Positions 1 through 64,000 of a stretch of 64,000 nucleotides of DNA are shown here, piece after piece. The translations under genes were made by a program, and so were the position numbers. The DNA lies in contig NZ_JAPDOB010000001.1 of the NCBI RefSeq assembly GCF_026013565.1, positions 1,266,178 through 1,330,177 of the forward strand, read 5' to 3'. Source of the DNA: Sphingomonas arvum. Its GTDB lineage: Bacteria > Pseudomonadota > Alphaproteobacteria > Sphingomonadales > Sphingomonadaceae. How positions within the stretch are numbered: the stretch's first letter is position 1; each line of letters opens with the position of its first letter. Under the pieces are notes generated by a model. That model was given only the letters and a program-made list of their open reading frames with translations, did no database searches and had not been told where the DNA came from.

Positions 1-768
1 AGGCACGCCAGTTACGAAACAGATGATCTTGTCGCCTGTCTGCTTGGCATTCGCGATAGCGCTGCTGATGAAGCTGGCAGTCGTGCTGAGATTGTCTGCA
101 CCTGCTTCCGATCGTGAAATCTCATGAACGTCGTGGCCGCGGTAAAGGGCTTGTGCAGCCTCAATGATTGTTGGCGTGGGTTTGTAACGCCCTGCTGCCC
201 ACCGAAGGGGTTCGCGGTGAACTCCAGCTCCACCTGTGGGCGCTGCAGTCGACCACACTTGCATTATCTCGTCTAGGTCCGCTCCGTTTGTCTGGACCAG
301 TTCAGCAAGTCCATCGAACCCCCATTCTGGCCTACCCGAGCTGTCGAGAACGGCTTCGGTGGCAATCAATATCGGCACAATCGGAAGTTCGTGGCTGGTT
401 TCGTGAAAGTGCTTCAGATCCAGTGCGTAGCCAACGGTTTGATTGATTGCGTGCTTGTCGAAAGAGGCAGCTCCAACCTTGTATTCGAGGACGAAGATCA
501 CCCCTCGGTAGACAACCAATGCATCAGCTCGCCGGCCCATGCGCGGGATCATGAACTCCAGAAACATATGAGCTTCAGGCAGCTTGGCCGCCGTCTGCTT
601 CAGATGCTGGATTTGATACAGCCATGCTCCGCGCTGAGCTGGCTCCAGTGCAAAGGGAAGGTGGCTGGTTAGCGCCCCCAAAATCTCATTAGGATTGGCG
701 CTGTAAAACGTGGCCGCGTCAGCGTCGAAGTAGGCGCGCTGTAATCTCGACCTGCCTACATCTGCCAC
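1..768 (-). CDS. PD-(D/E)XK nuclease-like / DUF2075 (Schlafen-like helicase) protein, N-terminal part only
   Basis: The minus-strand frame from a GTG at 768 stays open for 256 codons to the window edge, so the 3' part is missing. The start is fixed by an in-frame TGA directly upstream and a GGGAGG ribosome binding site at 774-779, 5 nt away. Residues 71-97 have the pattern of a PD-(D/E)XK nuclease core: E71, D82 and an E95-Y-K97 triad after a hydrophobic strand. The visible end reads IICFVTGVP, which is how the Walker A strand of DUF2075 proteins begins (GVPGAGKT), so the ATPase domain should follow outside the window. DUF2075 proteins are predicted DNA/RNA helicases that often lie in defence islands and mobile elements. 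The family call is from motif recognition and is fairly firm; its role here is inference. Confidence 0.8.
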   Translation of the reverse strand, partial: MADVGRSRLQRAYFDADAATFYSANPNEILGALTSHLPFALEPAQRGAWLYQIQHLKQTAAKLPEAHMFLEFMIPRMGRRADALVVYRGVIFVLEYKVGAASFDKHAINQTVGYALDLKHFHETSHELPIVPILIATEAVLDSSGRPEWGFDGLAELVQTNGADLDEIMQVWSTAAPTGGAGVHREPLRWAAGRYKPTPTIIEAAQALYRGHDVHEISRSEAGADNLSTTASFISSAIANAKQTGDKIICFVTGVP

Positions 769-908
769 TCACACCTCCCACAAACTACTCCGTGCCGACG
801 CCCTTACCGTCAGCCGGTCGCTTCATGCCACCCTGAGCGGGCGCCTTCGCGGGCGAGTCCTTGCGAAGCTGTTGCGAACCGACCCGACAAAAGCATACTC
901 TTGCTTTC

Positions 909-1226
909 ATGAGCTTCAGAGAGCCTTTTCGGGCAGAACCGGTAAAGCTCGGCCCTTACTGGCGTGCAGAGCAACGCCAGGCGCGACGGGAGCAGACTTT
1001 TCGCCAGATCCGAATGCTTGCATCCGTCACGCTTGGCGTTTTCGTTCTAGGATTGATCGTCTCTAACTGGGCCGTTCTGCGCGCGAAGTTGCCGACCTAC
1101 TATCCAAACTGCGCATGGGCGCGAGCGGCAGGGGCAGCGCCCATCAAGCGTGGTTCGCCAGGTTATCGCGTCGGGCTTGATGCTGACGATGATGGGGTAG
1201 CTTGCGAGCAATATCGGAAAGGCTAG
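909..1226 (+). CDS. Small membrane protein with C-terminal Excalibur domain
   Basis: This 105-residue protein has a basic N-terminal region, one hydrophobic segment (about residues 35-52) and a C-terminal Excalibur domain: a YPNC start followed by a GYRVGLDADDDGVACE loop, the DxDxDG calcium-binding pattern closed by a conserved CE. The topology suggests an N-in, C-out protein that presents the Excalibur domain in the periplasm. I chose the ATG at 909; an upstream TTG at 861 would add 16 unconvincing residues. No clear Shine-Dalgarno sequence is visible. Excalibur domains are small extracellular calcium-binding modules often fused to nucleases, which fits the nuclease genes just downstream. 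Exact function unknown. Confidence 0.75.
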   Translation: MSFREPFRAEPVKLGPYWRAEQRQARREQTFRQIRMLASVTLGVFVLGLIVSNWAVLRAKLPTYYPNCAWARAAGAAPIKRGSPGYRVGLDADDDGVACEQYRKG

Positions 1227-1330
1227 ACCCAACTTGGAAGTGCTTCCCCGTCGCGAGCTGACGTTGACTTCCTTACTTCCCACAGGCTTGTTTCGACATC
1301 GCTCGTTTCGAACAGGGGGAAACTGCTAAC

Positions 1331-1657
1331 GTGCGACAGTCGAGCTTAGTTGGATTGTCCGCTTTGCTGTTCTTTATCGATGGTCCGCTCAGGCCAGCCT
1401 CCGCCCACCCCGGAGGATTGAACGCGGAAGGCTGTCACAGCAATCGCAAGGCTGGGGGCTGTCACTGTCAAGACGGTTCGTCTTCAAGCTCACCTGCTTT
1501 CTCTATGGTCGTTCGGTCTTCCAAGGGCGGCAACGGTGGCGGCGCCTTCCGCAACTGTTCCACCGCACGCGCTGCGGGAGCGGCTCCGGTCCGTGCTGGC
1601 GATCCGGGCTATGGGTGCCATCTAGATCGAGACGGCGAGGGAGTGGGTTGCGAATGA
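1331..1657 (+). CDS. Secreted Excalibur-domain protein with N-terminal His/Cys motif
   Basis: This 108-residue protein starts at a GTG preceded by a purine-rich GGGGGAAA. An N-terminal signal peptide (residues 1-25, ending ASA) leads into HPGGLNAEGCHSNRK and GGCHC, a His/Cys-rich motif seen at the N-terminus of many bacterial Excalibur or nuclease-associated proteins. A Gly/Ser linker connects to a C-terminal Excalibur domain with LDRDGEGVGCE. The stop (TGA 1655-1657) overlaps the ATG of the nuclease gene in an ATGA arrangement, so the two are probably made together. In other bacteria Excalibur and SNase domains are commonly in a single chain; here they look split. Role as partner of the nuclease is inference. 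Confidence 0.75.
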   Translation: MRQSSLVGLSALLFFIDGPLRPASAHPGGLNAEGCHSNRKAGGCHCQDGSSSSSPAFSMVVRSSKGGNGGGAFRNCSTARAAGAAPVRAGDPGYGCHLDRDGEGVGCE

Positions 1658-2163
1658 GCATTGGGTTTCTTGGACTCTTCGCGCTTGCAGCAATCCACCA
1701 GGGTGCATCAGCTCCGCAGACCGACTTCGGAGTCAGGACTGCCCCAGGCGGTTTCAACGAAAGCCTCCGGTCCGTTGAGGTGGTCCGCGGAGGCAGCTCG
1801 GTGAGTAAGCGCTCCGACAGGTTTTCCTGCCAGGTGGCGAGTGTCACGGACGGCGATACGTTCCGCTGCGCTGACGGCACCCGCATCCGCCTGTCAGCCA
1901 TCGACACGCCAGAAATGCCGGGGTCTTGCCGACCTGGCCGTAGTTGTGCGCCGGGCGACCCCTTCAGGGCAAAAGCCACGCTCGCGAACCTGATCTCCAA
2001 TCGGACGGTTCAATGCGAGGCGTCGGGAAAGAGCAATAATCGTGTGGCTGCATGGTGTTCGATCAACGGGGCAGATCTGAGCTGCGCGATGTTGCGAAGC
2101 GGCCAGGCAATCAGGCTTGCTCAGTTCGACAGAAATGGGCGGCTGACACGATGCGCGAAATAG
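1654..2163 (+). CDS. Exported thermonuclease family protein (SNase-like)
   Basis: This 169-residue protein has an N-terminal hydrophobic export signal, a low-complexity spacer and a staphylococcal-nuclease (OB-fold) domain from about residue 55. Expected active-site pieces are present: DGDTF, then RIRLSAIDTPE (the Arg, Asp and catalytic Glu of the family) and a later Arg in SNNRVAAW. These enzymes are calcium-dependent, sugar-nonspecific nucleases; export implies it acts on DNA or RNA outside the cytoplasm. The ATG at 1654 overlaps the preceding Excalibur stop by 4 nt, and its own 3' end overlaps the next gene by 13 nt. An upstream in-frame GTG at 1615 lies inside the previous gene and is less likely. 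Confidence 0.88.
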   Translation: MSIGFLGLFALAAIHQGASAPQTDFGVRTAPGGFNESLRSVEVVRGGSSVSKRSDRFSCQVASVTDGDTFRCADGTRIRLSAIDTPEMPGSCRPGRSCAPGDPFRAKATLANLISNRTVQCEASGKSNNRVAAWCSINGADLSCAMLRSGQAIRLAQFDRNGRLTRCAK

Positions 2164-3848
2164 AAGCAGACCTACTCCGTCCTGTCCGCTTCTACACCGC
2201 TACTGATATTGTCGGCGCCGGTTGCGCGGCTCCGGCCCAGCCAGGCATATATGCTTGGTATTTCAACACCATTCCAGGCAACATCGACGTGTCTGGATGC
2301 CATGTTCACCACGGAAGAACCCTTCTCTACGTTGGTATCTCACCTTCAAAGCCGCCGACTAACGGCAAGCCGCCAAGCAGCTCTACGGTCAGGCGACGGC
2401 TTCAGACGCACTTCGGCGGAAACGCGTCCGGCTCAACACTGAGACTAACGTTGGGGTGCCTTCTGGCGGACGAGCTTGGCATCCAGCTACGCCGCGTTGG
2501 AAGCGGTGGGCGCTACACCTTCACTAATCCGGGAGAACGTAGGCTTGATGATTGGATGGCCGCGAACGCTTTCGTTGTGTGGCACGTTTGTGAGCAGCCG
2601 TGGAAGGTGGAGGAGGAGGTTCTGGCCAGCGGCTTGCCATTGCCATTGAACATCTCTGGCAATCCCTGTGCAGCTCACTCCGAATATCTTTTACCCGTGC
2701 GCCGCTCAGCTCGTCTGGGCGCAGACCAGCTGCCGGTAATCAGCGACAACGGGGGACCGCGAAGGGTTCCGGCAAAAAGCGCCGTTGAGAGCCTGAGGGT
2801 GGAGCCAATCAGAGCGGCAAAGCCAGCGGACCAGAGCAGCACCGAAATGTCAGACGCCCACCAACGGCTCAGGAGCTTCCTGACTAGCGAGATGCGGATG
2901 TCGCATATCTATCAGCCCGTGATGCTTAAGTGCCTTCTCTCGGCTGGCGGCTCCGCAGATCGGACGGCAATCGCCCGAGCAATCCTTGAACACGATCCCT
3001 CGCAGGTCGAGTATTACGAGCAGATCGTGCAGAATATGGTCGGGCGCGTCCTCACCGCAAAGCGCGACTTGGTTCGTCGAGACGGTAGGGCATACTACCT
3101 GATTGGCCGTGAACAGCTATCGGACAGTGAGAAGCGGGACCTGATCTCCATCTGCGAAGACCAGATCGACCGCTACTTAGAGGCGCGTGGCAAAGCGATC
3201 TGGGAGCATAGGCGGCGGCAGGGGCGGCTCATCTCCGGCAGCGTTCGGTACGAAGTCCTGAAGCGTGCGCGGTTCCGCTGCGAGCTATGCGGCACGCCGG
3301 CTGACGAGAAGGCGCTAGAAGTCGATCACATCATCCCGCGCAATCACGGTGGGTCCGACGACATCATCAACCTTCAGGCGCTCTGCTACACCTGTAATGC
3401 CGCAAAAAGAGATCGCGACGACACGGACCTCCGGGGCAACTCAAAGATCTATGACGAACGGGAAACTGGCTGTCTGTTCTGCGAGGTAGGCGAGCGAAAC
3501 ATGATTGCTGAAAATCGCCTCGCATTTGTTCGAAGGGACGGCTTCCCCGTTACGGAGCTACACACCCTGGTCATTCCTAAGCGCCATGTGAGCAGCTACT
3601 TCAACCTTTCGCAGCCAGAGCTGAATGCCATTCACCAGCTACTCGCTGAGGAGAAGATGCAGCTTGCGGCAGCAGACCGCACGATCGTGGGTTTCAACAT
3701 TGGCATGAACGACGGAGCGGTAGCTGGCCAGACGATCATGCACTGCCATGTTCACCTTATCCCACGCAGGGCAGGGGACGTTGCAGAGCCGCGTGGAGGC
3801 GTCCGCCACGTTATTCCAGGCAAGGGCAACTATGAGAGCAAGTCGTAG
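2151..3848 (+). CDS. GIY-YIG / HNH endonuclease / HIT triple-domain fusion protein
   Basis: I start this 565-residue protein at the ATG at 2151, inside the end of the nuclease gene. Residues 30-190 form a GIY-YIG nuclease-like domain: GIY at 32-34, YVG at 60-62, an Arg/Lys-rich helix and an acidic EEEVL helix followed by PLPLN. Residues 370-420 are a classical HNH endonuclease: zinc knuckles C377-x2-C380 and C412-x2-C415-N and the DH pair at 392-393. Residues 441-560 are a HIT domain with C441-x2-C444 and the nucleotide-binding triad H531-x-H533-x-H535. HNH-HIT proteins occur on their own; the added GIY-YIG module with a Pro-rich linker is unusual. The reading frame is continuous, so a frameshift artefact is unlikely. 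No signal peptide, so it is probably cytoplasmic. Substrate unknown. Confidence 0.85.
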   Translation: MREIEADLLRPVRFYTATDIVGAGCAAPAQPGIYAWYFNTIPGNIDVSGCHVHHGRTLLYVGISPSKPPTNGKPPSSSTVRRRLQTHFGGNASGSTLRLTLGCLLADELGIQLRRVGSGGRYTFTNPGERRLDDWMAANAFVVWHVCEQPWKVEEEVLASGLPLPLNISGNPCAAHSEYLLPVRRSARLGADQLPVISDNGGPRRVPAKSAVESLRVEPIRAAKPADQSSTEMSDAHQRLRSFLTSEMRMSHIYQPVMLKCLLSAGGSADRTAIARAILEHDPSQVEYYEQIVQNMVGRVLTAKRDLVRRDGRAYYLIGREQLSDSEKRDLISICEDQIDRYLEARGKAIWEHRRRQGRLISGSVRYEVLKRARFRCELCGTPADEKALEVDHIIPRNHGGSDDIINLQALCYTCNAAKRDRDDTDLRGNSKIYDERETGCLFCEVGERNMIAENRLAFVRRDGFPVTELHTLVIPKRHVSSYFNLSQPELNAIHQLLAEEKMQLAAADRTIVGFNIGMNDGAVAGQTIMHCHVHLIPRRAGDVAEPRGGVRHVIPGKGNYESKS

Positions 3849-3932
3849 TCTGTGGCGGACTCAATGGAGGTGAGGCGCGCAACGGACATTATCGACTTTT
3901 CATGAATACATCGCCTTGAACGGGCCAGTAAG

Positions 3933-3954
3933 AAAGCCCGCAAGTGCGGGCTTT
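3933..3954. terminator. Bidirectional intrinsic terminator
   Basis: A perfect 9-bp stem (AAAGCCCGC with GCGGGCTTT) closes a 4-nt loop. It sits between the convergent ends of the fusion-nuclease gene (3848) and the exported HNH-like gene (3986), and its arms supply A and T runs on both strands, as expected for a shared terminator. Confidence 0.75.
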
Positions 3955-3985
3955 GATCCAACTTGCAAGAACAAAGTCGATGACC

Positions 3986-4777
3986 TTAGATCTGGCAGGA
4001 CAGCATGCTACCGCCTGTGAAAAGAGCAACGGCATTCACGACGAGCATGTAGATCGCCTCCAACGTGGTAGCTAAGATCAGCGGCACCAGCGCGATCAAG
4101 TTCCAGAGCGTGTCCCAGGGGTTGAACAAGGCCCCAACTACGACTGCTATAATCGAGTAGACGGTGCCAGCAGCAACCTCGATCACATCGAACAAAACAC
4201 CCAACACAGTGTCGATGAACTGGGTAGTCTGCGGCGGCTCAGCCCTAAGCCTCTGCAACTGATATGCGAAGTAGCCTATCTCCTTCTGCGGAAGATTCAC
4301 GATGGCGGCGTAAGCATGAAGCAGATGCGTACTGGCGTCCCAGTCCTCGATGGTTAGGTCGCCCGTGCCGTGGTGGTCGTACAGGAAGAAATGAAAGCCG
4401 TTTGCCCAGGTTCCCATCATGTAGGCGCGCTGCAAGTTTTCATCGCCGACCTCGAAAGGTGGGCGTTCCTCACTCCAAGGCTTACAAGTTGACCGATCGA
4501 GTCCACTGTGGAGCGTAGTGTTGAGCCAGATCGTGTTAGAGTCGTCAGTTCCGCCTGATCTACGTTGAATGACGTGTTGGGACTCGCAGGTCGCTCTGGT
4601 GGAGGTTAGCGCTTCGACAGGGTGTCGAAGTGTGCAGTAGCCCTTGCCAACGCTCTTGGGCAGCGCCTCTGCTGGTGCAGCAAGACCAAACGACCCTACG
4701 ATCGATGCCAGTGCAATGAGCAGCGCGCTCCACGATTTAGACTGGCGCGCAAGCACGCCCACAGATCTCTTTGTCAC
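3986..4777 (-). CDS. Exported membrane protein with HNH-like motif, otherwise unknown
   Basis: This 263-residue protein starts at a GTG with a GGGGG ribosome binding site 4 nt upstream. It has a signal peptide (cut near residue 38, AEA), a soluble region, and two or three C-terminal hydrophobic segments (about 186-215 and 222-255). I do not recognise the family. Residues 64-98 read C-E-S-Q-H68-V-I, R-R-S-G-G-T-D-D, N81, then H90 and C98, which resembles the beta-beta-alpha metal core of HNH nucleases (HIIPRS.GG.DD.N...H). A second cysteine pair member is C48. If correct, it is a membrane-anchored nuclease facing outside; the motif match is by eye only. It is transcribed towards the fusion-nuclease gene. 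Confidence 0.6.
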   Translation of the reverse strand: MTKRSVGVLARQSKSWSALLIALASIVGSFGLAAPAEALPKSVGKGYCTLRHPVEALTSTRATCESQHVIQRRSGGTDDSNTIWLNTTLHSGLDRSTCKPWSEERPPFEVGDENLQRAYMMGTWANGFHFFLYDHHGTGDLTIEDWDASTHLLHAYAAIVNLPQKEIGYFAYQLQRLRAEPPQTTQFIDTVLGVLFDVIEVAAGTVYSIIAVVVGALFNPWDTLWNLIALVPLILATTLEAIYMLVVNAVALFTGGSMLSCQI

Positions 4778-4953
4778 GTTTCCCCCGACGATCGCAGCCT
4801 TGTAGCCATATGGCGCCCATTATCTAGGCAGGCAGTTGCGATCAGCTCCACTTTCTTGCGCGATCTCTGGCGCACCGAGCAAAGAGCAACACTTCCTTGA
4901 TGACCTCTGCCTAATGGCGGATGGACACGAAGTGCCGATATGAGGGTTCGCGC

Positions 4954-5589
4954 ATGTGGCGTCCGATTGCGATTTTGGCGGCTCTCACTGTTTCTACGTC
5001 ATCAGCCGCCCACGCGCGGGAAGACGATCTGACCACAAGCAGCAGCGTTGCTCCTGTTTTCCAAGACGGCCAACTACAGGGCTGTGCTTTCACCTTTGAT
5101 GTTGCCCACCGCGATCATGAATATGCCAAGGGAGGGGTGGTTAAACTCGCTGGCTCTCTGAACTATTATGCTTGGTCCGGGCGGTCGCCACTCGTTTCCA
5201 TAAAACTGGGAGTCCATCCATTCACGGAGCAGGGTTCCAAGTTTGAGGCTCCCGCCGAAGTTTACCTTATCCTCGGGAACCGAACGAACCGGGCTGACAA
5301 ACTGCAGACCATTGATGCCGAGACGGGCGGCTTCCGCATGTTCGCATTCAGCGCCGGAGACCTCACCATGAAGAGCTTAGTAGCACTTGCTGAGAATGGT
5401 CACCTTCTTCTCGGCTACGCTATGCGCGCTGGAGGCATGCTGTCCCTTGTGGAAGCTGATGCGCGTGTGAGGCAGATCAACATCGACGATCTAGATAAAA
5501 GTGAGATCGACGAGTCGGCACCGAAACGCTGGTTGGATTGCTTGGTCGAGGCAACCAACGTGGGACTTAGTAGCTCCCGGAGGAAGTAG
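4954..5589 (+). CDS. Hypothetical secreted protein
   Basis: This 211-residue protein starts at the ATG at 4954, preceded by a GAGGG ribosome binding site with 7 nt spacing; a further upstream ATG (4921) would place the signal peptide internally. Residues 1-21 form a clear signal peptide ending AHA. The mature part is a mix of polar and beta-prone segments (an LGVHPFTEQGSKFEAP stretch, VYLILGNR) with two cysteines, near the start (QGCAF) and near the end (LDCL), that could form a disulfide. I recognise no family and no catalytic motif. It is the last gene before the probable attachment site and so probably belongs to the mobile element. Confidence 0.65.
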   Translation: MWRPIAILAALTVSTSSAAHAREDDLTTSSSVAPVFQDGQLQGCAFTFDVAHRDHEYAKGGVVKLAGSLNYYAWSGRSPLVSIKLGVHPFTEQGSKFEAPAEVYLILGNRTNRADKLQTIDAETGGFRMFAFSAGDLTMKSLVALAENGHLLLGYAMRAGGMLSLVEADARVRQINIDDLDKSEIDESAPKRWLDCLVEATNVGLSSSRRK

Positions 5590-5948
5590 GCCAGTCGGTT
5601 GATCGTTCGAGGGGCAACGTTGATAACCTTATTGTCGACCTCATCCTTCGATCGCCGCCTGATTGTTGCTGAGATTTCGCGCATAACCAGTCTACGTTCT
5701 TTTTGGCGAAAATCCGTCAACGACAACGTGCATGTGTGTTCATGGCTTTTCACGAACAGACATGACTTTTCATGATTTCCCATTGTCTCGCGAGGCAGCG
5801 CGAAAACCGGAAATGCTGACACAATCTTGATGCAACGAGGTTGCAAACGCGGCCATGAAGAGGCTACGAAGGTCATCGAGCGAAGGCTGAGTAGTGGCTG
5901 TTTTTCGCGGAAGATGGGTGTGGACCATGCCGGCGTATTGTCACCGGT
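5590..5948. other. Gene-free element end next to the tRNA-Val fragment
   Basis: I see no credible coding sequence in this A+T-richer stretch. It contains two 15-bp direct repeats (5741-5775), T-rich tracts, and near its right end the segment GGGTGTG at 5916-5922, which could pair with the acceptor strand CACGCCC of the tRNA-Val fragment. No integrase gene lies here, so if this is an element end the integrase is at the other end or elsewhere. Confidence 0.5.
5741..5775. repeat. Two 15-bp direct repeats with 20-bp periodicity
   Basis: CATGGCTTTTCACGA at 5741-5755 and CATGACTTTTCATGA at 5761-5775 differ at two positions and start exactly 20 bp apart, so both face the same side of the helix. The second is itself a near-palindrome (CATGA-CTTT-TCATG). 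A third partial copy, GACTTTTCATGA, lies at 3894-3905 just after the fusion-nuclease gene. Spaced repeats close to an attachment site are typical of recombinase arm sites, but a regulator-binding role is equally possible. Confidence 0.5.
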
Positions 5949-5998
5949 CTGTGTTGACATCGCAGGGGTCGCAAGTTCAATCCTTGCCACGCCCACCA
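5949..5998 (+). other. 3' half of tRNA-Val(GAC): probable attachment site of the element
   Basis: The segment has a complete anticodon arm (CTGTG / TTGACAT / CGCAG, anticodon GAC at 5956-5958), variable loop GGGTC, a perfect T arm (GCAAG / TTCAATC / CTTGC), the acceptor strand CACGCCC, discriminator A and an encoded CCA at 5996-5998. Upstream there is no canonical D arm: 26 nt with no usual D-stem separate it from a possible 5' acceptor GGGTGTG. Tyrosine recombinases commonly integrate into tRNA 3' halves with crossover in the anticodon region, leaving exactly such a fragment. I therefore read it as an att site rather than a working tRNA; a decayed tRNA gene is the alternative. Confidence 0.7.
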
Positions 5999-6067
5999 AT
6001 TCCCCTTCCTCTCCGGTAGTGCTCACGCACCCTTGCTCGCGCGGTGAATGCCGTTAGCAGGGCGGGG

Positions 6068-8317
6068 ATGATCTTGCGCACCCTCGGCCTGGCCGCCGCC
6101 GCTTCCGCCCTTGCCCTGTCCACCGCCGCCGTTGCGCAGCAGCCCGCCAAGCCGTTGACGCTGGAGCGGGTGTTCGCCGCGCCGAGCTTGACTGGCAGCG
6201 CACCGCGCGGGCTGAAGCTGTCGCCGGACGGCAAGCTGGTTACTCTGCTCCGGAACCGCACCGACGACGTGGAGCGCTACGACCTGTGGGCGATCGATCC
6301 GGCGACCGGCGCGGCCCGCATGCTGATCGACAGCAAGGCGCTGGGCAGCGGCGCGGCGCTCAGCGAGGCCGAGAAGATGCAACGCGAGCGCGCCCGCATC
6401 GGCAACCTCAAGGGCATTGTCGATTACCTGTGGTCGCCCAATGGCCAGGCCGTCCTGGTGCCGCTCGACGGCGACCTCTACCTTGCTGACCTTGCCGGCA
6501 AGGTGCGCCGCCTGACCAACACGCCGGTCGGCGAGCTGAATCCAGCGGTCAGCAAGACGGGCCGGTACGTCTCCTTCGTGCGGGACGGCAACGTCGTCGT
6601 GTTGGACCTTGCCTCCGGGCAGGAGAAGGTCGTGACCTCGGGCGCGTCCGACACGGTCAACTGGGGCGTCGCCGAGTTCATCGCGCAAGAGGAGATGAAG
6701 CGAACCGACGGCCTGTGGTGGGCGCCGGGCGACCGCCGCATCGCCGTTACGCGCGTCGACGAGAGCCCCGTCGAGGTCGCCACCCGTACCTCTATCGGTG
6801 CCGACAAGACGACCACCGTCCAGCAGCGCTATCCGGCGGCGGGCACGGCCAACGCTCGGGTCGACCTGTACCTGATGAACCCCGACGGCACGGGAGCTGT
6901 GAAGGCGGACCTCGGGTCGAACCCGGACGTCTACCTGGCCCGGGTGGACTGGTTGCCAGATGGTTCTGCCGCGATCGTTCAGCGCCAGAGCCGTGACCAG
7001 TCGCGCCTCGACTTCCTGCGGGTGGACGCGCGTACCGGGGCCTCGACCCTCCTGTTCTCCGACACGAGCGCCAGTTTCGTGACCCTGACCGACGACCTGA
7101 AGCCGCTTGGCGACGGCTCGCTGATCTTTTCGTCGGAGCGCTCGGGCTACCGACACCTCTACCGCTGGAACAAGGGGCGGGTCACGCCACTGACGCGCGG
7201 CAATTGGCAGGTCGACGAGGTCTCCGGCCTCGATGAGCGCGCCGGCCGCATCTACTTCAGGTCCAACCGCGAACAGTCGCGCGAGTACCAGCTCTACGCC
7301 TTGGGTCTCCGTCGTGCGGGCGCCCAGCCGGTGCTGCTGACCCAACCCGGCGCGGACACGACGGTCAAGATGGACGATAGCGGGCGCTTGGCGATCGTCA
7401 GCCGCACCGCGCCCAACCAGCCGACGCAGGTCTACCTGGCTGACGGCACCGGCAAGCGGCTGGCCTGGATCGACGAGAACCGCATCGAAGGCACGCATCC
7501 GCTCGCACAATATTTCGCGCCCGTGCAGCCCACCTACGGCCGCCTGACCTCGGCGGATGGCGTGACCCAGCTGGACTACCGCCTGATCATGCCGGAGACG
7601 GGCGGCGTGAAGGCGCCGGTGCTGATGACCGTCTACGGCGGGCCGCAGTCGCAGGACGTGCAGACCAAGTTCGTCTCGCCGCTCGACCGGTACCTGCTGC
7701 AGCAGGGGTTTGCCCTGTTCCAGGTCGCCAATCGGGGGCAGGCGGGCCGGGGCGTTGCCTTTCAGCGCCCGTCCTTCAAGGCGCTCGGCACCGTCGAGGT
7801 CGCCGATCAGCTGGCGGCGCTCAAGTGGCTTAAGGCGCAGCCTGGTGTCGATCCGCAGCGAGTATCCGTCTACGGCTGGTCCTACGGCGGCTACATGGTG
7901 CTGAAGCTGCTGGAGGCGGCGCCGGGGGCGTTCGCTGCCGGGATCTCCGGTGCGCCGGTGACTCGCTGGGACCTCTACGACACGCACTATACCGAGCAAT
8001 ATCTGGGGGACCCGCGCACCAACCGCGCGGGCTACGACCAGGCCGACGCGCTGCACGACGCCACCAAGATCAGCGATCCGCTGCTGCTGCTGCACGGGCT
8101 TAGCGACGACAACGTGCTGTTCCAGAACTCGACGGAGCTGATGGCGAAGTTGCAGGAAGCCCGTGTGCCATTCGAGACCATGCTTTACCCCGGGCGCACC
8201 CATGCCATTGCCGGGCCGAACGTATCGGTTCACGTCTGGGGCACGATCCTCAACTTCCTGGATCGCCGTGGGCTTGCCCCGCCCAAGGGTGGCACGCCTC
8301 GGCCGCTGGCGCGCTGA
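6068..8317 (+). CDS. Dipeptidyl peptidase IV family (S9B) serine peptidase
   Basis: This 749-residue exported peptidase has a signal peptide (residues 1-23, ending VAQ), a DPP IV beta-propeller (about 60-490) and a C-terminal alpha/beta-hydrolase domain. The double-Glu motif that holds the substrate N-terminus is visible in AEFIAQEEMKR. The catalytic triad is Ser605 in GWSYGGYM, Asp680 in HGLSDDNV and His712 in GRTHAIAG. The family removes N-terminal Xaa-Pro or Xaa-Ala dipeptides in the periplasm. I start at the ATG at 6068, preceded by a G-rich GGGCGGGG; a GTG at 6044 would add eight residues. It is the first backbone gene after the tRNA-Val fragment. Confidence 0.93.
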   Translation: MILRTLGLAAAASALALSTAAVAQQPAKPLTLERVFAAPSLTGSAPRGLKLSPDGKLVTLLRNRTDDVERYDLWAIDPATGAARMLIDSKALGSGAALSEAEKMQRERARIGNLKGIVDYLWSPNGQAVLVPLDGDLYLADLAGKVRRLTNTPVGELNPAVSKTGRYVSFVRDGNVVVLDLASGQEKVVTSGASDTVNWGVAEFIAQEEMKRTDGLWWAPGDRRIAVTRVDESPVEVATRTSIGADKTTTVQQRYPAAGTANARVDLYLMNPDGTGAVKADLGSNPDVYLARVDWLPDGSAAIVQRQSRDQSRLDFLRVDARTGASTLLFSDTSASFVTLTDDLKPLGDGSLIFSSERSGYRHLYRWNKGRVTPLTRGNWQVDEVSGLDERAGRIYFRSNREQSREYQLYALGLRRAGAQPVLLTQPGADTTVKMDDSGRLAIVSRTAPNQPTQVYLADGTGKRLAWIDENRIEGTHPLAQYFAPVQPTYGRLTSADGVTQLDYRLIMPETGGVKAPVLMTVYGGPQSQDVQTKFVSPLDRYLLQQGFALFQVANRGQAGRGVAFQRPSFKALGTVEVADQLAALKWLKAQPGVDPQRVSVYGWSYGGYMVLKLLEAAPGAFAAGISGAPVTRWDLYDTHYTEQYLGDPRTNRAGYDQADALHDATKISDPLLLLHGLSDDNVLFQNSTELMAKLQEARVPFETMLYPGRTHAIAGPNVSVHVWGTILNFLDRRGLAPPKGGTPRPLAR

Positions 8318-8320
8318 GAC

Positions 8321-9682
8321 TCAGGGCTTCGCTGGCCTGGGCAGGATACGGTCGAGCCACTGCCCAACGCGCCCGTGTCCCCAGGCCAAGGCACCGTAGA
8401 CCGTCAGGGCCACGCGCGCCGGCCGCAGGTACAGCGCCGGTCGTCCGGTCCGGTGCGCGGCCAGGGCAAGGCGGTGACTCCATCGGGCGATCAGCGCCCG
8501 GGTGCGGTAGACCAGCTTGCGGCGCAGCGGCAGGTCGCGCCCGCCCGGCGCGACCCGCTTAACCGGACGGACCCGCTTCAGCCGGGTACCCATCCAGCTC
8601 AGCCGATAGGCGAGGCCCTCGCGGCGATGGCGGAAGCCCGCGGCCTGAGTATCCGCCACAAAGTCGGCGCTGACCTGCTCAAGCGCCAAACGCCCGTCTG
8701 CAATGCCTTGCCGAATGAGCACCAGCACCTCGGGCGATCGCACCACGGCGACGTTGGTGCCGCGCCCATCCGAGCTGTAAGGCTCGACCCAGGCATCGCC
8801 GAACGCGATGTCGGCGGTCTCCGCAGCGACATCGTCGCACCAATTGCATGCCTCGGACTGGAAGAACCCCGCACCCCAGTCGCCGTCGGCGAGGTGCCAC
8901 CAATCCTGCGATCGGGTCGACCCGTCGCGGAGGGTGAGATGCGCCCGATACCAGTTGGCGGGCCGACCAGCGTCCTTGATCCGGTAGTCGACGGCGCGGA
9001 CCTCCGGCAGCGGCGCGCCTAGCTGCCAGGCAAAGCTTTCAACAAAGCGGGCGCTCTTCATGTGGCCGCAGAACAGGCCGAGCGTGTGCGTGATCCGCTC
9101 GGCAAGCACCGGCTCCGCCCGCCGCGCGAGGTGCACCGCCTTGATGAAGCATGGGATGCCGACGATCGCGTAGCGGCCAGGCTCTGCGCGCGCAGTGCGG
9201 AACACCTCGCTGAGCTCGACCGGATGATAGCGCGACTTGCCGCCCTCGAAGAGCTCGGACACAGAGCGGGACAGGCGAAAGCGGAAGAACTCGCCGCCCT
9301 CCGGATCAACCGGGATGACGTGCGCCACGGCGTCGACCCGACCTGAGCGCAGCAGCTCGGCCGCAACCCAGCTGACCAGGCCGCCCGAGCTGCCATTCTC
9401 GCGGAAGCCTGGTTCCGCCGCATGCCCGACGAAGCAGGCTTCCACCGCGCCGAGCCGTGCGTCGCGCTCGGCAGGCATGGCGAAACGCTCGGCGCTGATC
9501 CGGTCCTCATCCGCCGCCGCCGGCGAGAACGGGCAGCGCCGCGCAAGATCGGCCGAAGGTTGGCGTAACCACTCGTCGGGTCCCGTGGGCTCGAGTTGCC
9601 GGTAGCTGTTCCAACGCATCGCGGCGCGCTGGTCCGTGCTCGCGCAGCTGCCGCAGCCGATACATAGCCCAGATGCGATCAT
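8321..9682 (-). CDS. FrhB-like Fe-S protein (F420 hydrogenase/dehydrogenase beta-subunit family)
   Basis: This 453-residue protein has an N-terminal ferredoxin-like cluster motif (C7-x2-C10-x2-C13 and a later RRCPF cysteine), followed by the FrhB N- and C-terminal domains with ENGSSGGLVS, GIPCFIKA, FCGHMKS and CNWCDD, all characteristic. Family members use flavin and Fe-S clusters; many bacterial relatives are found in exopolysaccharide loci next to polysaccharide pyruvyltransferases, as here, and do not use F420. I chose the ATG at 9682, 22 nt after the upstream stop; a TTG at 9742 inside the upstream gene would add 20 residues. The reaction in this context is not known. Confidence 0.85.
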   Translation of the reverse strand: MIASGLCIGCGSCASTDQRAAMRWNSYRQLEPTGPDEWLRQPSADLARRCPFSPAAADEDRISAERFAMPAERDARLGAVEACFVGHAAEPGFRENGSSGGLVSWVAAELLRSGRVDAVAHVIPVDPEGGEFFRFRLSRSVSELFEGGKSRYHPVELSEVFRTARAEPGRYAIVGIPCFIKAVHLARRAEPVLAERITHTLGLFCGHMKSARFVESFAWQLGAPLPEVRAVDYRIKDAGRPANWYRAHLTLRDGSTRSQDWWHLADGDWGAGFFQSEACNWCDDVAAETADIAFGDAWVEPYSSDGRGTNVAVVRSPEVLVLIRQGIADGRLALEQVSADFVADTQAAGFRHRREGLAYRLSWMGTRLKRVRPVKRVAPGGRDLPLRRKLVYRTRALIARWSHRLALAAHRTGRPALYLRPARVALTVYGALAWGHGRVGQWLDRILPRPAKP

Positions 9683-9704
9683 GTCGCGCGGCGACAGGGC
9701 CGGC

Positions 9705-10775
9705 TCAGGCAAGGGCGTTGTCGAGGAAGGTGTTCGACGCAAGGCGAAGCTCGCGTATGCGCTCGTCGATGGCCGGTGCCAGTGGCTCGGCTAGCAGGTG
9801 CGACAGCAGCCCGTTGGTTGGTTCCTCCAAAATCAGGCGGTCCTCGGCGCCGACCGTCGTCATGAGGTCGCGCAGCTTGTTGTGGCGGTACGGGGTCGAC
9901 ACCGCCGCGAACGGCTTGCCGTGGCGTAGCGCGAACACGCAGCCGTGGAAGAAGTTGGTCGCCACCGCCGAAGCGCCGGCCACAGCGGCCGCAAACTCCA
10001 ACGGCCCGGCCGATAGAAGCTGTTCGTCCGCGAGCGGATTACGGTAGCCGATGCTGAGGAGCTGTAGCCCATGCTCGTCGGCAGCCGCCCTGACCTTACG
10101 CAAGTACCAGTCTGGGAAGCTGTGGCCGTACAGCAGCATGTACGGTGGACGCGATGGCACCTCGCCGACCGCGCTGACCTCCGGCCATTGCAGCACGGGA
10201 TCGAGCACCACGGCGGGCTCCCGTCCGGTGCAGCCACGGACCAGCCAGTAGCTGTTCTCGTCGCGGACGGAGAGCCGGTCGAACCGCTTCAACTGCTCGG
10301 CATAACCTTCGCCTATGCCCCAGTGGCAGCTGTAATTACCAAAGCTGGCGGCGTATGATACGATCCGTTTTGTCGGCAGGCCGGACCCGTAGAACAGCGG
10401 CTTTCCGCCATACCAAGGGTGCGACAGGTTCCATACTTCGTCGCTGCCCACGACAATCGCGTCATAGCTTTCCAGCCCGGCCGGGTCGTGCAGGTCGAAC
10501 GGTGCGCTTTCGGGCAGCGCATGGAACGCCTGGAGAAAACGACGGGCCTTGGCGGCGTAACTGGGGAAATCGCTGCGCGACGTGCGCTCAGGCAGGGTCG
10601 GTTGAAAGGCGCAGCGCCACTCGGCCCAGGTGACCTGTCCGTCCCGGTGGTCGAGCAGTTCCGCTTGGTGGCCCCGTTCGCGCAGGCCCTCCACCAGTGC
10701 CCGTGCCTGCCAATACGACCCATAATTGATGCACCGATGAAAGGTGAGAACCCCGATGCGCTTGTTGCCCGCCAT
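9705..10775 (-). CDS. Polysaccharide pyruvyl transferase family protein
   Basis: This 356-residue protein starts with the typical IGVLTFHRCINYGSYWQA opening of the WcaK/CsaB-type polysaccharide pyruvyltransferase family and has internal VVGSDEVWN and FFHGCVFALRHGKPF motifs of the GT-B-like fold. Enzymes of the family transfer pyruvate from phosphoenolpyruvate to sugar residues of cell-surface polymers. It is transcribed just ahead of the FrhB-like gene, with which it forms a likely two-gene operon. No other polysaccharide genes are adjacent, so the polymer modified is unknown. Confidence 0.87.
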   Translation of the reverse strand: MAGNKRIGVLTFHRCINYGSYWQARALVEGLRERGHQAELLDHRDGQVTWAEWRCAFQPTLPERTSRSDFPSYAAKARRFLQAFHALPESAPFDLHDPAGLESYDAIVVGSDEVWNLSHPWYGGKPLFYGSGLPTKRIVSYAASFGNYSCHWGIGEGYAEQLKRFDRLSVRDENSYWLVRGCTGREPAVVLDPVLQWPEVSAVGEVPSRPPYMLLYGHSFPDWYLRKVRAAADEHGLQLLSIGYRNPLADEQLLSAGPLEFAAAVAGASAVATNFFHGCVFALRHGKPFAAVSTPYRHNKLRDLMTTVGAEDRLILEEPTNGLLSHLLAEPLAPAIDERIRELRLASNTFLDNALA

Positions 10776-10854
10776 GTCCGTCTAATGCCCTGTTTGCCGT
10801 CGCGGTTCCGGATCGGTACCGCGCCGCAATGAACCTGTATCGCGTCCTGCCCGT

Positions 10855-13047
10855 TTGCTGAGCGTGTTCAAGCGTCGTTACCTCGCCCCAGCGGTCATCC
10901 TGCTGCTCGGCCTGCTGGTATCCTGGCTGGCCGCGTCGCAGCTCGCCCGGGCCGAGGAGCGGCGCAGCCTGGCCAGGTTCGAGGGGGCCGCCGCGGGGGC
11001 GGTTACCGCCGTGGCCAACAAGATGAACCTGCAGCTTGCCCTCCTGCGCGGCACCCGTGGGCTGTTTCGGACCAGCACCGAAGTGACCGAAGCAGACTTC
11101 GCCGCTTACGTCGGAGGGCTGGAACTCGACCGCAACTACCCCGGCATCCTGGGTATCGGCTACGTCGAGGCCGGCTTGGAGGGGCGGCCGATCTCGGGCC
11201 AGGAGGCAAGCGGTGCCGGCCTGCGCTCCGCCATCCGGTTCATCGCTCCGCTGAACCGGCGCAACCGTGTGGCGCTCGGCATCGACATGCTGACGGAGAG
11301 CACCCGCCGCGAAGCCATGCTGCGCGCCTGGAACACGGACCAGCCGGCGCTGTCGGGCGTGGTGCAACTGGTGCAGGACACGCATGCCCACCGGCAGCCA
11401 GGCTTCCTGCTGTATATCCCGGCGCGCAGCGAGGACGGCGTGTTCCGCGGCTGGGTCTACAGCCCGCTGCGCGGTCGCGACCTGTTCGGCAGCATCTTTG
11501 GCAAGCCGGAATATGCCGGTTTGCGGATCTCAGTCTACGATGGTCCGGTCACGGCCGAGAACCGGCTTTTTGCCAACGGCACGGAGCCCGGACTGCCACG
11601 GCACCACCGGACCACAACGCTGCCGATCGCCGGCCGCGACCTGCAGATCTCCGTTGAGACCACTGACGAGTTCGAGCGTGCCGCACCGCTCACCCTGCCG
11701 ATTCTCGTCGGGGTGCTTGGCGTGCTCGCCTCCGCCCTGCTGGCGGCGCTGTCCTACCAGCAGGGGCGCACGGTGGAGCGTATTGCGCGCAGAGTCGACG
11801 TCGCAACCGCCGAGCTGCGCGAAGCCAACGCACGGCTTCGGGCCGAGGCCGAAGCCCGCAGCGAGGCCGAGGCGCAGCTGTTCCAGGCGCAGAAGATGGA
11901 GGCGGTCGGGCAGCTCACCGGCGGCATGGCGCACGATTTCAACAACATGCTCGCGGTGGTCATTGGCAGCCTCGATTTCGCCCGGCACACGGACGACCCC
12001 ACGCGCCTGCACAAGCTGATCGAGCAGGCGCTCAAGGGCGCGACCAAGGCGGCCGAACTGACCCAGCGGCTGCTCGCCTTTTCGCGCCGGCAGACGCTCC
12101 AGCCAAGCGTGCTCGACGTCAATGCGTTGGTCGGCGACATGAGCGAACTGCTTCGCCGCACGCTGGGCGGCTCGGTCCAGCTCCAGACGGTGCAGGCCGG
12201 CGACCTATGGTCCACCTTCGCGGACCCGAGCCAGCTCGAAAGCGCCATCCTCAACCTTGCTGTGAATGCGCGTGACGCCATGCCGGACGGCGGTCGGCTG
12301 ACCATCGAGACGGTCAACTGCCAGTTGGACGAAAGCTATTCCGCCCGCCACGCAGAGGTTGAGCCAGGCGACTATGTGCTGATTGCCGTTACCGACACGG
12401 GACAAGGGATGACGCCGGAAGTGCAAGCCCGGGTGCTCGAACCCTTCTTCACCACCAAGGAAGTGGGCAAGGGCACCGGCCTCGGCCTGCCGCAGGTGTT
12501 CGGCTTCGTTAAGCAGACCGGGGGCCACCTAGGCATCTACTCCGAGCCGGGCCGCGGCACCACGATCAAGCTCTACCTCCCGCGGCACGCCGGCGCAGGG
12601 GCGATGGAGGAAGCCGTGCCCTCGCTGCCGCGCCCCGAGCAGCTGCCCCGCGGCCGGGCCGACGAGCTGATCCTGGCGGTCGAGGACGAAGAAGACGTGC
12701 GCCTGCTCAGCGTCGGTGCCCTGCGCGACCTTGGCTACACGGTGATCCACGCTGCGAATGGCGCGGAGGCGCTGCGCTGCCTCCAGAGCCACCCAGGGGT
12801 GCGCCTCGTCTTCACCGACATTGTCATGCCGGAGATGGACGGCATCGCGCTCGCCGCCGCCATCCGCGAGCGGCACCCAAACATCCGTCTGTTGTTCACC
12901 ACCGGCTTCGCTCGAGGCGGCTTCGGCCGCAGCGGCGCGGTGGAGCAGAGGGTTGAACTGCTCGCCAAGCCGTTCACCATCACTCAGCTCGCGGCCAAGG
13001 TCCGCGAGGTGCTCGACGCGCCCGCACGCCCGGCCGTGGTCGTCTGA
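10855..13047 (+). CDS. CHASE-domain hybrid sensor histidine kinase with receiver domain
   Basis: This 730-residue membrane kinase has a first transmembrane helix (residues 10-28), a periplasmic CHASE sensor (about 40-280), a second helix (about 283-302), a short coiled coil, a HisKA domain with His360 in GGMAHDFNNM, an ATPase domain (NLAVNARDAMPDGG, DTGQGM, GTGLGL) and a C-terminal receiver with Asp655 in VFTDIVMPEMDG. It should sense an external small ligand and relay phosphate internally. There is no separate output regulator next to it. The start is uncertain: TTG at 10855 or GTG at 10864, neither with a clear ribosome binding site. It is divergent from the pyruvyltransferase gene, 79 nt away. 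Confidence 0.9.
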   Translation: MLSVFKRRYLAPAVILLLGLLVSWLAASQLARAEERRSLARFEGAAAGAVTAVANKMNLQLALLRGTRGLFRTSTEVTEADFAAYVGGLELDRNYPGILGIGYVEAGLEGRPISGQEASGAGLRSAIRFIAPLNRRNRVALGIDMLTESTRREAMLRAWNTDQPALSGVVQLVQDTHAHRQPGFLLYIPARSEDGVFRGWVYSPLRGRDLFGSIFGKPEYAGLRISVYDGPVTAENRLFANGTEPGLPRHHRTTTLPIAGRDLQISVETTDEFERAAPLTLPILVGVLGVLASALLAALSYQQGRTVERIARRVDVATAELREANARLRAEAEARSEAEAQLFQAQKMEAVGQLTGGMAHDFNNMLAVVIGSLDFARHTDDPTRLHKLIEQALKGATKAAELTQRLLAFSRRQTLQPSVLDVNALVGDMSELLRRTLGGSVQLQTVQAGDLWSTFADPSQLESAILNLAVNARDAMPDGGRLTIETVNCQLDESYSARHAEVEPGDYVLIAVTDTGQGMTPEVQARVLEPFFTTKEVGKGTGLGLPQVFGFVKQTGGHLGIYSEPGRGTTIKLYLPRHAGAGAMEEAVPSLPRPEQLPRGRADELILAVEDEEDVRLLSVGALRDLGYTVIHAANGAEALRCLQSHPGVRLVFTDIVMPEMDGIALAAAIRERHPNIRLLFTTGFARGGFGRSGAVEQRVELLAKPFTITQLAAKVREVLDAPARPAVVV

Positions 13048-13137
13048 AATGCAGCCGGTCGGGCCCCGCCGCCCGCTGGTCGAAGCGGCTCCGGCGCTCA
13101 TCCGTCATTCACCGTGTCGTGGTGTAGCGGACCCGGC

Positions 13138-15663
13138 ATGACGAGAACTCTCCTTTCCAGCACCGCCCTTCTTGCCCTTGCCTGCACCAGCCCTGCAGCG
13201 GCCCAGACCATCCCCGACCCGGCAGCGACGGCCACGCCAGCTCCGGCCGGCGCCGCCGACGACCAGCCGACCGAGCAGAACCCGACTGCCGGTGTCGACG
13301 AGGATGACGCGGCCGAGATCACGGTTGTCGCCCGCCGCGACCCAACAGCAGTGATCGGGGACATTCCGCCGGAGAACACGCTCTCCAGCCGCGACATCCG
13401 GGCCTATGGCGCGACCAGCGTCAGCGAGCTGCTCGATGCCTTGGCACCGCAGCTCGGCAGCGCTCGCGGCCGCGGCGCTGGCCAGCCGGTCGTGCTACTC
13501 AACGGCCGCCGCATATCCGGCTTTCGCGAGATCCGCGACCTGCCGCCCGAAGCCATCCTGCGGCTCGACATCCTGCCGGAAGAGGTCGCACTCAAGTACG
13601 GCTATCGGGCGGACCAGCGTGTGGTGAACATCGTGCTGCGACCGCGTTTCCGCTCCACCTCGGTCCGGGCCGAGGCCGGCCTGCCTACCGGCGGCGGCTC
13701 GTCGAACCAGGAGGGGGACATCACCCGCCTGCTGATCGGCGAGAACACCCGCACGACGCTCAACGCCCACGCCGAGAACAGCAGCGGCCTCACCGAGGAC
13801 GAGCGCGACATCTCCTTTGCAGGCTCCGGCCCCGATCCACGCCCGTTCCGTAGCCTGACCGGCGAGCAGCGCTTGGTTCGGGTCGGTGGCACGCACAACC
13901 GGCCGATCGGCTCCATGTCCGCCACCATCGATGGCCAAGTCGAGAAAAGCAGCCGAGACAATCTGCTCGGGCCGTCGCTGCTCGTTCCCGGCACCGCGCT
14001 GGACCGCAACGCCGACACCCTGTCCGGCCATCTCGGTATTGCGGTCAACGGCAACCTCGACCAATGGCGCTGGTCGCTGACCGGCGGCTACGACATCGCC
14101 CGAACGCAGACCGACACCGATCGCGAGAATGACGTGCCGGTCGGGTTTGCCGACCGCGCTCGCCTGCTGAGCCAGACCGGCAACCTGGAGCTGGTCGCCA
14201 ACGGCTCCCTGTTCCGCCTTCCAGCCGGGCGCAGCGCGGTAACCCTGCGTGCCGGCGCCTACACGCAGAGCCTCGACAGCAAAGCGATCCGCGAGGGCGT
14301 GCCGACCAGCAGCGATCTCGACCGTCAGCGCGGAACGGCCGCGATCAACCTCGACCTGCCAATTTCCCGCCGTCGGTCGAGCTTCGATGCGCTTGGCAAT
14401 TTGACGCTCAACGCCAATGCCGAAGTGGAGCAATTGAGCGACTTCGGCACGCTGACGACGCTCGGCGGCGGCCTGAACTGGTCGCCGGTCGAGCGGTTGC
14501 AGCTGATCGCCAGCTGGACTCGCGAGGAAGGTCCGCCAACCCTCAACCAGCTCGGCGACCCCGTTCTGATCACGCCTGGCAGCCGCATCTTCGATTTTAC
14601 CCGTGGCGACACCGCACTCGTGGACGCCGTCAGCGGCGGCAACCCGCTGCTGGATGCCGACACCCGCCGGGTCATGAAGCTCGGCCTCACCTGGCGGCCG
14701 CTGAGCGAGACCGACCTCAACCTGCGCGCCGACCTGGTGCGTACCCGGACCGACAATCCGATCAGCAGCTTCCCTGGCGTAACAGAAGCCATCGAGGCGG
14801 CATTCCCGGACCGCTTCGTCAGGAATGGCGCCGGCGACCTCGTCCGTGTTGATCTGCGGCCCGTCAACTTCGACCAGTCCAGTCGCACGGAGCTGCGGTG
14901 GGGGTTCAATTTCAGCAAGCCGCTGCAATCCCGGCGCCCGCCGGCATCCGTGATCCAGGAGTTCCGTCGTCGCTTCGGCGTTGCTCCGGGCGGGGCAGGG
15001 CGCGGCGGGCCTGCGGGTGGTGCGCCTACGGCCGGCGCTCCGCGCGTGGAGGGTGGCCCGTCGCCCGGTGATGGTCGCGGTGTTGGTCCGGGCGGCCGCG
15101 GTGGCGGCGGCGGTCGAGGCGGCCGCGGCGGCTTCGGCCAGGGCGGTCGGCTCCAGCTTTCGCTCTATCATACTTGGGTGTTCAGGGATCAGGTGCGGAT
15201 CGCACCCGGCCTGCCAACAATCGACTACCTGTCGGGCGACGCGGTCGAAGGCGGGTTCCGGCCGCGTCATCGGCTCGAAGCAGAGGCTGGCTACTTCAAC
15301 AATGGCCTTGGCGCCCGACTGTCGGCCGACTGGCGCAGCGGCGGCAGCGTGCAGGGCGGGACCGGCGACCTCGACTTCAACAGCCTGACCCGCTTCAACC
15401 TCAACCTGTTCGCCAACTTAGGCGATCGGTGGGAGCTGGCGCTGAAGCACCCCTGGCTGCGTGGGACGCAGGTGCGGTTACAGGTCTCGAACCTGTTCGA
15501 CGCCCGCCAGCGCGTCCGCACCCTCGCCGGTGAGGTGCCGCTTAATTATCAGTCCGACCTGCTCGACCCCCAGGGCCGCACAGTCAGCATCAGCCTGCGC
15601 AAGCTGTTCCTGCCGCCGCCGACCTTCTTCCGGCGAAATCAGCAGGGCTCCGGTCAGCGATAA
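13138..15663 (+). CDS. TonB-dependent receptor with glycine-rich insertion
   Basis: This 841-residue outer-membrane protein starts at the ATG at 13138 and has a signal peptide (ends near AAAQ), a Pro/Ala/Asp-rich linker, a TonB-box-like EITVVARR, and a plug domain with VVLLNGRRISGFREIRDLPPEAI. The rest is beta-barrel. Residues about 614-671 are an unusual Gly/Arg/Pro-rich low-complexity run between barrel strands. The protein ends in FRRNQQGSGQR rather than a canonical C-terminal aromatic, which is atypical for a barrel. Such receptors import large substrates using TonB energy. The following ATP-grasp and monooxygenase genes suggest, but do not show, a link to a peptide-like or organosulfur substrate. 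Confidence 0.85.
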   Translation: MTRTLLSSTALLALACTSPAAAQTIPDPAATATPAPAGAADDQPTEQNPTAGVDEDDAAEITVVARRDPTAVIGDIPPENTLSSRDIRAYGATSVSELLDALAPQLGSARGRGAGQPVVLLNGRRISGFREIRDLPPEAILRLDILPEEVALKYGYRADQRVVNIVLRPRFRSTSVRAEAGLPTGGGSSNQEGDITRLLIGENTRTTLNAHAENSSGLTEDERDISFAGSGPDPRPFRSLTGEQRLVRVGGTHNRPIGSMSATIDGQVEKSSRDNLLGPSLLVPGTALDRNADTLSGHLGIAVNGNLDQWRWSLTGGYDIARTQTDTDRENDVPVGFADRARLLSQTGNLELVANGSLFRLPAGRSAVTLRAGAYTQSLDSKAIREGVPTSSDLDRQRGTAAINLDLPISRRRSSFDALGNLTLNANAEVEQLSDFGTLTTLGGGLNWSPVERLQLIASWTREEGPPTLNQLGDPVLITPGSRIFDFTRGDTALVDAVSGGNPLLDADTRRVMKLGLTWRPLSETDLNLRADLVRTRTDNPISSFPGVTEAIEAAFPDRFVRNGAGDLVRVDLRPVNFDQSSRTELRWGFNFSKPLQSRRPPASVIQEFRRRFGVAPGGAGRGGPAGGAPTAGAPRVEGGPSPGDGRGVGPGGRGGGGGRGGRGGFGQGGRLQLSLYHTWVFRDQVRIAPGLPTIDYLSGDAVEGGFRPRHRLEAEAGYFNNGLGARLSADWRSGGSVQGGTGDLDFNSLTRFNLNLFANLGDRWELALKHPWLRGTQVRLQVSNLFDARQRVRTLAGEVPLNYQSDLLDPQGRTVSISLRKLFLPPPTFFRRNQQGSGQR

Positions 15664-15674
15664 TCGGCCTCGGC

Positions 15675-15712
15675 AAGCTCCGCCCGCGCAACTTTGATGC
15701 GCGGCGGAGCTT
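15675..15712 (+). terminator. Hairpin downstream of the receptor gene, possible terminator
   Basis: AAGCTCCGC (15675-15683) and GCGGAGCTT (15704-15712) form a 9-bp stem, with an inner CGCGC/GCGCG extension possible. It begins 12 nt after the receptor stop. The following TCGGG gives no proper U tract, so termination is only likely, not certain. Confidence 0.4.
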
Positions 15713-15785
15713 CGGGCCGCCATCGGCTTGCTTTCCCGGGCTGCGCGGTTGCGCGGCGCTCACCAGCGCCGCACATGGCGCGCTC

Positions 15786-16703
15786 ATGACTGCCGATCTT
15801 GCCATTCTCTACGAACACCCGCGTTGGTTCGCACCGCTGTTCGCCGCGCTCGACCGGCGCGGCATCCGCTACCAGGCGATCGACTGGACGGATCACCGGT
15901 TCGACCTCGCGGCGCCGCCACCGGCGCGACTGATCCTTAACCGGCTTGCGATGTCCGCGTTCCTGCGTGCAGCCGAGCACCCGATCTTCTACGCAGCCGC
16001 GGCGCTCGACCATTGGCAGCGCCAGGGCGCGCGGGTGCTGAACGGCGCCGGCGTGCTCGCGCTGGACAGCAACAAGGCCCGGCAGCTGTCGCTGTTTCGC
16101 TCATTGGGACTCGGCATCCCTGACACCCGCGTGGTCCACCGCGCCGCCGACCTGCCATCCGCGGCCGAAGGCATGCGCTTTCCGCTCCTGGTCAAGGCCA
16201 ACATCGGTGGAGCCGGGGCGGGGATCGTCCGCTTCGACGATCTGGCGGCGCTCCAAGGCGCAGTGCGGCAGGGCAACGTTCCGGCCTCGATCGACAACGT
16301 CCTGATGCTGCAGGACTATGTGCCCGCGCGCGGCGGCACCATCCTGCGACTGGAGACGCTGGCCGGCCGCTTTCTCTATGCACTGGAGGTCGCCACTGGG
16401 GCGGCCTTCGACCTGTGCCCGGCGGACGCTTGCTTAGCGGAGCCGGGCCGCGCCGCCATTGCGATGCGCGCCGTCGATCCCGGTCCCGAACTGGTCGAAG
16501 CGGCAGAGCGGATCGCGGCTGCGGCGGGGCTCGACGTCGGCGGGGTGGAAGTGGTCATCGACGACCGCGACGGCACCCCACGCTTTTACGATTTCAATGC
16601 CTTGTCCAATTTCGTTGCCAAGCCGAGCGAAGTGCTCGGCTGGGACCCGCACGACCGGTTGGTGGACTATCTCGAACAGGAACTCGAAAGGGTGAGGGCA
16701 TGA
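15786..16703 (+). CDS. ATP-grasp (RimK-like) ligase
   Basis: This 305-residue cytoplasmic protein has the ATP-grasp architecture: an N-terminal Rossmann-like domain (1-95), SNKARQLSLFRSLGLGIPDT entering the central domain, the nucleotide-binding LLVKANIGGAGAGI, and the metal-binding end GVEVVID followed by FYDFNALSNFV with the Glu, Asp and Asn ligands. The family joins a carboxylate to an amine or thiol through an acyl phosphate; closest style is RimK-type amino-acid ligases. Its stop overlaps the next start as ATGA, so it is coupled to the flavin monooxygenase. Substrates unknown. Confidence 0.87.
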   Translation: MTADLAILYEHPRWFAPLFAALDRRGIRYQAIDWTDHRFDLAAPPPARLILNRLAMSAFLRAAEHPIFYAAAALDHWQRQGARVLNGAGVLALDSNKARQLSLFRSLGLGIPDTRVVHRAADLPSAAEGMRFPLLVKANIGGAGAGIVRFDDLAALQGAVRQGNVPASIDNVLMLQDYVPARGGTILRLETLAGRFLYALEVATGAAFDLCPADACLAEPGRAAIAMRAVDPGPELVEAAERIAAAAGLDVGGVEVVIDDRDGTPRFYDFNALSNFVAKPSEVLGWDPHDRLVDYLEQELERVRA

Positions 16704-17749
16704 GGTTCGGTTACTGGATGCCCGTGTTCGGCGGGTGGCTGCGCAACCATCGGAATGAGGGCATGGAGGCGAGCTGGGACTATGTGCGCCGCCTGACCCA
16801 GCGTTCGGAGGAGACCGGCTGGGATTTGACGCTGATCGCCGAACTGAACCTCAACGACATCAAGGGGGTGGAGGAGCCGGCACTCGACGCCTGGTCGACG
16901 GCCGCTGCGCTCGCCGCGGTGACCAGCCGGCTGGAGTTGATGGTCGCCGTCCGCCCCAACTTCCACCAGCCGGCCCTGTTCGCCAAGCAGGCCGCCAACA
17001 TCGACCAGATCAGCGGCGGTCGATTGGCGCTGAATGTCGTCAGCAGTTGGTGGGCGGAAGAGGCGCGGGGCTACGGACTGCAGTTCGACGCCCATGACGA
17101 CCGCTACGCGCGCACCGCCGAGTGGCTGACCGTGGTCAACGGCCTGTGGCGGGAGAAGCGCTTCAGCTTCGCGGGTGAGCGCTACACCCTCGACAACGCC
17201 ATCTGCGAGCCCAAGCCGCTGCGCCAGCCCCGCCCGACCATTTATGCCGGCGGCGAGAGCGACGCGGCCAAGAACCTAATCGCGACGCAATGCGACGCCT
17301 ACGTCATGCACGGCGACGCGGTGGCGGCGATCGCCCCCAAGGTCGCCGACATGGAAGCGCGGCGGCAGGCGAGTGGCCTTCGCCGCATGCAGTACGGCAT
17401 GGCCGCCTTCGCCATCGTCCGCGACAGCGAGGCCGAAGCGAAGCGTGAGCTGGAGCGGATCACGCAGATGCCCGATCGCCCACCCGCCGGCTTCGCCAAC
17501 TTCGACCAGTGGCTGTCGGGTACCCAGCTGGAGCGCGAGCTCAAGCTGCAGGAATATAGCGTCTCCAACCGGGGCCTGCGCCCAAACCTGGTCGGCACGC
17601 CCGAGCAGGTGGCGCAGCGTATCGCCGATTACGAGGGCGCGGGGCTCGACCTGCTGCTGCTCCAGATGAGCCCGCAGGCCGAGGAGATGGACCGCTTCGC
17701 GGCGCAGGTGATGGGCAAGGTGCGCGAGCCGGCGCTCAGCGCGGCTTGA
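16700..17749 (+). CDS. LLM-class flavin-dependent monooxygenase (SsuD-like)
   Basis: This 349-residue protein is a luciferase-like TIM-barrel enzyme. It has FGYWMPVFGGWLRN at the N-terminus, the conserved VAVRPNFHQPALFAKQAANIDQISGGRLALNVVSSWW barrel segment (shown here only as a landmark), EEARGYG and PTIYAGGESDAAKN. It most resembles FMNH2-dependent alkanesulfonate or dimethylsulfone monooxygenases. The ATG at 16700 overlaps the ATP-grasp stop. An FMN reductase partner is not present nearby and would have to be supplied in trans. The 3' end overlaps the convergent methyltransferase gene by 14 nt. Confidence 0.87.
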   Translation: MRFGYWMPVFGGWLRNHRNEGMEASWDYVRRLTQRSEETGWDLTLIAELNLNDIKGVEEPALDAWSTAAALAAVTSRLELMVAVRPNFHQPALFAKQAANIDQISGGRLALNVVSSWWAEEARGYGLQFDAHDDRYARTAEWLTVVNGLWREKRFSFAGERYTLDNAICEPKPLRQPRPTIYAGGESDAAKNLIATQCDAYVMHGDAVAAIAPKVADMEARRQASGLRRMQYGMAAFAIVRDSEAEAKRELERITQMPDRPPAGFANFDQWLSGTQLERELKLQEYSVSNRGLRPNLVGTPEQVAQRIADYEGAGLDLLLLQMSPQAEEMDRFAAQVMGKVREPALSAA

Positions 17750-18536
17750 CGAATTTCAGCGTCATGCGGTCGCTCTCGCCAATGGCGAGGTAGCGGGCGC
17801 GGTTCTTGTCCCCAAGCTCCAGCGTTGGGGGCAGGGTCCAGACCCCGTCCGGGTAGTCCTTCGTGTCGCGAGGGTTGGCGTTGATCTCGCTTGAACCCAC
17901 GTACCGGAAGCCCGCCTGCTCGGCCAACCGCCGCACGGTCGAGACCTTGAGGTAGCCGCTGGTTTTCTCCCGCTCGGCCGGTGCGCTTTCCGGCAGGCGG
18001 TGCTCCTCGATGCCCAGCACGCCGCCAGGCTTCAGCATGGCGTACATCTGCCGAAAGGCGAGTTCCGCGTACGGCTGGTCGTCCATCAGCCAATTGTGGA
18101 CGTTACGAAAAGTCAGCACCACGTCGGCGGTGCCCGAAGGGACGCCCTGCTCACCTTGTGCGCGGACTGGGAAGATGGCGGTGCGGGCCTTGCCGAACAC
18201 GTCGGCTTTGGACTGCTGCAGCTTGCGGAAGCCGTTGAGGCCGCGATCCGGCGCGGCGGCATAGTAGGTCCCACCGCCGCCAAGCACGTAGGGGGCGAGG
18301 ATTTCGCTGTACCAGCCGCCGCCCGGGAAGATTTCGACAACGGTCTGATTTGGTCGAACGCCAAAGAAGGTCAGGGTCGCTACCGGATTACGATAGCGAT
18401 CGCGCGCGGCGTTTGCGGCGGAGCGGGTAGGGCTCTTCACCGCATGGACCAGCTTGGCCTGGTCGGCTCGGGCAAGCTGGCCGGCGGCAGGACTGGCGAC
18501 GAGAACGGCGGTGGCGAGGACGGCGGCGCGGATCAT
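17736..18536 (-). CDS. Exported class I SAM methyltransferase-like protein
   Basis: This 266-residue protein has a signal peptide (residues 1-19, ending AAG) followed by a Rossmann methyltransferase fold: VVEIFPGGGWYSEILAPYV as motif I, DVVLTFRNVHNWL as the post-II region and MLKPGGVLGIEEHR as motif III-IV. It matches the exported predicted methyltransferases (COG4798 type) common in proteobacteria. Because SAM is not thought to be available in the periplasm, activity in that compartment is doubtful; the fold may have been reused. Convergent with the monooxygenase gene. Confidence 0.85.
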   Translation of the reverse strand: MIRAAVLATAVLVASPAAGQLARADQAKLVHAVKSPTRSAANAARDRYRNPVATLTFFGVRPNQTVVEIFPGGGWYSEILAPYVLGGGGTYYAAAPDRGLNGFRKLQQSKADVFGKARTAIFPVRAQGEQGVPSGTADVVLTFRNVHNWLMDDQPYAELAFRQMYAMLKPGGVLGIEEHRLPESAPAEREKTSGYLKVSTVRRLAEQAGFRYVGSSEINANPRDTKDYPDGVWTLPPTLELGDKNRARYLAIGESDRMTLKFVKPR

Positions 18537-18599
18537 CGGCTACTCCTACGTGATTGCAGGGCAGGGATGGTCTGGACGTCGGCCTGGCGCAAGTCCGGT

Positions 18600-20096
18600 T
18601 TAGAGGCAGGCTTCCAGATAAGGCTGGTCGAACCCGAACTGCTTGGCCTTCTCCAGCGTATAGGGGCGCAGGCCCATCGAGCGGTATTCGCCGATGATCT
18701 TGCCATCCGCGGTCTCGTCCAGATACTCGAACTTAAACAGTTCCTGGGTGACGATGACCTCGCCTTCCATGCCGATCACCTCGGTGACGTTGGTGGTGCG
18801 GCGGGAGCCATCGCGGAGGCGCTTCACCTGGACGATGATGTCGACCGAATCCGCGATCTGCCGGCTGATCGCCTCCTTCGGGATCTTGATGTCGCCCATC
18901 ATCACCATGTTCTCCATACGCGCGAGGCATTCGCGCGGGGAGTTGGAGTGGAGCGTGGCCATCGAGCCGTCGTGACCCGTGTTCATCGCCGCCAGGAGGT
19001 CGAAGCACTCTTGGCCGCGGATCTCGCCCAGGATGATGCGGTCGGGACGCATACGCAGGGCGTTGATGACGAGGTCGCGGATGGTGATCGCGCCTTGACC
19101 TTCAAGGTTCGGCGGACGGGTTTCCAGCGGTAGCCAGTGCGGCTGCTGCAGCCGGAGCTCGGCCGCGTCCTCGATGGTGATCACGCGCTCGCCCGGGTCG
19201 ATCATCTTCGACAGGGCGTTCAGCATCGTCGTCTTACCGGAACCTGTACCGCCCGAGATGATGATATTCATCCGCGCGGCGCCGGCGATCTTCAGCACCG
19301 TCGCCATCTTCTCCGACATCGACCCAAAACCGCGCATCATGTCGAGCGTGATCGGCTTCTCGGAGAACTTACGAATGGAGATGGCGGTGCCGCGCAGGGA
19401 CAGGGGCGGGATGATGACGTTGACGCGGCTGCCGTCCGCTAGGCGGGCGTCGGCGAGCGGTGTGGTCTGGTCGACGCGGCGGCCGACTTTGTTCACGATG
19501 CGCTGGGCGATCTGGAAAAGGTGCTCCTCGTCGCGGAACTGGATTTGTGCGATTTCCAGCTTGCCCTTGCGCTCGACGAAGGTCTGGTCCGGACCGTTCA
19601 CCATGATGTCGCTCACGGCCGGATCGGCCAGCAGCTCTTCGAGCGGCCCGAGGCCGAGCAGCTCGTCGACCAGCACCTTTTCCAGCGCGAACTGCTCGCG
19701 CCGGTTGAGCGTGATCTTCAGCTCAGCCAGAACTTCACCGATAATCGGTCGGAATTCTTCGGCCAGTTCGTCCTTGCCGAGCGTGGCGGCCGCTTCGGGG
19801 TCAACGCGCTCAAGGAGGCGGGGGAGGACCTGTTCCTTGATCCGGTGGACGCTGGCTTCGAAACCTTCGGCCTTGCCCTCCGCACGTTCGCCGCTGGCGT
19901 TCATGCGGCTGTTGAGCCGATCCATTGCGTCGCCGCCAACGACTCCGGGCCCTTCGAACGGAGCAGGGACGTCCTCGGCTTGGCCGATGGGCTCAGCCGT
20001 TCCTGCGGCGCCGCCCTTCATGGGCCGCGCCACGCCGAAGCTGGGTCGCGCTCCCGAGCCGCCAGTCATGCCGCCGCGCTTGCCGAATGCGTTCAT
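18600..20096 (-). CDS. cpaF: CpaF family secretion/pilus ATPase
   Basis: This 498-residue protein is a CpaF/TadA-type hexameric ATPase: a Gly/Pro-rich N-terminal tail, an N1D helical bundle (about 85-200), VNGPDQTFVERKG, Walker A in IIISGGTGSGKTTM, an Asp box RVITIEDAAELRL, and the His-box LHSNSPRECLARMENM. It powers Flp-type pilus assembly or Tad secretion at the inner membrane. I start at the ATG at 20096, with AGGTGA just upstream; a TTG or GTG further out would add a non-conserved tail. No other cpa/tad genes lie within the window, so the gene is isolated from its usual cluster, as often seen in sphingomonads. Confidence 0.92.
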   Translation of the reverse strand: MNAFGKRGGMTGGSGARPSFGVARPMKGGAAGTAEPIGQAEDVPAPFEGPGVVGGDAMDRLNSRMNASGERAEGKAEGFEASVHRIKEQVLPRLLERVDPEAAATLGKDELAEEFRPIIGEVLAELKITLNRREQFALEKVLVDELLGLGPLEELLADPAVSDIMVNGPDQTFVERKGKLEIAQIQFRDEEHLFQIAQRIVNKVGRRVDQTTPLADARLADGSRVNVIIPPLSLRGTAISIRKFSEKPITLDMMRGFGSMSEKMATVLKIAGAARMNIIISGGTGSGKTTMLNALSKMIDPGERVITIEDAAELRLQQPHWLPLETRPPNLEGQGAITIRDLVINALRMRPDRIILGEIRGQECFDLLAAMNTGHDGSMATLHSNSPRECLARMENMVMMGDIKIPKEAISRQIADSVDIIVQVKRLRDGSRRTTNVTEVIGMEGEVIVTQELFKFEYLDETADGKIIGEYRSMGLRPYTLEKAKQFGFDQPYLEACL

Positions 20097-20177
20097 CGTC
20101 ACCTGATCCCGAGGTTGGTCGGAATGGTGAATAAGGGGCAAACTTAAACGAATGGATAATCGCTGGGCGGTCTGGCT

Positions 20178-20303
20178 TCAGTAGCCTGCGGGCAGGGTAA
20201 AGACCGGCGGAACGGCGACAGTGCTGGTGAAGAATTGGATTTCGCCGGGCACGCCGGTCAGCCCCGTGACATTCATCATCACTGGCTGGCCCCATTGCTT
20301 CAC
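20178..20303 (-). CDS. Possible small ORF or gene remnant (41 codons)
   Basis: Between cpaF and atpC, a GTG-started frame (in-frame TGA just upstream) encodes 41 residues beginning VKQWGQPVMMNVTGL and ending FTLPAGY. Third codon positions are mostly G or C, as in real genes here, and the composition is protein-like. It has no clear ribosome binding site and no family I recognise. It could be a genuine small protein or the 3' end of a decayed gene. Confidence 0.3.
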   Translation of the reverse strand: MKQWGQPVMMNVTGLTGVPGEIQFFTSTVAVPPVFTLPAGY

Positions 20304-20371
20304 GCCTCAGGATCATGCCCTTGGCGATGCCTCGAGCTCTCCGTGGGACTCCGGGATTGCGCACTCTCCCC

Positions 20372-20391
20372 GAGCGGAGAGAAACTAGCCT
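20372..20391. terminator. Hairpin after the ATP synthase operon, possible terminator
   Basis: A CTCTCC / GGAGAG stem around a CCGAGC loop lies about 35-50 nt beyond the atpC stop in the direction of transcription. There is no U run on either side, so it is a weak candidate for ending the atpHAGDC transcript. Confidence 0.35.
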
Positions 20392-20420
20392 GCCGTGATG
20401 ATCGTCACCATCGCCGGAAC

Positions 20421-20681
20421 CTAAGCTTCAGCCCGCTCCGCCAGCACGGTCAAGCCGCGGTCGCCGACCTCGGCGAATCCACCGCCGACCGTGATCCGCT
20501 CTGGGGTGGCGCCAGCAGTACGATACACCGCCAGTTCGCCGTCCCGGAGCGTGGTCATGAAGGGGGCATGGCCCGCCATCACGCCGAACTCGCCCTCAGT
20601 GCCAGGGACGACGACCATGTGGACGTCGGCCGCCATCACTTGGCGCTCGGGCGTAACCAGTTCGAAGCGAAGGTCGGCCAT
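20421..20681 (-). CDS. atpC: F1 ATP synthase epsilon subunit (short form)
   Basis: This 86-residue subunit contains the N-terminal beta-sandwich of epsilon: [35 protein letters not shown] and [10 protein letters not shown]. It stops after the sandwich and lacks the C-terminal two-helix domain that inhibits ATP hydrolysis in the usual 130-140 residue proteins. The truncation is clean (natural stop, no obvious frameshift), and short forms occur in related alphaproteobacteria. It abuts atpD with no gap and is the last gene of the operon. Confidence 0.95.
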
Positions 20682-23076
<2,395 letters not shown>

Positions 23077-23098
23077 GGTCCGCTACGCCGTCCGGTGC

Positions 23099-25185
<2,087 letters not shown>

Positions 25186-25300
25186 GCGCCCAAAGCTCCG
25201 AAAAGATATGCAAAGCGGGGCGTCAGCGGCCCGCATGAACCGCCCGCCCCAGCCGGGTTGCGCCGCCCCTAGCAGCGGGTCTGGAACGATGCAAGGCAGC

Positions 25301-25762
25301 CTACAGGTCGAGGCTCATGAAGCGGGTGAACGGGCCGGGCAAATAGCCGCCGAATGGCTCGCAGCGGGTGAACCCTGCGCGCTCGTAAAGCAGGGTGGCG
25401 GCGGCGAACTCCGGTCCGGAGCCGGTCTCCAGTAGCAGGCGGGAATAGCCGCGGCTTCGCGCCTCCGCGACAATGGCGCGGAGGATGGTGGAAGCGGCCC
25501 CCTGCCGCAATGCTTCGGCATGGGTCCGCATGGACTTGATCTCGCCGGTGCCGTTGCCGAGCGCCTTCAGCGCGCCGATCGCCAGCAGCCGGCCCTCGTC
25601 GCGTACCGAGAAGAAGGTAATAGCCGGGTCGTGAAGACGGTCGGCGGGCAGCACGTGGCAGGCTTCCGGCGGCGAGTGGACGTGCATGGCCGCGACATGG
25701 CTGGCGAGAAGTTGCCGCACGTCGTCCCTGTCGAGTTCGCCCTGATGGATCGTGCGTGCCAT
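25301..25762 (-). CDS. GNAT family N-acetyltransferase
   Basis: This 153-residue protein starts at the ATG at 25762 and has the GNAT fold: ITFFSVRDEGRLLAIGALKAL for the beta2-3 hairpin, GEIKSMRT on beta4, the acetyl-CoA loop RQGAASTILRAIVAEA, and LLYERAGFTRCEPFGGY at the C-terminus. It resembles the PhnO/YafP-like acyltransferases annotated as PanZ- or RimI-like; the substrate cannot be told. The frame stays open far upstream, but that part overlaps the divergent DUF1203 and ada genes and is spurious. Confidence 0.88.
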   Translation of the reverse strand: MARTIHQGELDRDDVRQLLASHVAAMHVHSPPEACHVLPADRLHDPAITFFSVRDEGRLLAIGALKALGNGTGEIKSMRTHAEALRQGAASTILRAIVAEARSRGYSRLLLETGSGPEFAAATLLYERAGFTRCEPFGGYLPGPFTRFMSLDL

Positions 25763-25861
25763 GCGGCTACTCTTACCGGCGATGCACGCCGATCGACGAG
25801 GTGAAGGTTTGACCGCAAGGTTCGGGAAGCGGACGGCAAAGACCTTCGGCAGATAGGGGGC

Positions 25862-26326
25862 ATGACCTACCGCATCACTGGGCTCGACCCCGCCGCTTTC
25901 CGACCGTTGTTTCACCTGCGTCCGGCAGCACTTGCCGAACGAGGAGTGCGCCGGATGCCGGTCACCAGCTTTCCCGGCTTTCCGTGCCGCTTGACCCTGG
26001 ACGATGCCGAGCTCGGGGAAACGGTGCTGCTGGTCAATTACCAGAGTGTTCCAGCGGGGCCCTACCGGGCGAGGCACGCAATTTTCATCACGGAGGGATT
26101 GACGGAAGCCGCCTCGTTCATGGACGCGGTGCCGCCGGCGCTGGAGAGGCGAACACTTTCGTTGCGAGCCTTCGATCGCGACTGGGACATGGTCGCGGCC
26201 GAACTCGCGCAGCCAGGGGAGGCGGATGGCGCCATCCGGCGGATGTTGGCTGATCCGGCGGTAACCATTATCCATGCGCATAACGCGACCCGCGGCTGTT
26301 TCGCCGCGGCGGTGGAGAGGGCATGA
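25862..26326 (+). CDS. DUF1203 domain protein
   Basis: This 154-residue protein follows the DUF1203 pattern throughout: MTYRITGLDP start, GFPCRLTLDDAELGETVLLVNY (landmark), PYRARHAIF, and a C-terminal VTIIHAHNATRGCFAA. No biochemical function is established for the family. It overlaps ada by 4 nt, so the two are cotranscribed, which hints at a role linked to alkylation response, but this is a guess. Confidence 0.9.
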   Translation: MTYRITGLDPAAFRPLFHLRPAALAERGVRRMPVTSFPGFPCRLTLDDAELGETVLLVNYQSVPAGPYRARHAIFITEGLTEAASFMDAVPPALERRTLSLRAFDRDWDMVAAELAQPGEADGAIRRMLADPAVTIIHAHNATRGCFAAAVERA

Positions 26327-27363
26327 GACTCGGCGAGGACGAGGCCTGGGCGGCGTTCGAACGACGCGATCGGCGTTACGACGGACGCTTCGTCGTGGCG
26401 GTGCTGACCACCCGCATCTATTGCCGCCCGTCGTGTGCAGCCCGGCGTCCACTTCGTCAGAACGTGCGCTTCTATGACGAGGCGACAGGGGCCGCAGCGG
26501 CAGGGTTCCGCGCGTGCCTGCGCTGCCGGCCCGACGCGGTGGCGCGCGATGAGGTGGCCGTGGCCGAGGCCCGAGACCTCATCGCGGCCGCGGAGCAGCC
26601 GCTCAGGCTGGAGCAAGTCGCCGCCGCCGTCGGCTATGCGCCGCACCACTTCCAGCGGCTGTTCACCCGGCGCGTGGGCCTGTCGCCTGCCGCCTTTGCC
26701 CGAGCGCTTCGCGCCGAACGAGCCGCCACCGCCCTGGAGGAGAGCGCCACCGTGACCGACGCCATCTACGAAGCCGGCTATTCCGGTCCGAGCCGCTTTT
26801 ACGCCGACGCCGAGCGGCAGCTTGGCATGACGCCGTCGGCGTGGCGCGATGGCGGGCGCGGAGCCACTATCCGGTGGGCGATCGCGGAGACCGAGCTAGG
26901 CCCGCTACTGGTTGCCGCGACCGAGCGCGGGATATGCCGCCTGACCTTTGGAGAGGACGAAGCGGCGCTGCGGCGGCGGTTCCCTCATGCGGAGCTGGTG
27001 CATGATCCGGATACCCCGCTGATCGGCGCGGCGCTGTCCGCGGCGGCCGACCCCAAGGCCCCGCACGACCTGCCAATCGATGTCGAGGGCTCCTCCTTTC
27101 AACAGCGGGTATGGGCCGAGCTGCGCCGGATCCCGCCGGGCGAGACCCGTAGTTATGCCGACATTGCCGCCGCCGTCGGGCAGCCCGGCGCAGTCCGCGC
27201 CGTCGGCACCGCTAACGGGGCCAACCCTGTGGCAGTGCTGGTGCCGTGCCACCGGGTCATCCGCTCCGACGGAAGCCTCGGCGGCTACGCGGGCGGCCTC
27301 GACCGCAAGCGCAAGCTGCTGGCCGCCGAAGGGGTGCAATTGGGACAGCCCAGCCTGCTTTAG
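26323..27363 (+). CDS. ada: Bifunctional Ada: methylphosphotriester repair/regulator and O6-methylguanine methyltransferase
   Basis: This 346-residue protein has all three Ada modules: the zinc-bound N-terminal domain with TRIYCRPSC and FRACLRC (the first Cys accepts methyl from phosphotriesters), an AraC-type helix-turn-helix (about 95-175, PHHFQRLFTRRVGLSP) and the C-terminal alkyltransferase with PCHRVI and its acceptor Cys. Methylation of the N-terminal cysteine turns Ada into a transcriptional activator of its own regulon, so the upstream DUF1203 gene may be co-induced. It begins inside the DUF1203 stop (ATGA). Confidence 0.96.
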   Translation: MRLGEDEAWAAFERRDRRYDGRFVVAVLTTRIYCRPSCAARRPLRQNVRFYDEATGAAAAGFRACLRCRPDAVARDEVAVAEARDLIAAAEQPLRLEQVAAAVGYAPHHFQRLFTRRVGLSPAAFARALRAERAATALEESATVTDAIYEAGYSGPSRFYADAERQLGMTPSAWRDGGRGATIRWAIAETELGPLLVAATERGICRLTFGEDEAALRRRFPHAELVHDPDTPLIGAALSAAADPKAPHDLPIDVEGSSFQQRVWAELRRIPPGETRSYADIAAAVGQPGAVRAVGTANGANPVAVLVPCHRVIRSDGSLGGYAGGLDRKRKLLAAEGVQLGQPSLL

Positions 27364-27438
27364 CGGGCCGCGGCCTTTCCTCGCCCCAAGCGATCAAAAC
27401 GCGTCCCAGCAGCGTGACAATCCCCGAACAAGCGCAGC

Positions 27439-29022
27439 CTAGCCCGCCGTTTCGCCAGCGCAAGGACCTTCGTGGCGCGCCCAGCCCGGCTTGGCCGGCG
27501 TAAGGTCATCCAAGATGCGCCCCGCCCATTCGCGATAGGCGGCCTGCTTTTCGGTGCCCATCCGCCGCCAGGTCGCATATTGGTTGCGCAGCCGGTGGTT
27601 GCCGGCCAGCCGCGCTTCGTGTCGGGCCAGGAAGTCCCAGTAGAGCGCATTGTACGGGCAGGCGCGCGGGCCGATCTTTTTGCGCACGTCGTAGACGCAG
27701 TTCTGGCAATAATCCGACATGCGAGCGATGTAGGCGCCCGACGCCGCATAGGGCTTGGTCGCGATCCGCCCGCCGTCCGCCCATTGGCTCATGCCAATGA
27801 CGTTAGGATGCTCGACCCACTCGTAGGCGTCGGCATAGACTACCAGGAACCAGTCGCTGATCGCTTGGGGCGCGACCCCGGCCAGCAGCGCGAAATTGCC
27901 GAGCACCATCAACCGCTGGATGTGGTGGGCGTAGGCATTGTCGCGGGTGTTGCGGACGCTTTCCGCCATGCACCGCATGTCGGTCTCGCCGGTCCAGTAG
28001 AAGTCGGGCAGGGACCGGGTGGCGCCGAGCACGTTGGCCTCCGCCAGCCGGGGCATTTCCAGCCAGTACATACCCCGCATATACTCGCGCCAGCCGATGA
28101 TCTGGCGGATGAAGCCTTCCGCGGCGTTGAGCGGTGCCTTGCCGGCCCGCCAGGCAGCCTCGACCTTGCGGCAGGCGGCGAGCGGATCGAGCAGGCCGCA
28201 GTTCATCGAGGTGGACATGGCGGCGTGGAACAACAGGTCTTCGCCGACCACCATGGCGTCCTGATAGGTCCCGAACAGCGGCAGGCGGGTGGCCACGAAC
28301 TCGTCGAACGCGGCCTCTGCGTCGGCGGCGGTGACCGGCAGGCCGAAGCCTTCAACCTGGCCGAAGTGGTCACCGAACCGCTCCGCCACGAGCGCGATCA
28401 CCTCGCGCGTGACCGCGTCCGGCTCGACCGGGCAGCGGCTGGGAAAGTCGCCTTCATGCGGCGGGCCGGAGCGGTTGTCCTTGTCGAAGTTCCACTGCCC
28501 GCCCGCGGGCTTGCCGTCCGGCTCCATCAGCAGGCCGGTACGGCGGCGCTGGTCGCGGTAGAAGAACTCCATCACCGGCTTGTCCGCTCGCGCCGCCCAG
28601 GCGAAGAAGTCGGGCAGGGGGCAGATGAAGCGGTCGTCGGGCAGGATCTCGACCGGCAGGCCGAAGCGCTCGCTCCAGCTCTCCAGCATTTTCTGCACGC
28701 GCCATTCGCCCGCTTCCACGACGCGGACGGACTCCGCCCCGTGCCGCTCGATCGCGCGGCCGACCTCCCCCGTGAAGCTGCCGCCGTTCGCCGGATCGTC
28801 GAGCCGGATATAGTCGACGGTGAACCCGCGCGCGCGCAGCTCATCCGCGAAGTGGCGCATCGCTGAGAAGATCAGGACGATCTTGTGCGGGTGGTGGCGC
28901 ACGTAGCCGGTCTCCTCGGCCACCTCCATCAGCAGCACGACGCTGCCCGCCGGGTCGGCGGCGCGAAGCGAGGCGAGGTGGTGGCTGAGCTGATCGCCGA
29001 GGACGGGAATGAGGGTGGTCAT
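27439..29022 (-). CDS. FeS-type cryptochrome/photolyase (PhrB-like)
   Basis: This 527-residue protein belongs to the bacterial (6-4) photolyase/FeS-BCP class. It starts TLIPVLGDQLSHHL, has the Rossmann antenna domain (about 1-150) and the FAD domain with GFIRQIIGWREYMRG, RNTRDNAYAHHIQRLMVLGN and WADGGRIATKPY. The cluster cysteines are visible in MRCMAE, YCQNCVYD and RACPYN. The enzyme repairs UV (6-4) photoproducts with blue light. It is downstream of, and convergent with, ada, so the two repair genes sit together but on separate transcripts. Confidence 0.94.
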   Translation of the reverse strand: MTTLIPVLGDQLSHHLASLRAADPAGSVVLLMEVAEETGYVRHHPHKIVLIFSAMRHFADELRARGFTVDYIRLDDPANGGSFTGEVGRAIERHGAESVRVVEAGEWRVQKMLESWSERFGLPVEILPDDRFICPLPDFFAWAARADKPVMEFFYRDQRRRTGLLMEPDGKPAGGQWNFDKDNRSGPPHEGDFPSRCPVEPDAVTREVIALVAERFGDHFGQVEGFGLPVTAADAEAAFDEFVATRLPLFGTYQDAMVVGEDLLFHAAMSTSMNCGLLDPLAACRKVEAAWRAGKAPLNAAEGFIRQIIGWREYMRGMYWLEMPRLAEANVLGATRSLPDFYWTGETDMRCMAESVRNTRDNAYAHHIQRLMVLGNFALLAGVAPQAISDWFLVVYADAYEWVEHPNVIGMSQWADGGRIATKPYAASGAYIARMSDYCQNCVYDVRKKIGPRACPYNALYWDFLARHEARLAGNHRLRNQYATWRRMGTEKQAAYREWAGRILDDLTPAKPGWARHEGPCAGETAG

Positions 29023-29192
29023 GGCTAGCGAGCAGTAAACGCGCGACTAACCACCTCGGCGCAGGGCAGTCAGACGAACGGTTCGTCGTTAACGGCGGTC
29101 GTTACGGCTTGCCAAGGAGTCCGGTCCGAGGAAGCATCTGCATCAACGAGTGGCCGGGGGGTCACTCGGGGCAGAGAAGCCGGGGTGGGCTG

Positions 29193-29720
29193 ATGACACG
29201 AACAGGGGTTGTGGCGGCGCTTGGCGTCGTCCTGGGGATGATTGCTGCCGAACAGACGGCGGCCGCAAACCGGATGGTGGCAGCGCCACTGAGCTGGCGC
29301 GTGCTGGCGACCCACAATGCTGAACGGGCGCGGTGGCGGGTGCCGGCGATGCAGTGGGACCCTGGCCTCGCCGCGGCCGCCGATGCTTACGCCGCGCAGC
29401 TCGCCGTTACTGGTCGCTGGGGTCACAGCCCGCGTGCCGCTCGCCCAGGCCAGGGTGAGAATCTATGGATGGGCACGCGCGGCTATTTCACGCCCGAGCA
29501 GATGGTTGGCGGCTGGCTGAGCGAGGGGCGGATGTTCCGAGCTGGCGTGTTCCCGCAGGTCAGCCGCACGGGCAACTGGTCGGACGTTGGCCATTATAGC
29601 CAGGTGATCTGGCGCGGGACGACCAAGGTCGGCTGTGCGATCCGCTCCAACCGCAGCAACGACTATCTGGTTTGCCGCTACTCGCCGAACGGCAACGTCG
29701 ACGGACGCAGCGTCGCCTAG
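29193..29720 (+). CDS. Secreted CAP (SCP/PR1-like) domain protein
   Basis: This 175-residue protein starts at the ATG at 29193 after a GGGGTGGG region. A signal peptide (residues 1-24, TAAA) leads to a CAP domain with HNAERARWRVPAMQWDPGLA, the His/Glu residues of GHSPRAARPGQGENLW, GHYSQVIWRGTTKVGCAI and YLVCRYSPNGN. Two cysteines near the C-terminus could pair. CAP proteins bind lipids or act as extracellular proteases in some cases; bacterial roles are largely unknown. Confidence 0.9.
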   Translation: MTRTGVVAALGVVLGMIAAEQTAAANRMVAAPLSWRVLATHNAERARWRVPAMQWDPGLAAAADAYAAQLAVTGRWGHSPRAARPGQGENLWMGTRGYFTPEQMVGGWLSEGRMFRAGVFPQVSRTGNWSDVGHYSQVIWRGTTKVGCAIRSNRSNDYLVCRYSPNGNVDGRSVA

Positions 29721-29731
29721 AACGAAGCTGC

Positions 29732-31900
29732 CTAAACGAAACTGTACGGGTCGACGTCCACCGCGACCCGCACCTTGGAATTCCATTCCACCCCCGCCAG
29801 CCAGTCCCGGATGACATCTTGAACGTCCAGGCTGCGGGCGGCATGGACCAGCAGGCGGAACCGGTGCCGACCGCGCAGCATGGCGAGCGGGGCGGGGGCA
29901 GGGCCGAACACCGCCATACCCTCGACCTCCGGGGCAGCCCGGCCGATCCGGCGGGCCGTGGCGTCCGCCTCTTCCTTGTCCTCGCTCGAGACGATGATCG
30001 CGGCGAGGCGACCGAATGGCGGCATGGCCGCTTCGTGCCGCGCCTCCGTCTCGGCCGCATAGAAGCTTTCCGCATCCCCGCTGACCAGCGCGGCGATCAC
30101 CGGCGCGTCGGGATCGTGGGTCTGGACCAGCACGCGGCCCGGCTTCTCGCCACGACCTGCCCGCCCGGCGACCTGGGCGATCTGCTGGAAGCTGCGCTCG
30201 GCCGCCCGTAGGTCGCCACCCTGCAAGCCGAGGTCCGCATCGACCACCCCGACCAATGTAAGGTTGGGAAAATGATAGCCCTTGGTCACCAGCTGGGTCC
30301 CGATCACGACGTCGATCGCGCCGCCTTCCATCTGCGCCACGAAGTCGGCCGCGCGGGCCGGTGACCAGATGGTGTCGCTGGTGACCACCGCGGTACGCGC
30401 TTGCGGGAACAGCGCCTGCACTTCGTCGGCAATCCGCTCCACGCCCGGACCGCAGGCGACCAGGCTGTCCTCGTCGCCGCACTCCGGACACTGCTTGGGC
30501 GGTGGCATCACGTGCCCGCAATGGTGGCAGGCCAGTCGGTGCATCAGCCGGTGCTCGACCATCCACGCGGTGCAATTGGGGCATTGAAAGCGGTGCCCGC
30601 AGGTTCGGCAGAGCGTGAGCGGCGCGAAACCGCGTCGGTTGAGGAACAGCAGGCTCTGCTCGCCTGAAGCCAAATTCTGCTCAAGCTCGGCCACCAAGCT
30701 TGGCGCCAGCCAGCGGCCGCGCGGCGGCGGGTCCTGAGTCAGGTTCACCGTCCGCATGTCCGGCAGTCGGGCGCCGGCAAAGCGGCTCGGCAGCTTGACC
30801 TCACGGTAGCGGCCGAGCTCGACCATGTGGCGGGTCTCGATCGCCGGCGTCGCGGAGGACAGGACCACCGGAATGTCCTCGAACCGCCCGCGCATCACGG
30901 CGACGTCGCGCGCATGGTACTGGACGCCGTCCTCCTGCTTGAAGCTCGGCTCGTGCGCCTCGTCGACGACGATCAGGCCAAGGTCGGCATAAGGCAGGAA
31001 TAGAGCGGAGCGGGCGCCGACCACCACCTTGGCCTCCCCGCTGGCGATCGCGCGATAGGAGCGGCGGCGCAGCGAGGAGCGCAGGTCCGAATGCCACGCC
31101 GTCGGCGCGCAACCGAACCGCGCCTCGAACCGGCGAAGGAACGGCTCGGTCAGCGCGATCTCCGGCAACAGGACCAACGCCTGCCGGCCCTGGCGCACGC
31201 ACGCCGCGATGGCCTCAAAATAGACCTCGGTCTTGCCCGATCCAGTCACCCCGTCGAGCAGCACCGGGTCGAACCCGCGCCCGACGGCCTGCACTAGGCT
31301 GTCCGCCGCCGCCTGCTGGTCGGAGTTAAGCTGGGGCGGTCCAAAGTCGGGGTCGGGGCAGTCGAGCGGTCGGTCGCCGTCCACCTGCACGGCTTCGAGC
31401 GCACCGGCGTTGACCAGCCCGCGCAGCACGGCGTCGCTGACCTCGGCATGCGCCGCTAGTTCGCGGATGGTGCCCTGCCGTCCTTCCAGCCGCTCCAGCG
31501 CGACCGTGCGTTGTGGGGTGAGGCGGGGAGGAACGAGGCCAGTCGGCCGGTATTCGGTGAGCTGCCGCTGGTCGTGCAACGCGTAAGAGGAGGGCAGGAC
31601 CATCCGCAGCACGGCAGGCAAGGGGCTCAGGTAATAATCGGCCGTCCATTCGCACAGGCGGCGGAGGGCCGGAGCGATCCGCGGCCCTGGAAGGACGGAG
31701 CTGAGGTAGCGCAGGCGGTTATCGCCGACCTCCTCCGTCGGCAGCCGCTCCGGCTCCCACGCCACGCCGATCATCGGCCGCGGGCCAAGAGGCGCCACGA
31801 CCACCTGACCCGGCTCGACCGCGGTTCCGTCCGGAACCCGGTAGTCGAGCGGACCCAATGCAGCGTTCAGCGTGACGATGCGGACGCGGGGCAGCGCCAT
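29732..31900 (-). CDS. priA: Primosomal replication helicase PriA
   Basis: This 722-residue helicase has the 3'-DNA-binding domain (1-105), the winged-helix region, Walker A GVTGSGKTEVYFEA, DEAH box VVDEAHEPSF, the Cys zinc knuckles (CRTCGHRFQCPNC, CHHCGH, CPECGDE) and motif VI QVAGRAGRGEKPG. It reloads the replisome at stalled forks. It stands alone, 12 nt before purC on the same strand in the direction of transcription of purC to priA, so both probably share a transcript. Confidence 0.98.
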   Translation of the reverse strand: MALPRVRIVTLNAALGPLDYRVPDGTAVEPGQVVVAPLGPRPMIGVAWEPERLPTEEVGDNRLRYLSSVLPGPRIAPALRRLCEWTADYYLSPLPAVLRMVLPSSYALHDQRQLTEYRPTGLVPPRLTPQRTVALERLEGRQGTIRELAAHAEVSDAVLRGLVNAGALEAVQVDGDRPLDCPDPDFGPPQLNSDQQAAADSLVQAVGRGFDPVLLDGVTGSGKTEVYFEAIAACVRQGRQALVLLPEIALTEPFLRRFEARFGCAPTAWHSDLRSSLRRRSYRAIASGEAKVVVGARSALFLPYADLGLIVVDEAHEPSFKQEDGVQYHARDVAVMRGRFEDIPVVLSSATPAIETRHMVELGRYREVKLPSRFAGARLPDMRTVNLTQDPPPRGRWLAPSLVAELEQNLASGEQSLLFLNRRGFAPLTLCRTCGHRFQCPNCTAWMVEHRLMHRLACHHCGHVMPPPKQCPECGDEDSLVACGPGVERIADEVQALFPQARTAVVTSDTIWSPARAADFVAQMEGGAIDVVIGTQLVTKGYHFPNLTLVGVVDADLGLQGGDLRAAERSFQQIAQVAGRAGRGEKPGRVLVQTHDPDAPVIAALVSGDAESFYAAETEARHEAAMPPFGRLAAIIVSSEDKEEADATARRIGRAAPEVEGMAVFGPAPAPLAMLRGRHRFRLLVHAARSLDVQDVIRDWLAGVEWNSKVRVAVDVDPYSFV

Positions 31901-31911
31901 CTAGGGGAGGA

Positions 31912-32688
31912 CTAAAGCCCCTTCTTCTTGCGATGGCTGTCGAGGTCGAGAACGGCGAACTCCTCGTCGCGCAACAGGCCCAGCCTGCGGGCGACCTCCT
32001 GGTACGCCTCCGCTTCGCCGCCGAGGCTCTGGCGGAAGCGGTCCTTGTCCAGCTTCTCGCCCGACTTCATGTCCCACAGGCGGCAGCCGTCCGGGCTGAT
32101 CTCGTCCGCCAGGATGATCCGTGCGAAATCGTTCTCGTAGACGCGCCCGAACTCCAGCTTGAAGTCTACAAGGCGGATGCCGATGGCCGAGAACAGGCCG
32201 GCCATGAAGTCGTTCACGCGGATCGCCATGTCGGCGATGTCGTTCATCTCCTCCTGGCTGGCCCAGCCAAAGCAGGCGATGTGCTCGTCGGCGATCATCG
32301 GATCGCCCAGGGCATCATCCTTCAAATAGTATTCGATGATCGTGCGCGGCAGCTGCGTGCCTTCCTCAATGCCGAGGCGCTTGGACAGGGAGCCGGCAGC
32401 CACGTTGCGCACCACCACCTCGATCGGCACGATCTCGCACTGGCGGATCAGCTGCTCGCGCATGTTGAGGCGACGGATGAAGTGGGTCGGGACGCCGATG
32501 TTTGCGAGGCAGGTAAAGATATGCTCGCTGATGCGGTTGTTGATGACGCCCTTGCCGCTGATCGTCCCGCGTTTCTGCGCATTGAACGCGGTGGCATCGT
32601 CCTTGAAATACTGGATCAGCGTGCCCGGCTCAGGACCCTCGTAGAGAATCTTGGCCTTGCCTTCGTAGATCTGGCGGCGGCGAGCCAT
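31912..32688 (-). CDS. purC: Phosphoribosylaminoimidazole-succinocarboxamide synthase
   Basis: This 258-residue enzyme of purine biosynthesis joins aspartate to CAIR. Visible family sequence: [61 protein letters not shown]. The ATP-grasp-like fold and the length are standard. No other purine genes are next to it, but priA follows 12 nt later. A hairpin terminator (32722-32759) separates it from the upstream PqqD-like gene. Confidence 0.98.
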
Positions 32689-32721
32689 GAAGAGGGGGTC
32701 CCCTTACGTAGAAAAGACGGC

Positions 32722-32759
32722 GCCCCGGCCGCTCTGGTCAGATGCCGAGAGGCCGGGGC
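32722..32759 (-). terminator. Intrinsic terminator after the PqqD-like gene
   Basis: GCCCCGGCC (32722-32730) pairs perfectly with GGCCGGGGC (32751-32759). On the minus strand the hairpin is followed shortly by TCTTTTC, a U-rich tail, and it lies about 60 nt after the PqqD-like stop and before purC. Confidence 0.65.
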
Positions 32760-32821
32760 GGATTAGGGCTCGGCCTATAGGCTAGGCGGAGGTCCCGTGC
32801 AATTCGCTCGCGCCGTGTGGT

Positions 32822-33097
32822 TCAGCCCTGCGGCGCAGCCTTGATCAGGCCCTTGCCCGTGAGGTCATCGAGCAACTCCCGCAGCTCGGTCCGACATTGC
32901 TCCGGCGCAACGTCATATTCTTCGCCCAGCGCAGACTGGAGCTCGGCCTCCGAGCGAGACTCGGCGAGCAGTTTCCACACGGAGGTCGCTACGGAATTGA
33001 AGCCGAAGCAGAGCCCGCCCTGCGGATCGAGCGCGACCAGCTCGTCATCCATGTCAGCCTCCATCAGCTCGCGTGCGCGGACGTAGCGAGGCTCCAT
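32822..33097 (-). CDS. Orphan PqqD family peptide-binding protein
   Basis: This 91-residue protein starts at the ATG at 33097 and has the PqqD (RRE) fold: DDELVALDPQGGLCFGFNSVATSVWKLL (landmark only, strand-strand-helix) then a C-terminal helix pair ending LLDDLTGKGLI. PqqD-like domains bind leader peptides of ribosomally made, modified peptides and hand them to modifying enzymes. No radical SAM partner or precursor peptide is visible next to it. Its upstream frame reads into tRNA-Pro, which sits 25 nt before its start; a start inside the tRNA is not credible. Confidence 0.8.
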   Translation of the reverse strand: MEPRYVRARELMEADMDDELVALDPQGGLCFGFNSVATSVWKLLAESRSEAELQSALGEEYDVAPEQCRTELRELLDDLTGKGLIKAAPQG

Positions 33098-33122
33098 GGG
33101 CTGCTCTCTCCCTAGATGATGC

Positions 33123-33199
<77 letters not shown>

Positions 33200-33239
33200 A
33201 CTTGGGCGCGGTTAGCAGGGCTTGGCCCGAACCGCCAGC

Positions 33240-33551
33240 CTAGCGCTTCTGATCATTGCGGACATTGACGTCCACGTCGACATTGTCGGCCGTATTCTCG
33301 ACCTTGTCGCCAGCCCGCTTGGCGGCGGCGCCGGTGCGGTCGGCGGCATTCTCCAGCGCCGGGCCGGCCTTGTCGGCGGCATCCTTGACCTCGTTGCCGG
33401 CCGACGTCAGCGCATCGCCGGCTTGGTCCAGACCATTGTCGACGGCTTCCCGATCGACCGAGATGACGGTGCTGCCATTGCCTTCGTCACGGGCCTGACA
33501 GGCACCCAGGCTGACCAGCAGGGCCGCGCCCGCCAAAAGCTTCGATACCAT
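33240..33551 (-). CDS. Small lipoprotein with amphipathic repeat
   Basis: This 103-residue protein starts at the ATG at 33551 and has a lipobox (LVSLGAC, Cys near residue 18) so it should be lipidated. The remainder is an Ala/Asp-rich series of amphipathic 11-residue-like repeats (DQAGDAL, NEVKDAADKAGPALENAADRTGAAAKRAGDKVENTADN region), a pattern also seen in apolipoprotein- and LEA-like stress proteins. It ends in charged residues VNVRNDQKR. Its start overlaps the preceding lipoprotein stop by 1 nt (TGATG). Function unknown. Confidence 0.72.
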   Translation of the reverse strand: MVSKLLAGAALLVSLGACQARDEGNGSTVISVDREAVDNGLDQAGDALTSAGNEVKDAADKAGPALENAADRTGAAAKRAGDKVENTADNVDVDVNVRNDQKR

Positions 33552-33748
33552 CACTTCGCCTCCACGCTGTTGTTCGTTGCCGCATCAGCGCCCATCCGGG
33601 CCTGTGCGTTCCCGGCAGCCTGCTCAGCCGCCGACATCAGCGCGTTGGCGCTCTCCGGGTTTGCCTGCGGCACCGGCTCAATTGTGTCGTCCGAAGCCCG
33701 CCCGCACCCGGCGAGTAGCAGGATGGCAAGAACGAGGGCCAGCCTCAC
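33551..33748 (-). CDS. Small lipoprotein, Ala/Asn-rich
   Basis: This 65-residue protein starts at a GTG at 33748 that overlaps the M28 peptidase stop as GTGA. The signal ends in a lipobox LLLAGC. The mature part is low-complexity and acidic (DDTIEPVPQANPESANALMSAAEQ region) and ends NNSVEAK. It is too short for an ordinary fold. The coupling to the peptidase upstream and the second lipoprotein downstream suggests a shared cell-envelope role. No family recognised. Confidence 0.6.
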   Translation of the reverse strand: MRLALVLAILLLAGCGRASDDTIEPVPQANPESANALMSAAEQAAGNAQARMGADAATNNSVEAK

Positions 33749-35148
33749 CGGCGCCGCGACCGCGGGCGGGCAGCGGGCTCGATCGGACCGGCGAGGATGA
33801 CGAGCGTAGCAGTCCACGCGGCGACGTTCTGTCGCAACTGGGCGGGATCGACCTTGTCCAGCGTGTCATCGGGCGTATGGTGATAATCGAAATAGCGCGT
33901 GCCGTCCTGGCTGAGGCCGACACCGGGCTGGCCGTCTTCCAGCATGGGCCCGATGTCGGAGCCTTCCGCTTCCTCGAAAGAGCCGGTCACGATCCCGAGC
34001 GGAGCCAACGCGGCACCGATCAGCCGCGCGTCATCGCGGCGGGCCTCTCCCAGCTTGCTGTTTACCCGCCAGATGCGGTCGGCGCCGAAGTCGCTTTCCA
34101 GCATCGCCCAGTGGGGCTGCTTGCCATGGCGTGTCCGATAATACTGGCCGCCAAATAGCCCGACCTCCTCGGAGCCGAACCACACGACCCGGATGGTGCG
34201 TAGCGGCCGGCCCGCGTCCATGATCCGCTTGGCGGCGGCGGCGGCGATGGCGACGCCCGACGCATCATCGATCGCGCCGGTGCCCAGGTCCCAGCTGTCG
34301 AGGTGACCGCCGACGAGTACTGGCGGCAGGCTCGGGTCGCGGCCTGGCACTTCGGCGATGACGTTGCCCGACTGGCCGTCCGGCCGGCGCTGGCTGACCA
34401 GGGTAAGGCGCAGGCTGACGGGCTGGCCCCGCTTGAGAATGCGGGCGAGCTGCTCGGCGTCCGGAATGCTGATCGCGCCGGCCGGGATCGGCTGCGCGCC
34501 TTCCCCGAAGGTCTGCACCCCGGCATGCGGGTTGCGGTGGTGGTCGGTGCCGGCCGAGCGGACGATGATGCCTATCGCGCCTTTCTGCGAGGCGACCGTG
34601 GGTCCGACCCGGCGCGGAGTGCCGCCTGGCCCATAGCTGGAGCCATCCTGGGTGGGCGCCATGCGATGATCCACGAACACGATCTTGCCGCGCACCGCCG
34701 AGTCAGGCGCCGCCTTGAGCGCGTCAACGCTGTCGAACGCGACAATCTGGCCGGTGATGCCCTGCGGCCCCGTCGACGCGCTGTTGCCGAGCGCGGTTAC
34801 CGCCAGCTTCTGCGGAAAGGGCGCGACGATCTCGGCGCTCTCCGCACCCCGGGTCCAGACCGGCAGCGCGAAGGTCTCCACCCGCACGTTGCTGAAGCCC
34901 ATGGCGGTGAGCCGCCGAACTCCCCAATCGCGGGCGCGCGCCTCGGCCTCGGTGCCGGCCAGCCGCTGCCCGACCTCGGTGGTCAGCCCCTCCGTGATGT
35001 CCCAGGCGTAGCTGTCGTTCGCCAGCGCATCGTCGCGGAGGGCGGCGATCTGCTGCGGCACGACGACCGGCGGGGCGGGGGGAGCGGACTGGGCGAGGCC
35101 CTGGGCGGCGGTGGCGGCGAGGAGACACGCGACAAACGGCTTGATCAT
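33745..35148 (-). CDS. M28 family zinc metallopeptidase
   Basis: This 467-residue exported peptidase has a signal peptide (residues 1-19, LAQ), a PA domain (about 135-240) and the M28 catalytic domain. Zinc ligands and catalytic residues are visible in VGGHLDSWDLGTGAIDDASG, WFGSEEVGLFGG and YFDYHHTPDDT. Most relatives are glutamate carboxypeptidase-II-like or aminopeptidase-like enzymes acting in the periplasm. The Arg-rich C-terminal tail RPRSRRR is atypical. Confidence 0.92.
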   Translation of the reverse strand: MIKPFVACLLAATAAQGLAQSAPPAPPVVVPQQIAALRDDALANDSYAWDITEGLTTEVGQRLAGTEAEARARDWGVRRLTAMGFSNVRVETFALPVWTRGAESAEIVAPFPQKLAVTALGNSASTGPQGITGQIVAFDSVDALKAAPDSAVRGKIVFVDHRMAPTQDGSSYGPGGTPRRVGPTVASQKGAIGIIVRSAGTDHHRNPHAGVQTFGEGAQPIPAGAISIPDAEQLARILKRGQPVSLRLTLVSQRRPDGQSGNVIAEVPGRDPSLPPVLVGGHLDSWDLGTGAIDDASGVAIAAAAAKRIMDAGRPLRTIRVVWFGSEEVGLFGGQYYRTRHGKQPHWAMLESDFGADRIWRVNSKLGEARRDDARLIGAALAPLGIVTGSFEEAEGSDIGPMLEDGQPGVGLSQDGTRYFDYHHTPDDTLDKVDPAQLRQNVAAWTATLVILAGPIEPAARPRSRRR

Positions 35149-35175
35149 GCCCCGCTGCCTAGTCCGCCCGACCGC

Positions 35176-36246
35176 TTACAACAAGCGCAGCTGAACACCG
35201 TCGGGCGCGCGGAAGAGGTCGCGGCGCAGGACCGTCTTGGTTGTGCCCAGGCCGTAGCGTCGCACTGCCTTGTCGAAGCGCGTCTTGAGCAGGTCCGCCC
35301 ACGGCCCCGAACCGCCCATGCGGGTGAAATAGTCGGGGTCGTTGTCGCGTCCGCCGCGCATCGAGCGGATGGTCGCCATGACCTTGGCCGCGCGGTCGGG
35401 ATAATGCTCGTCCAGCCAGGCCCGGAATAGCGGCGCGACCTCGTGCGGCAGGCGCACAGGCAGGTAGAAGCCGGCGCGCGCGCCCGCCGATGCGCCCGCC
35501 TCGACGATACTTTCCAGCTCATGGTCGGTAATCTGCGGCACGATGGGTGCCACCGCGAGCAGGGTTGGCACTCCCGCCTCGTTCAGCTGGCGGATCGCCT
35601 CCAGCCGCTTGCGCCCGGCCGGGGCACGCGGCTCCAGCGTCCGGCTGATCCGCGGGTCCAACGACGTCACGGAGACCGCCACCGCCGCCAGTCCCTCGTG
35701 TGCGGCGGGAGCGATGAGGTCGAGGTCGCGCAACACCCGGTCGCTCTTGGTCGTGATCGTGAACGGGTGCTTGGTTTCGACCAGCACCTGTAGGACCGAG
35801 CGGGTGATCTCCCAATGCTCCTCGATCGGCTGGTACGGGTCGGTGTTGGTACCCAATGCGATCGGCGCGCAGTCGTAGCCAGGTTGGCTCAGCGCCGCAT
35901 GAAGCAGCTTGGCCGCGTCCGGCTTGGCGAACAGCCGGCTCTCGAAATCCACGCCGGGCGACAGGTCGTGGTAGGCGTGGGTCGGCCGGGCGAAGCAGTA
36001 GATGCAGCCATGCTCGCAGCCGCGATATGGATTGACCGACCGGTCGAAGCCAATGTCGGGCGAACGATTGCGGGTCAGGATGGAGCGCGGCTTCTCCACC
36101 GTGACCGTGGTGCGGCGCGGCGCGAACCCGTCCAATGCTTCCACCTGGTCGAGCCAGTCACCCTCGACCTCCCGCTGCTCCAGGTTGAAGCGGGACGGCG
36201 TCGCGTTGCGGGTTGCGCCGCGACCGGAGAGCGACTCGACAGCCAT
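35176..36246 (-). CDS. PA0069-like radical SAM protein
   Basis: This 356-residue protein contains the radical SAM motif C-x3-C-x2-C in RGCEHGCIYCFARP, preceded by NRSPDIGFDRSVNPY, and later LGTNTDPYQPIEEHWEITRSVL and TSLDPRISRTLEPRAP (landmarks). It matches the PA0069 / spore-photoproduct-lyase-like radical SAM family found widely in alphaproteobacteria; its substrate is unknown. It ends 28 nt upstream of the M28 gene start on the same strand. Confidence 0.9.
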   Translation of the reverse strand: MAVESLSGRGATRNATPSRFNLEQREVEGDWLDQVEALDGFAPRRTTVTVEKPRSILTRNRSPDIGFDRSVNPYRGCEHGCIYCFARPTHAYHDLSPGVDFESRLFAKPDAAKLLHAALSQPGYDCAPIALGTNTDPYQPIEEHWEITRSVLQVLVETKHPFTITTKSDRVLRDLDLIAPAAHEGLAAVAVSVTSLDPRISRTLEPRAPAGRKRLEAIRQLNEAGVPTLLAVAPIVPQITDHELESIVEAGASAGARAGFYLPVRLPHEVAPLFRAWLDEHYPDRAAKVMATIRSMRGGRDNDPDYFTRMGGSGPWADLLKTRFDKAVRRYGLGTTKTVLRRDLFRAPDGVQLRLL

Positions 36247-36287
36247 GGCGCGAGTCTATCCTCACGCCAGAACAAAGCAAGAACGGT

Positions 36288-38027
36288 TTACCGCGCCTGG
36301 GCCGTGTATGTACCTTGCGCCACTGGAAATGCCGGCCACTTGTGCTGCGCCATCTGGGTCAGCGTCGGCGTCGGCTGTCCGGCCAGTTGCTCGTACACCC
36401 ACATATTGCGCAGCACCGTGGGAACATAAAAGCGCGTCTCCCAGTAGGGCACGCTCTCCATCCACAGCAGCGGGTCGCCGCGGTCGTTCACCTGCCAGCG
36501 CCCCACCGGCAACGAGCCCGCGTTGTAGCTGGCGATCACCTTGGGCAATTGCCCCTGGGTCTCCGGACGCCGGCGCATCGCCTCGATCCAACGCTGGCCG
36601 AACTCGATATTGGTTGCTGGGTCGCGCAGGTCGCCGGGTGGCACGTTCCCGATGCGCGCGAGCAGGGTCATGGTGGCGGGCACCACCTGCATCAGGCCAA
36701 CCGCGCCAGCCGGGCTGATCGCCTCGGCGCGGAAGCTCGATTCCTGCAATGAGTGAGCCAGTGCCAGCGCCGGATCGATCCGCCAGCCACCGCGTGGCGT
36801 CCAGTTCGGCCGCGGATAGCGCGCCGCGGGCGCGACCCGTGCGCCCGGCTGCCCGAAGTGAGCGAGGTAGTGCTGGGTGGCCGCGAGGTCGAGCCGGCGG
36901 GCCAGCGCCACCAGGCTCGGCTGGTCGGCTGGGCGGCCGATGCGCGCTTGAAAGCGGAGGAACTGGCCGGCGAGATCGCGCTCGCCGATGCGGGCGAGTT
37001 CGAGCGCCCGGCGGATGTTCGGCTGTGCCTCGACCCGCGGGTCGACGGCTTCCGGCATGGGCGCGAGCCGCGTATCCATGCCCAGCGTGCGCCGCGCTAG
37101 CATCCCGTAGAAGGTCTCGGGCATGTTGGCCGCCGCCCGCATCAGCGGATTGACCTCGGCCGGGCGCCGGCAAGCCATCGCGGACCGCGCTGCCCAGTAG
37201 AGCCCACCCGCGCGCAGCGACGGTTCGGTGGCGCCGGCACCGACGATACGGAACAGCTGGGTGGAGGAAACGCAGTCGTTCTGCCGCCATGCCGCGAGGC
37301 CAGACACCCAGGCCGCCTGAACTGCCCATTCGCCGGTCGCACCGGCCCGGCCGAAGTCGGCGACGCGGCGCGCGTTCGCGTCCTCGCCACGCACGTAATA
37401 GATCCACGCCAGCCGCTGCGCCGCTTCGGCCCGCGCCTCGGGCGAAAGCAGGAGCGCCCGGCTATTGAACAGCGCCTCGGCACTCAGCGCATCGTCCGCC
37501 TTCACGTAAGCGTCCATGTCGGTCCGAAGCCGGTCTGCCTCCGGCTCGCCGACGATTGGGCGCGCGCGGATCCGGCGCGGCGCGGCGCCGATCTGCACCA
37601 ATGGGTAGCGCGGCGCGATGCGCGGCGTATCAATGCCGCCACGCGCCTCCGCCATGCGCTGGATCTGGTCCGCCTTCGGCAGGTCCGGCGCCTCGATCAG
37701 CAGGTCGAGCAGCGCGTCCAGGCTGACCTTGGGGCTGCCCTTCGCGGTGTACAGCTCCGCCTTGGCGACGGGCGCCAGCGGACCGGCGGGCAGGGTTGCG
37801 ATGCCGAGCTGCGCCGCCGACCACTGGCTGGAGCGGATTGCGTCGAACACGCCGCGCCAATCCCTGGGCGCGACCACCACCGCGACAGGGGGTGCGGGCC
37901 GCGGCTGTTCGGCCGGAGTGGCGTCGCTCGGCTCATTCTGGCTGGTCGTTGGCGGCAACGGGGCCAGCGGGTCGCCAGGCTGCGCCTGAACCGCAAGAAC
38001 GGCTGCGAAGGCATGAAAAACGCTCAT
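36288..38027 (-). CDS. Soluble-type lytic transglycosylase
   Basis: This 579-residue exported enzyme has a signal peptide and Pro-rich linker, a long alpha-superhelical (U-domain-like) region from about 70 to 430, and the C-terminal Slt domain with the catalytic Glu in AHSLQESSFRAEAISPAG, then GLMQVVP and ASYNAGSLPVGRW. It cleaves peptidoglycan between MurNAc and GlcNAc and forms 1,6-anhydro ends. Its ATG overlaps the UDG-like stop (ATGA), an odd pairing of a repair-type protein with a cell-wall enzyme. Confidence 0.92.
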   Translation of the reverse strand: MSVFHAFAAVLAVQAQPGDPLAPLPPTTSQNEPSDATPAEQPRPAPPVAVVVAPRDWRGVFDAIRSSQWSAAQLGIATLPAGPLAPVAKAELYTAKGSPKVSLDALLDLLIEAPDLPKADQIQRMAEARGGIDTPRIAPRYPLVQIGAAPRRIRARPIVGEPEADRLRTDMDAYVKADDALSAEALFNSRALLLSPEARAEAAQRLAWIYYVRGEDANARRVADFGRAGATGEWAVQAAWVSGLAAWRQNDCVSSTQLFRIVGAGATEPSLRAGGLYWAARSAMACRRPAEVNPLMRAAANMPETFYGMLARRTLGMDTRLAPMPEAVDPRVEAQPNIRRALELARIGERDLAGQFLRFQARIGRPADQPSLVALARRLDLAATQHYLAHFGQPGARVAPAARYPRPNWTPRGGWRIDPALALAHSLQESSFRAEAISPAGAVGLMQVVPATMTLLARIGNVPPGDLRDPATNIEFGQRWIEAMRRRPETQGQLPKVIASYNAGSLPVGRWQVNDRGDPLLWMESVPYWETRFYVPTVLRNMWVYEQLAGQPTPTLTQMAQHKWPAFPVAQGTYTAQAR

Positions 38028-38779
38028 GAAACCTCTTCACTCATCAACAGCAGCAGGTCTCGCCAGGCATAGGCCTTGTCCGACGGCCGCTGCAGCAACT
38101 GGCGGGGATGGAAGGTGACGACCGCGGGCACATGATCGATCCGGTGGATGCGCCCACGCGCCTGCAGCAGGTTCTGTCCAGTCAAGGCGCGAGCCGGTCC
38201 TTCGCCCAGCAGCAGCAGCCGCTTGGGCGCGACCAGGGCGATGTGCCGCTTCATGTCGTCGACACACTGCGCCGCGATGCGCGGGTCCAGCCGCTTGGCC
38301 GGCGCCGGGAAGCAGGCGAGGGACGCGACATAGGCGTCCTCCGGCTTGAACCCGATCGCGGCCAGCATGCGGGTGGTCAGTTCCCAGGATGCACCGCCGA
38401 TCGGCCGCCCTTCCGCGGCACACTCCCGGTCGGGCAAGTCGGCAATGAGCATGATACCGGCGTTTGCGGGCCCATGGGGCAGGGCACGCGCGGCGCCGGC
38501 CTGGAACAGCGGCAGGTCCGACCCCTCGCGCAGCCAGCCGTGGAACTCCTCAAGCGAGCTCAGCGCCTGCCGGTCGACGCTTGCTGGCGAGATCGCCAGG
38601 GAGGTTGCTGCCGGGGCAAGCTCCTCGTCGCTGGCGGCCTGCACGGGCGAGGCCGTCCGCAGCCATGCCCGCGGCGTCTCCGCGACCAGCGTATCGACGC
38701 CGGCCTCCAGCCACCAGCCGAGCAGGCTGGCCGCCTCCGCCGCGTCCACGGTTCCGCTATTCCCTCCCACGCGGACCAT
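38024..38779 (-). CDS. Uracil-DNA glycosylase-like family protein, motifs degenerate
   Basis: This 251-residue protein looks like a family 4 or 5 uracil-DNA glycosylase by its IMLIADLPDRECAAEGRPIGG segment, the LLLLGEGPARALTG strand and the C-terminal FHPRQLLQRPSDK motif. However, the usual GEAPG active-site loop is replaced by ADLPDRE, and the N-terminal Fe-S cysteine pattern is not visible. Activity is therefore doubtful. I start at the ATG at 38779 (AAGGGG just upstream), with alternative ATGs at 38782 and 38812. Confidence 0.8.
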   Translation of the reverse strand: MVRVGGNSGTVDAAEAASLLGWWLEAGVDTLVAETPRAWLRTASPVQAASDEELAPAATSLAISPASVDRQALSSLEEFHGWLREGSDLPLFQAGAARALPHGPANAGIMLIADLPDRECAAEGRPIGGASWELTTRMLAAIGFKPEDAYVASLACFPAPAKRLDPRIAAQCVDDMKRHIALVAPKRLLLLGEGPARALTGQNLLQARGRIHRIDHVPAVVTFHPRQLLQRPSDKAYAWRDLLLLMSEEVS

Positions 38780-38867
38780 CATACCCCTTGTCGCCATTGA
38801 CGCCACCATCATCTGAAGGGCAGGGCGAACAAGAAGTTTTCACGCCGGTTCGAATGGGTTGGGACGA

Positions 38868-40520
38868 ATGAGCGAACGCGAGTCGATGGAATATGATGTC
38901 GTGATCGTCGGGGCAGGCCCTGCCGGCCTGTCGGCGGCGATCCGGCTGAAACAGCTCGCCAACGAAGCCGGGCGGGAGCTTGGCGTCTGCATTCTCGAGA
39001 AAGGCTCGGAGGTCGGCGCCCACATCATGTCGGGCGCGGTGATCGATCCAAAGGCGCTTGATGAACTGCTGCCCGAGTGGCGGGAGGACGACAGCTGCCT
39101 GCTGAACCGCGTGCCCGTCACCAAGAACGAGCATTGGGTGCTGACCAAAGGCAAGCACTTCCACCTGCCGCACCTGATGATGCCGAGTTTTCTCGACAAC
39201 AAGGGCACCTTCACCGGCAGCCTGGCCAACCTGTGCCGCTGGCTGGCGGGCAAGGCGGAGGAGCTGGGCGTCGAGATCTTCCCCGGCTTCCCGGCGGCCG
39301 AGATCCTCTACAACGAGGACGGCTCGGTGAAGGGCGTCGCGACCGGCGACATGGGCATCGCCCGCGATGGCACCCGCAAGCCCGACTACCAGCCAGGCAT
39401 GGAGATCCATGCCCGCTACACCTTCTTCGCGGAAGGCGCGCGCGGGTCGCTGACCAAGCAGCTCAAGCGCCAGTTCGACCTGGAGGCCGATTGCCAGCCG
39501 CAGGTCTACGGCATCGGCATCAAGGAATTGTGGGACATCGATCCGGCCAAGCACCAGCCCGGCCGCGTGATCCACACGCAAGGCTGGCCGCTCGGAGACG
39601 CCTGGGGCGGCGGGTGGATCTATCACCAGGACAACAACCAGCTGTCGATCGGCTTCGTGGTCGCGCTGTCGTACAAGAACCCGCACCTGTCGCCCTTCGA
39701 TGAGATGCAGCGGTGGAAGCATCATCCTGCCATTAAGGAGATGCTGGAGGGCGGCCGCCGCGTTTCCTACGGCGCTCGCGCGATTAACGAGGGCGGCTGG
39801 CAGTCCATCCCGCGGCTGGCCTTCCCCGGCGGTGCGCTGATCGGCTGCTCGGCCGGGTTTGTGAACGTGCCGCGGATCAAGGGCACCCATACCGCCATGA
39901 AAAGCGGGATGCTGGCGGCTGAAAGCGCATTCGAGGCGATCGCAGCCGACCGCCGCGGCGACGTGCTGGATGGCTACGAGCCCGCCGTCCGCAACGGCTG
40001 GATCGGCGAGGAATTGCGCAAGGTGAAGAACGCCGAGCCGGCCGTGTCCAAGCTTGGCAATACCATCGGCACGCTGGTGGCGGGCACGGACATGTGGATG
40101 CGGCAGCTCAAGATCGGCCTGCCGTTCGAGATGAAGCACCATCCCGACCACGAGACCCTGTGGCGCCGCGACATCGCGCCGAAGATCAACTATCCCAAGC
40201 CCGACGGCGTGATCAGCTTCGACAAGCTGTCTTCCGTGTTCCTGTCGAACACGAATCACGAGGAAGACCAGCCGATCCACCTTACGCTGAAGGACCCGAC
40301 GATCCCGACCCGGGTTAACCTGCCGCAATATGATGGACCGGAGCAGCGCTACTGCCCGGCCGGCGTGTACGAATATGTCGAGGAGAATGGGGCCGCTCGG
40401 CTGCAGATCAACGCGCAGAACTGCGTCCACTGCAAGACCTGCGACATCAAGGACCCGTGCCAGAACATCAATTGGGTGACTCCGGAGGGCGGCGGTGGCC
40501 CGAACTATCCGAACATGTAG
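38868..40520 (+). CDS. Electron transfer flavoprotein-ubiquinone oxidoreductase
   Basis: This 550-residue membrane-associated protein starts at the ATG at 38868 and carries an N-terminal FAD-binding GAGPAGLSAAIRLK, a central ubiquinone-binding region with GGWIYHQDNNQLSIGFVVAL, and a C-terminal 4Fe-4S domain (NAQNCVHCKTCDIKDPCQNI). It passes electrons from ETF, hence fatty-acid and amino-acid oxidation, to the quinone pool. Its 3' end overlaps the TPR gene by 26 nt in another frame. The length and cofactor motifs are complete. Confidence 0.96.
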   Translation: MSERESMEYDVVIVGAGPAGLSAAIRLKQLANEAGRELGVCILEKGSEVGAHIMSGAVIDPKALDELLPEWREDDSCLLNRVPVTKNEHWVLTKGKHFHLPHLMMPSFLDNKGTFTGSLANLCRWLAGKAEELGVEIFPGFPAAEILYNEDGSVKGVATGDMGIARDGTRKPDYQPGMEIHARYTFFAEGARGSLTKQLKRQFDLEADCQPQVYGIGIKELWDIDPAKHQPGRVIHTQGWPLGDAWGGGWIYHQDNNQLSIGFVVALSYKNPHLSPFDEMQRWKHHPAIKEMLEGGRRVSYGARAINEGGWQSIPRLAFPGGALIGCSAGFVNVPRIKGTHTAMKSGMLAAESAFEAIAADRRGDVLDGYEPAVRNGWIGEELRKVKNAEPAVSKLGNTIGTLVAGTDMWMRQLKIGLPFEMKHHPDHETLWRRDIAPKINYPKPDGVISFDKLSSVFLSNTNHEEDQPIHLTLKDPTIPTRVNLPQYDGPEQRYCPAGVYEYVEENGAARLQINAQNCVHCKTCDIKDPCQNINWVTPEGGGGPNYPNM

Positions 40521-42153
40521 CCTCGGACTGGCGCTCGCGCTGGCGGCCGCTCCGGCGCTCGCCAGCACGTCCGCCTACCGACCGAGCGGGCCCAGCACCT
40601 TCGTCGGCGCGCGGGCGGCGGAGCTGCAGGGTGATCCGCGCCGTGCGGCCGTGCTTTATGCCGCCTTGTCCGCCGCCGACCCGACCAACAGCATCGTTGC
40701 CAATCGCGCCATCAGCCAGGCGATCTCGGCTGGCGACATGCCGCTGGCGCTGCGGCTGGCCAGCGCCCGCCAGCCCGCCAGCCTGGCGCTGGACGCGCGC
40801 CTGCTGCTGACCGCCGAGCGCCTGCGCACCCGCAAGCCCGACCAGGCCATCGCTTTGCTCAACCTCCCGTCGGACAGCGGCAGCCTGAACTTCCTGGTGC
40901 AGCCGGTGCAGGCCTGGGCGTTGGCCGAGCGGCGCAATCCGGCGGCCCTTAGCGTCCTGAGCGCCATTCCGGCCGGCAGCGTGTCGAGCCCGATCGTGCC
41001 CGAGCTGCGTGCGCTCATGCTGCTGCGGCTGAAACGCGGGGCGGAGGCGGAGCCGTTCGCCCGGCAGGCAGTGGCGCAGGCGGGCGGCCGGGCCGTGCCG
41101 CTGCGCATCGCCATTGCGGACGGCTACATGCAGCTGCGCGACCCGCAGCGCGCCCTGGCGTTCCTGGACGGGTCCGACCCGACCACGCACAAGGCTCGCG
41201 CGCTGGTTCAGGCCGGCAGGCGACCCGGCGGCGCCATCGAGACTGCGGCGCAGGGCTTCGCCACCTTGCTGACCGCATTGGCGCTCGACCTTAACCGGGA
41301 GAACGGCCAGGCGCTGCCAATCGCGATGGTGCAGGTCGCCCGGTACGCCGATCCGGCCAACGAGCCGGCGCGCGTTTTGCTCGGCCTGCTCCTGGGCCAG
41401 GCCGATCGGACTGACGACGCGCTGGTCGCGCTGCGCGGGATCGACGAGCGCAGCCTGTTCGCACCGCAGGTCCGAGACGCCGAGATTCGCGCGCTGGTGA
41501 AGGCTGGCCGCGAGCAGGAGGCGCTCGCCCGCGCCCAGGCCTTTGCGCAGGGGCCGGACGCGTCCGCAACCGACTGGGGCCGGCTTGGCGACATGTTCGA
41601 CGAGCTCGACCGCAATCCGGAAGGTGCGGCCGCTTATGCTCGCGCCATTGCCCTGCTGCCGCCGGAATCAACCGAGCGCTGGCAGCTCTACCTGCTCTAC
41701 GGGGCCATGCTGGACCGGTCAAAGCAATGGGACCAGGCCCGCGCCGCACTGGAGACCGCACGCAAGCTCGCGCCGCAGAACCCGACGGTGCTTAATTACC
41801 TGGGCTATGCGCAACTGGAGCGAGGCGAAAACCTCGACGCCGCCGAGGCGCTGATTACCGAGGCGCACCGCCTGAAGCCGGACGACGGTTCCATTACCGA
41901 TTCGCTCGGCTGGGCCCAATTCAAGCGAGGCCGGGTCGACCAGGCGATCGCCACCCTGACACAGGCGGCTGCCGGGCAGCCCGCGGAAGCCGAGATACAC
42001 GAGCATCTCGGCGACGCCCTGTTCACCGCCGGCCGCAAGTTCGAGGCACGCCACGCATGGAACGCAGCCCTGATTACCGCCGAGGACGAAGCCAGGGCGC
42101 GGATCCAGTCCAAGCTTGGGGCCGGGCTGAACCCGGGCAACGCCGCACCTTGA
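40495..42153 (+). CDS. Exported tetratricopeptide repeat protein
   Basis: This 552-residue protein starts at a GTG at 40495 inside the last codons of the oxidoreductase, after a GGAGG-like GGAGGGCGG. A signal peptide (residues 1-23, ALA) leads to ten or more TPR helices, including clear TPR-like PTVLNYLGYAQLERGENLDAAEALI and GSITDSLGWAQFKRGRVDQAI (landmarks). It should form a periplasmic protein scaffold. It lies between the quinone oxidoreductase and ispE and has no known enzymatic function. Confidence 0.9.
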   Translation: MARTIRTCSLGLALALAAAPALASTSAYRPSGPSTFVGARAAELQGDPRRAAVLYAALSAADPTNSIVANRAISQAISAGDMPLALRLASARQPASLALDARLLLTAERLRTRKPDQAIALLNLPSDSGSLNFLVQPVQAWALAERRNPAALSVLSAIPAGSVSSPIVPELRALMLLRLKRGAEAEPFARQAVAQAGGRAVPLRIAIADGYMQLRDPQRALAFLDGSDPTTHKARALVQAGRRPGGAIETAAQGFATLLTALALDLNRENGQALPIAMVQVARYADPANEPARVLLGLLLGQADRTDDALVALRGIDERSLFAPQVRDAEIRALVKAGREQEALARAQAFAQGPDASATDWGRLGDMFDELDRNPEGAAAYARAIALLPPESTERWQLYLLYGAMLDRSKQWDQARAALETARKLAPQNPTVLNYLGYAQLERGENLDAAEALITEAHRLKPDDGSITDSLGWAQFKRGRVDQAIATLTQAAAGQPAEAEIHEHLGDALFTAGRKFEARHAWNAALITAEDEARARIQSKLGAGLNPGNAAP

Positions 42154-42971
42154 AGAAAGCGGTCCTGACGCGCTGGAGCGAGATCGCGCCGGCCAAGCTC
42201 AACCTGGCGCTGCACGTGCGTGGCAAGCTGCCGGACGGCCGCCACGCGCTAGAGACCATCTTCGCCTTCTGCACCGACGGCGACCGGCTGTGGGGTGAGC
42301 CGGCGGACGAGCTGTCGCTGACGATCACCGGGCCGTTCGCTGCCATGCTGGACGACGGGGGATTGAATTTGGTGCATCGTGCGGCCGCAGGTCTCGCCGC
42401 TGAGGCGCGGGTGGGGCGTGGCGCGGCGCTCACGCTCGACAAGCGGCTGCCGGTCGCATCGGGGATCGGCGGCGGCTCGGCGGATGCTGCGGCGGCGCTG
42501 CGGCTGCTGACATCCATGTGGGGCATCGATCCCGCCTTTGCCTCCGTGGTGGCGCCGCAGCTGGGCTCGGACGTGCCCGCCTGCCTGCTGTCGATGACCT
42601 GTCGCGGGGAGGGCGCCGGGGACGAGTTGGCTTTGGTCGACGCGGGCATCAGCGGCGCGGCCGTACTGCTGGTCAATCCGCGCGTGCCGCTGGCGACCGG
42701 CGACGTGTTCGCGGCGTGGAAAGGCAATGATGGCGGACCGCTGATCGACTGGCGGACCGGCCGCAACGACCTGGAGAAACCAGCCCACAAGCAGGTACCG
42801 GTGATCGGCCGCGTACTCGACTGGCTCAAGCGCCAGCCGGGCGCCGAGTTCGCGCGCATGTCAGGCTCCGGCGCAACCTGCTTCGCCCTGTTCGCAACGG
42901 AAGACGCGCGCGAGGCGGCGGCGTCGGCCTGCCCGGCGGAATGGTGGCACCTGGCGACCACCCTGCGCTAG
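42150..42971 (+). CDS. ispE: 4-diphosphocytidyl-2-C-methyl-D-erythritol kinase
   Basis: This 273-residue GHMP kinase of the MEP isoprenoid pathway has APAKLNLALHV, the P-loop-like LPVASGIGGGSADAAAALRLL (landmark) and FARMSGSGATCFALF at the C-terminus. It starts at a TTG that overlaps the TPR stop as TTGA. It phosphorylates the 2-hydroxyl of CDP-ME. The next gene, nnr, follows 8 nt later. Confidence 0.96.
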   Translation: MKKAVLTRWSEIAPAKLNLALHVRGKLPDGRHALETIFAFCTDGDRLWGEPADELSLTITGPFAAMLDDGGLNLVHRAAAGLAAEARVGRGAALTLDKRLPVASGIGGGSADAAAALRLLTSMWGIDPAFASVVAPQLGSDVPACLLSMTCRGEGAGDELALVDAGISGAAVLLVNPRVPLATGDVFAAWKGNDGGPLIDWRTGRNDLEKPAHKQVPVIGRVLDWLKRQPGAEFARMSGSGATCFALFATEDAREAAASACPAEWWHLATTLR

Positions 42972-42979
42972 GACGAGCC

Positions 42980-44320
42980 ATGCGCCCGATCCTCACCGCC
43001 GCCCGGATGCGCGCCGCCGAGGAGGCAGCCATCGATGCCGGCACAACGGTCGAGACACTGATGGAGCGCGCCGGCGCGAGCCTGGCGGAAGCTGCCTTCC
43101 GCTTTGCTGGGCCAATGGACACGCTGGTGATCTGTGGGCTGGGCAACAATGGCGGTGATGGCTATGTCGCCGCGCGGCACCTGGCCCTTCTGGGCACTCA
43201 GGTGCGAGTGGCAGCCTTGGCGGAGCCGAGTACCGACGCTGCGCGGTGGGCAAGGCAGCAATGGAACGGCTCTGTGGAGAGCTTCGAAACAGCCAGGCCG
43301 GCGTCCCTGCTGATCGACTGCCTTTTTGGCACCGGTCTCAAGCGCGGCTTGGAACCCATTGTTTCACAAAGACTTACCGAACTAGCTGGCGCTGCTCAAC
43401 TGACCGTCGCCTGCGACCTTCCGAGCGGCGTTGAGGCGGACAGCGGTGCGTGCTTGTCGCGGGTGCCCACCTGTGACCTGACCGTCACCTTCGGCGCGCT
43501 CAAGCCCGCGCATCGGCTGATGGCGGCGTTACCCGCCATTGGACGGGTGGTGCTGGCGGACATCGGCGTCGCAGCCCAGAGCCCATGGTTCGAGATCGGC
43601 CGTCCCGACCTACCGCCGCTCGCACCCGATGCGCACAAGTACAGCCGCGGGCTCGTCCATGCGCTCGCGGGCAAGATGCCGGGCGCGATTGCGCTGGCCG
43701 CGTCCGCAGCCGCCCGGGCCGGAGCCGGCTACGTCCGAGTGTCGACCAGCCGGGCAATCGACCATCTCCCCGCGGCCGTGGTCCAGACGGACACGGCGGC
43801 CCTTACCGATCCGCGGATCGGCTGCCTGCTGGTCGGTTCCGGCATGGGCGACCTGCCGCAGGTGCTGACCCTTGCCCTCACATCGCATGCGCCCAAGGTC
43901 ATCGACGCGGATGCGCTCGGATATGTCGGGGAACCAGACCGCCTCAAGGGCCAGGACGCGATCGTGACGCCGCACGAGGGCGAGTTCGTGAAGCTGTTCG
44001 GCAACCTGGCCGGCAGCAAGCCGGAGCGGGCGCTTGCCGCGGCTGCCCTGTCCGGCGCGGTCGTGGTCTACAAGGGCCCCGACACTCTGGTCGCGTCGCC
44101 CGACGGCCGCCTGGGCTTCGCGCCGCCCGCGCAAGCCTGGCTGGCGAGCGCGGGCACCGGTGACGTCCTCGCCGGCATCATTGCCGCCCTTCGCGCCCGC
44201 GGGCTGCCCGCGTTCGAAGCAGCTTGCGCAGGCGTCTGGTTGCATGGCCGTGCGGCGGAACTCGCGGGATCCGGCATGATCGCCGACGACCTGCTCGCCG
44301 CCATTCGCCAAGTCCAGTGA
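42980..44320 (+). CDS. nnr: Bifunctional NAD(P)H-hydrate epimerase / ADP-dependent dehydratase
   Basis: This 446-residue repair enzyme has the N-terminal epimerase domain with GNNGGDGYVAARHLA and the C-terminal dehydratase domain with DADALGYVG, TPHEGEFVKLF and ASAGTGDVLAGIIAALRARG. It converts damaged NADHX and NADPHX back to the cofactors. The start ATG 42980 comes 8 nt after ispE, and its stop overlaps the next gene as GTGA, indicating a single operon. Confidence 0.96.
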   Translation: MRPILTAARMRAAEEAAIDAGTTVETLMERAGASLAEAAFRFAGPMDTLVICGLGNNGGDGYVAARHLALLGTQVRVAALAEPSTDAARWARQQWNGSVESFETARPASLLIDCLFGTGLKRGLEPIVSQRLTELAGAAQLTVACDLPSGVEADSGACLSRVPTCDLTVTFGALKPAHRLMAALPAIGRVVLADIGVAAQSPWFEIGRPDLPPLAPDAHKYSRGLVHALAGKMPGAIALAASAAARAGAGYVRVSTSRAIDHLPAAVVQTDTAALTDPRIGCLLVGSGMGDLPQVLTLALTSHAPKVIDADALGYVGEPDRLKGQDAIVTPHEGEFVKLFGNLAGSKPERALAAAALSGAVVVYKGPDTLVASPDGRLGFAPPAQAWLASAGTGDVLAGIIAALRARGLPAFEAACAGVWLHGRAAELAGSGMIADDLLAAIRQVQ

Positions 44321-45492
44321 GCGTCGAGCCGATCGTCCGCATCGCGGCGCGCGGCGATGGCGTCACCACCGGTGGCCGCCACCTCGCGCTCGCCGCGCCC
44401 GGCGACCTTGTTGACGAGAGTGGGGCGATCACCCCCGGGCCGCACCATCAGCCGCCGCCTTGCCGTCACTTTCCCGAGTGCGGCGGTTGCCAGCTCCAGC
44501 ACGTCGACGATGCCGCTTACCGCCGCTACCTGGTCGATCGCGTAGCGGGTGCTCTTGCGGCGCAGAGGTTGGAGACGGACGTGCGCGAGCCGCACCTGTC
44601 GCCGCCGCGCAGTCGTCGCCGGGCCACCCTGCGTGCCACGCGGGTGGGGAAGGGGATCCTGCTCGGCTTCAACGCCGAACGCTCCCACCGCATCGTCGAC
44701 ATGCGCGAATGCCACGTTCTTCGTCCGGAGCTGTTTGCGCTGGTGGCGCCGCTTCGCGGCCTGCTCGCAACCATTCTGCTCGCCAAGCGACAGGCGGAGG
44801 TCAGCCTCACCCTGTGCGACCAGGGAGTGGATGTCGCGCTCTCCGGAGTCGCGGCCGAGGGCCTCGCGGCGGCCGAGGCACTGACCGCCTTCGCCGAGCG
44901 GCATGCGCTAGCCCGCCTCAGCCTGGATCAGGGCTACGGGCTCGAGACGCGCTTCGAGCCGCGGCCCGTCACGGTCGCCCTATCCGGCACGCCGGTCGTA
45001 CTCCCGCCCGGGGCCTTCCTCCAGGCGACGGATGACGGCGAGCAGGCGCTGGTCGCCGCCGTGCTCGAGGGCGTCGCGGGCGCCGTCCGACCTGCCGACC
45101 TGTTCGCCGGGCTGGGCACCTTCGCGCTGGCGTTACCCGGTCAGGTCTATGCCGCCGAAGCCGCTCGTGATGCCGTGCTCGCCCTTAAGGCCGCAAAGCC
45201 GTCACTCGCCGTCGAGCACCGCGACCTGTACCGAAGGCCGCTCAGCGCTGCGGAGCTGGCCGGTTTCGACGCAGTAGTGCTCGATCCGCCGCGCTCCGGC
45301 GCCGAGATGCAGGTCGGCGAGCTAGCCCGATCGGCGGTCCCGCGCATCGCCTACGTCAGCTGCAATCCCGCGACCTTCGCCCGCGATGCCCGCATCCTCT
45401 CGGACGGCGGCTACGCCCTGCGCTGGGTCCGTCCGGTCGGCCAGTTTCGCTGGTCCGTCCATGTCGAACTGGCGGCCAGCTTCACCCGCTAG
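44317..45492 (+). CDS. 23S rRNA (uracil-5-) methyltransferase, RlmD/RumA type
   Basis: This 391-residue enzyme starts at a GTG inside the nnr stop. It has the 4Fe-4S ligands C-x5-C-x2-C in CRHFPECGGCQL, SAM-binding LFAGLGTFALALPG, VLDPPRSGAEMQ and the catalytic VSCNPATFARD, with the nucleophilic Cys. It methylates U1939-like or related 23S sites. The TRAM domain expected at the N-terminus of RlmD is much reduced (starts VEPIVRIAARGDGV), so the exact position modified is uncertain. Confidence 0.92.
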   Translation: MSVEPIVRIAARGDGVTTGGRHLALAAPGDLVDESGAITPGPHHQPPPCRHFPECGGCQLQHVDDAAYRRYLVDRVAGALAAQRLETDVREPHLSPPRSRRRATLRATRVGKGILLGFNAERSHRIVDMRECHVLRPELFALVAPLRGLLATILLAKRQAEVSLTLCDQGVDVALSGVAAEGLAAAEALTAFAERHALARLSLDQGYGLETRFEPRPVTVALSGTPVVLPPGAFLQATDDGEQALVAAVLEGVAGAVRPADLFAGLGTFALALPGQVYAAEAARDAVLALKAAKPSLAVEHRDLYRRPLSAAELAGFDAVVLDPPRSGAEMQVGELARSAVPRIAYVSCNPATFARDARILSDGGYALRWVRPVGQFRWSVHVELAASFTR

Positions 45493-45923
45493 TGCAGCAG
45501 CGCCAATGCTGCGTGCAGCGTCAGGCCGAGCAGACACAGGGTCGACAGAATGAACAGTGACAAGCGGATGGCGACGATATTGACGGTCGCCTGCACGATG
45601 CTGTGCGCGATCCGCAGCCCGACGTAACCCCAGGCGAGCGCAACGTTGATCCATGCGTCGAACCCCATGATCGCGAGCGCCAGGACTATCGCGTAGAAGA
45701 TCGTCGGCTGCTCCATCAGGTGGTTATAGTTGTGCGCCTTCCACTGCGCCCGGTCCTCGCCCGCCTGGTCCAGCGCATGGCCGCGCGAGCCGCGCGGAAT
45801 GGTGCTCAGCTTGACACCCAGGCGGCGGAACGCGCCGGCCCGCGCCACGGCCATCCACACCAGCATGACCAGCGACCAGGCGACCAGCGCCACGACCGGC
45901 CCGAGCAATGGACTATGCCCCAT
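45489..45923 (-). CDS. MAPEG family membrane protein
   Basis: This 144-residue protein has four hydrophobic segments (about 7-29, 65-90, 98-118 and 122-143). The MAPEG signature is visible in HNYNHLMEQPTIFYAIVLALA and AWGYVGLRIAHSIVQA, with the charged Asn/Glu/Gln residues in the membrane. Members include glutathione-dependent transferases and eicosanoid enzymes; most bacterial relatives have no assigned role. Its 3' end overlaps the convergent rRNA methyltransferase by 4 nt. Confidence 0.9.
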   Translation of the reverse strand: MGHSPLLGPVVALVAWSLVMLVWMAVARAGAFRRLGVKLSTIPRGSRGHALDQAGEDRAQWKAHNYNHLMEQPTIFYAIVLALAIMGFDAWINVALAWGYVGLRIAHSIVQATVNIVAIRLSLFILSTLCLLGLTLHAALALLH

Positions 45924-45929
45924 ATGAAA

Positions 45930-45961
45930 AACCCTCCCCCGAATGCTTCCGGGGGAGGGTT
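45930..45961 (-). terminator. Strong intrinsic terminator
   Basis: An 11-bp G+C-rich stem (AACCCTCCCCC / GGGGGAGGGTT) with a 10-nt loop, read on the minus strand, is followed by a TTTT run. It lies just after the deoxyhypusine-synthase-like gene and would end the polyamine operon before the MAPEG gene. Confidence 0.9.
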
Positions 45962-45991
45962 AGTCATTTCGCCTGCGTATGCAAACGGCGC

Positions 45992-47047
45992 TTAGTCGAA
46001 CAGCTTGGCGAACGCCCGCTTCTCACGGTTCTTCCAGGCGCCCCGGTGGTAGGCATCCGACGCGAGCAGCGGCAGCACGGAAGTCGCCTCGGCGAACACC
46101 ATCTGCTCCATCGCGGTGCTGACCTTGCCCCAGCTGGCCGCTTCCTGAAGCGTCGAGGAGGAGCAGGCGCCGTCGCGCACGTCGGCGACCGTGATCTGCA
46201 CGGCGTACTTGTGCACCTCGACATCCTCGTGGCCGAGGATCTCCGCGCAGACCACCGTGTCTTGCGTGAAGTTCTTCGGCACACCGCCGCCGATCATCAG
46301 CAGACCGGTCGTGCCGGCCTTGATCTTGATGTCGGTCAGCTCGCGGAAGTCCGCGATCGAGTCCATCGTCATGTAGCGGCGGCCCGCCTTCATCGCGTCG
46401 ACCTGGTGCTTCACCAGGCCGAAGCCTGCCGAGCTGTCGGTGAACGCCGGGCAGAAGATCGGCACGTCATGCTCGTAGGCAAGCTTGACTAGGCTGTTCT
46501 CCTTCTTGCCGTTGTCGACCAGCCACTTGCCCATCTCCTTGATGAACTCGCGGCTGCTGTACGGACGCGGCTCCAGCGAGTCGGCGATCTTGCCGACCGT
46601 GAAGTCGGTGTCCTGCAGCTGCACTTCGTCGATGTACGTGTCGTAGATCCGGTCGATGTACAGCGAGCGCAGCGTGTCGTCGTCCGGGATCTCGTTGGCC
46701 TGGTAGTGCTTGTGGCCAAGCGCCTCGAAGAAATCCATGTCGACGATCGACGCGCCCGTGGCGACGATCGCATCGACCATGTTGGAGCGGACCAGCTCGG
46801 CATACAGGTCCATGCAGCCGCCGGCCGAAGTGGAACCGGCGATCACCAGGATGATCGAGCAGTCCTTGTCCTCCAGCATCTGGTTGTAGATGCCGGTGGC
46901 CCGCGACAGGTCGCGGCTGGTGAAGCTCATCTTGCCCATCGCCTCGACGATCGGGCGAGCATCGAACTTGGTGATGTCGATATGCTCGACGGTGCTGGCC
47001 AGCAGCTCCGCCTTGCGGGTGTCGTTGATCTTGGTCTGGTCGTTCAT
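45992..47047 (-). CDS. Deoxyhypusine synthase-like protein (polyamine metabolism)
   Basis: This 351-residue protein starts at the ATG at 47047 with a GGAGTTGG ribosome binding site. It has the NAD-binding GSTSAGGCMDLYAELVRSNM, a CPAFTDSSAGF segment and, near the C-terminus, SWGK, whose Lys matches the residue that forms the covalent butylimine in eukaryotic deoxyhypusine synthase. Bacteria lack eIF5A, so the aminobutyl acceptor is probably a small amine such as putrescine, giving homospermidine. It follows the ornithine decarboxylase gene on the same strand by about 120 nt. Confidence 0.93.
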   Translation of the reverse strand: MNDQTKINDTRKAELLASTVEHIDITKFDARPIVEAMGKMSFTSRDLSRATGIYNQMLEDKDCSIILVIAGSTSAGGCMDLYAELVRSNMVDAIVATGASIVDMDFFEALGHKHYQANEIPDDDTLRSLYIDRIYDTYIDEVQLQDTDFTVGKIADSLEPRPYSSREFIKEMGKWLVDNGKKENSLVKLAYEHDVPIFCPAFTDSSAGFGLVKHQVDAMKAGRRYMTMDSIADFRELTDIKIKAGTTGLLMIGGGVPKNFTQDTVVCAEILGHEDVEVHKYAVQITVADVRDGACSSSTLQEAASWGKVSTAMEQMVFAEATSVLPLLASDAYHRGAWKNREKRAFAKLFD

Positions 47048-47169
47048 GTCCAACTCCAATGAGCCCCCTCCCGCGATGGGGAGGAGGTCTCGATCAGCGG
47101 CGTGTCGTTACTCGTGGAGGGGACAGCCTCACCCTCCGATCGCCCTCGCCGGAGCAAGGGTTATATGGT

Positions 47170-48420
47170 CTATAGCTGAACCACGTTCGAGCGGTTCGCT
47201 TCACGGCTCGGCGCGCCGTAGAGGCTCGCCATCGGTTCGTCGGTCACGATCACCGACGTGGCGGTGGCCGAACCGAAGCCATTGAAGCCGGTCCGCATGG
47301 CCGAGCCATAGGCGCCCAGCATCCCGATCTCGATATAGTCGCCCGCCTGAACGTCGCCTGGCAGCTCGAATGGCCCGACCATGTGGTCGAGGTCGTCGCA
47401 GGTCGGCCCGTAGAAGCTGAAGCCCATGTCGCGGACGTCCGACTCCGGCTCGCGGACGAGCTCGACTGGGAAGCGCCAGCCGATATGCGCGGCGTCGAAC
47501 AATGTCCCGTAGGCGCCGTCGTTGATGTACAGCTCGTCGCCCCGCCGCTTCTCGACCCGCACCAGCACCGAAGCATATTCAGCGCAAAGGGCCCGGCCCG
47601 GCTCGCACCATAGCTCGGCCGAGTAGCTGATCGGCAGCTTTTCGAACGCCTCGTGGATCACCGCGAAGTAGGTCTCCAGCGCCGGCGGCTCCATGCCCGG
47701 GTAGGCCGACGGAAAGCCGCCGCCGACGTCGACGATGTCCACCGTCACCGCGGCCTCGACGATCGCATCGCGGACCCGCGACATTGCTTCGGCATAGGCT
47801 GCCGGGGACATCGCCTGGCTGCCGACATGGAAGCACAGGCCAAGGGCGTCCGCCGCCTGGCGAGTGGCCATGAGCAGCGACTTGAGTTCGTCGGGCGCCG
47901 CGCCAAACTTGGAAGCCAGGCTCAGCTTGGCATGCTCGCTCGACACGCGCAGGCGCACCAGCAGGTTAAGGTCGCTCGCCGCCACACCATTGGTCGACGT
48001 CGCCGCGACGATCTTCTCCAGCTCCTCGAGCGTATCCAGGCTGAAGGTCCTGACGCCATGCTGGAAGTACGCCTCGGCGATCGCCTCCTCGGCCTTGACC
48101 GGGTGCATGAAGCACAGGGTCGCGCCCGGCAGCGTGCCCGCCACTAGTCGCACCTCGCCGATCGACGCCACATCATAGTGCGTCACGCCGGCGTCCCACA
48201 GGACCTCCAGCAAGTCAGGCGATGGATTGGCCTTCACCGCATAGAGCGAACGGCCCGGAAACTTCTCCGTGAAGAAGCGGGCAGCACGCTGAGCGGCATG
48301 GGGACGGAGAAGCGTCACCGGCTGCACCGGCTTGAGCTTCGCAATCTCGGCAGCACCGGAAACAACGGCGGTACCGATCGGGGCGGTCGCTAGCCCCAGC
48401 GCGCGATGATGCTTGTGCAA
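47170..48420 (-). CDS. Type III PLP-dependent ornithine/diaminopimelate-type decarboxylase
   Basis: This 416-residue protein is a fold-type III (alanine racemase-like) decarboxylase: PLP Lys in SLYAVKANPSPDLLE, HVGSQAMSP, VDVGGGFPSAYPG, and C-terminal GPTCDDLDHMVGPFELP with the dimer-interface Cys. It most resembles bacterial ornithine decarboxylases. A TTG start at 48420 is chosen because a strong GGAGG lies 9 nt upstream; the frame stays open farther up to 48588 but without a better start. Its product, putrescine, is a likely substrate of the downstream deoxyhypusine-synthase-like protein. Confidence 0.92.
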   Translation of the reverse strand: MHKHHRALGLATAPIGTAVVSGAAEIAKLKPVQPVTLLRPHAAQRAARFFTEKFPGRSLYAVKANPSPDLLEVLWDAGVTHYDVASIGEVRLVAGTLPGATLCFMHPVKAEEAIAEAYFQHGVRTFSLDTLEELEKIVAATSTNGVAASDLNLLVRLRVSSEHAKLSLASKFGAAPDELKSLLMATRQAADALGLCFHVGSQAMSPAAYAEAMSRVRDAIVEAAVTVDIVDVGGGFPSAYPGMEPPALETYFAVIHEAFEKLPISYSAELWCEPGRALCAEYASVLVRVEKRRGDELYINDGAYGTLFDAAHIGWRFPVELVREPESDVRDMGFSFYGPTCDDLDHMVGPFELPGDVQAGDYIEIGMLGAYGSAMRTGFNGFGSATATSVIVTDEPMASLYGAPSREANRSNVVQL

Positions 48421-48503
48421 CTCAAGGGACCTCCAAGTGCCTTTCGGCGAACGTTGACGAAAGCTGCCTTGCGGTTGGAAGTCCCATGGGGCAGCGGAGG
48501 CGC

Positions 48504-48532
48504 GATATATGGGGGGGTACCCCTTAACGCAA
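48504..48532 (-). promoter_or_regulatory. Candidate sigma70 promoter of the polyamine operon
   Basis: On the minus strand TTGCGT (48532-48527), a 17-bp spacer and TATATC (48509-48504) form a good promoter match about 85 nt upstream of the decarboxylase start. The spacer holds a GGGGTACCCC palindrome, which could be an operator. Proposed by eye; no data on expression. Confidence 0.35.
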
Positions 48533-48630
48533 CATGTTTTCTGACCCTCTTGCGGACGCGTGGCCACAGTTCGTCGCCGCCCTGCCACACCTCGGCTAAG
48601 GCCATGAACTCACGAGAGAAAGTGCCAAGT

Positions 48631-49566
48631 ATGGAATTGGATCGAGAAGGGGTTGTGGCCGCGGCGCAGCGCATCGCCGGGCTGGTCGAGCGAACGCCGC
48701 TGATCGAGGCGCATCTACCGGGCGGCCGAGTCTGGCTGAAGGCCGAGTGCCTTCAGACTGGTGGCAGTTTCAAGCTACGCGGCGCCACCAACCGACTGCT
48801 GCAGCTGAGCGAGGTTGAGCGCCGCGCTGGCGTGGTCGCCTTCTCGTCGGGCAACCACGCGCAAGGGGTGGCGATCGCGGCCAAGCGGCTCGGGATCCCG
48901 GCGGTGATCGTCATGCCGAGCGACGCGCCGGCGCTGAAGGTGGCGGGCACCCGTGCTCAGGCAGCAGAAGTGGTCTTCTATGATCGTGCGACGGAGGACC
49001 GGGTCACCATTGCGCAAGCGCTCGCGGACGAGCGCGGTGCGGTGCTGGTGCCAAGCTTCGACGATCCGCACATCGTGGCGGGGCAGGGGACTGCCGGGCT
49101 GGAGCTGGTGGAGCAGTGCCCCGAGCCGGTGCGCCGCGTGCTAGTCTGCTGCGGCGGCGGCGGACTGTCAGCAGGGATCGCGCTTGCGGTGCCGGATGCG
49201 GAGATCGTCTGCGTTGAGCCGGCAGGCTGGGACGACATGGGAAGCTCGCTTGAACTCGGCCGCATCGTCCCGGTCGAGCCGGATGCACCGCCAACCCTGT
49301 GCGACGCGCTGCAGACTCCGCGGGTGTCGCCGATCACTTTCGGCATCCTGCAAGGGCGCGGCGCCCAGGGCGTGTCGGTCAGTGACGAAGAGGTGAAGGC
49401 CGCCGTGCGGTGGGCGTGGCAGGAGCTTCAACTGGTCGTGGAGCCGGGTGGCTCGGTGGCTCTGGCGGCGTTGCTGGCCGGGAAGGTACCGGTCGAGCCG
49501 GGGACCGTCGCCGCCCTGTCTGGCGGCAACATCGACCCGGCGCTGCACGCGGAGCTGATCGGCTAG
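48631..49566 (+). CDS. Threonine/serine dehydratase family protein
   Basis: This 311-residue PLP enzyme (fold type II) has the PLP Lys in GGSFKLRGATN, SSGNHAQGVAIAAKRLGIPA, GQGTAGLEL and the phosphate loop CCGGGGLSAGIALA. It is close to serine racemase and biodegradative threonine dehydratase; no regulatory ACT domain is present. The start is uncertain between the ATG at 48631 and one at 48604. It is divergent from the decarboxylase gene, with the intergenic region carrying the proposed promoter. Confidence 0.92.
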   Translation: MELDREGVVAAAQRIAGLVERTPLIEAHLPGGRVWLKAECLQTGGSFKLRGATNRLLQLSEVERRAGVVAFSSGNHAQGVAIAAKRLGIPAVIVMPSDAPALKVAGTRAQAAEVVFYDRATEDRVTIAQALADERGAVLVPSFDDPHIVAGQGTAGLELVEQCPEPVRRVLVCCGGGGLSAGIALAVPDAEIVCVEPAGWDDMGSSLELGRIVPVEPDAPPTLCDALQTPRVSPITFGILQGRGAQGVSVSDEEVKAAVRWAWQELQLVVEPGGSVALAALLAGKVPVEPGTVAALSGGNIDPALHAELIG

Positions 49567-49820
49567 GCTGCGGCTGTCCGATACCGCCCCGGATGGACCT
49601 GCTTGGGCGAGTTGCGTTCAACCGTTCGGGTCAGCTCTTCCAGCTCCGCCGCCAGCGTCTGCAACTCGGCCGCAAGCGCCTTGGGGTCGACTTCGGCGAG
49701 GTTGGCCGAAGCATCGAGCAATGTGTCGAGCATCATGGCGATGCACGGCAAGATGGTTTCCTCGATCCGGTCAAAGGCCTCGGCGAGGCGGGCCTGCTGT
49801 TCGCGCGCGTCCATGACCAT
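49563..49820 (-). CDS. Hypothetical small helical protein
   Basis: This 85-residue protein is almost entirely alpha-helical by composition, with heptad-like Leu/Ala spacing (LAAELQTLAAELEELTRTVERN) suggesting a coiled coil, and a single Cys near residue 26. It has no membrane segment and no recognised family. It convergently abuts the dehydratase gene with a 4-nt overlap. ATG 49820 or the in-frame ATG at 49814 could be the start. Confidence 0.55.
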   Translation of the reverse strand: MVMDAREQQARLAEAFDRIEETILPCIAMMLDTLLDASANLAEVDPKALAAELQTLAAELEELTRTVERNSPKQVHPGRYRTAAA

Positions 49821-49867
49821 GCTAGATGGACCCCAACGGTTAAGAAAACGCTGAAAGGTTGCAAATA

Positions 49868-50035
49868 GTGACGGGTTTGGCCGCGGCGGTCTTCTCAGTG
49901 GCGATGATCGCCGCCTTCGTCCTGCTCGGCTTCGGCGTCAAATTCGCGCTCGGCACCGAGTACCGCAAAAATGGCTTGCTGATGATCGTGGCCGGACTGG
50001 TAATCCTCGCGAACGTCGGAATCTGGACGATCTAA
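49868..50035 (+). CDS. 55-residue two-helix membrane protein
   Basis: A GTG at 49868 opens a 55-codon frame ending in TAA at 50033-50035. The product has two hydrophobic segments, about 4-28 (AAAVFSVAMIAAFVLLGFG) and 38-54 (LLMIVAGLVILANVGIW), separated by the charged turn LGTEYRKNG. Codon use follows the genome's G/C-ending preference except for a few codons. It fits exactly between the divergent small helical gene and the convergent hydrolase. It may be a small membrane subunit or regulatory peptide; no family is recognised. Confidence 0.6.
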   Translation: MTGLAAAVFSVAMIAAFVLLGFGVKFALGTEYRKNGLLMIVAGLVILANVGIWTI

Positions 50036-50039
50036 TGAA

Positions 50040-50711
50040 TTAGCGGCGGCCGACCGGCGCCTTCGGCAGTGGCTGGGCGAGCCGCATGTCGACGTAATCC
50101 TCGACCAGCCTCATCAGCACGTCCAGCTCGTTGGCGAAGAAGTGGTTCGCGCCGGGGATCACCTCATGGTTGATGGTGATGTGCCGCTGCGTGCGCAGCT
50201 TGTCGACCAGCTTCTGGACGGCCGCCGGGGTGACGACTTCATCCGCCTCGCCCTGGATGATGATGCCGCTCGACGGGCAGGGCGCCAGGAAGCTGAAGTC
50301 GTACATGTTGGCAGGCGGTGCGATCGAGATGAAGCCCTTGATCTCGGGCCGCCGCATCAGCAATTGCATGCCAATCCACGCACCGAAACTCACGCCCGCG
50401 ACCCAGGTCTGCTCGGCCTCGGGATGGATTTGCTGCACCCAGTCCAACGCGCTCGCCGCGTCGGACAGCTCGCCGACACCGTTGTCGAACACGCCCTGGC
50501 TCTTGCCGACGCCACGAAAGTTGAAACGCAAGGTCGCGAAGCCCCGCTTCACGAAGGATTGGTAGAGCAGCTGCACGATCTTGTTGTTCATCGTGCCGCC
50601 CGCCTGCGGATGGCTGTGCAGGATCAGCGCAACCGGCGCACGCGGCCTCACGCCCGGATGAAAGCGGCCTTCGAGACGGCCCTCGGGACCGGGGAAAATG
50701 ACTTCGGGCAT
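50040..50711 (-). CDS. Alpha/beta hydrolase (dienelactone hydrolase/COG2945 type)
   Basis: This 223-residue cytoplasmic protein has the hydrolase nucleophile elbow GVSFGAW, an oxyanion-side LHSHPQAGGTMNNKI and the C-terminal GANHFF with the catalytic His; the acid is likely Asp in QGEADEVV. It matches the small COG2945 hydrolases found in many proteobacteria, acting on unknown esters. It is divergent from the cysteine desulfurase operon, about 90 nt away. Confidence 0.88.
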   Translation of the reverse strand: MPEVIFPGPEGRLEGRFHPGVRPRAPVALILHSHPQAGGTMNNKIVQLLYQSFVKRGFATLRFNFRGVGKSQGVFDNGVGELSDAASALDWVQQIHPEAEQTWVAGVSFGAWIGMQLLMRRPEIKGFISIAPPANMYDFSFLAPCPSSGIIIQGEADEVVTPAAVQKLVDKLRTQRHITINHEVIPGANHFFANELDVLMRLVEDYVDMRLAQPLPKAPVGRR

Positions 50712-50799
50712 GAGCCTCTGACGCTTGGAATGGTGGTTTGAACCTGCGGACGCCTATATAGGGCCCGTTCACAATCAGGCAATCGGCGGCTTTTTGCGG

Positions 50800-51861
50800 G
50801 TGACCGGACGAACCTATCTCGACCATGCGGCGACCACGCCGATGCTGCCGGAGGCGCAGGCCGCGGTGGTCGAGGCGATGGCGCGCTGGGCCAACCCGTC
50901 CAGCCCGCATGCCGATGGCCGCGCCGCCCGCGCGTCTCTGGAGCGAGCCCGCGCCGACATCGCGGATGCGCTCGGCTGGCACCATGACGTCATCTTGACC
51001 TCCGGCGCGAGTGAGGCCTTGGCGATCGCCGGGCAGCGAGCCTCCGTGGCCGGCCGCTGGCATGGCGCGACGGAGCACGATGCGGTTCCCGCCGCCATGG
51101 GGCAGCGGAGCGGGGTTGTTCCGGTCGGACGTGACGGCCTGATCGACCGAGACGCGCTGGCCGACGCTCTGGCGCAGGGACCAGCACTCGTCGCCATCCA
51201 GCAGGTCAACAACGAAACGGGCGTCGTGCAGCCGCTTGACGCTATCGCCGAACAGGTCCGTGCCGCGGGCTCCCTGCTGCTCGCGGACTGCGCGCAGGGT
51301 GCCGGCAAGCTGCCGTTGCCTGACGCCGACTTCATCGCGGTCTCGGCCCATAAGCTGGGCGGTCCGCCGGGAATCGGAGCGCTGCTTGTCAAGGACTTGG
51401 GTGCGCTTGCTGCTACCGGAGGGCAGGAAAAAGGCTACCGGCGGGGCACGCACAACCTGCCCGCCATTGCCGGCTTCGCAGCCGCCCTGACTAGCCGCCG
51501 CTTCGCTGACGCCATGCCGCGCCTAGCCGAGCTTCGCGCTCGCCTGGCGGCGCAGCTTCCCGCGACGATCATTGCCGCCGATGCACCCCGCAGCCCTGCT
51601 ATCGGCGCCTACGCGATTGCCGGTGTAAGCAGCGCCGCGCTGCTGGTGCAGCTCGACCTCGCCGGCTTTGCGGTAAGTACCGGAAGCGCCTGCTCCAGCG
51701 GCTCGATGAAGCGTAGCCACGTCCTCACCGCCATGGGGGTGTCGGGCGAGCTCGCCGACCGCACGATCCGCATCAGCTTCGGCCCGGATACCACGGCGGC
51801 AGAGGTCGAGGCGATCTCCGCCACCATCAGCCGCATCGCTGATCGCGCACGAGCTGCATGA
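50800..51861 (+). CDS. Cysteine desulfurase (first of two tandem copies)
   Basis: This 353-residue PLP enzyme has the NifS/IscS core: YLDHAATTPM, SGASEAL, TEHDAVPAAM, PLP Lys in SAHKLGGPPGIGALL and the sulfur-carrying Cys in STGSACSSGSMKRSHVL. It starts at a GTG at 50800 without a strong ribosome binding site. The stop overlaps the second copy as ATGA. It supplies persulfide sulfur for Fe-S clusters or thiolation; here it may pair with the ferredoxin two genes later. Confidence 0.92.
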   Translation: MTGRTYLDHAATTPMLPEAQAAVVEAMARWANPSSPHADGRAARASLERARADIADALGWHHDVILTSGASEALAIAGQRASVAGRWHGATEHDAVPAAMGQRSGVVPVGRDGLIDRDALADALAQGPALVAIQQVNNETGVVQPLDAIAEQVRAAGSLLLADCAQGAGKLPLPDADFIAVSAHKLGGPPGIGALLVKDLGALAATGGQEKGYRRGTHNLPAIAGFAAALTSRRFADAMPRLAELRARLAAQLPATIIAADAPRSPAIGAYAIAGVSSAALLVQLDLAGFAVSTGSACSSGSMKRSHVLTAMGVSGELADRTIRISFGPDTTAAEVEAISATISRIADRARAA

Positions 51862-52961
51862 TTTACCTCGACTATCAGGCGACCACCCCGGTTGCCCCGG
51901 AGGTCAGGCAGGCGATGCTGCCCTGGCTCGACCACTTCGCCAACCCGCACAGCCCCAGTCGCCCGGGGAGAGAGGCGGCGGCAGCGATCGAAATCGCCCG
52001 GAGCCGGGTCGCGTCCTGCCTGCCGGGCGGCGGACAGGTGACCTTCACCTCCGGCGCTACGGAAGCGCTGAACCTTGCGCTACGCGGGGTGGACGTGTCC
52101 GGCCGCGACAAGATCGTCACCGTGGCCACCGAGCATGCCGCCGTGCTGGACACGTGCGAGTGGCTGGCAGCGCAGGGTCGCGAGGTCATCCGCTTACCCG
52201 TCGGAGCGGATGGTCTAGTCGATCTCGACCGAGTGCGTACGGCGGTGGACGATCGCACGGCTCTCGTTGCCGTCATGCTGGTCAACAACGAGATAGGTGT
52301 GATCCAGCCGATCGCGGAGATCGCCGCCATTGCCCGCCGGGCCGGCGCGTTGATGCTGTGCGATGCCGTCCAGGGCTTGGGCCGCATGGCGATCCCCGAG
52401 GGCCCAGACCTTGTGGCCTGCTGCGCGCACAAGGTTCATGGGCCCAAGATGATCGGTGCGCTGTGGGTGCGCGACGGCGTGTCCGTCGCGCCGCTGATTC
52501 ACGGCGGCGGGCAGGAGCGGGGCCTCCGCTCTGGCACACTCTCGCCCATGCTCTGCGTCGGGTTCGGGGAGGCGGCCAAGCTGGCTCGCGAGCAAAGACC
52601 TGACGACCATGCCCTTGTTGAGCGGCTGTGGAACGTGGCGCTCGAGGCGCTCGGACCCGGTTGGCAGATCAACGGCAGCACCGAACAGCGCTATCGCGGC
52701 AACCTTAATCTCCGCCGGAATGGACTGGACTCGGCCCGATTGCTGACCGACTTGCGCGACATCGCCTTCTCGCTCGGCTCCGCCTGCGCCAGTGGCTCCG
52801 GCAGACCCAGTCACGTACTGCGCGCGCTCGGCCTGAGCGACCGTGAGGCGCGCTCGTCCGTCCGGCTCGGCTTCGGCCGCTATACCAAGGAGGCAGAGCT
52901 TGGCGATGCCTGCCGCCGCATCGCCGCCGCGGCCGACGCCCAGGCCCGCTTCGCCGCATGA
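51858..52961 (+). CDS. Cysteine desulfurase (second of two tandem copies)
   Basis: This 367-residue protein is a second NifS/IscS-type desulfurase with YLDYQATTPVAPEV, SGATEALNLAL, TEHAAVLDTCEWL, PLP Lys in CAHKVHGPKMIGALW and the catalytic Cys in SLGSACASGSGRPSHVLRAL. It is complete and distinct from the first copy, so both may be active, or one may form a heteromer. It begins inside the first copy's stop and overlaps the ferredoxin start by 4 nt. Confidence 0.94.
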   Translation: MIYLDYQATTPVAPEVRQAMLPWLDHFANPHSPSRPGREAAAAIEIARSRVASCLPGGGQVTFTSGATEALNLALRGVDVSGRDKIVTVATEHAAVLDTCEWLAAQGREVIRLPVGADGLVDLDRVRTAVDDRTALVAVMLVNNEIGVIQPIAEIAAIARRAGALMLCDAVQGLGRMAIPEGPDLVACCAHKVHGPKMIGALWVRDGVSVAPLIHGGGQERGLRSGTLSPMLCVGFGEAAKLAREQRPDDHALVERLWNVALEALGPGWQINGSTEQRYRGNLNLRRNGLDSARLLTDLRDIAFSLGSACASGSGRPSHVLRALGLSDREARSSVRLGFGRYTKEAELGDACRRIAAAADAQARFAA

Positions 52962-53266
52962 CCCTGGTGCACTTCCTTCGGCCCGACGGCAGCCCCGACC
53001 GCGACGTCGAGGCTGCAGCTGGTGCGCGCCTGCTCGACGTCGCCCAGGCCGCCGGCCAGCCGCTAGAAGGGACCTGCGATGGCGACATGAGCTGCTCTAC
53101 GTGCCACGTCATAGTCGCCTCAGACGACTTCGCGCGTCTGCCCCCGCCGAGCGAAGAGGAAGAGGATCTGCTCGACCTCGCGCATGGCGTCACCCGCACC
53201 AGCCGCCTTGCCTGCCAGGTTGTCCTGCAGGGGGACATGGCCGAGCTCACGGTCCGCATCCCCTGA
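52958..53266 (+). CDS. 2Fe-2S ferredoxin (ISC/adrenodoxin type)
   Basis: This 102-residue ferredoxin has the adrenodoxin-type motif C-x5-C-x2-C (GTCDGDMSCSTCHV) and a final ACQVVLQGDM cysteine. It probably donates electrons to Fe-S cluster assembly with the adjacent cysteine desulfurases; similar ferredoxins follow iscS in ISC operons, although here the scaffold and chaperone genes are missing. ATGA overlap indicates the three genes are one transcript. Confidence 0.92.
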   Translation: MTLVHFLRPDGSPDRDVEAAAGARLLDVAQAAGQPLEGTCDGDMSCSTCHVIVASDDFARLPPPSEEEEDLLDLAHGVTRTSRLACQVVLQGDMAELTVRIP

Positions 53267-53299
53267 GCTTGCGCCGACGGCCGGGCCCCGCCATATGCG

Positions 53300-53396
53300 C
53301 TGCGGGAGTCGGGCGGACGGGGCTGTCGCCAACCTGGTCAGATCCGGAAGGAAGCAGCCACAACGATTTCGTCCCGGGTCGTTCCGGCTCCCACCC
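53300..53396 (+). ncRNA. ffs: SRP RNA (4.5S, small bacterial type)
   Basis: The segment 53336-53360 contains the universally conserved SRP hairpin (GGTCAG, CCGGAAGGAAGCAGCC) that binds Ffh. Flanking sequences GGGAGTCGG (53304-53312) and CCGGCTCCC (53384-53392) close the outer stem. The exact ends are estimated from the stem and from the symmetric distance to the conserved loop. It lies in the 315-nt gap before dnaX, a placement seen in many alphaproteobacteria. Confidence 0.93.
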
Positions 53397-53581
53397 AGGT
53401 CGCTGCGGGGGCTGGTGACGTTGGAGGCAGGGGCTCTCAAGCATGGCTGGCGCTGAGCCTCAGACCGTTATGCCAGTTCGTCTGCCGGCGCTCACGACCT
53501 TGCTGTCTCCACCATCACCGGTAATCCACTCCCTGCCCGATGGCTCGCGCATGGCGGCCGCAACTCGTACAACGAGCAACG

Positions 53582-55234
53582 ATGATTGACTCCGAATCGC
53601 CTGGCCTGGGCCTCGACCTGCCCGCGCAACCGCTGGAGAAGAGCGCGGCCGCCTCACCCTACCGGGTGCTGGCCCGCAAGTACCGTCCGCAGAGCTTCTC
53701 GGAGCTGATCGGGCAGGAAGCGATGGTCCAGACGCTGGCGAACGCAATAGCGTCCGGCCGGATCGCTCATGCGTTCCTGCTCACCGGGGTGCGTGGCGTC
53801 GGCAAGACCTCGACCGCCCGGCTCGTGGCCAAGGCCCTGAACTGCATCGGCCCCGACGGGCAGGGCGGCCCGACCATCGATCCATGCGGCCAGTGCGAGC
53901 CCTGCCGCGCAATCGCCGAAGGGCGGCATATCGATGTGACGGAGATGGATGCCGCTAGCCACACCGGCGTTGACGACGTGCGGGAGATCATCGACGCCGT
54001 GCGTTACGCTGCGGTCAGCGCGCGCTTCAAGATCTACATCATCGACGAAGTGCACATGCTGTCGAAGAACGCCTTCAACGCCCTGTTGAAGACGTTGGAG
54101 GAGCCGCCCGCGCACGTGAAATTTCTGTTCGCCACGACCGAGGTGAACAAGGTGCCGGTCACCGTGCTGTCCCGCTGCCAACGGTTCGATCTAAAGCGCA
54201 TCCCGGCCGAGCGGCTGCAGGCGCATTTCGCCCGAATCGCGGAGCTGGAGCATGTCGAGGTCGAAGCGGAGGCCCTCGCCGTTGTCGCTCGCGCGGCCGA
54301 GGGCTCGGCCCGTGACGGCCTGTCGATCCTCGACCAGGCGATCGCCCACGGCGAAGGTCAGGTTACCGCCGCCCAGGTCCGGGACATGCTCGGCCTCGCC
54401 GACCGCGGCCGTGTTCGCCAGCTGCTCGCTACCCTATTGTCCGGCGATGCGACGGCGGCACTGGCGCAACTCGACGAGGCACATGCGCTGGGACTCGACC
54501 CCGCAGCGTTGATGCGTGGGCTGATGGAGACGGTTCATGCCGTCACCCGAGTCAAGGCGGGCGCCAGCGCCGACGTCCTGTCCTCGGCCGAGGAGCGGGC
54601 GGCCGCCGAGGAGCTGGCCGGCAAGCTCGGCTGGGCCAGCCTTCATCGTTTGTGGCAGTTGCTGCTCAAGGGATTGGCCGACGTCGGCCAGGCGCCCGAC
54701 CCGCACGAAGCCGCCGGGATGGCCCTGCTGCGCGTGATCCACGCAGCGGAATTGCCAGACCCGGCGACGGTACTGGCGCAGCTGCAAAATGGCGCCACGA
54801 TCGCTGCCGCGGCGCCGGCCGTCTCGCCGGCGCGCTCGACCGCGGCGACCGTCGCCAGTGCCGCGCCTCCGCCGCCTCCCAGCTTCGTCGACCTGGTCGA
54901 GCAGCTGGAACGCTCGGGCCAGGCACTGCTCGGCCTCAAGCTGCGCGACCAGGTCGGCTTGGCCCGCTACGCCCCGCCCGAGCTGGCGCTGAAGCCGCTC
55001 AAGCCGCTCGGCCCCGACTTCCCGCGCGAGTTGGCCGCCGCGCTGAAGTCCCTGACCGGCGCCACCTGGACCATCAACCTGTCAGATGGCGAGGCCGAAC
55101 CGTCGCTGAAGCAGCAGGAGGATATGGCCGAGGAACGCGCACGCGCCGCCGTGCTGGCGGAACCTTCCGTGGCGGCAGCGCTTGCGGCTTTTCCCAACGC
55201 GACCTTAGAGTCCGTCTCCAGACCAGGAGCTTAA
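53582..55234 (+). CDS. dnaX: DNA polymerase III gamma/tau subunit
   Basis: This 550-residue clamp-loader subunit has RVLARKYRPQSFSELIGQE, Walker A GVRGVGKTSTARLVAKALNC, the zinc-module cysteines (DPCGQCEPC), the DEVHML Walker B and SRCQRFDLKRI sensor. A Pro/Ala-rich linker (about 425-450) precedes a C-terminal domain. It loads the beta clamp. The ATG at 53582 is chosen because the upstream sequence to 53540 is not conserved. ybaB follows 3 nt after the stop. Confidence 0.97.
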   Translation: MIDSESPGLGLDLPAQPLEKSAAASPYRVLARKYRPQSFSELIGQEAMVQTLANAIASGRIAHAFLLTGVRGVGKTSTARLVAKALNCIGPDGQGGPTIDPCGQCEPCRAIAEGRHIDVTEMDAASHTGVDDVREIIDAVRYAAVSARFKIYIIDEVHMLSKNAFNALLKTLEEPPAHVKFLFATTEVNKVPVTVLSRCQRFDLKRIPAERLQAHFARIAELEHVEVEAEALAVVARAAEGSARDGLSILDQAIAHGEGQVTAAQVRDMLGLADRGRVRQLLATLLSGDATAALAQLDEAHALGLDPAALMRGLMETVHAVTRVKAGASADVLSSAEERAAAEELAGKLGWASLHRLWQLLLKGLADVGQAPDPHEAAGMALLRVIHAAELPDPATVLAQLQNGATIAAAAPAVSPARSTAATVASAAPPPPPSFVDLVEQLERSGQALLGLKLRDQVGLARYAPPELALKPLKPLGPDFPRELAAALKSLTGATWTINLSDGEAEPSLKQQEDMAEERARAAVLAEPSVAAALAAFPNATLESVSRPGA

Positions 55235-55237
55235 GAC

Positions 55238-55573
55238 ATGCCTGAGATGCCCGACCTCAACGCCATCCTTGAAATGGCTCAGAACGCCCAGGCCGAATTA
55301 CAGCGGGCCCAGGACAATCTCGACAAGGTCGAAGTTGAAGGTGCTGCTGGCGGCGGGCTGGTCAAGATCCGCGCCACTGCCAAGGGCCGTATCCTGAGCG
55401 TCAGCATTGACGACACCCTGCTGTCCCCGTCCGAGAAGACCATGGTTGAGGACCTTGTCGCCGCCGCCATCAACGATGCGCGGGGTAAGGCCGACCAGGC
55501 TGCCGCGGCCGAGATGGAGAAGATGCAGTCCAGCCTCCCGCTTCCGCCGGGGTTCCAGATGCCCGGCATGTAA
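55238..55573 (+). CDS. ybaB: YbaB/EbfC nucleoid-associated protein
   Basis: This 111-residue protein starts MPDLNAILEMAQNAQAELQRAQDNL (landmark) and contains VKIRATAKGRILSVSIDDTLL, AAINDARGKADQAAAAEMEKM and a C-terminal GFQMPGM, which is the YbaB/EbfC family. It binds DNA as a dimer. The dnaX-ybaB arrangement, usually with recR, is a conserved replication/repair cluster; recR is not found here. Confidence 0.96.
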   Translation: MPEMPDLNAILEMAQNAQAELQRAQDNLDKVEVEGAAGGGLVKIRATAKGRILSVSIDDTLLSPSEKTMVEDLVAAAINDARGKADQAAAAEMEKMQSSLPLPPGFQMPGM

Positions 55574-55644
55574 GCCGGCCGACAGGATGTTGCGCACGGC
55601 GCGCGGACCCGGCACTCTCTTCCTGTATTCAGGAGGGAAGAACG

Positions 55645-57249
55645 ATGGCGCTCGGTGCGATGCAGGATTGGCCCCTTAGGGTAACTCGCCTGGTTGATCA
55701 CGCCGAACGCGAGCATGGCGGCCGGGAGGTCGTTTCCGCCTGGGCCGACGGCTCGATGACCCGCACCACCTGGCGCGAGGTAGCGGCGCAGGCGCGGCGA
55801 ATGGCCCGCGCGCTGGAGAAACTCGGCATTCGGAAAGGGGAGCGGGTCGCCACCATGGCGATGAACCACGGCCACCACCTCACCTCTTGGTATGGCGCGA
55901 TTGGCATGGGGGCGATCCTTCACACCATCAATCCGCGCCTGTTCTGCGACCAGCTCGCTTATATCGCCAATCACGCCGAAGATCGGGTCCTGCTCTACGA
56001 CAAGGCGTTTGCGCCGCTGGTCGAGAGCCTAAAAGGCGAATGGCGGTCGATTGAGCATTATATCTGCATGGACGATGGCGAGTTCACTGACTGGGTCGGC
56101 AGCGAGGGTGACGACTACCGGTGGGCCGAAGGCGACGAGCGCGAGCCCATCGGCCTGTGCTATACCAGCGGCACCACCGGCAATCCGAAGGGCGTGTTGT
56201 ACGAACATCGCTCCACCATGCTCCACACAATGATGGAGGTGACACCGGACATTTTCGGCATGTCGGCCCGGTCCACCGTCCTGCCGATCGTCCCCATGTT
56301 CCACGCCAATGCCTGGGGTGTGCCGTGGGCGGCGCCGATGACCGGCTGCAAGCTGGTGTTGTCCGCCGACTACCGGCCGCAGCAATTGTGCGACCTGTTC
56401 CGCAACGAAGGCGTGACCCATTCCGCCGGCGTACCCACCGTTTGGCTGGGCATGATTGAACATATCGAGCGCACCGGCGAAGACGTCGCGCAGCTCAGCC
56501 ACGTCACCATCGGCGGGTCGGCCGCGCCTCGTGCCATGATCCAGTGGTTTCGCGCGCGCGGCGTCCAGGTCGGCCACGCCTGGGGCATGACGGAAACGTC
56601 GCCGATCGGCACCTGCGGCGCTCCGCCGGCCGGCTGGGACGAGATGACAGACGCCGAACAGCTGGACTTCATCGCGCGCCAGGGCCGCATTCCGTTCGGC
56701 GTCGAGCTGCGGATAGTCGATGACGCCGGCACCGAGCTCCCCCGTGATGGGAAGGCCTCGGGCCGCCTACAGGCACGCGGGCCGTGGGTTGTGCAGCGCT
56801 ACTTCAAGGAAGAGCGGGATGCGGCTGATGCGGACGGCTGGTTCGACACCGGCGACGTCGCCGCGCTGCATCCCGACGGCACCATGCAGATCACCGATCG
56901 CTCCAAGGACGTGATCAAGTCCGGCGGCGAGTGGATCAGTTCGATTGAACTGGAGAATTGCGCTGTCGGCTGTCCGGGCGTTGCCGAAGCTGCCGCTATC
57001 GGCATTCCCCACCCGAAGTGGGATGAGCGCCCGCTGCTGCTGGTGGTTCGCGCCGCGGGCAGCGATGTCCAAGAGGCCGCCATCCGTGCCCACCTTTCTC
57101 AGCACATTGCCAAATGGTGGCAGCCGGACGCCATCGAGTTCGTCAACGAACTCCCACACACCGCGACTGGCAAGTTGAGCAAGAAGACCTTGCGCGAGCA
57201 GTTCGCCGGATACCGGCTGCCAGACGCGCACGCGATGGTCGGGCGCTGA
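55645..57249 (+). CDS. Long-chain acyl-CoA ligase (AMP-binding family)
   Basis: This 534-residue enzyme has the AMP-binding signature [19 protein letters not shown], the adenylate motif [26 protein letters not shown], and the C-terminal catalytic Lys region [11 protein letters not shown]. It activates a fatty acid with ATP and CoA. It is similar in size and in [10 protein letters not shown] to medium/long-chain acyl-CoA synthetases of alphaproteobacteria; exact chain length unknown. It supplies substrate to beta-oxidation, which relies on the ETF-quinone oxidoreductase earlier in the window. Confidence 0.94.
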
Positions 57250-57321
57250 CCTAGCCAATCGCGCCCGCATCCCCTATCTGCGCGAGCAATCAACCCACCG
57301 CAGCAAGGACCTCGCGACCCC

Positions 57322-59001
57322 ATGGCCGCTCAATATGCTTATGTGATGAAGGACATGGTGAAGTCCTTCCCCGGCGCGCAGAAGCCGGTGCTAAACAACA
57401 TCAACCTGCAATTCTACCATGGTGCCAAGATCGGCATCGTCGGACCCAATGGTGCCGGCAAGTCGACCCTGATGAAGATCATGGCAGGGGTCGACACGGA
57501 CTTCCAAGGCGAAGCCTGGCCGGGCGAGAATGTCACCGTCGGCTATCTGGCACAGGAGCCGCAACTCGACCCCACCAAGAACGTGCTGGAGAACGTCAAG
57601 GACGGTGCCCGCGAGGTGGCCGACATGGTCGATCGCTTCAATGCGATCTCGGCCGAGATGGGTGATCCCAAGGACGACACCGACTTCGATGCGCTGATGG
57701 AGGAGATGGGCGAGCTCCAGGGCAAGATCGACGCGGTCGATGGCTGGACGCTCGACAACCAGCTCGAGATCGCAATGGAGGCGCTGCGCTGCCCGCCGTC
57801 CGAAGCCGCAGTGGATAACTTGAGCGGCGGTGAGAAGCGCCGCGTGGCCTTGACGCGCCTGCTGATCCAGAAGCCGTCGATCCTGCTGCTTGACGAGCCG
57901 ACCAACCACCTCGACGCCGAGAGCGTGCTGTGGCTGGAGAACCACCTCAAGGAATATCCGGGCGCGGTGCTGATGATTACCCACGACCGCTACTTTCTCG
58001 ACAATGTGGTGCAGTGGATCCTCGAGATCGACCGCGGCAAGTACTTCCCCTACGAGGGCAATTACTCGACCTACCTGGAGAAGAAGGCCAAGCGGCTGGA
58101 GCAGGAGGAGCGCGAGGAGTCCGGCCGCCAGAAGGCGATCAAGGACGAGCTGGAGTGGATCAGGCAGGGCGCCAAGGCCCGCCAGACCAAGTCCAAGGCG
58201 CGTATCGCCAAGTTCGACCAGCTGGTCGCCAGCCAGGAGAAGCGCATTCCCGGCAAGGCCGAAATCCTCATCCAGGTGCCCGAACGCCTGGGTGGCAAGG
58301 TCATCGAGGTCAATGGCGTCACCAAGGCCTATGGCGACAAGGTATTGTTCGAGGACCTGACCTTCACCCTTCCGCCCGGCGGCATCGTCGGCGTGATCGG
58401 CCCGAACGGCGCCGGCAAGTCGACCCTGTTCAAGCTGATCACCGGCCAGGAGCAGCCCGACTCGGGCAACGTCGACATCGGCCCGACCGTGCACCTGGGC
58501 TATGTCGACCAGAGCCGCGACCACCTCGATGCGAAGAAGAACGTCTGGGAGGAGATCTCGGACGGGCTCGACTACATGAAGGTCAACGGCCACGACCAGT
58601 CCACCCGCGCCTATGTCGGTGCGTTCAACTTCAAGGGACAGGACCAGCAGAAGAACGTCGGCAAGCTCTCCGGCGGTGAGCGCAACCGCGTCAACATCGC
58701 CAAAATGCTGAAGCGCGGCGGCAACGTGCTGCTCCTCGACGAGCCCACCAACGACCTCGACGTCGAGACGCTGGGCGCGCTCGAGGAAGCCATCGAGAAC
58801 TTCGCAGGCTGCGCCGTGGTCATCAGCCACGACCGCTTCTTCCTCGACCGCCTGGCGACCCACATCCTCGCATTCGAGGGCGACAGCCATGTCGAATGGT
58901 TCGAAGGCAACTTCGAAGCCTACGAGGAAGACAAGAAGCGTCGTCTGGGCCCGGAGGCGGACCGCCCGACGCGGACGAGCTACAAGAAACTCGCCCGCTA
59001 A
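57322..59001 (+). CDS. ettA: Energy-dependent translational throttle protein EttA
   Basis: This 559-residue ABC-F protein has two ATPase domains with Walker A motifs GPNGAGKSTLMKI and GPNGAGKSTLFKLI, signature NLSGGEKRRVAL and KLSGGERNRVNI, Walker B LLLDEPTNHLD and LLLDEPTNDLD, and the long interdomain linker with KGKYFPYEGNYSTYLEKK-like sequence. It binds the ribosomal E site and gates translation by ADP/ATP ratio. Length matches the family. Confidence 0.97.
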   Translation: MAAQYAYVMKDMVKSFPGAQKPVLNNINLQFYHGAKIGIVGPNGAGKSTLMKIMAGVDTDFQGEAWPGENVTVGYLAQEPQLDPTKNVLENVKDGAREVADMVDRFNAISAEMGDPKDDTDFDALMEEMGELQGKIDAVDGWTLDNQLEIAMEALRCPPSEAAVDNLSGGEKRRVALTRLLIQKPSILLLDEPTNHLDAESVLWLENHLKEYPGAVLMITHDRYFLDNVVQWILEIDRGKYFPYEGNYSTYLEKKAKRLEQEEREESGRQKAIKDELEWIRQGAKARQTKSKARIAKFDQLVASQEKRIPGKAEILIQVPERLGGKVIEVNGVTKAYGDKVLFEDLTFTLPPGGIVGVIGPNGAGKSTLFKLITGQEQPDSGNVDIGPTVHLGYVDQSRDHLDAKKNVWEEISDGLDYMKVNGHDQSTRAYVGAFNFKGQDQQKNVGKLSGGERNRVNIAKMLKRGGNVLLLDEPTNDLDVETLGALEEAIENFAGCAVVISHDRFFLDRLATHILAFEGDSHVEWFEGNFEAYEEDKKRRLGPEADRPTRTSYKKLAR

Positions 59002-59010
59002 CCTGGTCTT

Positions 59011-59460
59011 CTACGAGCGCTCGGCTGGCTCGTTCAGCCGAGCGCTTGAGCGACCTGCAAGATGGCGTCGTCCATCAAGGCTCCACGCGCCCGGGCCCGC
59101 GGCTGCAATCAGCAGGAAGATAAAGCAGAACAGGATGGCCGCGTCGCCCCCGTTCGCCGCGGGGTAGAAGCCCTGTGGCGCGTGAAACATGAAATAGGCG
59201 ACGGCCATCTCGCCAGCCACCACGAAGGCGACGGGCCGGCTGAACAGGCCGACTACCAGCAGCAGCCCGCCGAGCGCCTCGAGTACGCCGCCGATCCACA
59301 GCAGCGACCCGACCGGCGGCATTGGCATGCCGGTGGCGGGGAAGCCGAACAGCTTGGCCGTCCCGTGCGCCATGAACAGCAAGCCGGCCATGATCCGCAG
59401 CGTCGCGAGTGCCTGCGGCGCCCAGCGGCCCTGCCCAGCCGCCAATGTCTCACTCGCCAT
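59011..59460 (-). CDS. DoxX family membrane protein
   Basis: This 149-residue protein has four transmembrane segments (about 21-40, 50-73, 77-97 and 107-125) and the DoxX signature RIMAGLLFMAHGTAKLFGFP and FVVAGEMAVAYFMFHAPQGF. DoxX proteins are small membrane proteins linked to redox or quinone functions in some bacteria; most are uncharacterised. The C-terminal 20 residues are polar. It lies between convergent and divergent genes of unrelated function. Confidence 0.88.
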   Translation of the reverse strand: MASETLAAGQGRWAPQALATLRIMAGLLFMAHGTAKLFGFPATGMPMPPVGSLLWIGGVLEALGGLLLVVGLFSRPVAFVVAGEMAVAYFMFHAPQGFYPAANGGDAAILFCFIFLLIAAAGPGAWSLDGRRHLAGRSSARLNEPAERS

Positions 59461-59707
59461 TCAATCTCTCCCGGTTGCCGCTCCCGAACGCCCCATCGGC
59501 ATTTCGGTTCACCTCCGCAACCATTGCTCCGCTTAAGCCTTGCACAATAGGATTGAGCCTGCTCGAACCGGTCGCATGCGCGCTCTTGTGCCCACTACCA
59601 AGGCAAGCCGCGGGATAGCCGGAATTCGGCAAGGAGCAGTGGTAGGTTTCTAGGTGTCGCCTTTGTCGCCTTCCGCACTGCAACATGGCCGTGTTAAGAG
59701 CGCACCC
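59461..59707. other. Gap upstream of alaS
   Basis: This 247-nt stretch between the divergent DoxX and alaS genes holds both promoters by position. I see an imperfect AGGCAAGCCGCGGGATAGCC region but no conserved T-box or riboswitch fold and no credible small ORF. Confidence 0.5.
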
Positions 59708-62359
59708 ATGACTTCGACCAACGACATTCGCCGCAGCTTCCTCGATTATTTCGAGCGCAACGGGCACTCGCGCCAGCCCTCCGCGCCGCTGGTTCCGCAG
59801 AACGATCCGACCTTGATGTTTGTCAACGCGGGCATGGTGCCGTTCAAGAACGTGTTCACCGGCCTCGAGACCCGCCCGTACAGCACCGCCACCAGCTCGC
59901 AAAAGTGCGTCCGCGCCGGCGGCAAGCACAACGACCTCGACAATGTTGGCTACACCGCGCGCCACCACACGTTTTTTGAAATGCTCGGCAACTTCTCGTT
60001 CGGCGACTATTTCAAGGAGCGCGCAATCACCCTCGCCTGGGGGTTGCTGACCAAAGAGTGGGGTCTTTCGCCCGACCGGCTGACGGTGACGGTCTATCAC
60101 ACGGATGACGAAGCATTCGACTTATGGAAGCGGATCGCCGGCCTGCCTGACGAGCGCATCATCCGAATCGCCACCAAGGACAATTTCTGGGCGATGGGCC
60201 CGGACGGCCCGAGCGGGCCTTGCTCGGAGATCTTCTTCGATCACGGCGACCACATCCCCGGCGGCCCTCCCGGCAGCCCGGACGAGGATGGGGATCGCTT
60301 CGTCGAGATCTGGAACCTCGTTTTCATGCAGCACCTGCAGGAAAACGAGCAGATCGTTTCCGATCTGCCGCGCCCTTCGATCGACACCGGCATGGGTCTG
60401 GAGCGCATCGCGGCCGTCATGCAGGGCGTGCACGACAACTATGACACGGACACGTTCAGGGCGCTGATTCATGCCTCGGAAGAACTCACCCGCACTCGCG
60501 CAGAGGGCGAGCAGCAGGCTTCGCACCGGGTGATCGCCGATCATTTGCGGGCTGCTGGCTTCCTTGTGGCGGACGGCGTGCTGCCGGCGAACGAAGGGCG
60601 AGGCTACGTCCTGCGCCGGATCATGCGCCGGGCGATGCGCCATGCGCACCTGCTCGGTGCGGCCGAACCGCTGATGCACCGTCTGGTGCCCGCATTGGTC
60701 GCCGAGATGGGGGCCGCCTATCCAGAGCTGGTCCGCGCGCAGCCGTTGATCGAGGCCACGCTCCGTCAGGAGGAGACCCGCTTTCGCCAGACGCTCAGCA
60801 ATGGCCTGAAGCTGCTGGACGAAGCGACCGCGAGCCTGGCGCAGGGCGGCACGCTGCCGGGCGAGACCGCGTTCAGGCTCTACGACACCTTCGGCTTTCC
60901 CTACGATCTCACCGAAGACGCGCTGCGCTCGCAGGGGTTGTCAGTCGATCGCGGCGGCTTCGACAGCGCGATGGCCGAGCAGAAGGCCCGGGCGCGCGCC
61001 GCCTGGAAAGGCTCCGGTGAGAAAGTCTCCGACGAGCTCTGGTTCGACCTTGCCGAGGAACATGGTGCGACAGAGTTCACCGGATACGCCGGCCACGAGG
61101 GCGAAGGCGTCGTTCTGGCGATCATCAAGGATGGCCAGCGCGTCGAGCAGGTCGGGGAGGGGGAAACCGTCCAGCTGCTGCTCAACCAAACGCCCTTCTA
61201 CGGGGAAAGCGGTGGGCAGGTCGGCGACGCCGGAAAACTGAGCAGCCTCAATGGCCTGCAAGCTGATGTTACAGATACATCAAAGCCGCTCGGCCGCCTG
61301 CATGCGCTGACTGCTACGATTCGTGCAGGCTCCGTGAAAGTCGGAGAGTCGCTCCACCAGAGCGTCGACGAGGAGCGGCGTCGGGCGGTTCGCGCCAACC
61401 ATAGCGCCACGCACCTGCTGCACGCCGCCCTGCGCCACCGCCTCGGTACGCATGTCAGCCAAAAGGGCAGCCTGGTCGCTCCCGACCGCCTGCGGTTCGA
61501 CTTTTCGCACCCGTCCGCGCTTACCGCCGACGACATCGCGGCGATTGAAGCCGAGGTGAACGCGCACATTCGCCACAACCAGCCGGTCGCAACTCGCCTG
61601 ATGACCCCGGACGAGGCGATCGCGGAAGGCGCAATGGCCCTGTTCGGCGAGAAGTATGGCGACGAGGTCCGGGTGCTTTCCATGGGCCTCGACGGCGACT
61701 CCACCTATTCGGTCGAGCTGTGCGGCGGGACCCACGTCAGCGCACTCGGAGACATCGCCCTGTTCAAGATCGTCTCGGAAAGCGCCGTCAGTTCCGGGGT
61801 CCGCCGCATCGAGGCGCTGACCGGCGAGGCCGCGCGCCAGTGGCTGATCGGCCGCGATGCCCGGCTCCGCGACATCGCCGCGAGCCTCAAGGCCGCACCC
61901 GACGAGGCGCCCGCCCGCGTCGCCGCGCTGGTCGAACAGACGCGCAAGCTCGAGCGTGAGCTGGCCGAAGCCCGCAAGCAGCTCGCCATGGGCGGCGGTG
62001 CCGCTCAGTCCAGCGGGCCAGAGGAGGTCGCCGGCGTGCCGTTCATCGGTCGCGTGGTCGAGGGTCTCGACCCCAAGGCACTGCGCCCGGAGATTGACAC
62101 GCTCAAGAAGCAGCTCGGTCGCGGCGTAGCGGCGCTGATCGCGGTGAACGACGGCCGCGCCAGCGTGGCGGCGGGCGTCACCGACGACCTCGCGGGCCAG
62201 CTGTCCGCTGTCGACCTGGTCAAGGCGGCAGTCGCGGCGCTTGGCGGGCAGGGCGGCGGCGGCCGGCCCGACATGGCCCAAGGCGGCGGACCGGACGGCA
62301 CCAAGGCGACCGAGGCGCTCGCCGCCATTCGCGACGCGCTGGCGAAGGTCAGCGCCTAG
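59708..62359 (+). CDS. alaS: Alanyl-tRNA synthetase
   Basis: This 883-residue enzyme starts at the ATG at 59708 and has the class II catalytic core with [13 protein letters not shown], the motif GPCSEIFFD, the editing domain [16 protein letters not shown] (H-x3-H) and [11 protein letters not shown] (C-x3-H) zinc site, and a C-terminal domain with a Gly-rich tail ending ALAKVSA. It charges tRNA-Ala and clears Ser and Gly mischarges. The stop overlaps the convergent antiporter gene by 4 nt. Confidence 0.98.
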
Positions 62360-64000
62360 CGCCGCCGCCCCAACGCCGGCTCGGCGCTGAGCTCGCCTTC
62401 CTCCCGGATCTGAGCGCGAAGTTCGGAGCGCTTCTCGTGGATGGAGGCGATCACCGGGCCCATGGCAACGCCGATGTCGACCAGCACCGCCTCGCTCATC
62501 TGCAGGCTGCCCTCCATGGTCTCCGGCACGGCATCGGTCGCGCCCGCCTTGTACAGCTGCGCCGCATGGGCCGCATCTCGCGCCCGGGCAACAATGGTCA
62601 ATTGCGGGCAGGCCTCGCGAATGGCGCGGGTCAGGCGCACGGTCAGCACGGGGTCGTCCATGGTCAGCACCACCGCCGCCGCATCCTGCAGGCCGAACCG
62701 CTCGACTGGGTGGCCGCGCGCCACGTCGCCGAAGATCACCCGGTAGTCGGCCGTCCGGGCCTCGGCCACGCAGTCGATGTCCCCGTCCACCGCCAGGTAG
62801 CGCCGACCGTGGCTCGCCAGCATGTCCGCAACTAGCCGCCCGACGCGTCCGAAGCCGAAGATCAGCGTCAGCCCGGCCGTGTCCCCCGCACCGCTGCCGA
62901 GCGCTTCGGGATCGATCCGCCGCGACAGCCGCCGCCCAAGCGCCGCCAGCACCGGCGTCAGCGTCAGTCCAAGCGCGGTGACGATCGTCCAGAACTCGGC
63001 CTCGCGGCCGCTGATCACACCGGCCGCCGCCGCCGCGGTGAGCACGATCAGCGTCAGCTCCGACGGGCTGGACAGCAGGAAGCCCGCCTCGACCGCCGCG
63101 CTCGCCCGCCGCCCGCGCCACCGCAGCAGCGCCATGATGATGCCGCTCTTGAGCACCAGCACCGCTGCCAATGCTCCCAGCAGCAACGGCCAGTCGGCCG
63201 CGATCGCCGGCAAATCCAGCCGTAGGCCGACGCTGATCAGGAACACGCCCAAGGCCAGGCCGCGCAGCGGTGCGGTGATGACTTCCACCTCGGAATGATA
63301 GTCCGTTTCCGCAATCATCAATCCGGCGAGCAGCGCCCCCAAGCTGGCGCCCAGACCGACCTGCCCGGTGGCCATGCTGCACAGCATCAGGACGAGGATG
63401 CTGATGCTGAAGAACAGCTCCGGGCTTTTCGTCCGCGCCGCCTGGGCGAACAAGGTTGGCAGCAGGAACTTGCCCACCAACAGCAGCCCGGCAATCACCC
63501 CCAATCCGGCGAGCAGCGTCCCGACTATGGCCTCGGAGCCGGCACCCGCGTCGAGCAGGAACAGGATGGGTACGAGGCTGAGGTCCTGGAACAGCAGGAT
63601 CGCCAGCGCGGCGCGCCCAACCACGCTGGTCGTTCCGGCGATCGGCAGCACCAGCGCCGTGGAACTCATGGCCAGGGCCAGTCCGAGCACCACCGAACTG
63701 GACGGCGTCGCCTGCGCTAGGAGGGCGGCAGCCGTGACCACCAGCGCGGTGCTGAGCATCTGCACGCCGCCCAGACCGAACACCGCGGTCCGCATGGCGT
63801 TCAGCCGACGGAAGCTGATCTCCAGCCCAATGGCGAACAGCAGCAGGAGGATTCCGAACTCGGCGAACGGCTCGATCCCGGCCGGATCGTTGATGCTGAA
63901 TGCCTCCAGCCAATGGTGCCGGTCCGCCAGCCCGCCGAGCACGTGCGGACCGCCGACCACACCGACGATGATGAAGCCGAGCACCGGCGAGATTTTCAGC
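62356..64000 (-). CDS. KefB/monovalent cation:proton antiporter-2, 5' end outside the window
   Basis: The frame is open to the right edge (548 codons visible) and the visible N-terminus [18 protein letters not shown] lies inside the first helix of this family, so the start is beyond 64000. The CPA2 exchanger domain (12-13 helices) runs to about residue 390, followed by an RCK_N domain with [18 protein letters not shown] and [10 protein letters not shown], then a short acidic C-terminus. It exports K+ or Na+ in exchange for protons, gated by NAD(H) or glutathione in relatives. Confidence 0.93.

Follow-up and report, generated by a model that had tools for sequence, protein, structure and literature searches.

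Type IV enzymes of the SBD-HNH kind, such as SprMcrA, ScoMcrA and EcoWI, carry a winged helix, the sulfur-binding domain (SBD), N-terminal to an HNH nuclease. The sulfur pocket of SprMcrA is formed by Tyr31, Gln32, Tyr78, Pro79 and Ala82 from helices 2 and 4 (excerpts of PMC7470945). Enzymes with the SauUSI layout instead consist of PLD, helicase and DUF3427 (excerpts of PMC3874153). A GIY-YIG nuclease in modification-dependent enzymes has already been proposed, since EVE domains fused to GIY-YIG are reported in putative enzymes of this type (excerpts of PMC7641849). Among HIT enzymes, HINT1 converts dGMPS with release of H2S (excerpts of PMC8775712), aprataxin deadenylates DNA (excerpts of PMC6043908 and PMC4530458), and ThsC of Thoeris II was suggested by its authors to be an off-switch (excerpts of PMC8565338).

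Here, we analyzed a 64,000-nucleotide stretch of the Sphingomonas arvum genome (contig NZ_JAPDOB010000001.1; hereafter, the window), in which a single gene joins a GIY-YIG domain, a winged helix, an HNH domain and a HIT domain (Table 1). We judge the chances to be about even that its product is a restriction nuclease of a type IV-like and probably modification-sensing kind, with the gene riding as cargo on a mobile defence island.

Table 1 Features of the fusion gene and its surroundings in the window (res, residues of the 565-aa protein)
Feature	Position	Strand	Basis or remark
PDC-S41-like candidate defence gene, N-terminal part (255 aa scanned)	1..768	-	C-terminal part lies left of the window
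Weak SNase-like ORF upstream, below the Pfam cut-off	1615..2163	+	Overlaps the fusion-gene start by 13 bp
GIY-YIG / winged helix / HNH / HIT protein, 565 aa	2151..3848	+	ORF and Pfam
GIY-YIG domain (PF20815), res 1-200	2151..2750	+	Pfam, alignment, model
Linker, res 201-232, low model confidence	2751..2846	+	Structure model
Winged-helix module, res 233-360, MRMSHIYQPVM motif, candidate SBD-like fold	2847..3230	+	Alignment, model
HNH domain (PF01844), res 377-422	3279..3416	+	Pfam
HIT domain (PF01230), res 449-541, HCHVH triad	3495..3773	+	Pfam
PRGGVRHVIPGKGNY tail, res 547-565, marks this HIT subfamily	3789..3845	+	Sequence comparison
Island right end, 57-bp direct repeat (96.5%) of the tRNA-Val(gac) 3' part	5949..6005	+	

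The gene starts with ATG and is free of stops. Its frame stays open upstream from 2052 (598 aa), and the stand-alone GIY-YIG relatives start close to the Met at 2151 in the alignment. The other five frames of 2052-3848 contain 17-25 stops apiece. A sequencing frameshift or a chance ORF was ruled out, because 1695 stop-free coding bases and two profile-supported halves share one frame; the frameshift that the original prediction had named as its possible undoing was looked for, and the gene is uninterrupted. Against the 71%-identical core of Sphingomonas daechungensis, dN was 0.24 and dS 1.66, the latter near saturation. The predicted combination of GIY-YIG, HNH and HIT in one chain was confirmed by Pfam, with all three domains above their gathering scores: GIY_YIG_2 at residues 32-184 (E 9e-29), HNH (E 7e-14) and HIT (E 3e-16).

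The key residues, also predicted to be intact, are indeed conserved. G32, Y34, Y60, G62, R81, R83, H87, E154 and N167 are invariant in the seven aligned GIY-YIG sequences, and the HNH Cys, Asp, His and Asn as well as the His of the HIT triad are invariant in all 19 aligned core sequences. One relative outside this alignment (L013/L146) has Gln in place of the middle HIT His. The profile, together with the GIY, YIG, Arg, Glu and Asn residues, places the N-terminal part among the GIY-YIG nucleases (PF20815), disposing of the doubt that it might be something else; likewise, the HxHxH triad and the profile place the C-terminal part among the HIT hydrolases. A fourth module, the conserved winged helix at residues ~233-360, had been overlooked. 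The linker lies approximately where the stand-alone GIY-YIG relatives end and the stand-alone cores begin, and the fusion joint coincides with the start of the latter. In the full-chain model the HIT part is of low confidence, and a full-chain Foldseek search gave no match below E 0.06; ScoMcrA is in its list at 29-34% identity, probably by way of its HNH domain. Before the SNase-like ORF, two ORFs at 861-1226 (the one compared with profiles) and 1331-1657 carry Excalibur-type calcium-binding motifs.

No Pfam family matched residues ~229-360 at E<=1. The motif MRMSHxYQPxM (MRMSH-I/V-YQP) is strongly conserved among relatives, and the module, folded alone from 17 sequences, was modeled as a winged helix with a mean pLDDT of 82 that drops below 50 over the final 21 of its 141 residues. 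When the Foldseek candidates were aligned with the isolated domain by VIA-align, the SBD of SprMcrA (7ccd_B) ranked first (Z 9.1, rmsd 2.8, 106 residues), followed among SBDs by ScoMcrA (Z 8.6 and 8.2) and Hga (Z 7.9), with SBDs at ranks 1, 4, 5 and 8. ORC/Cdc6 winged helices tied with them (Z 8.9, 8.7 and 8.0), and in the full-chain run ORC2 came first (Z 9.5) and the ScoMcrA SBD scored Z 8.2. Foldseek of the module against the PDB returned nothing at E<0.001, and the winged-helix profile had no significant match among PDB sequences. Among viral proteins, its best Foldseek matches were a pair from phages, 847 and 850 residues long (TM 0.61-0.63, E 0.001-0.002), one of them named DUF262-containing.

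At the proposed position of the sulfur pocket, with the register set by the motif and helix position rather than by residue-level structural alignment, helix 2 of the module begins with Tyr254-Gln255, a pair found in all 18 aligned sequences having residues there. Helix 4 carries Met296-Val297-x-x-Val300, the Met and Val300 being present in 19/19 sequences; at position 297, that of the key SBD proline, 13 of 19 including the window protein have Val and six have Pro. Comparison by hhalign of the winged helix with two SBD fragments only gave a probability of 1.9% in a register different from the proposed one, and when the comparison was repeated, 170 of 200 shuffles equalled or exceeded the real score. 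Because this profile comparison fails, the SBD-like character of the modeled winged helix is a lead and not a membership.

Searches for SBD relatives were negative within their range. PADLOC PDLC03662, used as an SBD stand-in, was found in 0/21 genomes and also in 0/14 controls; the HKPVLLL DNA pattern occurred at 14 loci in 299 genomes, nine with a readable frame and none with an HNH motif. The SBD fragments had no match in the plasmid collection, nor did a ScoMcrA fragment in the 299 genomes in a run without a positive control. Of the phosphorothioate genes, DndC and DndB were searched for in the window's own genome and neither was found, which is as expected for an attack on phosphorothioate DNA and equally expected otherwise. 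Separately, a short broken winged-helix remnant was seen in Sphingomicrobium lutaoense (L012, 7992-8147; L026), apparently at the same place as in a genome of the window's genus.

Judged by sequence, the winged helix-HNH-HIT core is a family of its own that spans at least three bacterial phyla and also occurs in IMG/VR contigs. As a stand-alone protein of ~330 aa, it was seen in S. daechungensis, in those IMG/VR contigs, and in metagenome-assembled genomes that bear the labels Sphingomonadales, Gammaproteobacteria, Elusimicrobia and Bacillota. A class-wide search of 385 genomes at 1e-20 gave 13 matches: the window genome, two plain cores, two of one genus lacking HNH, one HIT-DUF3427, one HIT-PLD-helicase-DUF3427, one HIT adjoining an HNH_4 gene, and five short HIT frames with no HNH seen within the ~3 kb examined. 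The winged-helix module occurs in 5 of 398 phylum genomes, the window's own included; the others have frames of 341-362 residues and one broken copy, leaving no room for a GIY-YIG domain. Among 397 family genomes the only full-length match was the own genome, and the triple GIY-YIG/HNH/HIT layout was seen once.

We counted 25 core loci (numbered with the prefix L). This count leaves out L189 and L045 (a copy and a near-copy of L044), L010 (cut at a contig end), L040 (contig edge), L048 and L187 (= window), and the fragments L012/L026, L015-L017 and L019; the genes of L064 and L066, like those of L046 and L047, are nearly identical to each other and do not count as independent. Besides the window, 22 of the 24 loci have the three core motifs in one frame, the gene being broken in L009 and L063. 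In L051 and L058, which belong to one genus, the winged helix and HIT are kept and HNH is absent, arguing from sequence against HNH being always needed.

The HNH domain matched Cap5 (Z 8.2, rmsd 3.3 over 80 residues) and EcoKMcrA (Z 7.7) in fold, and the GIY-YIG domain matched R.Eco29kI (3mx4_F; Z 6.5, rmsd 5.2 over 143); the window GIY-YIG profile had no significant match among PDB sequences. These folds, all with middling scores, agree with the predicted restriction-like effector.

Pairing of GIY-YIG with the core recurs, because three other loci carry three different GIY types. In L042, from IMG/VR, the core is followed by a GIY_YIG_2 gene with a 4-bp overlap; in L049/L144, a T5orf172 GIY-YIG gene lies 10 bp downstream of the core (PADLOC PDC-S57, 3e-67); and in L066, a third GIY-like ORF directly downstream was recognized by its motif alone, with no Pfam, PADLOC or PDB match. 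The L042 GIY groups with those of P2-like prophages (support 97/91), and the window GIY falls outside this group, not sister to that of L042 and with its position unresolved in the tree. The window core, in turn, is sister to that of L004 (100/100), the 71% relative, where no GIY-YIG was found in the 17 kb covered. These trees indicate that the pairing probably had more than one origin. Of 29 viral GIY_YIG_2 loci, L042 was the only one with the core; the remaining 28, scanned for its motifs, showed none. Several stand-alone GIY_YIG_2 genes (L167-L183) were noticed by eye as cargo beside an apparent P2-like prophage tail gene D.

The HIT subfamily marked by the PRGGVR tail is also joined to other nucleases. 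In L152 (1192-4686, minus strand), such a HIT is fused to PLD-ResIII-DUF3427, that is, PLD-helicase-DUF3427, in a protein of 1165 aa that matches the mREase_IV profile at 2.5e-112. HNH genes adjoin HIT on four of nine plasmids with close relatives, with Pfam HNH_4 above the cut-off in L032, L033 and L154 and below it in L035; the other five have no nuclease neighbour. These fusions are just as compatible with a HIT acting on DNA ends or on the products of cleavage as with the nucleotide signal of the original prediction. In phage phiSASD1 (L039, 5042-6369), a PAPS-reductase-like gene immediately precedes a PRGGVR-type HIT gene, and a similar pair ~1 kb apart was seen in L097. A PP-loop motif scan of 81 loci detected HIT beside a PAPS-reductase-like gene only in phiSASD1 (L039 = L115) and L097, too few cases, and this link was set aside.

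The island around the gene spans ~17.7 kb, from 11.7 kb left of the window to 6005, and its bounds are set by the 57-bp direct repeat derived from the 3' part of tRNA-Val(gac). The full gene for this tRNA sits 11.7 kb before the window begins, beside a tyrosine integrase identified by eye, and the GC of the island is lower. Among the genes it carries are a HamB-like helicase (6e-35), a gene whose in-window part matches PDC-S41 at 2.5e-77, a resolvase recognized by eye, and an NTPase with pentapeptide repeats. On this sequence context, the fusion gene is cargo of a mobile island with candidate defence genes. Two small genes of unrecognized kind precede the HamB-like helicase.

When the neighbours were checked for defence genes, as the original prediction had suggested, such genes were found on the island and at other core loci, a context that also fits a restriction-like effector. 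At 16 of the 25 loci, at least one neighbour matched PADLOC at 1e-6 or better (window, L004, L005, L007, L008, L043, L046, L047, L064, L065, L068, L085, L144, L146, L188 and L191), a count from hand-picked neighbours without a background rate. Nine window proteins or part-proteins and one to three neighbours at each of 23 other loci were scanned, and none in L044; some of the matched families are general (methylases, HNH), and the match in L144 is the GIY gene itself. The nine loci without a match are L006, L009, L041, L042, L044 (not scanned), L063, L066, L145 and L190. A Cas9 gene lies beside the core in L005 and L046; L047 carries a gene near-identical to that of L046, but with a DNA methylase and TIR-NLR beside it. 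PDC-S41 is near the core in L007 and L043, McrBC in L146, PbeA in L191, PD-Lambda-4 in L065, and an MzaE-like gene with a methylase and Vsr in L085.

If the protein is a restriction nuclease, the winged helix would dock on DNA and read a mark in the backbone or a base, the McrA-like HNH would cut beside it, and the GIY-YIG nuclease, gained by fusion, would make a second or opposite-strand cut. In what is the weakest link of the proposal, HIT might then strip a nucleotidyl or thio-nucleotide group from the ends left at the cut or from nucleotides set free by cleavage, which would prevent religation or allow the products to be reused. The evidence in hand for restriction comprises the domains, the intact catalytic residues, the mobile defence context, the recurrent GIY-YIG pairing and the joining of HIT to another type IV-type enzyme. 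By analogy, HINT1-type dGMPS chemistry would suit a phosphorothioate-linked role, which for the window HIT is speculation. A further extension, which we regard as quite unlikely, is a so far unrecognized HIT-coupled branch of type IV restriction, in which the PRGGVR-tailed HIT would be the post-cleavage module shared by several modification-dependent nucleases of unrelated kinds (SBD-like winged helix-HNH, SauUSI-like and HNH_4 pairs). In the SBD-like branch, HIT would act on thio-nucleotides derived from cleaved phosphorothioate DNA, yielding nucleotide and H2S in the manner of HINT1 with dGMPS, or would take adenylate off nicks and thereby block resealing, and GIY-YIG would make nicks into double-strand breaks.

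Signal gating, which builds on the original prediction, seems unlikely to us; here a nucleotide signal of the Ap4A, cyclic or ADP-ribose type would be bound or degraded by HIT, and the nucleases would thereby be switched on or off. The PADLOC ThsC profile does match the window HIT (1.4e-9), and the HNH fold resembles the nucleotide-gated CBASS nuclease Cap5; however, the ThsC match may be general to any HIT protein, and no signal synthase was recognized in the scan of nine proteins or part-proteins from the island. ThsC itself was rejected as an identity, the match being taken as a general HIT one, and the ThsA/ThsB partners had no match in the same scan against PADLOC. The fusion or adjacency of HIT to several DNA nucleases and the activity of aprataxin could also befit a repair or recombination enzyme of mobile elements, whose HIT would remove 5'-AMP from failed ligations while HNH and GIY trim or resolve DNA. 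The neighbours recognized in a scan aimed at defence genes are nevertheless defence-like, and the module is patchily distributed among the phylum genomes, making this reading distinctly improbable in our estimate. Lastly, a GIY-YIG cargo gene may have fused by accident with an independent HNH-HIT gene without joint function, as the single sighting of the triple layout, the lack of GIY-YIG near the closest core relative and the 28 viral GIY_YIG_2 loci without a core might suggest. Every catalytic residue checked is, however, kept in both halves, and three other loci have a GIY-YIG gene next to the core; we consider an accident very doubtful.

Compared with known systems, GIY-YIG, HNH and HIT are each familiar, and their joint layout looks undescribed within the open-access literature searched, in which neither the GIY-HNH-HIT layout nor a HIT-nuclease pairing or HIT/type IV link was met; the main text of the SBD-HNH screen (PMC7461809) does not mention GIY-YIG, the HIT domain or a histidine triad. 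ThsC, MccH and HINT1 also belong to the HIT family but stand alone in other settings, MccH (excerpts of PMC7157772) and HINT1 being likened from descriptions and not by sequence; a microcin-C-type role like that of MccH was considered for the window HIT on this basis and not adopted. The GIY-YIG domain resembles R.Eco29kI over its whole length, unlike it in the middling Z, the large rmsd and the lack of a significant PDB sequence match. SauUSI-type enzymes have a homologue (L152) fused to the same HIT subfamily, whereas the window protein has another nuclease and, by Pfam, no PLD, helicase or DUF3427. The SBD-HNH enzymes differ in lacking the added HIT and GIY-YIG, in having Pro where the window protein has Val in the pocket, and in showing no profile-level kinship of their winged helix, as judged from two SBD fragments; they share with it a winged-helix module N-terminal to HNH, and SprMcrA is the top domain-alone fold match, whose sulfur-pocket Tyr-Gln pair recurs in the window protein in the proposed register. 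If the restriction reading is true, HIT chemistry would be tied to the restriction of marked DNA, and the core would constitute a new reader-nuclease family with testable substrates, namely phosphorothioate, m5C/hm5C or 5'-AMP DNA.
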